Shown here: one piece after another, positions 1 through 37,195 of the stretch
Numbering within the stretch: the first letter of the stretch is position 1
How the letters are laid out: each line of letters starts with the position of its first letter
Source of the DNA: Atopobium sp. BS2
GTDB lineage: Bacteria; Actinomycetota; Coriobacteriia; Coriobacteriales; Atopobiaceae
Length of the DNA stretch: 37,195 nt
Assembly: GCF_000565075.1 (NCBI RefSeq)
Contig: NZ_JDFG01000034.1
Location: 1-37,195, forward strand
Direction: 5' to 3'
Position numbers and translations under genes: made by a program
The notes under the pieces: generated by a model
The model's database searches: none
What the model was told of the DNA's origin: nothing
The model's input: only the letters and a program-made list of their open reading frames with translations

Positions 1-153
1 TGAAGAATCGACATGTTCCTAATCAAGATAGCCAGGCAGCTAGGTGGTTGCACTACCTGATATGCATCTCTATGCATAAACTTCATCTAATATGCTTAAA
101 CATGAATAGACTTATATAAGAAATTTAACTATCGATGAATTCTGTATCTATAG

Positions 154-284
154 AACACACCTAAGTCAGATAATCTGCTCAGATGAGGGCATATTACACT
201 TCTAAGTCAGATAATCTGCATGTTTGTGGTAATTTCTGCGTCATGTATACGTCTTTTTGACAGATTATCCGACTTAGGTGTGTT
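154..284. repeat. small MITE-like element with 24-bp inverted ends
   Basis: The ends (154-177 and 261-284) are inverted copies of a 24-bp word beginning AACACACCTAAGTC, matching at 23 of 24 positions. An 18-bp direct copy of the inner part (CTAAGTCAGATAATCTGC) lies at 202-219 and is identical to 161-178. The 131-bp unit has no reading frame, so if mobile it would depend on a transposase elsewhere. I see no clear target-site duplication. One end sequence recurs at 37089-37112. It could instead be a cluster of protein-binding sites; only a genome-wide search would decide. The rest of 1-378 contains no gene; the only other structure is a 7-bp inverted repeat at 61-78 (TATGCAT, 4-nt spacer, ATGCATA). 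Confidence 0.5.
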
Positions 285-330
285 TTGAACTGACTCCTAT
301 TTCTCGTGTCCAAGAAATGGGAGGCAGTTC
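238..330 (-). repeat. 93-bp dispersed repeat, left copy, with hairpin
   Basis: Read on the minus strand this 93-bp stretch matches 37043-37135 (plus strand) with about 7 differences by eye. Its first 44 bases (330-287) form a long hairpin: 19-base arms (312-330 and 287-305) around a 6-base loop, with three mismatched pairs in this copy. The hairpin lies 48 bases past the yaaA stop codon, so it may terminate the yaaA transcript, although no long T-run follows. The last part of the repeat contains the inverted-end word of the neighbouring small element. Confidence 0.7.
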
Positions 331-378
331 AATTATGCAGGTCTATTTTGAAAAGTTTGGCATAGTTTTGAGCAGTGA

Positions 379-1218
379 CTAGCGACCAGTGACTAGCGTA
401 AGCGTTGCTTCTCCAGAAGCATTTGCTGTGCTTACGTCAACGTCAATAATGCCTGGTAGATTGCTTGCAATTTCTACAATTTGAGACACGCTGACTTCTT
501 CAGAGAGCTTTCCATTTGCGCGTTGTTCAAAGAGGGCACCTGCAAGTACACCACGCATGTGTTTTGCATTATGTGACACTACACTGCGCTTTCCCGTACC
601 AGGATCTTCTCGCTGAACAACAACTTGCAACAGCTCACAAGGATGCCTTGCCGAAGGCGTCCACATCTTTCTGTATTCTCCCGAGCGGCAATCCACAACT
701 ATTTGATCCTTCAGAGCGGCGTTTAACAGGGGATTAAGCTGCTTTTTCCAGTAAGTTGCAACGGTACCAACGGTGGGCAGCTTGATTGAGGCAGACAGTC
801 TATAGTTGGGGAGAAGATCGTGCGGTCTTACAACTCCCCAGAGACCAGAGAAAATCATGATTTCTGAGTTAAGGATATCTGCTGGTAATGTGACTGTTTT
901 CTGCGTGTTTTCTAACGTGGCGTTTTCAAGTGTTTGGTTAAATTTTGCAGCTTCAAAAAGTACGCCAGTATAGAGATTGAGCGCGGTTGTGGTTGGAGCT
1001 TCATAGACGTCTAGGTTGTCGGCTATGTCACCGACGGTATTAGGACCAATTTTAAGCATCTGAGCTGCGTTTGCGTGAGAACATACCTGGTGTAAGTCCT
1101 TGATGAGTTCTTCTCGACAGCTGGTAAGCTCAGAGCCAAACAAAAGCGATGAGAGATCAAGAGAAGGACCCGAGGTGGGCGCAGTTTTTCCTGACGATGG
1201 TGGAAGCAAAATAATCAT
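379..1218 (-). CDS. yaaA: YaaA family peroxide-stress protein (UPF0246/DUF328)
   Basis: A 279-residue protein of usual YaaA length. In E. coli YaaA limits free intracellular iron and DNA damage during hydrogen peroxide stress and binds DNA; the biochemical activity is not settled. Family features visible here are the PPSSGKT start (about residues 6-12), NYRLSASIKLP near 138-148, VVDCRSGEY near 174-182 and SHNAKHMRG near 215-223. ATG at 1216-1218 is preceded on the minus strand by AAAGGA at good spacing. It is a single gene divergent from the addB operon across about 106 bp and ends near the hairpin repeat at 287-330. Family assignment is firm; the physiological role is from family knowledge. 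Confidence 0.9.
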   Translation of the reverse strand: MIILLPPSSGKTAPTSGPSLDLSSLLFGSELTSCREELIKDLHQVCSHANAAQMLKIGPNTVGDIADNLDVYEAPTTTALNLYTGVLFEAAKFNQTLENATLENTQKTVTLPADILNSEIMIFSGLWGVVRPHDLLPNYRLSASIKLPTVGTVATYWKKQLNPLLNAALKDQIVVDCRSGEYRKMWTPSARHPCELLQVVVQREDPGTGKRSVVSHNAKHMRGVLAGALFEQRANGKLSEEVSVSQIVEIASNLPGIIDVDVSTANASGEATLTLVTGR

Positions 1219-1324
1219 GAAAATCCTTTTGATACGGGATTTTTAGTTGTTGTTTAGTTTGATTCTAATTTATGTCCGGTGTGCGTGGTAACTTTAGAAG
1301 TAAGAAAAATCGGAGAGGTGACGT

Positions 1325-4300
1325 ATGGGCTTGCTTCTGTACAAACAACAAACAGGTGCTTTCTTATCAAACTCTATTCAAGAGCAGCTAAGGGCTTCAC
1401 TTGAGAGGCGGGGGTCTGCTCAGCTTATTGTGCCTTCTTCCGATACCGTGTTGTTAGTTAAGAGGCAGCTTGGAGCCATCCAAGAGCTTTCTGTTGGCGT
1501 GAATGTTTCAACTTTTGATGAGTGGATGCGCGATCAATGGAAGTTATATGGAAGCTCAGACCGTCTGCTTTCAAATACGCTTCGCAAGGTATTTTTCCAG
1601 CAGATTCTGGATGGAATGTCTGCTGATGAGCTAAGCACTTTAACTACGAGCAAGGGTACCTTGGAGCTTCTTTCTAAGCTTGCTCCAGAGTATCTTACAG
1701 AGCTTAATCAGATTGTGGTCTCTGGTCAACTTTCTGCTGGTCAGATGAGTGCTTGTAAGGTGCTAGAGCGCTACAATATGCTGCTTGAAGAAAAGTCTTA
1801 CGTTGAGGTGTGTCAGTGTCTGGATTACCTGCTACAGTCCATCCCAGCGCAAGGACCTGCGCTGGTTTTCTCGCGAGTTGAAGATCTTTCGGAGGCGCGT
1901 CTTCAGTTTGTACGCAAGCTGTCGCAGAAGCGGGACGTGGTGTTTTCCCTTTACGCGCCCGAAGGACCTGCAGGTTATGCAGCAGGGCAGCAACTAGAGT
2001 TGGTTGGCGGCCCGGGATGCGATTGTCGTGTGGATACGGGGCTTGCGCCAGCCGCAAAAAGCCAGGAGCTCACCGATCTTCTCGCCAGGGTGTTCAGGGC
2101 CAAGGAGGGCAATGAGGTTACGCCGAGCGGTGCAGTAACGTTTTTGTCGCCGCTGGGCCAGCATGCCGAGGCAGAGTCTATAAGCAGGTATATCTCTCAG
2201 CGCGTTGAGTCTGGTAGCAAGAGCTTTGCGGTATACACCTCAAATCTGCAAAAGGTTTGGGACGCACTTTCGCAGAAGCTTGCGGCTAAGGGAATTGCTG
2301 CTCACTACAAGCGTTCGGTGCGCATTCAAGATTCACTTGCAGGCAGCGCGTTTGCTAGCTTGATTGATGCGTACGCCACACTCAGTGAACGTGCAGAGCT
2401 CGAGAAAAACATTGACTATCAGGTATCTGACCATCAGATGGGGGATATGTCGTGGTGGCCTCCACGTACTCTTACGGACTATCTGATTTCTCCTATTTCA
2501 GGCATAAGCGTTGAGCGCGCGTGGATGCTGGATAAAAGCTGGCGCGGAAATAGAACGCTGTATGCCACCAGAGTGCTTGAGACGCTTTCTAAAGCAGCTA
2601 TGAGCTCACGTTTATGCGCAGAGACCATCAAGAGCCTTGAGCTTGGCAGAATTGGCTCTGCTGCTCAACGCATTATTGAATACCTTTCTGCAGAAACATC
2701 TGACGAGCAGTCAGAGGCTGCTCAGTCTAAAGAGTTGATGCTTCAGTCTCTTCAAAACCAAGAGTCGCTTAAGGTAATGAACAAGATTGTTTCTTCTGCA
2801 CAGGAGTTGCATGAGGCAGGATTAAAGCTCACTCCTCAGACACTCAAATCTTTTATTGAGCTTTGCAAAGACCAGACGGTCATGATGCCTGTTTCTAATG
2901 GTATTCAGTCTGATATTCAGGTGCTGATAGCTCCTGTGAGCCAAGCTCATTCTTTTGAGCCACGTTCTTTTGATACTGTCATTTTCCAGGGTATGGATAC
3001 GCTGAATTTTGGTGTTAAAGCATCTGATGGTGCGCTTCAAGAGTTTGTTCGCCATGCGAGTAAAACGTCTAAGGTATCAGAGTTTGCACGGTATCAAAGA
3101 GATTTTTATACGGCGCTTACAACTGCTTCTACCAGCGTTGCGTTTGAGAAGGTTGAGCAAAAAGATGTCTTTAACGCAGTAGCTCTCAGTGAGGTTAAAG
3201 CATGCTATCCAAAAGACTATGAAAAGAAGACAGGGGTTGCACGCGGAGAAGAAGAGGTGTTGGTAAACCTGTTGCCTCAAGCTACTGACCCAGAACGTGT
3301 TACAGAACTCCCAACAATCGAGTCTGGTGAGATTGACCCTAAACTAAAAAATATCGTGGTACTCCCACGTCATTTGACTAGGGAGACTCTTGAGCAGGAA
3401 TTACAGGGTCTTATAGAGGTCACGCGAGAAGGGCTACCGCTTCTTTCCGCTTCTCAGATTGAGACGTATCTTGAGTGTCCCTACAAGTGGTTTACGCAAC
3501 GTCGAATCAAAATTTCTCAGGTAGACACTGACTTTGCTCCAATGCAGATAGGTACCTTTATCCATCGTGTTTTGGAGCTAACACACGCAACACTTTTAGC
3601 TGAATCACTTGGTTGTGATGTGGCTGAAGTTGATTCAGTGGTTGAATCTGCGCTTTTACAAGACATTCCTGGATCTAGGATTACATCTGATAATCTAGAT
3701 CATGCAAAACAAGTGTTAGACAGCTGTTTTGCCCAGGTCTGGGATGAGCAATTCAACAACATTAACCGAGCATCTTCAAATGAGCTTATTCCGCATAGCA
3801 TTCAAGAAAGAAAACAGGTTGAGAATATACGAGAAAATCTCAAGGATCTTCTCGAGTTTGAAGCTTCGCACTTTATTGGCTATCAGCCCAGGTTTTTTGA
3901 GCTTCGTTTTGGTAGAGAAGAAAATGTTGTTGAGTATGCAGGAGCTCAATTTACAGGCTCGATTGACCGCGTAGATGTAAACGCTCATGGTCAGGCACTT
4001 ATTATTGACTATAAACACAAGGCCACAAAAGATCTGAAGGCTTATTCAGCAAAGCTAAGCCTGGATAGTGAGCTTTCAAAAGAGATCCTTCCAAGGCATG
4101 TACAGTCTGCAATATATGCTCAGATTATGAGAAAACAGCTCACCAAGTATAAGCTTGAGCCAGTTGCTGCAATTTATCTGGGCACCAAAGAGCAAAAAGA
4201 TAAGCCTTCATTTGCTCTTGCAGGCATGGCAACAGAAGCGGCAACAGAACATATTTGGAACATGAATCCGGAAGATAAAAAGCTTAGGGACCAGGCAGTT

Positions 4301-4468
4301 ATGGTTGTGTCTCAAAACTCAGCGGAGTTTGCAGACTACTTGGACGCTTGGGAGAGTTTAATTGCTCAGAAGGTTCAAGCCATGCTTTCTGGAGATGTTC
4401 GAGCCAATCCTTGCGATAAGGATGCATGTAAGTATTGTCCAGTAAAACTGTGCGACAAGAGGAGGTAA
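1325..4468 (+). CDS. addB: ATP-dependent nuclease subunit B (AddB-like)
   Basis: A 1047-residue partner of the AddA helicase-nuclease encoded next. AddAB resects double-strand ends and loads RecA. A C-terminal PD-(D/E)XK nuclease is visible: LSASQIETYLECPYKW near 708-723, GSIDRVDV near 878 and the catalytic IIDYKHK near 893. The Cys in LECPYKW plus the terminal C-x5-C-x2-C-x4-C cluster (about 1032-1044) matches the four-Cys Fe-S 'staple' of AddB nucleases. I see no clear Walker A motif in the N-terminal half, so this subunit probably recognises rather than unwinds DNA; AddB-family N-termini diverge strongly. The ATG follows GGAGAGGTG. The gene ends inside the ribosome-binding site of addA, with a 6-nt gap. 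Confidence 0.88.
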   Translation: MGLLLYKQQTGAFLSNSIQEQLRASLERRGSAQLIVPSSDTVLLVKRQLGAIQELSVGVNVSTFDEWMRDQWKLYGSSDRLLSNTLRKVFFQQILDGMSADELSTLTTSKGTLELLSKLAPEYLTELNQIVVSGQLSAGQMSACKVLERYNMLLEEKSYVEVCQCLDYLLQSIPAQGPALVFSRVEDLSEARLQFVRKLSQKRDVVFSLYAPEGPAGYAAGQQLELVGGPGCDCRVDTGLAPAAKSQELTDLLARVFRAKEGNEVTPSGAVTFLSPLGQHAEAESISRYISQRVESGSKSFAVYTSNLQKVWDALSQKLAAKGIAAHYKRSVRIQDSLAGSAFASLIDAYATLSERAELEKNIDYQVSDHQMGDMSWWPPRTLTDYLISPISGISVERAWMLDKSWRGNRTLYATRVLETLSKAAMSSRLCAETIKSLELGRIGSAAQRIIEYLSAETSDEQSEAAQSKELMLQSLQNQESLKVMNKIVSSAQELHEAGLKLTPQTLKSFIELCKDQTVMMPVSNGIQSDIQVLIAPVSQAHSFEPRSFDTVIFQGMDTLNFGVKASDGALQEFVRHASKTSKVSEFARYQRDFYTALTTASTSVAFEKVEQKDVFNAVALSEVKACYPKDYEKKTGVARGEEEVLVNLLPQATDPERVTELPTIESGEIDPKLKNIVVLPRHLTRETLEQELQGLIEVTREGLPLLSASQIETYLECPYKWFTQRRIKISQVDTDFAPMQIGTFIHRVLELTHATLLAESLGCDVAEVDSVVESALLQDIPGSRITSDNLDHAKQVLDSCFAQVWDEQFNNINRASSNELIPHSIQERKQVENIRENLKDLLEFEASHFIGYQPRFFELRFGREENVVEYAGAQFTGSIDRVDVNAHGQALIIDYKHKATKDLKAYSAKLSLDSELSKEILPRHVQSAIYAQIMRKQLTKYKLEPVAAIYLGTKEQKDKPSFALAGMATEAATEHIWNMNPEDKKLRDQAVMVVSQNSAEFADYLDAWESLIAQKVQAMLSGDVRANPCDKDACKYCPVKLCDKRR

Positions 4469-4474
4469 GCTACT

Positions 4475-7400
4475 ATGGCTGACACACGTTATACGCCTGG
4501 TCAAGAGAAGACCATCAAGACGCTTGATAAGCCTCTTTTTGTTGCAGCAGGTGCAGGTTCAGGAAAAACTTTTACGCTTACGCAGAGAATTGTGTGGGCT
4601 TTAAAAGAAGGTTCGGGAGCTGACGGAAAGTCGTATCTGAATAGCCTTGATCAGGCATTGATTATTACGTTTACCAATGCCGCAGCTACAGAAATTAAAG
4701 AGCGCGTTAGAGAAGCTCTAGAAAAAGAAGGTCTTCATAGCGCTGCGTTGCAGGTTGATGATGCGTGGATTAGTACTATCCACGGTATGTGCAGCAGAAT
4801 CTTAAAGATTCATGCACTTGATTTAGGTCTTGATCCTGAGTTTGAAATCATTGACGACATGACCAGAAATCAGCTGGTCAATATATCTATTGAAGAAGTA
4901 CTCAGAGAGCTTTCGCAAGATGAAAGCTATGCAGAGTTTCTCTCAACCTATGCAGGGAACAGAGATGCACTGAAGTCTCGTATTGAAACGCTGATTTCGT
5001 ACGCTCAGTCATCTCCTGTAGGAATGGATGCTATTTCGTTTGTAGGGGATAGCTCTGACCTGGAAGTTCTAAAAGCGGAGCTTGAGAGTCTCTGCGGTGC
5101 ACTCGAAGCGCTAAGGGCTGCAATTTCTGCCACAAAACCAGATGAAGCAGAACAGCTACAAAATGTTCAATCTGAGCTTTCAAGTAAATTGCAGCAACAC
5201 TTGGTTCTCTCGCTCACTGATTTTGACCAGGCGTTTTGGGAGGCTCTGGGAAAAGCCGTTAAGGCCATCCGTTCTTCAAAAGAAATAAAAAATGTAAAAG
5301 ATGAAGCTGTATACCGGCTTAAGGTTTGTAGCGCTTTATTTGGACTTATTCAGGACATGTCTGAGGGTCAGAGTCTAAAAGATGTTACAGAGCAGGTCTA
5401 CAAGCTCTTTAAACAGAAGAAACTTGCTGTTGGCGGCCTTGATAACGATGACCTTTTGCATCTAACGGCAAAGGTATTCGAAGAGCATCCAGAGATTGCA
5501 GCTGTTTACACGGATAAATTCAAGCTTGTAATGGTTGATGAGTTCCAAGATACGGACCAGCAACAGGTGCAGATGATTAAGAGTCTCTCAGGTAAAGATG
5601 CTCAATATCTCACAACAGTTGGTGATGCGCAGCAGTCAATCTATCGATTCCGCGGTGCTGATGTTGATGTGTTCTTTAGACGTCAAGCAGAGGTTTCAGA
5701 AGATTTGCAACCCCGTCTTGTAGATAATTTCCGCAGTCACAACGAAATTTTGCGATTTGTTGCAAAGGTTTGCAGCGCTGACGGCATGATTCCTAACTTT
5801 ATGGATCTGTCTGCTGGGCGAGAAGAACCTGCAACTCCGTTCATTGCTCATTCGCCACGCGTATATTTTGAAGTCACAAAATTTGAAAAGTCAGGAAATT
5901 CTAAGCCAGGCGATGACGTTACAAGAAGCCAGCTTGTTGCGTATCAACTTGCAGATAGAATCAACACGCTTATGCAGGATGAGAAGATCCAAGCAAAAGA
6001 TGTTGCAATTTTGATGAAATCAGTTAAAAAGGCACAGCCCTATATTGAGGCACTTCGTACCTTTGGAATTGAAAGCGTGGTCTCTGGAGCTTCAACGTTT
6101 GGTGAGCAGCCTGAGGTTCAGCTGATTGGTAGTCTTTTACAAGCACTCGCAAATATGTACGATTCATACGAGGGACTGTTTCCTGTACTCTCGAGTGAGA
6201 TTTTTAGCCTTGATGCGTCTGACCTGCTTCTCTTGGGCACTAATTTTGGAGAAAATGGTCAGAGGATTACCAATAGAGATATTGCAGAGTCAGTGGTAAA
6301 TGACGCATTTAATCCACCTTTTGAGATAAGTCCAAAGCTCAAAAATGCTTTAGAGGTGTTGAGTAACGCTCGTAGCTCTCTTTCAAACAAGAGAGTTTCA
6401 GACGTCATTAAAAAGGTAGTTCTTGATGCCGGATGGATTTCTCGCCTTCAAAAGATGGGGAATGAGGGGCAGTCAAAGATTGCAAATATCTTTGCAGCTC
6501 TTGAACAAATTGATAGCTTGCAAAAGGAGCTGAGCATTGGCGTAGCTTCAGTCGCAAAAGCGTTTAGTCAATGGTGTAACACGGCTAAAGAGTCGCCAAA
6601 AGTGCTTCACTGCAGCACTCAAAACGCCGTAACTTTTATGACCATTCATGCTTCTAAGGGATTGGAATTTCCTGTTGTTGCTGTTGTAGGAGCTGTGTCT
6701 GGCCCTAAGGCAGGCGCTTGTGGTGAACCATTTCTGCATGTTAGAAAAGACGATTCATATCAGATTGCATTCTCAACCAGTTCTAAAAAACTTCATGAAT
6801 TGTATGACGGCTGTCATGAGGTTCCTACAAGCCTTGATGAGTGTAAGAACCTTCTTGAGTGGAGAATGTTCCTGGAAACACAAGAGAATGAGTTTGATGA
6901 GCAGGAACAGAATCGCCGTCTGTATGTTGCTTTAACACGCGCTCGCGAAGCAGTCATTCTTACTTCAACTATCGACCTTACTAAAGAGGGAATTAGTCCT
7001 CGTTATACACGCAAGATAACAGATGCCTTGTTTGAAGAGCCGCCACTTTCTGCTGGAGAGCATCAGTTTGAATATGGTGGAAATCTTGCTGGTTGTATGC
7101 GTGTAGTTCAGGGTTCTGGCAAGAAGGATGAGCCGATTCATGTTGAAGGTTTAGAGTTGGTTGAACCTTTTGGTGGTAAGCCTAAACCTTCTGATAGCAA
7201 CCTAAGTGAAGAGAAAAACCCTCAAGCTGAAGAAACGTTTGACCTCTATGAGAAGGTTCAGCTGAGCGTTACACCAGAAGCTACGTATGACCAGAGAGAA
7301 GGCTTCTTTAGTTATTCTTCTGCTCACCAACAAATGGCAGAGAACTTCAAGGGCGAGAATAACAAGGCCCTTGAGGAAGAGCGCCAGGCACAAAGCCTGG

Positions 7401-7993
7401 AATATGATGCAGATAACCCTCAACCAGAAACTGAGGCTTCCGCAGTTTTGGCTGGTTCATTAGCTGACGATGGAGTTGACCCAACCAACCTGGGCTCAGC
7501 CTTCCACGAGCTTGCTCAGATTATGGTTGAGACTCAGTCTAAGGTTGATGAACAAACTATTGATAGATTGTGCTTGAAGAACAGTGTTCCTCAGCGAGCG
7601 ATATCACGAGTCAAACAAGCACTTGAACTGTGGAGCAATTCTGCAATCAGGCAGGAAGCTTTAGCTCATGATGTGGTTATTGCGGAGTCTCCTTTTACGC
7701 TGCAGGTTGATTCTGAATATGGGAACTATGTAGAAGGAGCCATCGATCTTCTCGCTTATAATAAGGGAAGCAAAGATGCGCTGGTAGTTGACTATAAAAC
7801 AGGCGATAAGGGCCTTAGTGCAACTCAGATTTATGAGCATCATCAGATGCAGGCAAACTTCTATGCCTACGTCTTGATGCAACGCGGATTTACTAAGGTT
7901 GAGTGCGCATTTGTTTGTGTTGAGGTTGAAGAAGCTGGTCAGCCACACGTTGCTCGTTACACGTTTGATGTAAACCATCAGCCACGGCTTTAA
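4475..7993 (+). CDS. addA: ATP-dependent helicase/nuclease subunit A (AddA)
   Basis: A 1172-residue UvrD-like helicase fused to a RecB-type nuclease. It shows, in order: Walker A AGAGSGKT (25-32), Walker B VDEFQDTD (about 353-360), GDAQQSIYRFRG (about 383), THE-type motif TIHASKGLEF (about 723), RRLYVALTRARE (about 814), then the nuclease parts GSAFHELAQ (about 1006), EGAIDLL (about 1087) and VVDYKTGD (about 1105). All helicase and nuclease signature residues appear intact, so this should be the motor and one nuclease of AddAB. The ribosome-binding site GAGGAGG lies in the last codons of addB, implying translational coupling. priA follows after 12 nt. Confidence 0.95.
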   Translation: MADTRYTPGQEKTIKTLDKPLFVAAGAGSGKTFTLTQRIVWALKEGSGADGKSYLNSLDQALIITFTNAAATEIKERVREALEKEGLHSAALQVDDAWISTIHGMCSRILKIHALDLGLDPEFEIIDDMTRNQLVNISIEEVLRELSQDESYAEFLSTYAGNRDALKSRIETLISYAQSSPVGMDAISFVGDSSDLEVLKAELESLCGALEALRAAISATKPDEAEQLQNVQSELSSKLQQHLVLSLTDFDQAFWEALGKAVKAIRSSKEIKNVKDEAVYRLKVCSALFGLIQDMSEGQSLKDVTEQVYKLFKQKKLAVGGLDNDDLLHLTAKVFEEHPEIAAVYTDKFKLVMVDEFQDTDQQQVQMIKSLSGKDAQYLTTVGDAQQSIYRFRGADVDVFFRRQAEVSEDLQPRLVDNFRSHNEILRFVAKVCSADGMIPNFMDLSAGREEPATPFIAHSPRVYFEVTKFEKSGNSKPGDDVTRSQLVAYQLADRINTLMQDEKIQAKDVAILMKSVKKAQPYIEALRTFGIESVVSGASTFGEQPEVQLIGSLLQALANMYDSYEGLFPVLSSEIFSLDASDLLLLGTNFGENGQRITNRDIAESVVNDAFNPPFEISPKLKNALEVLSNARSSLSNKRVSDVIKKVVLDAGWISRLQKMGNEGQSKIANIFAALEQIDSLQKELSIGVASVAKAFSQWCNTAKESPKVLHCSTQNAVTFMTIHASKGLEFPVVAVVGAVSGPKAGACGEPFLHVRKDDSYQIAFSTSSKKLHELYDGCHEVPTSLDECKNLLEWRMFLETQENEFDEQEQNRRLYVALTRAREAVILTSTIDLTKEGISPRYTRKITDALFEEPPLSAGEHQFEYGGNLAGCMRVVQGSGKKDEPIHVEGLELVEPFGGKPKPSDSNLSEEKNPQAEETFDLYEKVQLSVTPEATYDQREGFFSYSSAHQQMAENFKGENNKALEEERQAQSLEYDADNPQPETEASAVLAGSLADDGVDPTNLGSAFHELAQIMVETQSKVDEQTIDRLCLKNSVPQRAISRVKQALELWSNSAIRQEALAHDVVIAESPFTLQVDSEYGNYVEGAIDLLAYNKGSKDALVVDYKTGDKGLSATQIYEHHQMQANFYAYVLMQRGFTKVECAFVCVEVEEAGQPHVARYTFDVNHQPRL

Positions 7994-8005
7994 GGAGGCA
8001 AGAAC

Positions 8006-10318
8006 GTGCCTTTTGCACATGTTGTTCTAGACATACCAACTCGTGCTCTCTCTGGCACGTTTGACTACGCCATTCCAGAATCTTTGGAAAAGGCTGCGGT
8101 TGTGGGAACAACGGTCTTGGTGCCGTTTTCTCACAGGCAAGTGGTTGGCTATGTCGTAGGCATTTCAGACAGCGTATCTTTAGGTTTAGATGTTTCGCGC
8201 GTCCTTCCAATAACACAAGTTCTAGCAGATTCAGCATTTGATGAGCAGTCTGCACAGGTAGCAGAATGGATGAGCAAAGAATACGCCTGTAGTTATGCAG
8301 ACGCATTGCATCCTTTTTTAGCGCCTGGCCAAAAGGTTAAAGTCACCAGAAAAGATACAGAATCTCCCTGGCAGCTTGTTTGCGAGAAGTCCGGTCCTGT
8401 TGATGAACGCTGGGCTGAGCTGACAGAAAAGGCGGCTGACTTTACGCCTTCGGCAAATGCAAGCAAGCAACGTTCGGTACTTGAGGCTCTGGTGCAAGGC
8501 GCCATGAGGTTATCCGAGCTCTCGGCTATCATTCCAGGAGCGCGTAGTGCGGTTACTGCGCTGCAGAAAAAAGGCATTATTGAGGTGCGCACACAGCGAC
8601 AAATCCGTGGAAGCCATGATGGTCTGGGAACCACGCTTTCAAGTGGCGTAGCACCTCGTCCTCAGCAACTTACTGAGGGGCAAGAGTCTGCTCTTGCAGC
8701 AATCGAGGCTGCACAAACTGCTGCTCAGGGCGATGTCGTGCTCATTGATGGCGTAACGGGTTCGGGTAAAACCGAGGTGTATCTCTCTGCTATTGAGAAG
8801 ACCTTAGCAGCTGGCAAGGGTGCTGTGGTGCTTGTCCCTGAGATTTCTCTTACCGCGCAAACAGTTGGCCGATTCCGTTCGCGTTTTGGCGAGCAGGTAG
8901 CCGTTCTTCACTCAAAGCTTTCGCTTGGCGAGCGCTTTGATCAGTGGGATTTAATCAGACAGGGTAGAGCTCGCGTGGTAGTAGGTGCACGATCTGCTCT
9001 GTTTGCGCCCATCCAAAACCTCGGACTGTACATCATTGACGAGGAACACGAGGCTTCATACAAGCAAGATTCGCTCCCACGCTATCACGCAAGAGAAGTC
9101 GCTGCTCAGATGGCGCGCTTGCGTGGAGCCGCGCTGGTACTTGGCTCTGCAACACCTTCGCTTGAGAGCTTATATCGAACGGCTCAAGGAAGTTGGCGTG
9201 GCACTCAATGGACGCGCGTTACCATGACCGAGAGGCCTGGTGTGGCGGTGCTTCCGCAGGTCCAGGTAGTTGATATGGCTTCCCAGTTTAAAAACGGAGG
9301 CAGATCGGTCTTCTCGGCAGCTCTTGCTGAGGCCTTGCAGGAGACAACAGAACGTGGCGAGAAAAGCGTTCTACTCCTTAATCGTCGAGGATTCGCAAAC
9401 TTTTTGATGTGTCGTGAGTGTGGCTGTGTGCCCGAGTGTCCGCACTGCTCGACGTCTCTCACGTATCATGAGCGCACGCATTCTCTGGTTTGTCACAGTT
9501 GCGGCAGACAGTGGTCTCAGCATGCGTATCCTAACCCTTCCAGCAAATGTCCAAACTGCGGCAGCCGTTATATGGGTGCATATGGTGTGGGAACACAGCG
9601 TGTAGAAGATGAGCTCAAGCTTCTGCTTGGCAGCGATGCGCCAATTATTCGTATGGACGCCGATACTACGGCCAAAAAGGGCGAACATCAGCGTCTTCTT
9701 GAGCTTTTTGATGCAACCCCTGGAGCGGTGCTCATTGGTACGCAGATGATTGCAAAGGGCCTGGATTTCCCTGATGTCACCTTGGTTGGCGTTATCAATG
9801 CCGATACCATGCTTAAGTTGCCAGATTTTAGGGCGGCAGAGAGAACATTTGACTTGCTAGAGCAGGTTGCTGGTCGTGCGGGCAGGGGAGAAAAGCCAGG
9901 TAAGGTCATCATTCAGTCGTACTGGTCAACACATCCGGCTATTGCTTCTGTAGTTACACATGACAGACGCCCGTTTCTTGATGCAGAGCTTAAAGAGAGA
10001 AGAGAAGGGGCTTACCCGCCCTTCTCGCGTTTGTCTAATGTGCTTTTTTGGGGCGCCCCAGAAAAAGAAGTTCGCCGCGTCGCAGATCAGATGGCAGAGG
10101 CTCTTCACGCGAAGTTAGATTTACAGTCAGGATGGGAGATTTTGGGTCCTGCTGATTGTGTAAAAGCCAAGGTAAAAGATAAGTATCGCAGGCATATTTT
10201 GGTAAAGGCCCCCGTGGATGCTCAGGTAGGAGAAATTCTTTCTGAATGTGCTGCTTCACTTGATAAAAGAGTGGGTATCAACATGACATTAGATGTTGAT
10301 GCTTACGACATGATGTAA
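8006..10318 (+). CDS. priA: primosomal protein N', replication restart helicase PriA
   Basis: A 770-residue PriA that recognises stalled or recombined forks and starts primosome reassembly. The N-terminal 3'-DNA-binding region is followed by Walker A GVTGSGKT (about 249-256) and Walker B DEEH (about 345-348). A double zinc module made of CxxC pairs spans about 469-523, and the second helicase half carries GTQMIAKGLDFPDV near 578. The start is GTG at 8006, chosen because AAGGAGG sits 8 nt upstream and the protein then begins with the usual PriA N-terminal sheet (VVLDIP..LSGTFDYAIP). It is co-directional with addBA and def-fmt-rsmB; priA-def-fmt-rsmB is also the order in Bacillus subtilis. Confidence 0.97.
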   Translation: MPFAHVVLDIPTRALSGTFDYAIPESLEKAAVVGTTVLVPFSHRQVVGYVVGISDSVSLGLDVSRVLPITQVLADSAFDEQSAQVAEWMSKEYACSYADALHPFLAPGQKVKVTRKDTESPWQLVCEKSGPVDERWAELTEKAADFTPSANASKQRSVLEALVQGAMRLSELSAIIPGARSAVTALQKKGIIEVRTQRQIRGSHDGLGTTLSSGVAPRPQQLTEGQESALAAIEAAQTAAQGDVVLIDGVTGSGKTEVYLSAIEKTLAAGKGAVVLVPEISLTAQTVGRFRSRFGEQVAVLHSKLSLGERFDQWDLIRQGRARVVVGARSALFAPIQNLGLYIIDEEHEASYKQDSLPRYHAREVAAQMARLRGAALVLGSATPSLESLYRTAQGSWRGTQWTRVTMTERPGVAVLPQVQVVDMASQFKNGGRSVFSAALAEALQETTERGEKSVLLLNRRGFANFLMCRECGCVPECPHCSTSLTYHERTHSLVCHSCGRQWSQHAYPNPSSKCPNCGSRYMGAYGVGTQRVEDELKLLLGSDAPIIRMDADTTAKKGEHQRLLELFDATPGAVLIGTQMIAKGLDFPDVTLVGVINADTMLKLPDFRAAERTFDLLEQVAGRAGRGEKPGKVIIQSYWSTHPAIASVVTHDRRPFLDAELKERREGAYPPFSRLSNVLFWGAPEKEVRRVADQMAEALHAKLDLQSGWEILGPADCVKAKVKDKYRRHILVKAPVDAQVGEILSECAASLDKRVGINMTLDVDAYDMM

Positions 10319-10326
10319 GGAAAGTT

Positions 10327-10869
10327 ATGAGTTCTGAAGTTGATGATATGGTACTTTGGCCAGACCCTCGTCTGAGCCAAGAGTGCGAAGAGATTGACGA
10401 TATTAACGACGACGTTCGCAAGATGGCCGAGCATATGCTCAAGGTTATGTATGCCACCGATGGCGTTGGTCTTGCTGGACCTCAGGTTGGCTATATGAAA
10501 CGCATGGTAGTCATCGATGTTGATTATCCAAACGGTCAAGAGAACCCTTTTGTGCTCATTAATCCAGAGATTAAAGTTGCAGATGGTGAGCCTCGTGTAT
10601 ATGAAGAGGGCTGCCTTTCGTTCCCAGGCATTACCGTTCCGGTTACGCGCCCAAGTCATGTTGTTGTTCACGCATATAACCTCGATGGTGATCTGATGCG
10701 TTATGAGGCAGAAGGAGATCTTCTCGCCGTTTGTTTGCAGCATGAGATTGACCACATCAACGGCATAACCATGCCAGATCACCTGGGACCAGGTGCTCGT
10801 ATGGAGATACTGCAGGAGTATAAAGAGGCACTGGCTTCTGGTGCCCGTCCTGGTCAAACTGACTATTAG
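10327..10869 (+). CDS. def: peptide deformylase
   Basis: A 180-residue metalloenzyme that removes the formyl group from the initiator Met of new proteins. All three family motifs are intact: GLAGPQVG (48-55), EGCLS (94-98; Cys96 a metal ligand) and HEIDH (139-143; two His ligands and the catalytic Glu140). The ATG is preceded by AAGGAAAG just after the priA stop codon, an 8-nt gap. The next gene, fmt, adds the formyl group that this enzyme removes, so the pair covers both ends of the formylation cycle. Confidence 0.97.
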   Translation: MSSEVDDMVLWPDPRLSQECEEIDDINDDVRKMAEHMLKVMYATDGVGLAGPQVGYMKRMVVIDVDYPNGQENPFVLINPEIKVADGEPRVYEEGCLSFPGITVPVTRPSHVVVHAYNLDGDLMRYEAEGDLLAVCLQHEIDHINGITMPDHLGPGARMEILQEYKEALASGARPGQTDY

Positions 10870-10877
10870 GAGTTGGC

Positions 10878-11801
10878 ATGCGCGTAGTCTTTATGGGAAC
10901 TCCAGATTTTGCTGTTCCGTCGCTCAAAAAACTTGCCCATGATCACCAGGTTGCTTTGGTTATTACAAGGCCAGACGCTGTTCGCGGTCGTGGCAAAACG
11001 CTTGAGCCGTCTCCCGTAAAAGAATGCGCACAAGAGCTTGGATTACCCGTTCTTGAGGCAAACCGCATGACTCCAGAAGTAATTTCTTCCATGCAAGAGG
11101 TACAACCAGAAGCGCTCTGTGTGGTTGCTTTTGGCTGTATTTTGCCAGACGAAGTTATCTCTCTTGCACCTTATGGTGCTTTGAATGTACACGCATCACT
11201 GCTGCCTCGCTGGCGAGGAGCCGCTCCAATTCAGCGCGCAATTCTCGCAGGTGATGCAGTCGCTGGCGTTTCTATCATGAAAATTGCTCATGAACTTGAT
11301 GCAGGAGATTGGTGCAAGCAAGCATCGTGTGAGGTAGGCTCCAAAAATACTGAGCAGCTCACTGACGCTCTAGCACAACTAGGTGCTGATGCCCTGTCAC
11401 AGGCTCTTTTTGACCTCAAGGAAGGCTCTCTTGAGTGGCATGCACAGGATGAGCGAGAAGTAACGTTTGCTCCTAAAGTTACTAAGCAAGAAATGAAGCT
11501 TGCTCCAGAAGACTCAGCCCAGGTAAATGCGTTGAGGGTTCAGGCTTCGTCTGATACCGCTCCTGCTCGCGCTTCGGTTGGTGGCAGATCTTTGCGCGTT
11601 CTCTCCGCTCAACTAGCTCCAAGTGATATTTCTGTTACTCAAGGCTTGGTTGCTGTTCAAGATCATGGGTTGTTCCTTGGCTGTGCTGAAGGAACTCTTG
11701 AGCTTCTTGAGGTGCGTCCAGATGGCAAGCGCTCTATGGATGCAAAATCATTTGCCGCAGGACTTCAGAAGTCCCAGATGACCTGGCAGATGCTTCAATA
11801 A
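10878..11801 (+). CDS. fmt: methionyl-tRNA formyltransferase
   Basis: A 307-residue enzyme transferring a formyl group from 10-formyl-THF to Met-tRNAi. The Rossmann start MRVVFMGTPDFAVPSL and the catalytic NVHASLLPRWRGAAPIQ block are present, with Asn103, His105 and Asp141 matching the E. coli catalytic triad; the smaller C-terminal tRNA-binding domain fills about 205-307. ATG follows AGGAG eight nt after def. The stop codon TAA overlaps the ATG of rsmB (TAATG), which suggests coupled translation. Confidence 0.97.
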   Translation: MRVVFMGTPDFAVPSLKKLAHDHQVALVITRPDAVRGRGKTLEPSPVKECAQELGLPVLEANRMTPEVISSMQEVQPEALCVVAFGCILPDEVISLAPYGALNVHASLLPRWRGAAPIQRAILAGDAVAGVSIMKIAHELDAGDWCKQASCEVGSKNTEQLTDALAQLGADALSQALFDLKEGSLEWHAQDEREVTFAPKVTKQEMKLAPEDSAQVNALRVQASSDTAPARASVGGRSLRVLSAQLAPSDISVTQGLVAVQDHGLFLGCAEGTLELLEVRPDGKRSMDAKSFAAGLQKSQMTWQMLQ

Positions 11802-13192
11802 TGGCCACCTTAACTCCTGCTCGAAGAGTGGCCTATCAGGCATTCTTTGAGTGTAGACGCAATAATTTACGTATTCGTGATTACTTACGAGAGTCAAAAG
11901 ACTTCTCGGAGCTTTCTGCTCAAGATAAAGCTTTTGCTACACGCCTTGCACTAGGGGCTACCCTCACAAAGGGCAAACTTGATCAAGCTCTGAGGAATCA
12001 TCTTAAGTCAGGTATTCATCTAGAGCCAAAGGTACAGGACGCTCTCCGTATTGCTGTATTTGAGGTTTTATATTTAGAGACTAGACGTGACGCCGCCATT
12101 AGCCAAGGTGTTGAGCTGGTAAAGTCTATCTCAAAGCGTTCTTCTGGTCTTGCAAATGCTGTGCTTAGAAAAATTTCTGAAAAAGAAGCTCAGCTTACGC
12201 GTGCAAAGAATCCCAAAACGCCTTCAGAGCTTTCGTGGGCGTCAGGCATTCCTGAGTGGATTTGTTTGGAGATTATTGAGTCGCTGGGAGAGTCTGCCGC
12301 TCAAAAGCTCATTCTTAATTTAAAGAACCCCGCTCCTGTGTATGTCTTACAAAGAAACGTATCAGAGCAGCAATTGCAGAGCAGCTCTTTAGAGCTACAG
12401 CAAACAGTTCTGCCAGATGTGTATGAGGTAAAAAATCCTGCTCAACTTAACGTTGACGCATATGTAAAGAAAGTTCAGCTTGTTCCTGCAGATTTAGCTT
12501 CTCAGCTTGTGGCACTTCTCGCGGCATCTTATGTAGACCAAGAAATACTTGAGGTTGGACAAGGCAGAGGAACCAAATCCTTGTTGCTTTCTCACGCATT
12601 TGAGGCGCTTGATAAAGAGAATACCCACATAACCGCTGTTGAACTTGTAAAGGGAAAGTCCCACGTTTCAAAAAGAAGATTGAAAACTGCTGGCCTTTCA
12701 GATCAGGTTACATCACTCACGTTTGACGCTACACTGTTTGTGTCACCAGAGGTTCCAGAGGAGCTTAATCAGAGCTTTGATGTGGTTTTTATTGACGCTC
12801 CCTGTTCTGGTTTGGGCACCCTTCGTCGTCATCCAGAGATTGCGTGGAATTTGTCACCAGAAAGTTTGTATGACGGCGGAGAGCTTACCGCTTTACAAAC
12901 CAAACTCTTGCAGAGTTGCAGCAGTCGTGTAGAGATTGGTGGCTATTTAGTCTATGCGACGTGTTCGCTCTCAAATTCAGAGAATCAGCAGGTTATTGAC
13001 GATTTTCTTGCAAGTTCAGAGGGTTCTCACTTTGAGGTGCAAAGTCTTTTTGAGTGCCCCGCGCGCGCATGCTTAACGACAGAAGCACAAGAGTTTCTCG
13101 ATACGTGCATTACACCAGAGGGATTTTTGCAGACGGCTTTTGCATCTGCTGATTGTGATGCTCACTTTATGGCGGTCCTTAAGCGCAAATAA
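11801..13192 (+). CDS. rsmB: 16S rRNA (cytosine-967-C5)-methyltransferase RsmB
   Basis: A 463-residue RsmB/Sun protein: an N-terminal NusB-like RNA-binding domain (about 1-140) followed by the SAM-dependent m5C methyltransferase domain. Motif IV is DAPCSG (Asp332, Cys335) and motif VI is YATCSLS with the presumed nucleophile Cys388. The SAM-binding loop is the slightly unusual EVGQGRGTKSLLL (family usually xDxCAAPGGKT) near 247-259, lacking the common CAAPGGK form, so the cofactor loop has diverged. The ATG overlaps the fmt stop. It is the last gene of the addB operon. Confidence 0.9.
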   Translation: MATLTPARRVAYQAFFECRRNNLRIRDYLRESKDFSELSAQDKAFATRLALGATLTKGKLDQALRNHLKSGIHLEPKVQDALRIAVFEVLYLETRRDAAISQGVELVKSISKRSSGLANAVLRKISEKEAQLTRAKNPKTPSELSWASGIPEWICLEIIESLGESAAQKLILNLKNPAPVYVLQRNVSEQQLQSSSLELQQTVLPDVYEVKNPAQLNVDAYVKKVQLVPADLASQLVALLAASYVDQEILEVGQGRGTKSLLLSHAFEALDKENTHITAVELVKGKSHVSKRRLKTAGLSDQVTSLTFDATLFVSPEVPEELNQSFDVVFIDAPCSGLGTLRRHPEIAWNLSPESLYDGGELTALQTKLLQSCSSRVEIGGYLVYATCSLSNSENQQVIDDFLASSEGSHFEVQSLFECPARACLTTEAQEFLDTCITPEGFLQTAFASADCDAHFMAVLKRK

Positions 13193-13223
13193 AAGCTCTT
13201 GCTGTGTATCACAACAAGAGCTT
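13193..13223 (-). terminator. intrinsic terminator of the FmdB-type gene
   Basis: A 9-bp perfect inverted repeat, AAGCTCTTG (13193-13201) and CAAGAGCTT (13215-13223), lies between the converging ends of rsmB and the FmdB-type gene. On the minus strand the stem is followed by a T-rich run (TTTTATTT), so termination from the right is favoured. On the plus strand there is no T-run, so any effect on rsmB would be weak. Confidence 0.6.
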
Positions 13224-13269
13224 CACAAATACGATTTATGAGCGGTCTAGAGAGCCAAAAAGCGTTGGA

Positions 13270-13455
13270 TTACTTTCCTTTGCTATCGGTGTTATAAAAA
13301 CCGCTGCCCTTAAAGACAATGGTTGAGGTGTTGTAAACGCGCTCAGTCTCGTGTCCGCATTTTGGGCACTGAGGAGCTTCAATCTTCAGGCTCATTGGAC
13401 GCTCAATCTCAAAGGTATTGTCGCAGTGTGTGCAATGATAGCTATAACGTGCCAT
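13270..13455 (-). CDS. FmdB-family small zinc-ribbon protein
   Basis: A 61-residue putative regulatory protein of the FmdB/CxxC_CXXC_SSSS family. Two CxxC pairs (Cys8/Cys11 and Cys30/Cys33) would bind one zinc. The N-terminus (YSYHCTHCDNTFE) and the tail (FKGSGFYNTD) are typical of the family. ATG at 13453-13455 follows GGAGGATGC on the minus strand. It is divergent from the HAD-TPK fusion over a 99-bp region holding a nested inverted repeat, and its terminator is at 13193-13223. No function is established for most members; regulatory or metal-related roles are only suggested. Confidence 0.88.
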   Translation of the reverse strand: MARYSYHCTHCDNTFEIERPMSLKIEAPQCPKCGHETERVYNTSTIVFKGSGFYNTDSKGK

Positions 13456-13482
13456 GCATCCTCCATGAAAACAATTTATAAA

Positions 13483-13521
13483 CGTGAGATACTTTACCCT
13501 ACTTAGAGTAGATATTTCACG
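13483..13521. promoter_or_regulatory. nested inverted repeat in divergent intergenic region
   Basis: The outer arms CGTGAGATA (13483-13491) and TATTTCACG (13513-13521) pair over 9 positions with one G-T. The inner arms CTACT (13499-13503) and AGTAG (13507-13511) pair perfectly around TAG. It lies in the only space between the divergent FmdB-type gene and the HAD-TPK gene, so it could be an operator serving both or a 5' leader hairpin of either. I see no TPP-riboswitch core. Function is inferred only from position. Confidence 0.4.
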
Positions 13522-13554
13522 ATTGCAACTAATAAGTTTGTTTACGGAGGCATT

Positions 13555-14919
13555 ATGCAGGTGACCGGTGCAATTTTTGATTGCGATGGAACTCTTGTTG
13601 ATTCAATGCGCGTTTGGCGCAATGTGTTTGGCGCTGTTCTTCCTAAATACGGCAAGACTGTTGACTCAGAATTTTTTGAGCGCGTTGAGGCTGTTTCGCT
13701 TATGGATGGTTGCAAAATTTGCGTTGATCATCTGGAGCTGCCTATCACTGCAGAAGCTTTGTATGAAGAGTTCTGCGCGTATGTAACAGAGCAGTATCAA
13801 CATCACGTCTCCATTATTTCTGGTGCAAAAGAGTTCTTGCAGGAGCTTTACGATGCGGGTATTCCTATGGCTGTTGCATCGTCAACTCCTGTGCGAGAAG
13901 TGCGTGCGGCCCTCGCGGCTCAAGGTATTGAGCACCTCTTTAAAACGGTGGTTTCTACAGAAGACGTGGGGGGAGTGGACAAGGTTGAGCCTGATGTATA
14001 CCTTGAGGCACTCCGTCGCCTTGGCACCGATAAGGCAACTACCTGGGTCTTCGAGGATGCTCCGTTTGGCGCACAGACAGCACAAAATGCGGGCTTTCCT
14101 GTGGTAGCGCTCTACAATGATCATGACGGCCGCGACCCCGTCTTTATGCGCGAGCACTCTAACATCTTTGCCCACACCTACGGCGAGCTGTCGCTTCTGC
14201 GCCTTCAGGACTACGAGCGTCCTCTGACCGCAGCGCCTTCTGGCGAGAAACCCCTTGAGGTCCTTGTTGTGGGCGGATCCCCAGAGGCGGTTTCGCACAC
14301 GACGCTCTCTTCCTGCGCCCAGAGCGCTGACTACCTGATAGCGGTTGACCATGGTGCAGACGCATGTCACGCTGCCGGCGTGATTCCACAACTTGCGCTT
14401 GGAGACTTTGACTCGGCTACACCAGAAACTCTGGCCTGGCTTAAAGAGCAGCAGGTACCTTGCATGAAGTTTAATGCGGACAAGTACGATACCGACCTGG
14501 CTCTTGCTCTAAAGTCTGCCGAGTACGAGGCAATTCGTAGAAATAGCAAGTTCTCTCTTACGGTTGTCTCCACATCTGGCGGCCACCTTGATCACCAGCT
14601 TGTAGTGCTTGGTCTTCTCGCTACGTGGGCAAAGACGGGCAAGGCAAGCGTTCGAGTTATTGAAAATGACTTTGAGATGCGCTTTTTAGTTGCTGGCCAG
14701 GTTGATTCTTGGCAGCTGAACACTAACGATGTAGGTAAAAAGATTTCTCTTGTGGCTTTGTCAGAGGAGTGCGAGGTTTCTGAGGCTGGCATGAAGTGGA
14801 ATCTTGATCACCAGAAGTTCACCTTGCTGGGGGACGACGGTATTTCAAATATCGTTGAATCAGACAATGCTTGGGTAAGGTGCGAGAAGGGCTGTCTTTT
14901 GGTGCAGCTTTGGAACTAA
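13555..14919 (+). CDS. fusion: HAD-family phosphatase + thiamine diphosphokinase
   Basis: A 454-residue two-domain protein. Residues 1 to about 215 are a HAD-IA hydrolase (beta-phosphoglucomutase-like): DCDGT (9-13) with nucleophile Asp9, ASSTP near 107 (motif II), the Lys of DKVEPD near 144 (motif III) and EDAPFGAQ near 167 (motif IV). Residues about 236-454 are a thiamine diphosphokinase: GDFDSA near 283, DKYDTDLALAL near 309 and GGHLDHQLV near 342, where His replaces the usual Arg of GGRxDH. Both halves look catalytically complete. ATG follows GGAGG. TPK forms thiamine diphosphate from thiamine plus ATP. A HAD partner could supply thiamine by dephosphorylating thiamine monophosphate, but its substrate is not shown by sequence and a housekeeping nucleotide or sugar-phosphate phosphatase role is equally possible. 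Confidence 0.88.
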   Translation: MQVTGAIFDCDGTLVDSMRVWRNVFGAVLPKYGKTVDSEFFERVEAVSLMDGCKICVDHLELPITAEALYEEFCAYVTEQYQHHVSIISGAKEFLQELYDAGIPMAVASSTPVREVRAALAAQGIEHLFKTVVSTEDVGGVDKVEPDVYLEALRRLGTDKATTWVFEDAPFGAQTAQNAGFPVVALYNDHDGRDPVFMREHSNIFAHTYGELSLLRLQDYERPLTAAPSGEKPLEVLVVGGSPEAVSHTTLSSCAQSADYLIAVDHGADACHAAGVIPQLALGDFDSATPETLAWLKEQQVPCMKFNADKYDTDLALALKSAEYEAIRRNSKFSLTVVSTSGGHLDHQLVVLGLLATWAKTGKASVRVIENDFEMRFLVAGQVDSWQLNTNDVGKKISLVALSEECEVSEAGMKWNLDHQKFTLLGDDGISNIVESDNAWVRCEKGCLLVQLWN

Positions 14920-15028
14920 AACGTTTATTGAGTCGCGTCTGCGCTGCGTTTGAGAAACAAAGCCTCAACAAGCGGCTGTAAGTCCAGCAAGAAGTATTAG
15001 ATGTTGCTGTCAGATAATCGAGCTAAGA

Positions 15029-15054
15029 AAAAAGGTCGCCGAAGCGACCTTTTT
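15029..15054. terminator. bidirectional intrinsic terminator (HAD-TPK / rpmB)
   Basis: A perfect 11-bp stem, AAAAAGGTCGC (15029-15039) and GCGACCTTTTT (15044-15054), around the tetraloop CGAA. A T-run follows the GC core on both strands. It lies between the converging HAD-TPK and rpmB genes and probably serves both. The 109 bp between the HAD-TPK stop and the stem shows nothing else I can identify. Confidence 0.9.
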
Positions 15055-15082
15055 AAGTTTGAGGTAAGACGAGCTGAGTTGC

Positions 15083-15271
15083 TTAGTTGCGAGCAATCTT
15101 GCCGGACTTGAGGCAACGGGAGCAAACATTCATCTTCTTGCGCTGGCCATCGACAACGACAGTAACACGCTGGATGTTTGGCTTAAAGGTGCGGGCCACA
15201 GTACGGTGAGAGTGGGAGATGGAGCGACCGGCAACGGCGTGCTTACCGCAGAAATCACAGACCTTCGACAT
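15083..15271 (-). CDS. rpmB: 50S ribosomal protein L28, zinc-binding form
   Basis: A 62-residue L28. The two CxxC pairs (Cys5/Cys8 and Cys50/Cys53) mark the zinc-binding 'C+' version. The start MSKVCDFCGK is chosen over an upstream in-frame ATG because GGAGG lies 8 nt before the codon at 15269-15271 and the family begins there. A leftward promoter is at 15331-15358. rpmB divergent from asp23-fakA-recG is a common arrangement in Gram-positive bacteria. Confidence 0.97.
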   Translation of the reverse strand: MSKVCDFCGKHAVAGRSISHSHRTVARTFKPNIQRVTVVVDGQRKKMNVCSRCLKSGKIARN

Positions 15272-15330
15272 GAGTAAGACCTCCATAGGATAGGCGCCCT
15301 CTGCGCCTAAAATTTCCAAATAGCCGAATA

Positions 15331-15358
15331 AATATAGCACAATATATTGTGTTGTCAA
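15331..15358 (-). promoter_or_regulatory. rpmB promoter with a palindrome between -35 and -10
   Basis: On the minus strand, TTGACA (15358-15353) and TATATT (15336-15331) are separated by 16 nt. The spacer contains the perfect 14-bp palindrome CACAATATATTGTG (15338-15351), exactly where a repressor would block RNA polymerase. A GGCGC...GCGCC hairpin (about 15288-15308) lies in the 5' leader. On the other strand, TTGCAA (15459-15464) and TATAAG (15482-15487), 17 nt apart, may be the promoter of the rightward asp23 operon, but more weakly. Confidence 0.6.
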
Positions 15359-15565
15359 AGCATGAATATAACATTCACAATTAGATAGCTCTTAGACAGC
15401 TTTTGAATGTTTTTCATTTATTACACCAAGATTAAATAACAAGAAAAAGATTTGTCAATTGCAAGGTTATCAACTTGTATATATAAGCCGCTTTAATAAT
15501 AAATGTGCTCTGCGGTATACTAAATAACAATGACTAACCCTGGTTCTTGCGAGAGGAGTTATGTA

Positions 15566-15913
15566 ATGACTACCGCTGTTCCCGGAACACTAAGAGTTTC
15601 TAATGATTGCCTTGCTGACCTGGCGGGCTATGCAGCTATGGAATGTTATGGCGTTGTTGGCATGGCAGAGATCGATGAGGCAGCAGGTGTTGCTCGTCTT
15701 CTTCCAACGTACCGACTTCGTAAGGGTATCGATGTGACCCCAACTCCTAAGGGAGTTCAGGTTGACCTTCACATTGTTGTTGAGCAGGGCGTTAACATGG
15801 CGTCTGTTGTCGACAATCTGGAGAGCTCAGTAAAGTTTTTGCTTAAGCAAATTGCAGAGCTTTCATGTGTTGATGTAACTGTACATATCGAGGCCATGCG
15901 TAATTCTCGCTAA
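15566..15913 (+). CDS. Asp23/Gls24 family envelope stress-response protein
   Basis: A 115-residue protein of the Asp23/Gls24 (YloU) family: small cytoplasmic proteins linked to alkaline or envelope stress in Firmicutes. Recognisable features are the start G-T-L-R-V-S-x-D-x-L-A-x-L-A and the amphipathic sheet-helix pattern ending V-D-V-T-V-H-I-E. The ATG at 15566 has GAGGAG 7-8 nt upstream; an in-frame ATG at 15530 would add 12 residues but lacks a ribosome-binding site. It lies 37 nt before fakA, the usual yloU-yloV pairing. Confidence 0.85.
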   Translation: MTTAVPGTLRVSNDCLADLAGYAAMECYGVVGMAEIDEAAGVARLLPTYRLRKGIDVTPTPKGVQVDLHIVVEQGVNMASVVDNLESSVKFLLKQIAELSCVDVTVHIEAMRNSR

Positions 15914-15950
15914 GCTTTTTGCTTCAAATGAGTAGGAACTGAGGTCTAAC

Positions 15951-17615
15951 GTGATTTCAAATGTCATTCGTACATGCTTCCCTGTAGCAGCCCTTGCCGT
16001 TGCAGACAAAGCAGAAGAGATCAACAAGCTCAACGTTTTCCCTGTACCAGATGGAGACACTGGCACTAACATGTCCCTTACCTTGGGCACCGTTGTTCGT
16101 GAGGTTCAAGATCTTCCTCAAGATGCAAGCATGCAGGATATTGCAAAGGCAATCACTCACGGTTCTTTGATGGGAGCTCGTGGTAACTCTGGTGTTATTA
16201 CGTCTCAGATTCTTCGTGGTATTGCCGAGGGTCTGTGTGACGTTAAAAATCCTGAGGCAGTAACTCCAAAGGATATTGCTCACGCATTCCGCCGCGGTAA
16301 AGAGGTTGCTTTTAAGGCTGTTAGAAAGCCAGTTGAGGGCACTATTCTCACCGTTTTGAAGGACGTTTCTGCTAAGGCAGACTCCCTTGAGAAGTCTCAG
16401 CTCACCCCAGTTGAGGTTTTGGACGCTCTGGTTGTTGAGGCATATGAGTCTGTTGCCCGCACTCCTGAGCTTCTTCCTGTCCTCAAAGAGAACGGTGTTG
16501 TTGACTCTGGTGCATTTGGTTTCGCAACCTTCCTTGAGGGCTTTGTAAACGCTGTTACCGGCAAGACTGAAACAACTGACTTCCAGACTACCGTCTCTGT
16601 TTCTGATGCTAAAGCTGCTACTAGCGCAAAGGTTGAGATTGAGCTCAACGATGACTGGGAGGGTTCTGAGTATCGTTACTGCAATGAGTTCCTCTTCAAG
16701 GCAGATAGCCCAGACTTTGACGAGGAAGCAGCTCTGAACTTCCTGGCAACTATGGGTGATTGTGAGCTTCTTGTTGGCGCAAACCCAGACTACAAGATTC
16801 ACGTTCACTCAAATACTCCTAACAAGGTTCTTGAGTACATGCTTCAGTACGGCCAGATTTTTGAGGTCTTCATTCACAACATGGACCTTGAGGCTAAGGA
16901 GCGTACCGAGAAGATCGCTGAAGATAAGAGGGCTGCGGCTGCACCTAGAAAAGAGCTTGGCTTTGTTGCAGTAACTGCTGGTTCTGGCACTGAATCAATC
17001 TTGAAGTCTCTTGGTGTGGATGTTGTTGTTTCAGGTGGTCAGACCATGAACCCTTCTACTGCAGACATTCTTGCTGCAATTGAAGAGGCCAATGCAGACC
17101 AGGTCATTGTTATGCCAAACAACTCCAACATTCGTATGGCAGCAGAAGCCGCTGCCAGCGCATGCGAGGATGTTAAGGTTGCCGTTATTCCAACCAAGTC
17201 TGTTCTTCAGGCATTTGCTGCAATGTTTGTTGTTGCAGATGGCGTTCCATTTGAAGAGCTTGTAGAAGAGATGACTGACGCTATCTCTGGCGTTCGCTAC
17301 GGTGAGGTAACTACTGCAGTCCGCGATTCTTCTGCAGCTGACGGCACTCCTATCCACGATGGTGATGTCATGGGTATCCAGGGCGGCTCCATTGATGTTG
17401 TCGGCTCTGATGTTATGAAGGTCACGATTGACCTTATCGCTAAGATGCAAGAGGAGGAAGAGGGCGACAACCTCACCATTCTTGCAGGTGAAGACTTCTC
17501 TGACGAGCAGCTCGATCTTCTCGCCAGCAAGATTGAGGACACTTATCCAGATCTTGAGGTTGACGCTCAGCGCGGCGAGCAGCCACTCTATCCAGTTATC
17601 TTCTCTATTGAGTAG
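15951..17615 (+). CDS. fakA: DAK2-domain fatty acid kinase FakA (YloV-like)
   Basis: A 554-residue protein, the usual length for FakA, which phosphorylates fatty acids held by a DegV-type FakB partner to give acyl-phosphate for PlsY or exchange with ACP. The N-terminal DhaL-like kinase domain shows NVFPVPDGDTGTNM (about 28-41; Asp34 and Asp36 would bind Mg-ATP) and GSLMGARGNSGVITSQILRG near 72-91. The rest is the family's linker and C-terminal EDD-like domain. Start is GTG at 15951 after GGAACTGAGG. The link to lipid metabolism fits plsX and acpP downstream; no fakB is in the window. Confidence 0.9.
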   Translation: MISNVIRTCFPVAALAVADKAEEINKLNVFPVPDGDTGTNMSLTLGTVVREVQDLPQDASMQDIAKAITHGSLMGARGNSGVITSQILRGIAEGLCDVKNPEAVTPKDIAHAFRRGKEVAFKAVRKPVEGTILTVLKDVSAKADSLEKSQLTPVEVLDALVVEAYESVARTPELLPVLKENGVVDSGAFGFATFLEGFVNAVTGKTETTDFQTTVSVSDAKAATSAKVEIELNDDWEGSEYRYCNEFLFKADSPDFDEEAALNFLATMGDCELLVGANPDYKIHVHSNTPNKVLEYMLQYGQIFEVFIHNMDLEAKERTEKIAEDKRAAAAPRKELGFVAVTAGSGTESILKSLGVDVVVSGGQTMNPSTADILAAIEEANADQVIVMPNNSNIRMAAEAAASACEDVKVAVIPTKSVLQAFAAMFVVADGVPFEELVEEMTDAISGVRYGEVTTAVRDSSAADGTPIHDGDVMGIQGGSIDVVGSDVMKVTIDLIAKMQEEEEGDNLTILAGEDFSDEQLDLLASKIEDTYPDLEVDAQRGEQPLYPVIFSIE

Positions 17616-17618
17616 GAA

Positions 17619-19811
17619 ATGTCTGAGTCCAAGGTAAGCATCGCTCCCGCATCAGAGCGAGTAGCACATACCTGCTCACTTGTTGATAGCGTGACCAGGT
17701 TAAGGTATGTCAATGCAAATCGTGCCGAGGCGCTTGAGCGTCTCGGCATTCTGCGTGTTCGAGACCTTTTGCTCAATGTTCCTCACCGCTACCTCGATTT
17801 TTCTCACCGCGTGCAGATAGCCTTCGCACAGATAGGCGAAGACGCTACCATTACAGGTCGTGTTGCCTCGGTTAAGACTAAGCGTCCGCGTCCTAAAATG
17901 GTCATTGTTGAGATTGAGGTTGTGGATGATACGGGCGTGCTCACAGCTTCGTTTTTTAGGCAGCCTTGGATAGCTGAGCAAATCCACGTTGACGATGAAG
18001 TGGCGCTAAGCGGTAAGGTTCTCTTTGCCTACGGTTACCGCCAGATGAAGTCACCGTTTTACGAGGTGCTTAGTACGGCAAAGTCTGACTCAAACGATGA
18101 AACACGCTCCAAAGAGGCTCCTTCAAAGGCGGCAATTCTTCCTGTTCACCCAGCTACCGAGGGCGTGAGTCCTGCATGGATGCGTCGCATTATGTCAGCA
18201 GCTTTGGCGGACACGGGAAGCGTGTGTGATTGGCTGCCTTCAGAGCTTGTCACCAAACACCACCTCATGTCGCTCTCATCGGCGCTTCGTGAGGTTCATT
18301 TTCCTTCCAGTTTGGACGCAGCTGAACAGGCTCGTCGCCGTCTTGCTTTTGATGAGCTCTTAAGTTTGCAGCTTGCTCTTTTGGCGAGAAGAAACTTGGA
18401 GCTTGCGGGTCATAGGCCTTTTGAACACGTTATAGATGGACCTAAAGTTAAGGCTCTGATTGAGGCTTTGCCCTTTGCTCTGACTGACGAGCAGAACCAT
18501 GCTGCTCAAGAGATTCTTTCTGACATGACTGCACCACGTATTATGAATCGCTTGCTTTTGGGTGATGTTGGTACTGGTAAAACAGCCGTTGCTGCCGTTG
18601 CCTTGGCTGCAGCCGCAGATTCTTCAACTCAGGCTGCCGTGATGGCTCCTACCTCGGTTCTTGCTCAGCAGTACGCTCAAAAGATTGGCCCCTTGCTTTC
18701 ACTTGCGGGAATTACGTGGGCGCTTATTACGGGCTCTACCTCAGAAGAAGAGAGGCAACAGATTGAACTTTGCCTAGCCGACGGTTCTTTGTCCATTGTC
18801 TTTGGTACTACGGCGCTTCTTTCTGACCGTGTGGTATTTAAGCAGCTTACCCTTGCTGTTGTAGACGAGCAGCATCGTTTTGGCGTTGATCAAAGAACAG
18901 CGTTGCGCAAAAAAGGACAAGGCGTAGATCTTCTCGCCATGAGTGCAACGCCTATTCCGCGTACGCTGGCACTTTCTTTGTATGGAGACGTTGATACGTC
19001 TCGCATTACCAAAAGACCAAAGGCAGGCGCTGGCGTTACCACCAAGTTGTGTGTGCCAGAAAACCTTGACCAAGCATATGCTGCTGTCGCCGCAGCTGTT
19101 CAAGCGGGTCATCAGGCGTATTTGGTCTGCCCTTTAATTGACCCAAGCGATTCTGAAGAAGAGCTTGAAGATGTTCCTGAGGCCGCTCGCACAAACGGTA
19201 AGCTCTACAGCGCAACTCGTGTATACGAGGAGCTCTCAAAGACCGTTTTCAAGGACTTTACCTGTGATCTTTTGACGGGTAGATTGCCTGAGACACAAAA
19301 AGATCAGGTAATGGAAAAGTTCCGCGCAAATAAGACGCAGATTCTGGTCTCCACAACCGTCATTGAGGTTGGTGTTGACGTTCCTAATACTACGGTCATG
19401 ATTGTCTTTAATGCTGACCGTTTTGGTTTGGCAACGCTGCACCAGCTCAGAGGTCGTGTTGGTCGAGGAGACTTCCCAGGAACCGTCTATCTTGCCAGTA
19501 ACGCCAAGCGAGGCTCTACCGCAAGAAAGCGCTTGGCCGCCCTTGAGCAAACCTCTGACGGTGCGCGCTTGGCAGAGCTTGACCTGGAGCTTAGACACGA
19601 GGGAGAGACCCTGGGATACCGTCAGTCGGGCGGCACCACGCTCAAGATTTCTGATCTTTACGCGGATGCGGACCTGATTGAGGCGGCTCACATGGACGCC
19701 CTGGCTATTACGGCACAGGACCCAAATCTTACCAGCGACGCCTATGCCACGCTGGGAATTGAGGCAAAAGATCGCTTTGGCATCTACTTTGAAGAGCTTG
19801 GCTATAAGTAA
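17619..19811 (+). CDS. recG: ATP-dependent DNA helicase RecG
   Basis: A 730-residue branched-DNA helicase that remodels stalled forks and Holliday junctions. The N-terminal wedge/OB region (about 40-170) precedes Walker A GDVGTGKT (315-322), Walker B DEQH in VVDEQHRFG (about 416), SATPIPRTLAL near 441 and motif VI QLRGRVGRG near 609. Thr in Walker A replaces the more common Ser and should be tolerated. ATG comes 3 nt after the fakA stop, with only a weak AGGA, so translation may be coupled to fakA. Confidence 0.97.
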   Translation: MSESKVSIAPASERVAHTCSLVDSVTRLRYVNANRAEALERLGILRVRDLLLNVPHRYLDFSHRVQIAFAQIGEDATITGRVASVKTKRPRPKMVIVEIEVVDDTGVLTASFFRQPWIAEQIHVDDEVALSGKVLFAYGYRQMKSPFYEVLSTAKSDSNDETRSKEAPSKAAILPVHPATEGVSPAWMRRIMSAALADTGSVCDWLPSELVTKHHLMSLSSALREVHFPSSLDAAEQARRRLAFDELLSLQLALLARRNLELAGHRPFEHVIDGPKVKALIEALPFALTDEQNHAAQEILSDMTAPRIMNRLLLGDVGTGKTAVAAVALAAAADSSTQAAVMAPTSVLAQQYAQKIGPLLSLAGITWALITGSTSEEERQQIELCLADGSLSIVFGTTALLSDRVVFKQLTLAVVDEQHRFGVDQRTALRKKGQGVDLLAMSATPIPRTLALSLYGDVDTSRITKRPKAGAGVTTKLCVPENLDQAYAAVAAAVQAGHQAYLVCPLIDPSDSEEELEDVPEAARTNGKLYSATRVYEELSKTVFKDFTCDLLTGRLPETQKDQVMEKFRANKTQILVSTTVIEVGVDVPNTTVMIVFNADRFGLATLHQLRGRVGRGDFPGTVYLASNAKRGSTARKRLAALEQTSDGARLAELDLELRHEGETLGYRQSGGTTLKISDLYADADLIEAAHMDALAITAQDPNLTSDAYATLGIEAKDRFGIYFEELGYK

Positions 19812-19844
19812 TAACCTGCAGGTAAACTGCAGTACAAGATAGGT

Positions 19845-20441
19845 TTGGTGGCGAGAAAACCCATGAGGATAGTTGGCGGAAAATGGAAAGGTCGTGCAAT
19901 TGAGGCTCCTGATGGTAAGGGGACTACGCGACCAACCACTGATCGTACGCGTGAGGCTATTGCAAGCTCCATCTTGGCTTCTCGCGGTCTTGACCTCAGT
20001 GAGTCTAGAGTGCTTGACGCTTTTGCAGGCTCGGGTGCTATGGGTTTTGAGCTACTTTCTAGAGGAGCCCTGTACGCTGCCTTTATTGATAAAGATAGAA
20101 AGACGTGCGATCGCATTAAGCGTACGGCTAAATCTCTTGGTGTAAGCACCTCTGAGATGAGTGTTATCTGTGGAGATACGGCGCACTTAGCTGAGTCATC
20201 TCAGCTGTTTGGAGGTCCTTTTGACGTGGTATTTTTGGATCCTCCTTATGCCGTTGAGGCAGAGGTAGTATCCAAGCTGCTTAAAGACTTGACTCAGGCG
20301 GGAAGTCTGACAGAAGATGCTGTGGTAGTGTACGAGCATAGCCACAAATCTGATTCAGTTTCTCTTGACAACTTTGAGCTTTCTAAGAGTAAGCGTTATG
20401 GTATTGCTCAAGTTGATTTACTTGTTCGTTGTGAGGGATAG
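19845..20441 (+). CDS. rsmD: 16S rRNA (guanine-966-N2)-methyltransferase RsmD
   Basis: A SAM-dependent methyltransferase of the RsmD family. Visible are MRIVGGKWKGRAI, TRPTTDRTREAIASS, the SAM loop VLDAFAGSGAMGFELLSRGA and the catalytic DPPY (132-135 counting from TTG 19845). The start is uncertain: TTG 19845, GTG 19848 and ATG 19863 are all in frame. The family usually begins at MRI (ATG 19863), whereas AGG at 19840-19842 favours the upstream codons. coaD follows closely, as in many Gram-positives. Confidence 0.93.
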   Translation: MVARKPMRIVGGKWKGRAIEAPDGKGTTRPTTDRTREAIASSILASRGLDLSESRVLDAFAGSGAMGFELLSRGALYAAFIDKDRKTCDRIKRTAKSLGVSTSEMSVICGDTAHLAESSQLFGGPFDVVFLDPPYAVEAEVVSKLLKDLTQAGSLTEDAVVVYEHSHKSDSVSLDNFELSKSKRYGIAQVDLLVRCEG

Positions 20442-20449
20442 GAGATACG

Positions 20450-20959
20450 TTGAACAGCATCACTCACGTAGTTGTACCAGGTACTTTTGATCCCGTCACA
20501 AACGGACACCTTGATGTAATCAAACGAGCTTCTCGCCTTTTTGAAAATGTTACGGTAGCTGTTGCGGCTTCAAAGCGCAAGCACGGCACAGGAACTACCT
20601 TTTCTCTTGAAGAGCGCGTACAGATGCTCAAAGACGCTCTGGTAGATGAAGGTCTCGTGGACGTTTCTGTAGAGCCTATGGAAGGCCTTCTGGTTGATTT
20701 CTGCAATGCTCGCGGCGCAGGTGGTGTTGTTAAAGGTCTGAGGGCTATGACAGACTTTGAGTACGAGCTTCAGCAGGCAGATCTTAACGCTCATATGGCT
20801 CCTGAGCTGGAGAGCGTCTTTGTTATGTCTAGTCCAGAGTACGGCTACATTTCTTCTTCAATTGTCAGAGAAATTTCAGCCATGGGCGCAGACGTATCAT
20901 TTTTGGTACCAAAGAACGTCATTAAAAAGCTTGAAGCTCTGCATAATTGCGGTAATTAA
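20450..20959 (+). CDS. coaD: pantetheine-phosphate adenylyltransferase
   Basis: A 169-residue enzyme making dephospho-CoA from 4'-phosphopantetheine and ATP, the penultimate step of CoA synthesis. It has the nucleotidyltransferase motif GTFDPVTNGHLDVI (T-x-x-H type, His20) and the ISSSIVRE motif near 134-141. Start is TTG at 20450, with GGAG 5 nt upstream and the protein then beginning at the usual beta strand. CoA supplies the ACP prosthetic group used by the acpP product downstream. Confidence 0.95.
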   Translation: MNSITHVVVPGTFDPVTNGHLDVIKRASRLFENVTVAVAASKRKHGTGTTFSLEERVQMLKDALVDEGLVDVSVEPMEGLLVDFCNARGAGGVVKGLRAMTDFEYELQQADLNAHMAPELESVFVMSSPEYGYISSSIVREISAMGADVSFLVPKNVIKKLEALHNCGN

Positions 20960-21085
20960 GTATATTTGCCCTGCATTTTCATTATATTCTGCTAACATTC
21001 TTAAAAAGGTGTTTTATGCGTCGTGCTCATGTGGGCTATACGTGCATATAACACGGCTTATGTATTGGATTGAAAGGAGCCCTGG

Positions 21086-21583
21086 ATGCAGCCAGGCGAG
21101 GAAATTGAGAGCCTTGTATCTGAGATTGAGCAGATAGTAACTGAGGCTAAGTCACCTTTTATGGATGGCGGTAACAAGAAGATTATTGATGCCCAGGACT
21201 TCTACGAGCTGCTTGACGAGATTCGTCGTGTTTTCCCAGAAGAGTTTGCAACCGCTCGTCGCATCATCAAGGAAGAGGATGAGACCCTTGAGCGCGCACG
21301 TGCTCAGGCAGAGTCCATCATTGCTGACGCACAGCAGCAGGCTATGATTCTTGCTGGTGACCAGGAAGTTGTCCGCCTTGCTCAGCAGCAGGCAGACGCC
21401 ATTCGTGATCAGGCAGAGCAGTATGAGCGTGATACTCGCTACAACGCTGAGGAGTACGCAGATACCGTTCTTGCTCACCTTGAGGAGAACCTTAAGAGCC
21501 TGACAAATTCTGTCTCTCGTGTTCGTCAGACACTTGATGAGAACTCTGGTCCTCGTAACACCAGCAATAACGTTGCCTGGTAA
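21086..21583 (+). CDS. coiled-coil protein, ATPase/DivIVA-like, unknown function
   Basis: A 165-residue soluble, acidic protein dominated by helices: residues about 65-140 (ERARAQAESIIADAQQQA ... AEEYADTVLAHLEENL) have strong coiled-coil character resembling V-type ATPase subunit H/E or DivIVA-like proteins. Similar proteins sit between coaD and DUF177 in other Gram-positive genomes (established only as a neighbourhood pattern). No catalytic motif is visible. ATG follows AAAGGAG 7 nt upstream. A structural or cell-division scaffold role would be a guess. Confidence 0.75.
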   Translation: MQPGEEIESLVSEIEQIVTEAKSPFMDGGNKKIIDAQDFYELLDEIRRVFPEEFATARRIIKEEDETLERARAQAESIIADAQQQAMILAGDQEVVRLAQQQADAIRDQAEQYERDTRYNAEEYADTVLAHLEENLKSLTNSVSRVRQTLDENSGPRNTSNNVAW

Positions 21584-21588
21584 TTCCA

Positions 21589-22158
21589 ATGCAACCAGTT
21601 CTTTATGCACTAGATGATCGTCTTGCAAATGCAGGCGATACTGTTTCTTATGCGGGCCATCTTAATGAAGACTCGTATGAGCTAGGGGAGCATGAATTTT
21701 CTCTTCCTATGGGAATTGATTTTGATCTAGTGCTTACCAACGCGGGTGAGGGCATTTTGGTTACCGGAATGCTTCGTGCTGACGCAGTTGGTACGTGTGA
21801 CCGTTGTCTTGAGGACGCACATCTCTCTTTAAACGCAGAGGTAGATGAGTATTATCTCTTTGAAGAGCCTGTAATTTCTGCAGATGATGAAGATGAGGCA
21901 GATTACGTTTTAGTAAATGCCGATAAAACCATCGATCTTGCAGAGGCTCTTTTGCCTTCGCTTGTTATGGAGACACCTTATGTTGTACTGTGCAAGTCCG
22001 ACTGCAAGGGACTTTGCCCAGTATGCGGTTGCAATCTGAATGAAGAGGATTGCGGTCATGCAGCTCAGATTGAGCAGAAGCGAGAAGAAGAAAAGCTTGC
22101 TTCAAACCCGTTTTCGGCTCTCAAAAATCTTGTGATTGAGCCGGATTCGGAAGAGTAA
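21589..22158 (+). CDS. DUF177 (YceD-like) protein
   Basis: A 189-residue DUF177 family protein. Members are encoded next to rpmF in most bacteria and the E. coli and plant versions are needed for normal 23S rRNA accumulation. Visible are C70-DR-C73 and the C-terminal cluster C135/C139/C143/C146 in CKSDCKGLCPVCG, likely binding a metal. It begins 5 nt after the preceding stop without a clear ribosome-binding site, suggesting coupled translation. rpmF follows from its own extended -10 element. Confidence 0.88.
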   Translation: MQPVLYALDDRLANAGDTVSYAGHLNEDSYELGEHEFSLPMGIDFDLVLTNAGEGILVTGMLRADAVGTCDRCLEDAHLSLNAEVDEYYLFEEPVISADDEDEADYVLVNADKTIDLAEALLPSLVMETPYVVLCKSDCKGLCPVCGCNLNEEDCGHAAQIEQKREEEKLASNPFSALKNLVIEPDSEE

Positions 22159-22222
22159 AATAAAATTTCTTCTCCTAAATGGTGAAGAAATGCTGTATCT
22201 ACGTACAAAATGTGTCAGTACG

Positions 22223-22281
22223 TGGTATAGTATCCAACGCATTATGTGAATGGGTCGCGCCCTCATGTGTTTTAGGGGCGC
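22223..22281 (+). promoter_or_regulatory. rpmF promoter (extended -10) and leader hairpin
   Basis: TGGTATAGT (22223-22231) is a good extended -10 element; no convincing -35 is seen, as is usual for extended -10 promoters. Downstream, GCGCCC (22257-22262) pairs with GGGCGC (22276-22281) to form a leader hairpin ending 24 nt before the rpmF ATG. This could stabilise or regulate the L32 message. The promoter call is by eye. Confidence 0.5.
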
Positions 22282-22305
22282 TAGCAAGAGCAAAAGAGGT
22301 TTAAG

Positions 22306-22485
22306 ATGGCAGTACCTAAACAAAAGAAGGGCCGCGGCGCAACCCACACCCGTCGTTCGGCAAACAGCAAGCTTAACGCAGCAGCTCGCTCTGTATGCCC
22401 ACAGTGCGGCGCTCCAAAGCTTCCTCACCACGTATGCCCTAACTGTGGCTTCTACAAGGACCGTGAGGTTGTTGTTACTGAGTAA
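22306..22485 (+). CDS. rpmF: 50S ribosomal protein L32, zinc-ribbon form
   Basis: A 59-residue L32, below common ORF-length cut-offs. The N-terminus MAVPKQKKGR is diagnostic and the zinc ribbon has Cys31/Cys34 and Cys44/Cys47. The ATG at 22306 has AGAGG a few bases upstream. It sits between DUF177 and plsX, the standard order. A strong terminator follows within 21 nt, so most rpmF transcripts should end before plsX. Confidence 0.97.
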   Translation: MAVPKQKKGRGATHTRRSANSKLNAAARSVCPQCGAPKLPHHVCPNCGFYKDREVVVTE

Positions 22486-22505
22486 CACTCATACATTGTA
22501 TGGCC

Positions 22506-22542
22506 AAGAAGGCCGGTTCTTTAGGGGCCGGCCTTCTTTTTT
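22506..22542 (+). terminator. strong intrinsic terminator after rpmF
   Basis: A perfect 11-bp GC-rich stem, AAGAAGGCCGG (22506-22516) and CCGGCCTTCTT (22528-22538), is followed directly by TTTT. It separates rpmF from plsX, so plsX needs readthrough or a promoter inside or near the hairpin. Confidence 0.93.
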
Positions 22543-22561
22543 ATAGCACAAAGGAGTTATC

Positions 22562-23545
22562 ATGCCCGTTATTTGTGTAGACGTTATGGGATCTGACCAA
22601 AGCCCTGAGGTTGTTCTCGAGGGAGTCCGTATGGCTCTCGAGAAGGACAAAGAGCTAGAGGTTCTTCTCGCCGGAGCTGATGAGTTTGTTACTCCTTTTG
22701 CAAACAAGCACAATCGTGCAAAGGCTTTAGTAACTACTGAAATTATTGCCATGAGCGAACATCCCGCCAATGCGGTTAGGCAGAAGAAAGACGCCAGTAT
22801 TGTAAGGGCTGCGCAGGCAGTCAAGGCTGGAGAGGCTGACGGCCTTTTTTCGGCAGGCTCCACAGGAGCAGTGCTTACTGCAGCTACCTTTGGTATTGGT
22901 CGCATCAAGGGCGTTAAGCGCCCTGCACTTACCCTGATTCTTCCTGGACTTGGTGGCCATAAAACAGTCTTTTTGGATACTGGCGCTAACGCTGATGTGC
23001 GTCCAGAAGTTTTGGTGCAATTTGCACAAATGGGCAAGGCTTTTGCCAATGCATCGCTTGGAATTGAAAACCCAACCATAGGCCTTCTCTGCAATGGTTC
23101 TGAAGAGACCAAGGGTTCTGAACTTGCTCTTTCATATCACGCAGCTCTTGCAGAAGCGGCTATCAATTTTGGTGGAAATGCTGAGGGAACTGATATTTTA
23201 GGAAGCCGCTTTGATGTTATTGTGACAGACGGCTTTACAGGAAACGTGGCCTTAAAATCCATTGAGAGCACGGGCAAATTTATTATGTCTAGCCTCAAAG
23301 ACGCAATTAATTCCTCCAAGAAGGCTGCGTTTGGTGCACTTCTTTTGAAGGATGCTCTGAAGGCTACAGCAGCGGAGCTTTCAGGAGATTCTGTTGGCGG
23401 CGCCTTCTTGCTAGGTGTTTCTGCACCTGTACTTAAAGGACATGGTGCTACCAGCTCTTCTGCTGTGTGCGCAGGAACACTTTCTGCAGCAAATGCAGTA
23501 CGCGCCAACCTTATCGAGAAAATTTCCTCGTCAATTCAGCTGTAG
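22562..23545 (+). CDS. plsX: phosphate acyltransferase PlsX
   Basis: A 327-residue enzyme converting acyl-ACP plus phosphate to acyl-phosphate, the substrate of PlsY in phosphatidic acid synthesis. It shows VDVMGSDQSPE near the N-terminus (family VDAMGGDxxP), GLLCNGSEETKG near 178 and DVIVTDGFTGNVALK near 218. ATG follows AAAGGAG. It pairs functionally with FakA (which also makes acyl-phosphate) and with ACP encoded next. An upstream terminator implies separate control from rpmF. Confidence 0.95.
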   Translation: MPVICVDVMGSDQSPEVVLEGVRMALEKDKELEVLLAGADEFVTPFANKHNRAKALVTTEIIAMSEHPANAVRQKKDASIVRAAQAVKAGEADGLFSAGSTGAVLTAATFGIGRIKGVKRPALTLILPGLGGHKTVFLDTGANADVRPEVLVQFAQMGKAFANASLGIENPTIGLLCNGSEETKGSELALSYHAALAEAAINFGGNAEGTDILGSRFDVIVTDGFTGNVALKSIESTGKFIMSSLKDAINSSKKAAFGALLLKDALKATAAELSGDSVGGAFLLGVSAPVLKGHGATSSSAVCAGTLSAANAVRANLIEKISSSIQL

Positions 23546-23585
23546 TAAAAGCGTCTGTACATAAAAATTTTTATAACTATGGTGG

Positions 23586-23620
23586 AGCCCATGGACAATT
23601 CTGTGGGCTTTACTTTTTTT
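23586..23620 (+). terminator. intrinsic terminator after plsX
   Basis: AGCCCA (23586-23591) pairs with TGGGCT (23604-23609) around a 12-nt loop, followed by TTTACTTTTTTT. The stem is short but the T-run is good. It separates plsX from acpP; the acpP promoter should lie in the remaining 90 bp, where TAAAAT (23675-23680) is only a weak -10 candidate. Confidence 0.65.
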
Positions 23621-23713
23621 AAGATTGTTTGTTTCAGCTTTAGTAATGTCATCATACAGACGCCCATCACGGGGTAAAATTACTAGCGTCATTGTTGTGT
23701 GCAAGGAGGATGT

Positions 23714-23950
23714 ATGGATCGCACAGAAACACTTGAAAAGGTAATTGACGTTGTTAGAGAGACACTGGACCTTGACGAGTCCGTTGAGCTCACAGAGGGC
23801 ACCTCATTTAAAGATCTTGGTGCAGACTCTTTTGATCTTTTGCAGCTTGTCACAGACCTTGAGCAAGAGTTTGATATGACCTTTGATGCAGAAAACATCG
23901 ATGAGATTGCTACCGTTGGTGACGCAGTAGATGCTATTCTTGCTGCTTAA
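23714..23950 (+). CDS. acpP: acyl carrier protein
   Basis: A 78-residue acidic four-helix carrier protein. The phosphopantetheine attachment site is Ser39 in LGADSFDLL; most housekeeping ACPs have DSLD, so Phe40 is a mild departure. The ATG at 23714 follows AAGGAGGA; an in-frame GTG at 23699 would place that ribosome-binding site inside the gene and is rejected. It lies between plsX and rnc, as in many Gram-positives. The sequence fits the housekeeping fatty-acid ACP, though the DSF site leaves a specialised ACP possible. Confidence 0.93.
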   Translation: MDRTETLEKVIDVVRETLDLDESVELTEGTSFKDLGADSFDLLQLVTDLEQEFDMTFDAENIDEIATVGDAVDAILAA

Positions 23951-23963
23951 GTAGGTTTTATAC

Positions 23964-24695
23964 GTGAAATTGCACGAACGAGTAGCTGCTGCAGAAGCTA
24001 TTTGCGGTCACACATTTACCAATAAAGACCTTATCGAGGCTGCCCTCACACACCCTTCGGCGGTGGAGGGCAAGCCTGTTTCTGCTTCGTATGAGCGCCT
24101 GGAGTTTTTAGGTGACTCAATTCTTGGTGCCATTATTGCAACGGAGCTGTTTGAGCGTTATCCAGATATGGATGAAGGCCAGCTTACTAGGCTGAAAATC
24201 TCTCTGGTATCTGGTCACACACTCTCCATTGTCTCTGATGCTCTAGGAATTTCTCCCTTAATTGTTATGGGAATTTCCGAGAAGGGCACGGGAAAGCGTG
24301 GCATGAAGTCTGCTCTGGAGAACGTCTACGAGTCCATTGTTGGCGCGCTCTACCTTGATGCGGGCTTTGATCCAACGCACGAGTTTGTTATTCGTACGCT
24401 TGGACCTCACATTTCTCCAGCGCTGGCAGTTCGTTCGGTAAGTCCTAAATCTCGTTTGCAAGAAGCGGTACAAGCTAAAGGTAAAGCTACCCCAGAGTAC
24501 AAGCTTATTGGCGAGAGCGGCCCTGCTCATACGCCAACGTTTACCGCTGTGGTATTTGTCGACGGCCTTAAGGTGGGTCGTGGACAGGGACCATCAAAGA
24601 AAGCTGCAGAGTCAGAAGCCGCTCAAGACGCGTTGGTACGTCTTGGTGTGGATGATGCTCCGCTTGATGCTGATGCAGAAATGCACCTAAGGTAG
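23964..24695 (+). CDS. rnc: ribonuclease III
   Basis: A 243-residue dsRNA endonuclease processing rRNA and structured RNAs. The signature ERLEFLGDS (44-52; Glu44, Glu47, Asp51) is intact and Glu123 matches the catalytic Glu117 of E. coli. The position equivalent to E. coli Asp114 is Asn120, which occurs in other family members. The C-terminal dsRNA-binding domain spans about 158-230 and ends with the typical KKAAESEAAQDAL. Start is GTG at 23964, 13 nt after acpP. smc follows. Confidence 0.95.
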   Translation: MKLHERVAAAEAICGHTFTNKDLIEAALTHPSAVEGKPVSASYERLEFLGDSILGAIIATELFERYPDMDEGQLTRLKISLVSGHTLSIVSDALGISPLIVMGISEKGTGKRGMKSALENVYESIVGALYLDAGFDPTHEFVIRTLGPHISPALAVRSVSPKSRLQEAVQAKGKATPEYKLIGESGPAHTPTFTAVVFVDGLKVGRGQGPSKKAAESEAAQDALVRLGVDDAPLDADAEMHLR

Positions 24696-24712
24696 AAAGG
24701 TACCCTGTACCC

Positions 24713-27700
24713 GTGTATCTAAAATCGCTGACACTCAAGGGTTTTAAGTCATTCGCTGATAAAACTCAGATGGTTTTTGACCCCGGTCTTACCGTTGTCG
24801 TTGGTCCTAACGGCTCGGGTAAGTCCAATGTCTCTGACGCAATTCTTTGGGTATTGGGCGAGCAGAGCGCAAAGATGCTCCGTGGCCAGGCTATGGAAGA
24901 CGTTATCTTCTCTGGCTCGTCAGCAAGGGGAGCGGTGGGTGTTGCTGAGGTAACACTGGTCTTGGATAACTCCGACCACACTATTCCTATTGATTTCTCT
25001 GAAATTGGCATCACCAGGCGCATGTATCGCTCTGGAGAGTCTGAGTACCTGATTAACGGAGCTCCTTCCAGGCTCATGGACATTCAGGACATCTTGCATG
25101 ATTCTGGCCTGGGCAAAGATACGCACTCCATCATTTCCCAGGGCAAGCTTGACTCTATTTTGTCTAGCCGCCCTGAGCAGCGTCGTGAGCTCATTGAAGA
25201 GGCTGCAGATATCTCTAAGCATCGTCGCCGTAAAGAGCGTGCGGAGCGCAAAATCTCTTCCATGGATGAGAACCTCACGCGAGCCAAAGTGGTTTCTCGC
25301 GAGATTACCCGCCAGCTTAAACCGCTTGAGAGGCAGGTAGACAAGGCTTCTCGCGCTAAAGATCTGTCCGCTCAGCTCAAAGATTTGACGGTTCAGCTTG
25401 CGGTTGATGACCTTCGTCAGCTGCAGTTTACGCATGGAAAGTTGGAGGCACGCGCTAAAGAGGCAGAGGCTGCTATTGAGCTTTCTCAATATCGTGCGGG
25501 CGAGAAAAACCGTGAGCTTGAAAAGCTCCAGTCACTTCTTGAGCAAAAGGGGCTCTTTGTTGGAGACTTAGGTGAGCAGCGCCGTCGCATGCAAGAGATT
25601 CTTGGTCGTATGGGATCTGACATGCGTCTTTTGGAGGAGAAGGGCAAGAACATGGTTTCTCGCCTTTCTGACACGCGTATGCAGCTTTCTGTGATGGATA
25701 AACAGAAGGCAGACGCCGCAAAAGAAAACGAAGAGCTTTCTGGTCAGCTGGCAACAATTCGTGCAAAGGTTGCTGATCTGACAGAGAGTGTGAACGCGCT
25801 CCAAGAGGCAGCTAACCAGGCAATTGCCGAGCGTCGCGCTCTTGATGTAAAGATTTCTGACTGCACTGCGTCTGAGCGTAGTGCGCGCAATACCGCTGAT
25901 AAAGAGACGCTTGCGTATGTAAAACTTGAAGAGCAGATTGCTCATGCGCAGGTAGAAGACAAGATGTTTGAGTCTAGATTGACTCAGATTACTGAGACGC
26001 TTGAGATTGCTCGTGCTGCCCTGGAAGATAGCGTCGCTAAAGAGGCAGAGCTCACCGCCGCCCTTGAGGTAGCTCGTCAGGAGTCAGAGGCGTTTGTCGC
26101 TGAGATTTCTGAACGTGCTTCTGCACTTGAAGCAGCTCGCGAGGCAGAGCGCACTGCTCGCCAGGAGCTCTCAAGCAGTGAAGCTACGCTTGAGGCACTT
26201 CGTGCGCTTGATGTGGAAGTCCAAAAGGGAAGTCCTCTGGCAGAAAAGCTTGTTGCGGATGCAGCAACCGCTTCTCTTGTTTCTGGCAGACTTGCTGATT
26301 ACCTTGAGGTTCAGCCAGAGTTTGAGGCTCTTGTTGAGCAGCTTTTGGGAGAAGATCTTTCCGCGCTTGTTGTAGACAAGCAGCAAAACATTCAGACGCT
26401 CTTTGAGCGTGTTCAGACGCTTTCTGAGGACGGCAAGGCTACGTTGGTTGCTCTTTCTGATGCAACTCCAGCTCTTGCTGCACCTGCACATACAACGTCT
26501 TTGCTTGAGCACGTATCTGCGCAGAAGGGTTCCGAAGCTCTTGTGCAGGCGCTTTTTGGTCACGTTTTTGTCGCTCAGAGTCTTGACGATGCCTACACTG
26601 CTCGCAAAGTTGAGTCTCGCGGGCTTTATGCGCTTCCTGACGGCACGTTGCTCTATCCAGACGGTCGTCTGGTCCTGGGACACACATCTCAGGCTGAGGA
26701 CGGCTCTCTTGAGCGTAAGCGTCGTATTCGCGAGCTTGAGGGTGCGCTTCCTTCCCTCAAACGCCATCTTGAGGCTGCTCGCTCTGCAGTTACCAACTGC
26801 GAGAATGAGCTGGCTTCAGTTCGCGAGAAAAGCGCGCAGTCCAAGGGTGAGGTTGCTCGCCTCAACGGTGAGCTTACCTCTATTGCTGCGGAGCGAGGCC
26901 GTCTTGAAGGGCAGGTTGCGTCTTCTCAGGCTGAGCTGAAGCAGGTGAGCACTTCTCGAGAGCAGGCAAAAGAGCGCGCTCAAGAGGCTCGTGCGCACAT
27001 TGATGAGCACAAGCGTGCGGCTGAAGAGGCTAAGACTCGCATGGAGTTGTTAGCTTCGGAGCTCAAAGAGTTGCAGGAGCAGCATGAGGATGCCATTCGC
27101 GCACAGGGTAGGGCCAACCGAGAGCTTTCGGATGCAAAGACGGACCTGACTGTTGCAAAAGAGCGTGCAACGAGCATGGCTTCTCGCCAGGCAGAGCTTG
27201 AGAGGCGTCTGTCTCAGCTGGATGAGCAGCTTGCTGCTGCTAAGCAGGCAACGCACGCGCTTGAGGTAATTAGGCTGCGCGTTGACCCGCTGTACAAGCG
27301 CTATGATGCTCTGCACCAGAAGGCACTTGAGTGGGCGTCTAGACTCAAGGATCGCGCGTCGTTGGCGGAGGCAGACTCCGAGACGCTGCGAGAGACCATC
27401 TCTGAGGCAAAAGACGCTGCTTCTGAAGCTGCGCTTGCGGTAGAAAAAGAGAAAGACGCTGCTAACCAGATTAGCGTTGAGATTGGCAAGCTTGAGGTAC
27501 AGGTTCAAAACGCCATCGAAGCCATTCTTGCCACGGGTGCCTCATTGGACGAGGCATTGACGCTTCCTGAGCCAGAAGATAGAGAGCAGGCAGAACGCCT
27601 TGCTGCGTCGCTCAAGAGTCAGCTTGAGGCACTTGGTCCTGTCAACGCCGTTGCCATGGATGAGTACGAGCGCCTCAAAGAGCGCGCTGACTACATTAAT

Positions 27701-28252
27701 GAGCAGGTAGCAGACTTAGAGGCTGCTCGAACCTCGCTGAAGAAAATCATCTCGGCCATTGATCGCAAGATGCGTAGCCGCTTCCTTGTTGTCTTTGACC
27801 GCGTAAACCAGAACTTCTCCGAGATCTTCTCCATGCTGTTCCCTGGCGGTCATGCTCACATTGAGCTTACTGACCCAGACCATCTCTCCGAGACAGGCAT
27901 TGAGATTGTGGCTCAGCCGCGCGGTAAGCGCATTACCAAGATGATGCTCATGTCAGGTGGCGAGAAGAGCCTCACTGCCCTGGCATTGCTCTTTGCTGTG
28001 TATAGGACGCGCACTGTTCCGTTCTACGTTTTTGATGAGGTTGAGGCCGCGCTCGACGACGCCAACCTCTCCAAGCTGCTTGATGCCATTGAGCAGCTCA
28101 AAGAGACTACTCAGCTGATTGTCATTTCTCACCAGAGGCGCACCATGGAGCAGGCTGATGTTCTGTACGGTGTATCTATGCAGGCAGATGGTGTCAGCCA
28201 CGTTGTCTCTCAGAGGCTTGATAAGACAACCGGAAAGGTAGTTGATATCTAA
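24713..28252 (+). CDS. smc: chromosome segregation ATPase SMC
   Basis: A 1179-residue SMC of standard length. Walker A GPNGSGKSN (31-39) in the N-terminal head, a long coiled coil, a hinge at about 506-672, a second coiled coil, then the C-terminal head with signature LMSGGEKSLTALALL (about 1079) and Walker B YVFDEVEAALDD (about 1105). It would bridge chromosome arms with ScpA/ScpB, which are not in the window. Start is GTG at 24713 after AGAAAGG. The stop overlaps the ftsY ATG (TAATG). Confidence 0.98.
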   Translation: MYLKSLTLKGFKSFADKTQMVFDPGLTVVVGPNGSGKSNVSDAILWVLGEQSAKMLRGQAMEDVIFSGSSARGAVGVAEVTLVLDNSDHTIPIDFSEIGITRRMYRSGESEYLINGAPSRLMDIQDILHDSGLGKDTHSIISQGKLDSILSSRPEQRRELIEEAADISKHRRRKERAERKISSMDENLTRAKVVSREITRQLKPLERQVDKASRAKDLSAQLKDLTVQLAVDDLRQLQFTHGKLEARAKEAEAAIELSQYRAGEKNRELEKLQSLLEQKGLFVGDLGEQRRRMQEILGRMGSDMRLLEEKGKNMVSRLSDTRMQLSVMDKQKADAAKENEELSGQLATIRAKVADLTESVNALQEAANQAIAERRALDVKISDCTASERSARNTADKETLAYVKLEEQIAHAQVEDKMFESRLTQITETLEIARAALEDSVAKEAELTAALEVARQESEAFVAEISERASALEAAREAERTARQELSSSEATLEALRALDVEVQKGSPLAEKLVADAATASLVSGRLADYLEVQPEFEALVEQLLGEDLSALVVDKQQNIQTLFERVQTLSEDGKATLVALSDATPALAAPAHTTSLLEHVSAQKGSEALVQALFGHVFVAQSLDDAYTARKVESRGLYALPDGTLLYPDGRLVLGHTSQAEDGSLERKRRIRELEGALPSLKRHLEAARSAVTNCENELASVREKSAQSKGEVARLNGELTSIAAERGRLEGQVASSQAELKQVSTSREQAKERAQEARAHIDEHKRAAEEAKTRMELLASELKELQEQHEDAIRAQGRANRELSDAKTDLTVAKERATSMASRQAELERRLSQLDEQLAAAKQATHALEVIRLRVDPLYKRYDALHQKALEWASRLKDRASLAEADSETLRETISEAKDAASEAALAVEKEKDAANQISVEIGKLEVQVQNAIEAILATGASLDEALTLPEPEDREQAERLAASLKSQLEALGPVNAVAMDEYERLKERADYINEQVADLEAARTSLKKIISAIDRKMRSRFLVVFDRVNQNFSEIFSMLFPGGHAHIELTDPDHLSETGIEIVAQPRGKRITKMMLMSGGEKSLTALALLFAVYRTRTVPFYVFDEVEAALDDANLSKLLDAIEQLKETTQLIVISHQRRTMEQADVLYGVSMQADGVSHVVSQRLDKTTGKVVDI

Positions 28253-29157
28253 TGGGCTTTATGGACAATCTTCGCCGCGGTCTTGAGCGTTCTCGTGAGA
28301 CTTTAAGCGAAATCTTTTATATGGGTGGAGAGGTCACCGAAGACTTTTGGGATGACCTTGAGGACACGCTTGTTATGGGAGACATGGGTGCTGAGGTGGC
28401 TATGCGCGTCACCGACGACCTGCGTGAGCGTGCAGCGCGAGAAAATCTTATGCGCTCCGATCAGCTTCGTCGCGCTCTTGTAGAGCGTCTTACGGCAGAG
28501 TTTCCTGTTGCAGAAAGAGACCCCTTTACGGATACGCCCTCTATTGTCTTGTTTGTAGGCATTAACGGTGCTGGTAAAACTACCACTGTTGGTAAGATTG
28601 CTGGTCGCGCACATGCTAATGGCGTAAAGACTTTGATTGGCGGTGCTGACACCTTCCGTGCGGCTGCAATTGAGCAGCTACAGGTATGGGGAGAGCGTTC
28701 TGGCATTGAGGTAGTAACCAAAGAGCGTGGTGCTGACCCTGCAAGCGTTTGTTTTGAGGTTGTTGAGACTGCAGAAAAACAAGGCACTGAACTGGTGCTT
28801 ATTGATACTGCCGGACGTCTGCATACCTCATCGGATCTGATGCGTGAGCTTGCTAAGGTTGTCTCGGTTACCAGAAAGCGCGCAGGGGATATTCCCGTGA
28901 GTGTTGTCTTGGTTATTGATGCAACTACTGGCCAAAACGGCCTTAATCAGGCAAAAGAGTTCAATGACGCCCTGTCTTTGGACGGTCTTATTGTTACCAA
29001 GCTTGATGGCACTGCAAAGGGAGGAATTGCTCTGGCAATTTCAAACCAGCTTAACCTGCCTATTTATCGTATTGGTGTGGGCGAGTCAATTGATGATCTT
29101 CAGACATTTGACGCTCGATCATTCTGTGAAGCACTTGTTGGTGAGGGAGTTCAGTAA
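28252..29157 (+). CDS. ftsY: signal recognition particle receptor FtsY
   Basis: A 301-residue FtsY: a short N-terminal NG helical bundle without the long acidic A domain of E. coli, followed by the GTPase. Visible are GINGAGKTTT (about 103), DTFRAAA (about 133), DTAGR (about 185) and TKLDGTAKGG (about 249). It docks SRP-bound ribosomes at the membrane together with Ffh, encoded next. It overlaps smc upstream and ffh downstream by TAATG, so the three proteins are probably translated in a coupled series. Confidence 0.97.
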   Translation: MGFMDNLRRGLERSRETLSEIFYMGGEVTEDFWDDLEDTLVMGDMGAEVAMRVTDDLRERAARENLMRSDQLRRALVERLTAEFPVAERDPFTDTPSIVLFVGINGAGKTTTVGKIAGRAHANGVKTLIGGADTFRAAAIEQLQVWGERSGIEVVTKERGADPASVCFEVVETAEKQGTELVLIDTAGRLHTSSDLMRELAKVVSVTRKRAGDIPVSVVLVIDATTGQNGLNQAKEFNDALSLDGLIVTKLDGTAKGGIALAISNQLNLPIYRIGVGESIDDLQTFDARSFCEALVGEGVQ

Positions 29158-30536
29158 TGTTTAACAGCCTGCAAGATAGACTGCAAAATACATTTTCCGC
29201 TCTGCGCGGAAAGGGCCGTCTCACTGAGGACGATATCAATTCAGCAATGCGAGAAATTCGCATGGCTCTTCTCGAGGCTGACGTTAACTACAAGGTAGTT
29301 AAAGAGTTTGTTGGTCGCTGTAAAGAGCAGTGCATGACCGCTGACGTACTGGAGTCTCTGTCACCAGCCCAAAATGTTGTCCGCATTGTTCTGGATGAGC
29401 TCACGACACTGCTTGGTTCAACCGAGTCCAAGCTCACGCTGGCGCAGAACCGCATTCCAAACGTCATTATGCTTGTTGGTCTTCAGGGCTCCGGTAAGAC
29501 AACCGCAGCTGCAAAGCTTGCCTACTTGCTTAAGTCTCAGGGAAAGAATCCTCTGCTTGCCGCCTGCGACGTTCACCGTCCCGCAGCAGCAGATCAGCTT
29601 GAAACACTTGGTTCAGAGATTGGTGTGCCAGTCTATCGTGGAGATGGCAAAGATGCCGTTGCTATTGCGTCTCAGGCTATCCAGGAAGCTGTTGACCACC
29701 TCAACGACCTGGTGATTGTCGATACCGCTGGCCGTCTTCAAATTGACGAAGAAATGATGGAAGAGGCCGTTGCTATCAAGCGTGCCGTCAAGCCAGATCA
29801 GATTCTTATGGTTGTCGACGCCATGACCGGCCAGGATATTGTCAATGTTGTCAGCACCTTCGCCGAGCGCGTAGACTTTGACGGCGTTATCATGTCCAAG
29901 CTTGATGGCGACGCTCGTGGCGGTGGTGCCCTTTCCGTACGTGAGGTTACCGGCAAGCCTATCAAGTTTGTTTCTATGGGCGAGAAACCCGATTCACTTG
30001 AGGTTTTCCACCCAGATCGTATGGCCAAGCGCATCCTTGGCATGGGTGATGTTATCTCTATTGTCGAGAAGGCCCAACAGGCAGCAGATGAGAAGCAGGT
30101 TGAAGATGCTGAGCGCATGTTGCGTGAAGGCTTTACTATGGATGACCTGCTCAATCAGATGAACCAAATTCGCAAGATGGGCGGTCTTGCAAAGCTTATT
30201 GGTGCTCTACCTGGTGGTGACCGCATGATGGCCCAGCAGGGTGGTGTGGACGATAGTTCAATGGGAAAGATTGAAGCTATCATTCATTCCATGACCAAGG
30301 AAGAGCGTGCACGTCCAAAGATTATTAACGGTCAGCGCCGTCGTCGTATTTCCATGGGTTCTGGTCGTAGTGTTCAGGAAGTTAATCAACTTATTCGCCA
30401 GTGGGGAGAGATGAATAAGATGATGGGCAAGATGAAGGCTATGACTCAGGGCGGAAATGCAAAGAAGGGCCGTCGCGCAATGGAGTCCATGATGAAGAAT
30501 ATGGGCTTTGGCGGAGGTCAAATGCCACGTTTCTAG
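29157..30536 (+). CDS. ffh: signal recognition particle protein Ffh (SRP54)
   Basis: A 459-residue SRP54: N domain, GTPase G domain (GLQGSGKTT near 108, DTAGR near 188, SKLDGDARGG near 245) and a Met-rich M domain from about 305 that binds 4.5S RNA and signal peptides (SGRSVQEVNQLIRQW, MNKMMGKMKAM). The Met-rich tail ends GGGQMPRF. ATG overlaps the ftsY stop. No clear terminator follows; the next 108 bp are AT-rich and carry the inverted repeat at 30587-30638. Confidence 0.98.
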   Translation: MFNSLQDRLQNTFSALRGKGRLTEDDINSAMREIRMALLEADVNYKVVKEFVGRCKEQCMTADVLESLSPAQNVVRIVLDELTTLLGSTESKLTLAQNRIPNVIMLVGLQGSGKTTAAAKLAYLLKSQGKNPLLAACDVHRPAAADQLETLGSEIGVPVYRGDGKDAVAIASQAIQEAVDHLNDLVIVDTAGRLQIDEEMMEEAVAIKRAVKPDQILMVVDAMTGQDIVNVVSTFAERVDFDGVIMSKLDGDARGGGALSVREVTGKPIKFVSMGEKPDSLEVFHPDRMAKRILGMGDVISIVEKAQQAADEKQVEDAERMLREGFTMDDLLNQMNQIRKMGGLAKLIGALPGGDRMMAQQGGVDDSSMGKIEAIIHSMTKEERARPKIINGQRRRRISMGSGRSVQEVNQLIRQWGEMNKMMGKMKAMTQGGNAKKGRRAMESMMKNMGFGGGQMPRF

Positions 30537-30586
30537 GCTTTATTCATAAATATTTTTATATAAGAAATACTTTGGTTTAAGTAATA

Positions 30587-30638
30587 TCCCTACTGCATTT
30601 TGTTAAACATGGTAAACTCTCTCAAAAAGCAGTAGGGA
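30587..30638 (+). promoter_or_regulatory. inverted repeat overlapping the DUF454 ribosome-binding site
   Basis: TCCCTACTGC (30587-30596) is a perfect 10-bp inverted copy of GCAGTAGGGA (30629-30638); the arms extend 4 more bases inward with one mismatch. The right arm contains the Shine-Dalgarno (AGGGAG, 30634-30639) of the DUF454 gene starting at 30645, so a transcript begun upstream could fold and hide it. If transcription starts between the arms, the site would instead be an operator. Confidence 0.55.
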
Positions 30639-30644
30639 GTATTT

Positions 30645-31025
30645 ATGTCAATTAAACGTGTTGCCTTTATGGCACTAGGTTGTATAAGCTTGGCACTTGC
30701 TGTGCTTGGTGTAGTGCTTCCCATTTTGCCAACTGTTCCATTTTTGGCACTTGCTGCATTTTGCTTTGCAAAATCATCCGACCGACTCAATAATTGGCTT
30801 ATTAATACAAAGTTTTACCAAAATAACCTTGCTGATTTTAAAGCTGGAAAAGGGATGACTGTTAAGACTAAAACACGCATTCTTGTTACAGTAACCTTGG
30901 TCATGGCTGTAGGTCTGATTGCCATGCTTATGAAAGGCGTTATTGTTGGCAGTATTGTCCTTGTCATTGTTTGGTTAGGACACATTTACTATTTTGGATT
31001 TAAAGTTAAAACGATTAAAGAGTAA
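30645..31025 (+). CDS. DUF454 (YbaN-like) inner-membrane protein
   Basis: A 126-residue integral membrane protein. The N-terminal hydrophobic hairpin with PILPTVPFLALAAFCFAKSS (about 25-45) is the hallmark of DUF454. A short cytoplasmic stretch (KFYQNNLADFKAGKGM) and two C-terminal hydrophobic segments follow. No activity is known for the family. The ribosome-binding site AGGGAG lies inside the right arm of the inverted repeat just upstream. Sequence here is AT-richer than in the ffh operon, marking the start of the accessory stretch. Confidence 0.85.
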   Translation: MSIKRVAFMALGCISLALAVLGVVLPILPTVPFLALAAFCFAKSSDRLNNWLINTKFYQNNLADFKAGKGMTVKTKTRILVTVTLVMAVGLIAMLMKGVIVGSIVLVIVWLGHIYYFGFKVKTIKE

Positions 31026-31054
31026 ACAATTGTTACAATAGCTTCTAGTTAGTT

Positions 31055-31077
31055 TCATTATTACTAGGTAATGATGA
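31055..31077 (+). promoter_or_regulatory. inverted repeat upstream of membrane-protein gene 31086
   Basis: TCATTATTAC (31055-31064) pairs with GTAATGATGA (31068-31077) over 10 positions with one mismatch around TAG. The right arm overlaps the first bases of the ribosome-binding site GAGGTG (31076-31081). It may act as a translational hairpin or operator; evidence is only the symmetry and position. Confidence 0.4.
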
Positions 31078-31085
31078 GGTGACAG

Positions 31086-31751
31086 ATGATGCAGCGTAGG
31101 AAAAGAGTTATTGTAGGCATAATATTGTTGTCAGCTGGGCTGATAATAGGCCTAATAGTGTTCTATAAACCAAAAAATGTATCATCACTTCAGATAACAA
31201 ATTTAAAGAAATCGGCCGCACAATGTGTTGCTAGTCAACTCAACACATTTAATGATTACAGTGAAGAACTGGGGCCAGAGTATAACTATTTGAAGATAGA
31301 TAGCATCGAAGATCTTGAGATATCAGGTCCTATTTTATGTGCTACAAAAATGGAAAATGGAGATATTGCAACAACAGGACTCTTGTGGGTCATTAGTAGG
31401 AATAACAAGTTGATAGCAGTTGTTGATCAGGATATATATGCATTATCTATACTTTCAAATTTTGGATTTTCTATCAATCAAAGCATGTATCAAATGAACA
31501 TTCCTTTACTTGAAGAAATGCATACACGAGGATTACCCGTCATAAAGTGGAGTGTTCAAAATGCAAGTGGTGGAGAAATGTACCTATCAGACGGGTTGTT
31601 AGGTTCACATGCATATAACAATATTACTAATATTGGTATTAGGCAAAGTGATTCTGATTTTCCTTCTGCCAGTTCATTGATCACTTCTCGCTTAGGTTCA
31701 GAGTATCTTGATTTTATGGCAAACAAAGAGCATGTAGTGGATCTTTTATAG
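31086..31751 (+). CDS. single-pass membrane protein, paralogue A, unknown function
   Basis: A 221-residue protein that I do not recognise. A basic start (MMQRRKRV) and one hydrophobic segment (about 9-27) predict a signal anchor with an external domain of about 190 residues. It shares with the next gene the landmarks S-G-P-I-L, W-V-I-S-x-N, T-R-x-L-P and G-G-x-x-x-L-S-D, then a nearly identical last 30 residues (FPSASSLITSR ... VVDLL). Between these blocks the two are only weakly similar. ATG follows GAGGTG. Base composition and ATA codons are unlike the housekeeping genes, suggesting acquired DNA. A Cys pair (about 41 and 83) could form a disulphide. Confidence 0.7.
   Translation: MMQRRKRVIVGIILLSAGLIIGLIVFYKPKNVSSLQITNLKKSAAQCVASQLNTFNDYSEELGPEYNYLKIDSIEDLEISGPILCATKMENGDIATTGLLWVISRNNKLIAVVDQDIYALSILSNFGFSINQSMYQMNIPLLEEMHTRGLPVIKWSVQNASGGEMYLSDGLLGSHAYNNITNIGIRQSDSDFPSASSLITSRLGSEYLDFMANKEHVVDLL
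31659..31731 (+). repeat. 73-bp perfect direct repeat, copy 1 (3' end of paralogue A)
   Basis: Bases 31659-31731 are identical to 32369-32441, 710 bp downstream. They encode the shared C-terminal block of the two paralogues. Identity ends abruptly on the 5' side, and flanking bases on the 3' side are nearly identical. Confidence 0.95.
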
Positions 31752-31807
31752 GATTTTCATAAGAGCATGTTTTCGGTTTACATTCAATACAAGTGAGGCG
31801 ATTAGAC

Positions 31808-32461
31808 ATGTCACATGGTAAGAAAAGATTGTATATAACTATCAGTGCAGTAATTGTGGCATGTGTATTTATATGTATTTGGTTTAGACCGGAAGCGGTT
31901 AGGGAGCGAAACCTCGATTTTTTAAAACATCAAGCTGTGGAATTTATAAGGGAGCAATCAGCTGATAATATTTTCTCATATGAAAAGTTTGAGTCTGGAG
32001 AATATAGGACTTATACCTGCAATATGAACGACGTGTATATATCTGGTCCAATTTTATCAGTTGTAGAGAAAAACAATGAATTATTAGACGGTGGCGTTTC
32101 GTGGGTTGTAAGTGTTAATGGAGAAATCATTGGAACAATCGAGCAAGATGCCGCTTTATATTCAGTTTCTCTCTCATCACAAGATTTTGATCAATATATT
32201 CTTTATGGGACTGCTTACGTTCTGCAAGCTATAAGCACTCGCAAATTACCTGCCGTCTCCTACTATGAATACGATACAGATGGTGGAGGAACCTTTCTGT
32301 CTGATAATATACTTGCGACATTTAATTACGGCACAGGAGACTATGGTTTTGATAAAGCATTCAGCAAATTTCCTTCTGCCAGTTCATTGATCACTTCTCG
32401 CTTAGGTTCAGAGTATCTTGATTTTATGGCAAACAAAGAGCGTGTTGTGGATCTTCTGTAA
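31808..32461 (+). CDS. single-pass membrane protein, paralogue B, unknown function
   Basis: A 217-residue protein paralogous to the preceding gene and likewise unrecognised. A basic N-terminus (MSHGKKR) and a hydrophobic segment (about 8-25) are followed by a probable external domain. The start at ATG 31808 is preferred over an in-frame GTG at 31793 because GTGAGG lies about 10 nt upstream, matching the spacing logic of its paralogue. The last 30 residues differ from paralogue A at one position (His to Arg), whereas the remainder shares only scattered blocks. It converges on the L,D-transpeptidase gene across a terminator. Confidence 0.7.
   Translation: MSHGKKRLYITISAVIVACVFICIWFRPEAVRERNLDFLKHQAVEFIREQSADNIFSYEKFESGEYRTYTCNMNDVYISGPILSVVEKNNELLDGGVSWVVSVNGEIIGTIEQDAALYSVSLSSQDFDQYILYGTAYVLQAISTRKLPAVSYYEYDTDGGGTFLSDNILATFNYGTGDYGFDKAFSKFPSASSLITSRLGSEYLDFMANKERVVDLL
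32369..32441 (+). repeat. 73-bp perfect direct repeat, copy 2 (3' end of paralogue B)
   Basis: Identical to 31659-31731. Synonymous sites are identical too, so the similarity is recent at DNA level and not only selected protein conservation. Confidence 0.95.
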
Positions 32462-32472
32462 GACATAAAAAC

Positions 32473-32503
32473 GCGCGCTTCAGAATTATTTTCTAAAGCG
32501 CGC
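32473..32503. terminator. bidirectional terminator between paralogue B and the L,D-transpeptidase
   Basis: A perfect 8-bp stem, GCGCGCTT (32473-32480) and AAGCGCGC (32496-32503), around a 15-nt loop. On the minus strand the stem is followed by G then TTTTT, a good terminator for the L,D-transpeptidase gene. On the plus strand an AT-rich tract follows, which may end the paralogue transcripts. Confidence 0.85.
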
Positions 32504-32527
32504 ATAAATATATTTTCTAAGAAAAAC

Positions 32528-34207
32528 CTAGTAGTGGATGATAATTGGATCTCCATCTTTGGCGATATCAAAGAGTTTTTGAGCGTTTTCATAGCTTAGG
32601 TTGATGCAGCCATGACTACCGCCTGTTCTGTAGATGTTTCCACCAAACGCACTTCTCCATGGAGCGTTGTGAAAACCAACTTCCTGACCTTTTACACCCA
32701 ACCAGAAGTCAACGTGTGCATCCCAACCTGGTTTGCCATTCTCGTCATTTGGTCCCAGGAGACGAGCGTCTCTAATGTGGCTGGTAATATACCAGACTCC
32801 TTCCGGAGTGTTGTGATGTCCGTCTGGGATACCTGTTACTACATCGGCTTCCCAAAGAATAGTTCCATCATCACCATAAAGAACAGCATGCTGAGTGGTA
32901 AGGTCAACGTCAATATAACGACCGCCCCAGTCCTGCTCGCCCTGTTTAGTAAATTTATCGGCCGACTGTTTTGTAGGTAGTTCAATCTTTGTTGCCTGAC
33001 CAGCGGACAGACCGTCAGAGATAGCTTTTACAGCAGCATCATTATCAATAACCCAACCGTATGCACCAGCGGCCTTTGTAGTGAATTCTTTTCCATCCCA
33101 ACGCTTATACGTTCTTGAAGTTCCACGAGTATCTACTGCAGGAGCAAGTGTCTCGTTGACCCATTTGGTAATAGCGTCTGTATCAAATGAAATAGAGAGA
33201 TTCTCATCAAACTTAATCCAGCTAGCAATGGTGTCTTGATCAAGCTGATATGCGGCAGAATCGCCAAGCATCAAATCAACTGCAGAAGCAACGTATGAAT
33301 TAGCGGTCTTCAAAGCAGAATCAAGGTCTTCTGCACTTATGAGGCTCTCTGGGCCAAGCTGTACGGTAGTGCTCAGATTATCAAAAGCGGTTTGCAAGTC
33401 TTTATGGACACCCTCAAGAGATAGTCTTGTAGCAATAGCGTCGTCGGCAAAAATAAACTTTTTAGCCGAGCTATCGTAGGTAATACCATTGTTCTCTAGA
33501 GTTTGAGCAGATTCTTTTGCCTGCTCGATTCTTTGATTAAAGAGTGCGTCTGCCTTGCTTGTATCATACGAAGCGGTAGCGTGAGGGCTTAGGGACCTGC
33601 TGCGAGTAAGCTCCAGTGGCCACATCCAAGGATTCTGCTGGCTAATAGCATCGTGAGCATATCCAGCTGCGTCGTACGTCAAATCAATGTCGGATGCCTT
33701 GATGGTTAAATCTACGCCGTTTCCAGAGACTTGGACGGAGTAATTTGAGGCCTCGTTTGCTCTAGAAGCTTGTAAATCTGAAGCAGGTTTTAAGGAGTAG
33801 TCCTTACCATAAATGCTGGTTTGAGGCATAAAGAAGAAGTTAAAGAAGATTGCTCCACCCACATACACAAGGGCGAGAATACCAACGAGCGCAGCAGGTA
33901 TCTTCCACCACTGATGTTTCTTGTGAACAACGGGAGCCTCTTCTTTTTCTCCAAGCTCTGCGCTATCAAGAGGAGCAATGACAGTTAAATCATCTGCCTG
34001 CTCTTCTGGGGCCTCTGTAGCTTGTGAAGGCTCATTGAGCTGATTGGCTTTTACCTGCTCTTCATTGAGAGCAACGTACATATCAGTATCGCCAAGGCTT
34101 GGTACTGAGTCTTTAAGAGAAGGCGCTTTCTCTGTAGCTTCCTCTGAAGAAAGAGGTTGTAGGTTAGCGGTATGAGAAGCAGAGCTTTTTGCAAAGTGCT
34201 TAGCCAA
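32528..34207 (-). CDS. L,D-transpeptidase (YkuD) with peptidoglycan-binding domain
   Basis: A 559-residue membrane-anchored cell-wall enzyme. An acidic cytoplasmic tail of about 95 residues is followed by HKKHQWW and a membrane segment (about 102-125). An external PG-binding-4-like region comes next, then the YkuD domain (from DVDLTTQHAVLY) with the catalytic motif FHNAPW ... TGGSHGCINLS. Such enzymes form 3-3 peptidoglycan cross-links or attach proteins to the wall. The start is placed at TTG (34205-34207) because AAGGAG is 6 nt upstream; an ATG 30 nt further out has no ribosome-binding site. It is leftward, alone, with its own terminator at 32473-32503. Confidence 0.92.
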   Translation of the reverse strand: MAKHFAKSSASHTANLQPLSSEEATEKAPSLKDSVPSLGDTDMYVALNEEQVKANQLNEPSQATEAPEEQADDLTVIAPLDSAELGEKEEAPVVHKKHQWWKIPAALVGILALVYVGGAIFFNFFFMPQTSIYGKDYSLKPASDLQASRANEASNYSVQVSGNGVDLTIKASDIDLTYDAAGYAHDAISQQNPWMWPLELTRSRSLSPHATASYDTSKADALFNQRIEQAKESAQTLENNGITYDSSAKKFIFADDAIATRLSLEGVHKDLQTAFDNLSTTVQLGPESLISAEDLDSALKTANSYVASAVDLMLGDSAAYQLDQDTIASWIKFDENLSISFDTDAITKWVNETLAPAVDTRGTSRTYKRWDGKEFTTKAAGAYGWVIDNDAAVKAISDGLSAGQATKIELPTKQSADKFTKQGEQDWGGRYIDVDLTTQHAVLYGDDGTILWEADVVTGIPDGHHNTPEGVWYITSHIRDARLLGPNDENGKPGWDAHVDFWLGVKGQEVGFHNAPWRSAFGGNIYRTGGSHGCINLSYENAQKLFDIAKDGDPIIIHY

Positions 34208-34343
34208 GGAGCACTCCTTATAAGAACGAAGGTACATAACAAGAAGTAATGCAATTTGAAAACAACAAACTAATAAGCTTTCACACTTATCTTTTTATTC
34301 TAGTTCATATGCAACACATATTTTTGTGGAACTTATGAGGAAT

Positions 34344-34364
34344 TATATATTCAGAGAATATATA
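34344..34364. promoter_or_regulatory. AT-rich 21-bp inverted repeat between ldt and the surface-protein gene
   Basis: TATATATTC (34344-34352) and GAATATATA (34356-34364) are perfect inverted arms around AGA. The site is in the 229-bp divergent region, 73 bp before the surface-protein ATG, and resembles a dimeric repressor operator. No clear promoter could be assigned to either gene in this AT-rich stretch; nothing else is evident in it. Confidence 0.4.
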
Positions 34365-34436
34365 GATATTTGAATATACTTTTGATTTAGACTTTTTTAA
34401 ACAATGATTTGATTTAGGAAGGGAGTGTGGAAATAG

Positions 34437-36089
34437 ATGAGATTGATAAATTCTCAAACTAGTTTTAAAAAATTTAAATGTGCAGTTACCTTGCTTGTTA
34501 TTTTATGTGTATTTATTTCATACATTCCTGCTCCTGTTTTAGCAAACACTTTATTAGGACAAACAAACTCAAATCAATTGTTATTGCATACAGAGATTAA
34601 ATCATTTAATCCATCTGCATCTGATTTCACTACAGTTGTAGGAAATGATTTAGGTTCTCTGGATAATTTGACAGAAATTAAGCCCTACGAAGAGCCAATA
34701 ACAACATCACATCTTGATTTACAAAAAGTTACTGACTTTCATTTTTTAGATAGCGATCGGTTTGACCCATCACTTTTTTCAGATGATCATGAATTGCGTT
34801 ATACAACCGATGAAGCTGCTGTTAATTCTTATCTACAAGCACATCCTAATCTTGCAGGTGTTACTGATCATAAAATTTTGCTTCCTGTTTTTGAATTCGA
34901 TACAGACAATAACATTCAGGCTCATAGAGACATAATTAATAACTATATTTCAAATGGCCAACTAATTAATGGATCTGTTGGTCAAGACAATGTTGCCATT
35001 ATTGATCGCAGTATACCTTTGGGTGAGTATAAGCTGGATAAAACTCTGTCCTACGATCAAGAGCATGGTTTTTACTATATTTATACTGTTCGTGCTGGAG
35101 TTTCAGATATTTCAAGGAACCTTACTACATTTGTTGATAGCAATGGAAATAGAACTGAGAAACAAGGTCTGTACGACGCACCTACAACAATTGGTAATAG
35201 CATTCTTGATCATAAAGAAGTAGAGCAGTATGTAATTCCTGAAGCCCATGATGGTGATGGAAATATTGTTAAGCCTAATATTTTTGTTACACACACAACG
35301 TATTACTATACTTTGGCGCATACTGCATATGTTACCGATACTGGAGAAACTTTGAGACCTACAGATGAGGGTCTTCAAAATGCTCCAGCAACAATCTCAT
35401 CGTATACTTTTAATCATACCGTTGATGCAGGACGTAAAAAAGTTTTAGACATCGATACGGTTACAAATAGGATTTTATCTGATATTAAATCTCAAGATAT
35501 TGCTGATGTATTTCCAGAAAGTTCGGCAACTCACGCTGGACAAATAGGCATTAAAAAGTTGCCTGATTCTACTTACGAAGTTTCTTTATTTGAGAACGGT
35601 AGTCTTACTACTGATCTAACATATAATCCTGACGGATCTCCACGAGTAGTTGATGCTGAAGGAAATCCCGTATATTTCTCAAATACTTTTAATGACATTG
35701 TATATACGTATTCTCAAGATAACACTCTTCCTATAGGCCAATATAAAATTGAGTATTTCTTGCTCCCAATGTCTTTTGATCCCAATACGCTTGATTCTTA
35801 TCAACACTTAAAGATCAATCTTGTAATTGGAACAAAGGATTCTAATGAGCAAACTATTGCAGCTAATTGGACTCATGTGTACGTAAAACAACCTCCTGTC
35901 ACACCAGTAACTCCTGGTTCTAACACTCCTGGAGAACCCCATAAGACAGAGGAAAAGGCGCAGCTTCCTGATACAGCTGACAATTCCCAAATTGTATTGC
36001 AGGGTACACTTATAAGCTTGTCTGCCATCTTGGTTTTGTTAGGTTACTTCCTTAAAAAGAGACTAGCAACAGAGGAAATTTTTTCATAA
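34437..36089 (+). CDS. sortase-anchored cell-surface protein (LPDTA)
   Basis: A 550-residue exported wall protein. Signal peptide: basic KKFKC, hydrophobic core about 17-30, likely cleavage after PAPVLA (near residue 36). Near the C-terminus a Pro-rich spacer (TPVTPGSNTPGEP) leads to the sortase motif LPDTA (510-514), a hydrophobic segment and the KKR tail. The middle contains two similar units (TTFVDSNGNRTEKQGLYDAP and TAYVTDTGETLRPTDEG...APATI, about 60 residues apart) reminiscent of MucBP/SHIRT-like adhesin modules. It is AT-rich compared with neighbours, typical of host-interaction genes under exchange. No sortase gene is in the window. The ligand is unknown. Confidence 0.85.
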   Translation: MRLINSQTSFKKFKCAVTLLVILCVFISYIPAPVLANTLLGQTNSNQLLLHTEIKSFNPSASDFTTVVGNDLGSLDNLTEIKPYEEPITTSHLDLQKVTDFHFLDSDRFDPSLFSDDHELRYTTDEAAVNSYLQAHPNLAGVTDHKILLPVFEFDTDNNIQAHRDIINNYISNGQLINGSVGQDNVAIIDRSIPLGEYKLDKTLSYDQEHGFYYIYTVRAGVSDISRNLTTFVDSNGNRTEKQGLYDAPTTIGNSILDHKEVEQYVIPEAHDGDGNIVKPNIFVTHTTYYYTLAHTAYVTDTGETLRPTDEGLQNAPATISSYTFNHTVDAGRKKVLDIDTVTNRILSDIKSQDIADVFPESSATHAGQIGIKKLPDSTYEVSLFENGSLTTDLTYNPDGSPRVVDAEGNPVYFSNTFNDIVYTYSQDNTLPIGQYKIEYFLLPMSFDPNTLDSYQHLKINLVIGTKDSNEQTIAANWTHVYVKQPPVTPVTPGSNTPGEPHKTEEKAQLPDTADNSQIVLQGTLISLSAILVLLGYFLKKRLATEEIFS

Positions 36090-36156
36090 ACGCGGTTTAA
36101 CTTTTGTCTCAAGAGTAGAAAATATTAAGAATCAAGAGGCAAGGGGAACATTGCTT

Positions 36157-36990
36157 ATGTCTACGTATCCAGTTATTTATTTAGATTCATCTGACGACAA
36201 TCGTCTTGATGTGTATGCCCGATTGACTGATAACCAGCTTCGTAATCGTCTTGACCCAACTCGTGGCGTCATGATTTGTGAGTCTCATTTTGTGATTGAA
36301 ACTGCGCTATCTGCAGGCTGTGAGCCAATCTCATTTCTTGCAAATACTTCTCATACAGATAACATTTTGCAAATTGTCGAGAAGTTCCATCCTTTGTCAG
36401 ATGATGTTCCTATTTTCATTCTTCCAGATGAGCAGCTTACACAGCTTATTGGCTACAAGATGAATAGAGGAGTGCTCTGTGCCATGAGGAGACCTCAAGG
36501 TGCATCGCTAGAAGAGATTCTAAGCACGTCAAAGCATATTGCCGTACTAGAAGATTTAGTAGACGTTAACAACGTTGGTGCTGTCTTTAGGTCAGCTGCG
36601 GCCCTCAATGTAGATGCTGTTATCTTGACTGCTAAGTGCGCCGACAACCTCTCAAGGCGTGTCCTGCGCGTTTCTATGGGAACGGTTCTTAATGTGCCTT
36701 GGACTCGTTTGGATGAAGAGATAACTTCACTGGACCTTATTGAAAAGCTTAAAGCTCATTCTTTTACTACGTGTGCACTTGCACTCACAGATTCTGCAGT
36801 ACCTCTTAATAAAGAGCTGGTAAAAGGTAAAAAAGCAGCACTATTCTTTGGTAGTGAAGGCTATGGTCTTGATAAGAAAACCATTGAGGCTTGTGACATT
36901 ATCACCATCATTCCCATGTCTCATCAGGTGGACTCGCTTAATGTTGCTGCGTCATCTGCCGTGGCATTTTGGGAACTTTTTGCTCGATAA
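36157..36990 (+). CDS. TrmH/SpoU-family RNA methyltransferase
   Basis: A 277-residue SPOUT-fold 2'-O-methyltransferase. The three SpoU motifs are intact: DLVDVNNVGAVFRSAAA (about 132-148; catalytic Arg), FFGSEGYGL (about 230) and IPMSHQVDSLNVAASSAVAFWE (about 251). An N-terminal substrate-binding extension of about 110 residues is present. RNA target (23S rRNA or tRNA) cannot be told from sequence. ATG at 36157 with AAGGGG upstream is favoured over TTG 36151. It ends 52 bp before the right copy of the 93-bp hairpin repeat, which may terminate its transcript. Confidence 0.92.
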   Translation: MSTYPVIYLDSSDDNRLDVYARLTDNQLRNRLDPTRGVMICESHFVIETALSAGCEPISFLANTSHTDNILQIVEKFHPLSDDVPIFILPDEQLTQLIGYKMNRGVLCAMRRPQGASLEEILSTSKHIAVLEDLVDVNNVGAVFRSAAALNVDAVILTAKCADNLSRRVLRVSMGTVLNVPWTRLDEEITSLDLIEKLKAHSFTTCALALTDSAVPLNKELVKGKKAALFFGSEGYGLDKKTIEACDIITIIPMSHQVDSLNVAASSAVAFWELFAR

Positions 36991-37042
36991 CTTGAGCAGG
37001 AAACCTTTACATACGGCACAAAAAACGGCCACCTACGAGAGT

Positions 37043-37135
37043 GAACCGCCTCCCATTTCTTGGACATAAGAAATGGGAGGCAGTTCAAAACACACCTAAG
37101 TCGGATAATCTGTTAAAAAGACGTATACATTACGC
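37043..37135 (+). repeat. 93-bp dispersed repeat, right copy, with long hairpin
   Basis: Matches 238-330 on the opposite strand with about 7 differences. The hairpin is nearly perfect here: 19-base arms at 37043-37061 and 37068-37086 around GGACAT, with one mismatched pair. It begins 52 bp past the methyltransferase stop, the same relation as the left copy has to yaaA. After the hairpin comes AAAACACACCTAAGTC, the end word of the small element at 154-284. Bases 37136-37195 hold nothing I can identify. Confidence 0.75.
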
Positions 37136-37195
37136 TACCTATAGTTAAATCTTTTATATGACGCTATTCATTTTCTAGCATATTAGGTTAAGTTT

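Follow-up and report, generated by a model that had tools for sequence, protein, structure and literature searches.

The window, i.e. the whole stretch of 37,195 nucleotides analysed here, contains two adjacent genes on the same strand, A and B, flanked by a DUF454 membrane protein gene and a convergent L,D-transpeptidase gene (Table 1). Gene B has an alternative GTG start at position 31793; the ATG start is likelier, because a ribosome-binding-like GAGGCG sits between the GTG and the ATG. The terminator-like hairpin downstream of B is not above shuffle expectation (one found, 1.3 expected). In its 37 bp, the 5' block of A shares 89% identity with the 5' end of gene D, a member of the same family at a second locus.

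Table 1. Positions of the family genes and of associated features in the window genome
Feature	Position	Strand	Description
DUF454 membrane protein gene	30645-31025	+	directly upstream of A
5' block of A	31075-31111	+	ribosome-binding-like stretch, start and first codons
gene A	31086-31751	+	221 aa; N-terminal hydrophobic segment at residues ~8-26, then ~190 aa with the family C-terminal motif
73-bp 3' block, A copy	31659-31731	+	exact match
gene B	31808-32461	+	217 aa, ATG start; paralogue of A; 83% aa identity to sister-species G2B
73-bp 3' block, B copy	32369-32441	+	exact match; same in sister-species G2B
terminator-like hairpin	32471-32505	called on minus strand	between B and the convergent L,D-transpeptidase gene
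gene C	L015:5083-5730		locus 2, tandem with D, between uvrC-like and oppA-like genes
gene D	L015:5929-6579		locus 2, tandem with C, between uvrC-like and oppA-like genes

The 73-bp block near the 3' ends is the longest exact DNA stretch shared by A and B, and the last 30 residues of the two proteins contain a single difference (H versus R), both as given in the preliminary description. The same description held that the remaining parts share only scattered motifs. The bodies are diverged indeed, but this wording understates their homology: the local alignment of the proteins without the tail has a score of 152, whereas 1000 shuffles average 30 and do not exceed 50. With dS of about 2, dN of about 0.8 and silent sites near saturation, the bodies are best regarded as those of true but very diverged paralogues.

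The block is far more similar than expected at this level of divergence. With the amino acids fixed, identity of its 24 whole codons by independent codon choice has a probability of 1.1e-10 to 1.4e-10, and the lack of silent changes over its ~16 silent sites has P of 4e-9 at the A-B body rate. A fixed window of 24 codons that starts two codons ahead of the block contains one silent and four other differences, all located in those first two codons. Further genes or cassettes carrying the 73-bp tail, for which the preliminary description proposed to search, do not occur in the window genome, where the tail is found in two places only; an identical copy is carried by the B gene of the sister species.

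Members and distribution of the family

The window genome (1.60 Mb in 49 contigs) encodes four family members, A, B, C and D. The comparison covers two species with one genome each, the window genome and a sister genome (G002) that we infer to be Lancefieldella (Atopobium) parvula; both belong to a genus set of five genomes. The sister genome has two members, G2B in the ffh-DUF454-X-transpeptidase locus and E in the uvrC-X-oppA locus (the names uvrC and oppA come from reading the proteins). Thus each locus contains two genes in the window genome and one in the sister species.

No family matches were found in the other three genus genomes. By eye, the next open reading frame of at least 100 aa after ffh in these genomes is the transpeptidase, with no ORF of this length between ffh and the transpeptidase-like gene, and the next one after uvrC is an oppA-like or an unrelated large gene. 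The DUF454 gene of locus 1 is present in the window genome and the sister species and absent from this position in the other three genomes.

Profile searches were performed in overlapping sets of family, order and phylum genomes. Members were found in two of the 140 family genomes, the window genome included. The 395 order genomes yielded six at E <=0.05, i.e. the two known ones and four with partial matches (E 0.012-0.05), and the 396 phylum genomes yielded four, i.e. the two known ones and two with partial matches (E 0.003 and 0.025). Full-length matches in the order and phylum sets come from the same two genomes only. The best of the weak matches, L044 (E 0.003), was rejected; it is a short membrane protein that lies, by eye, between RsmH-like and penicillin-binding-protein-like genes, and we read it as FtsL-like from its position.

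Short-peptide-pattern scans of the genome_contigs and viral_contigs collections, from which very near genomes may be left out, found no member, and a 30-base pattern scan of viral_contigs found nothing. The same was true of a tblastn search with B against phages and plasmids, with the same reservation on very near genomes. In the open-licence PubMed Central literature on Atopobium and A. parvulum, no description of the A-B family is present among the matches listed. None of the six proteins reaches a Pfam or NCBIfam cut-off, in agreement with the initial view that A and B belong to no recognised family, and the matches of the six in PHROG and PADLOC are all weak (best E 0.032 and 0.029, respectively). 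As far as the searched libraries go, A-D, E and G2B constitute an undescribed protein family. It is probably small and lineage-restricted, with tandem pairs in the ffh-DUF454-[A,B]-transpeptidase and uvrC-[C,D]-oppA contexts.

None of the six copies has a disrupted reading frame. Each protein has a basic N-terminus, a single strong hydrophobic segment between residues 7 and 29, and then about 190 residues. These features predict proteins that are anchored in the membrane by the N-terminus and are probably outward-facing, a topology derived from hydropathy and charge alone. No part of the proteins is as conserved as the C-terminal end with its motif RLGxExLDFMANxE: 15 of the 32 invariant columns fall within the last 30 of 229 columns of the alignment, and amino acid identity between the two loci is 52-64% in columns 201-225 versus 12-41% in columns 26-200. 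Selection to keep a common C-terminal end, offered at the outset as an alternative to recombination, is borne out by this conservation, though alongside recombination rather than instead of it. Since the conserved end is combined with the evidence for 3' exchange given below, we conclude that recombination and selection on the end operate together.

The dN/dS ratio of B versus G2B is 0.41, the second highest among 43 ORF pairs of the two species (median 0.05); the highest belongs to a 128-aa minus-strand ORF that overlaps its neighbour. Therefore the family evolves fast on the protein level. This may result from relaxed or from diversifying selection, and the data fit either alike.

Homologous recombination within the family

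The pattern seen in A and B recurs at the second locus. C and D share 68 bp of exact sequence near the 3' end, in the same place in the gene as the A-B block. The dS between their bodies is 1.1 and that between their tails is 0 in 24 codons; zero silent changes in 13 sites has P of 1.4e-5. The 5' ends of C and D are also similar, with DNA identity of 90 and 94% in the first two 25-column windows.

The sister gene E alternates between the two parents. Its 144 informative sites are arranged in 27 runs, and 20,000 shuffles give a mean of 72 runs and a minimum of 48. By alignment columns, E is C-like in 58-85, D-like in 86-121, C-like in 122-150 and D-like from 151, that is, it has three internal switches. 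In each of the segments 58-85, 86-121, 122-150 and 151-200 the dS is 0.06-0.19 to the nearer parent and at least 0.65 to the other. Columns 1-57 do not separate the parents, dS being 0.30 to either one; the very first codons of E resemble D more than C. The tails of C and D are identical, and that of E has silent differences from both at five positions. E is a C/D mosaic and provides direct evidence, on the level of gene sequence, for exchange between paralogues. The identical tails of C and D, combined with the diverged tail of E, fit homogenisation inside the window genome.

At the first locus, the sister gene G2B combines an A-like stretch just before the start and A-like first 11 bases with a body that is B-like from about residue 26; residues ~5-25 are close to neither A nor B. 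The 73-bp tail is identical across A, B and G2B. Because all three locus-1 genes share the tail, the direction and date of the A-B tail conversion cannot be told. Identity of the B and G2B tails has P of 0.08 at the B body dS of 0.16 and of 0.0009 at dS 0.48. It is therefore only mildly unusual, and we do not claim a constraint on the DNA level from it.

The dS of the B body between the species, 0.16, may be set beside that of smc, ftsY and ffh, about 0.5, and that of the leftward neighbours, about 0.45-0.52. Such a low value has P of 4e-6 at dS 0.48 and of 0.14 at dS 0.22, and it hints at exchange between the species. As other nearby genes have dS of 0.18-0.22 and a small minus-strand ORF has 0.02, we do not claim such exchange.

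The informative parts of the sister genes are, in our reading, the A-like start with the B-like body in G2B, and the C/D switches with the D-like end in E. Both genes are compatible with unequal crossing-over together with conversion in a tandem pair. One crossing-over event alone would account for neither, because residues ~5-25 of G2B are close to neither parent and E begins with codons nearer to D than to C. The single genes in the sister species have flanks that match the outer flanks of the pairs, as expected from position alone. The median dS between the two species is 0.48 (43 ORF pairs), and the A-B and C-D bodies are more diverged than that. Since they are more diverged than the species are in most genes compared, the simplest history is that of old pairs that collapsed in the sister species; acquisition of the extra copies in the lineage of the window genome is a possible alternative.

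The family displays the features of concerted evolution, namely a block that is more similar than the body, a mosaic gene with switch points and copy number that varies by genome. The homogenised 3' ends, the mosaic E and the copy-number differences demonstrate, as far as comparison of gene sequences can, that homologous recombination acts within the family. The initial proposal that the 3' ends of A and B were subject to gene conversion or module exchange is thereby supported by its recurrence in C and D, by the mosaic E and by the copy number, which differs at both loci. We consider it probable that these genes are a family of tandem paralogues in which ordinary homologous recombination homogenises the ends while a probably outward-facing domain diverges. 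In this mechanism, the similar 5' and 3' ends, which would correspond to the membrane anchor and the conserved C-terminal motif, respectively, would be homology blocks that serve as DNA as a recombination handle. Unequal crossing-over and gene conversion via the ends would expand, collapse and reshuffle the variable bodies, leaving the anchor and the C-terminal motif unbroken.

Other accounts of the common tail have to be weighed against homogenisation by recombination. The tail could be kept by selection on the protein only, as a C-terminal motif or tag, with no exchange of DNA. Being the most conserved part of the family, the motif is in line with such selection, which stays as a part of the cause. 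As the sole cause it is refuted, and we hold it to be extremely improbable: 24 codons are silently identical next to a nearly saturated body (with codons chosen independently, P is about 1e-10), silent divergence (3 of about 5.7) is seen in the final eight codons, which also belong to the conserved end, and the tail types of the two loci are far apart in DNA, with 32 of 60 bases the same in A and C. Alternatively, the 73 bp could be functional in themselves and conserved as DNA, e.g. as a regulatory RNA, a promoter or a site of site-specific recombination. Identity of the block in A, B and G2B, with silent changes that resume right after it, would be explained by this. Yet its folding is ordinary (z of 0.03 on one strand and -0.06 on the other; 1.32 and 1.82 in two longer stretches), and Rfam has no match at the gathering score in positions 30400-34500 (two below). 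Moreover, locus 2 has another tail sequence, one in which E carries silent differences from C and D; inspection by eye of the ORFs around both pairs did not reveal any integrase or recombinase gene, and the block has only its two copies in the genome. Hence a function of the DNA itself is very improbable.

The homogenisation could also be of no consequence, if the genes were neutral lineage-specific paralogues of no particular role whose ends were homogenised by chance conversion. This is unlikely: although the family was found in two species only and the dN/dS of B and G2B is high for the genome pair, this ratio is below 1, the frames are intact in the six copies, and both loci retain the C-terminal motif in strongly conserved form.

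Possible function of the anchored domain

A family that recombines through its ends while the anchored domain diverges has published parallels. TipC is a membrane-anchored, outward-facing immunity protein against the T7SS toxin TelC, with an ectodomain of about 180 aa (PMC6193138, PMC9484751), and in tipC arrays the variable centre of the gene lies between blocks near its two ends, through which recombination proceeds (PMC9484751). The latter article also describes Staphylococcus aureus esaG and lpl, whose copy number is altered by homologous recombination via conserved blocks of ~55-130 bp (PMC9484751).

Genes A-D resemble streptococcal tipC in being tandem paralogues with a predicted N-terminal anchor, similar end blocks, a variable centre, recombining copies and an ectodomain of such size. 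They are unlike tipC in that they have no recognised adjacent toxin gene, no LXG gene over the cut-off and no sequence-family match, in that there are only two copies per locus, and in that the host is a Lancefieldella relative (Coriobacteriia), not a streptococcus. In common with esaG and lpl, the copy number of A-D would change via conserved blocks. The blocks are elsewhere in the known genes (central in lpl; 5', central and 3' in esaG), and the A-D proteins would differ in having one hydrophobic anchor. By analogy, the A/B family would work like tipC on the level of gene evolution, and tipC is the closest published parallel. The mode of evolution is thus already known from staphylococcal and streptococcal arrays; the protein family is new. 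The presence of a known device in an unrelated lineage suggests that short common gene ends may be a general way to diversify anchored binding domains.

Structures of A and B were predicted by AlphaFold2 from the two window proteins alone, with a common input alignment (mean pLDDT 67.5 for B and 64.5 for A). In both models, an anchor helix and at least one further helix precede two strand meanders, which are separated by a helix, and short helices form the C-terminus. Aligning the ectodomain halves with each other in hhalign did not support an internal repeat. At E 0.001, Foldseek found no match for A or B in PDB and none for B in a viral structure library. The sequence search of PDB yielded a single match (E 0.76), which was rejected. 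A TseB/PepSY-like architecture was considered for A and B and rejected as well; TseB had no match in 40 genomes and was absent from the Pfam results for the six proteins.

We suggest, tentatively, that A and B have a membrane-anchored inhibitor or immunity role. The ectodomain might be a binding or inhibitor domain, perhaps most like a surface-anchored immunity protein, and changing bodies would then change the partner that is neutralised. One form of such a role, equally tentative, is a TipC-like membrane-anchored immunity array, in which orphan or tandem copies would protect against the toxins of competitors in the oral community. The predicted order of elements, one anchor helix followed by helix, strands, helix, strands and helices, may fit it. 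Against it, Pfam and NCBIfam gave no match over the cut-off, and those of PADLOC and PHROG are weak. Reading the neighbourhoods of both pairs by eye also turned up no recognisable toxin, protease or other partner. The LXG domain (PF04740) was over the cut-off in none of the five genus genomes, and the control Bacillus subtilis was detected; as these genomes have no LXG gene over the cut-off, the immunity reading is one without a partner. The TipC structure 6DHX is not among the matches listed in four PDB fold comparisons (33 to 50 each), made with models of moderate confidence.

Below the cut-off, LXG gave three weak matches in the sister genome and in G003 (L047, L048 and L049). One of them, L047 of the sister genome (E 5e-4), was rejected; by eye, it corresponds to a coiled-coil stretch of a large membrane protein whose gene neighbours one for an ABC ATPase.

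The likeness to TipC competes with another one, to the staphopain proregion. In the VIA structure comparison, prostaphopain B (1x9y) is first for the B model (Z 5.7, rmsd 4.3, 137 residues; next 4.8) and also for the A model (Z 4.9, rmsd 4.3, 139 residues; next 3.0). The aligned part, residues ~49-211 of 1x9y, is what we take to be the inhibitory proregion, so a membrane-anchored protease-inhibitor-like domain with the staphopain proregion fold could be imagined. That this structure ranks first for both models, over most of the ectodomain, speaks for this fold; however, as the A and B models are built from the same two sequences (pLDDT 64-68), the two are not independent. The Z scores are under 8, in the range where common arrangements appear, the next row for B (4.8) is tied, and sequence identity is 8-14%. 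Prostaphopain B thus provides the top structural match for both models, but with Z below 6 and with neither a sequence match nor a C47 protease found. The staphopain proregion family PF14731 is absent from the Pfam matches of the six proteins up to E 10 and is over the cut-off in none of the five genus genomes, where one match below it was seen (E 0.26 in G004). Peptidase C47 has no match over the cut-off in the five genomes, and no control genome gave one. Finally, staphopain B is a secreted zymogen, in contrast to A and B with their predicted membrane anchor. We judge a proregion-like inhibitor domain improbable.

Returning to an anchored immunity or inhibitor role, we speculate that A and B are founders of an undescribed surface-anchored family of Coriobacteriia, recombined via the common blocks at both gene ends to follow the changing toxins or proteases of their neighbours in the oral community. 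This broader picture is doubtful; still, the family is worth testing in interbacterial competition among oral bacteria.

Genes to the right of the A-B pair

Two genes to the right of B have strongly elevated silent divergence from the sister species. The dS is 1.85 for the L,D-transpeptidase gene (32528-34237) and 1.24 for a gene that looks RNA-methyltransferase-like by eye (36151-36990), as compared to the median of the 43 ORF pairs. The ORF in positions 34437-36089 encodes a surface-protein-like product of 550 aa with an LPDTA-type sorting signal at the end; its Pfam matches are weak only (Gram_pos_anchor, E 0.14). The high dS of the first two genes may mean that a block of DNA that is foreign or an old allele starts immediately to the right of gene B.
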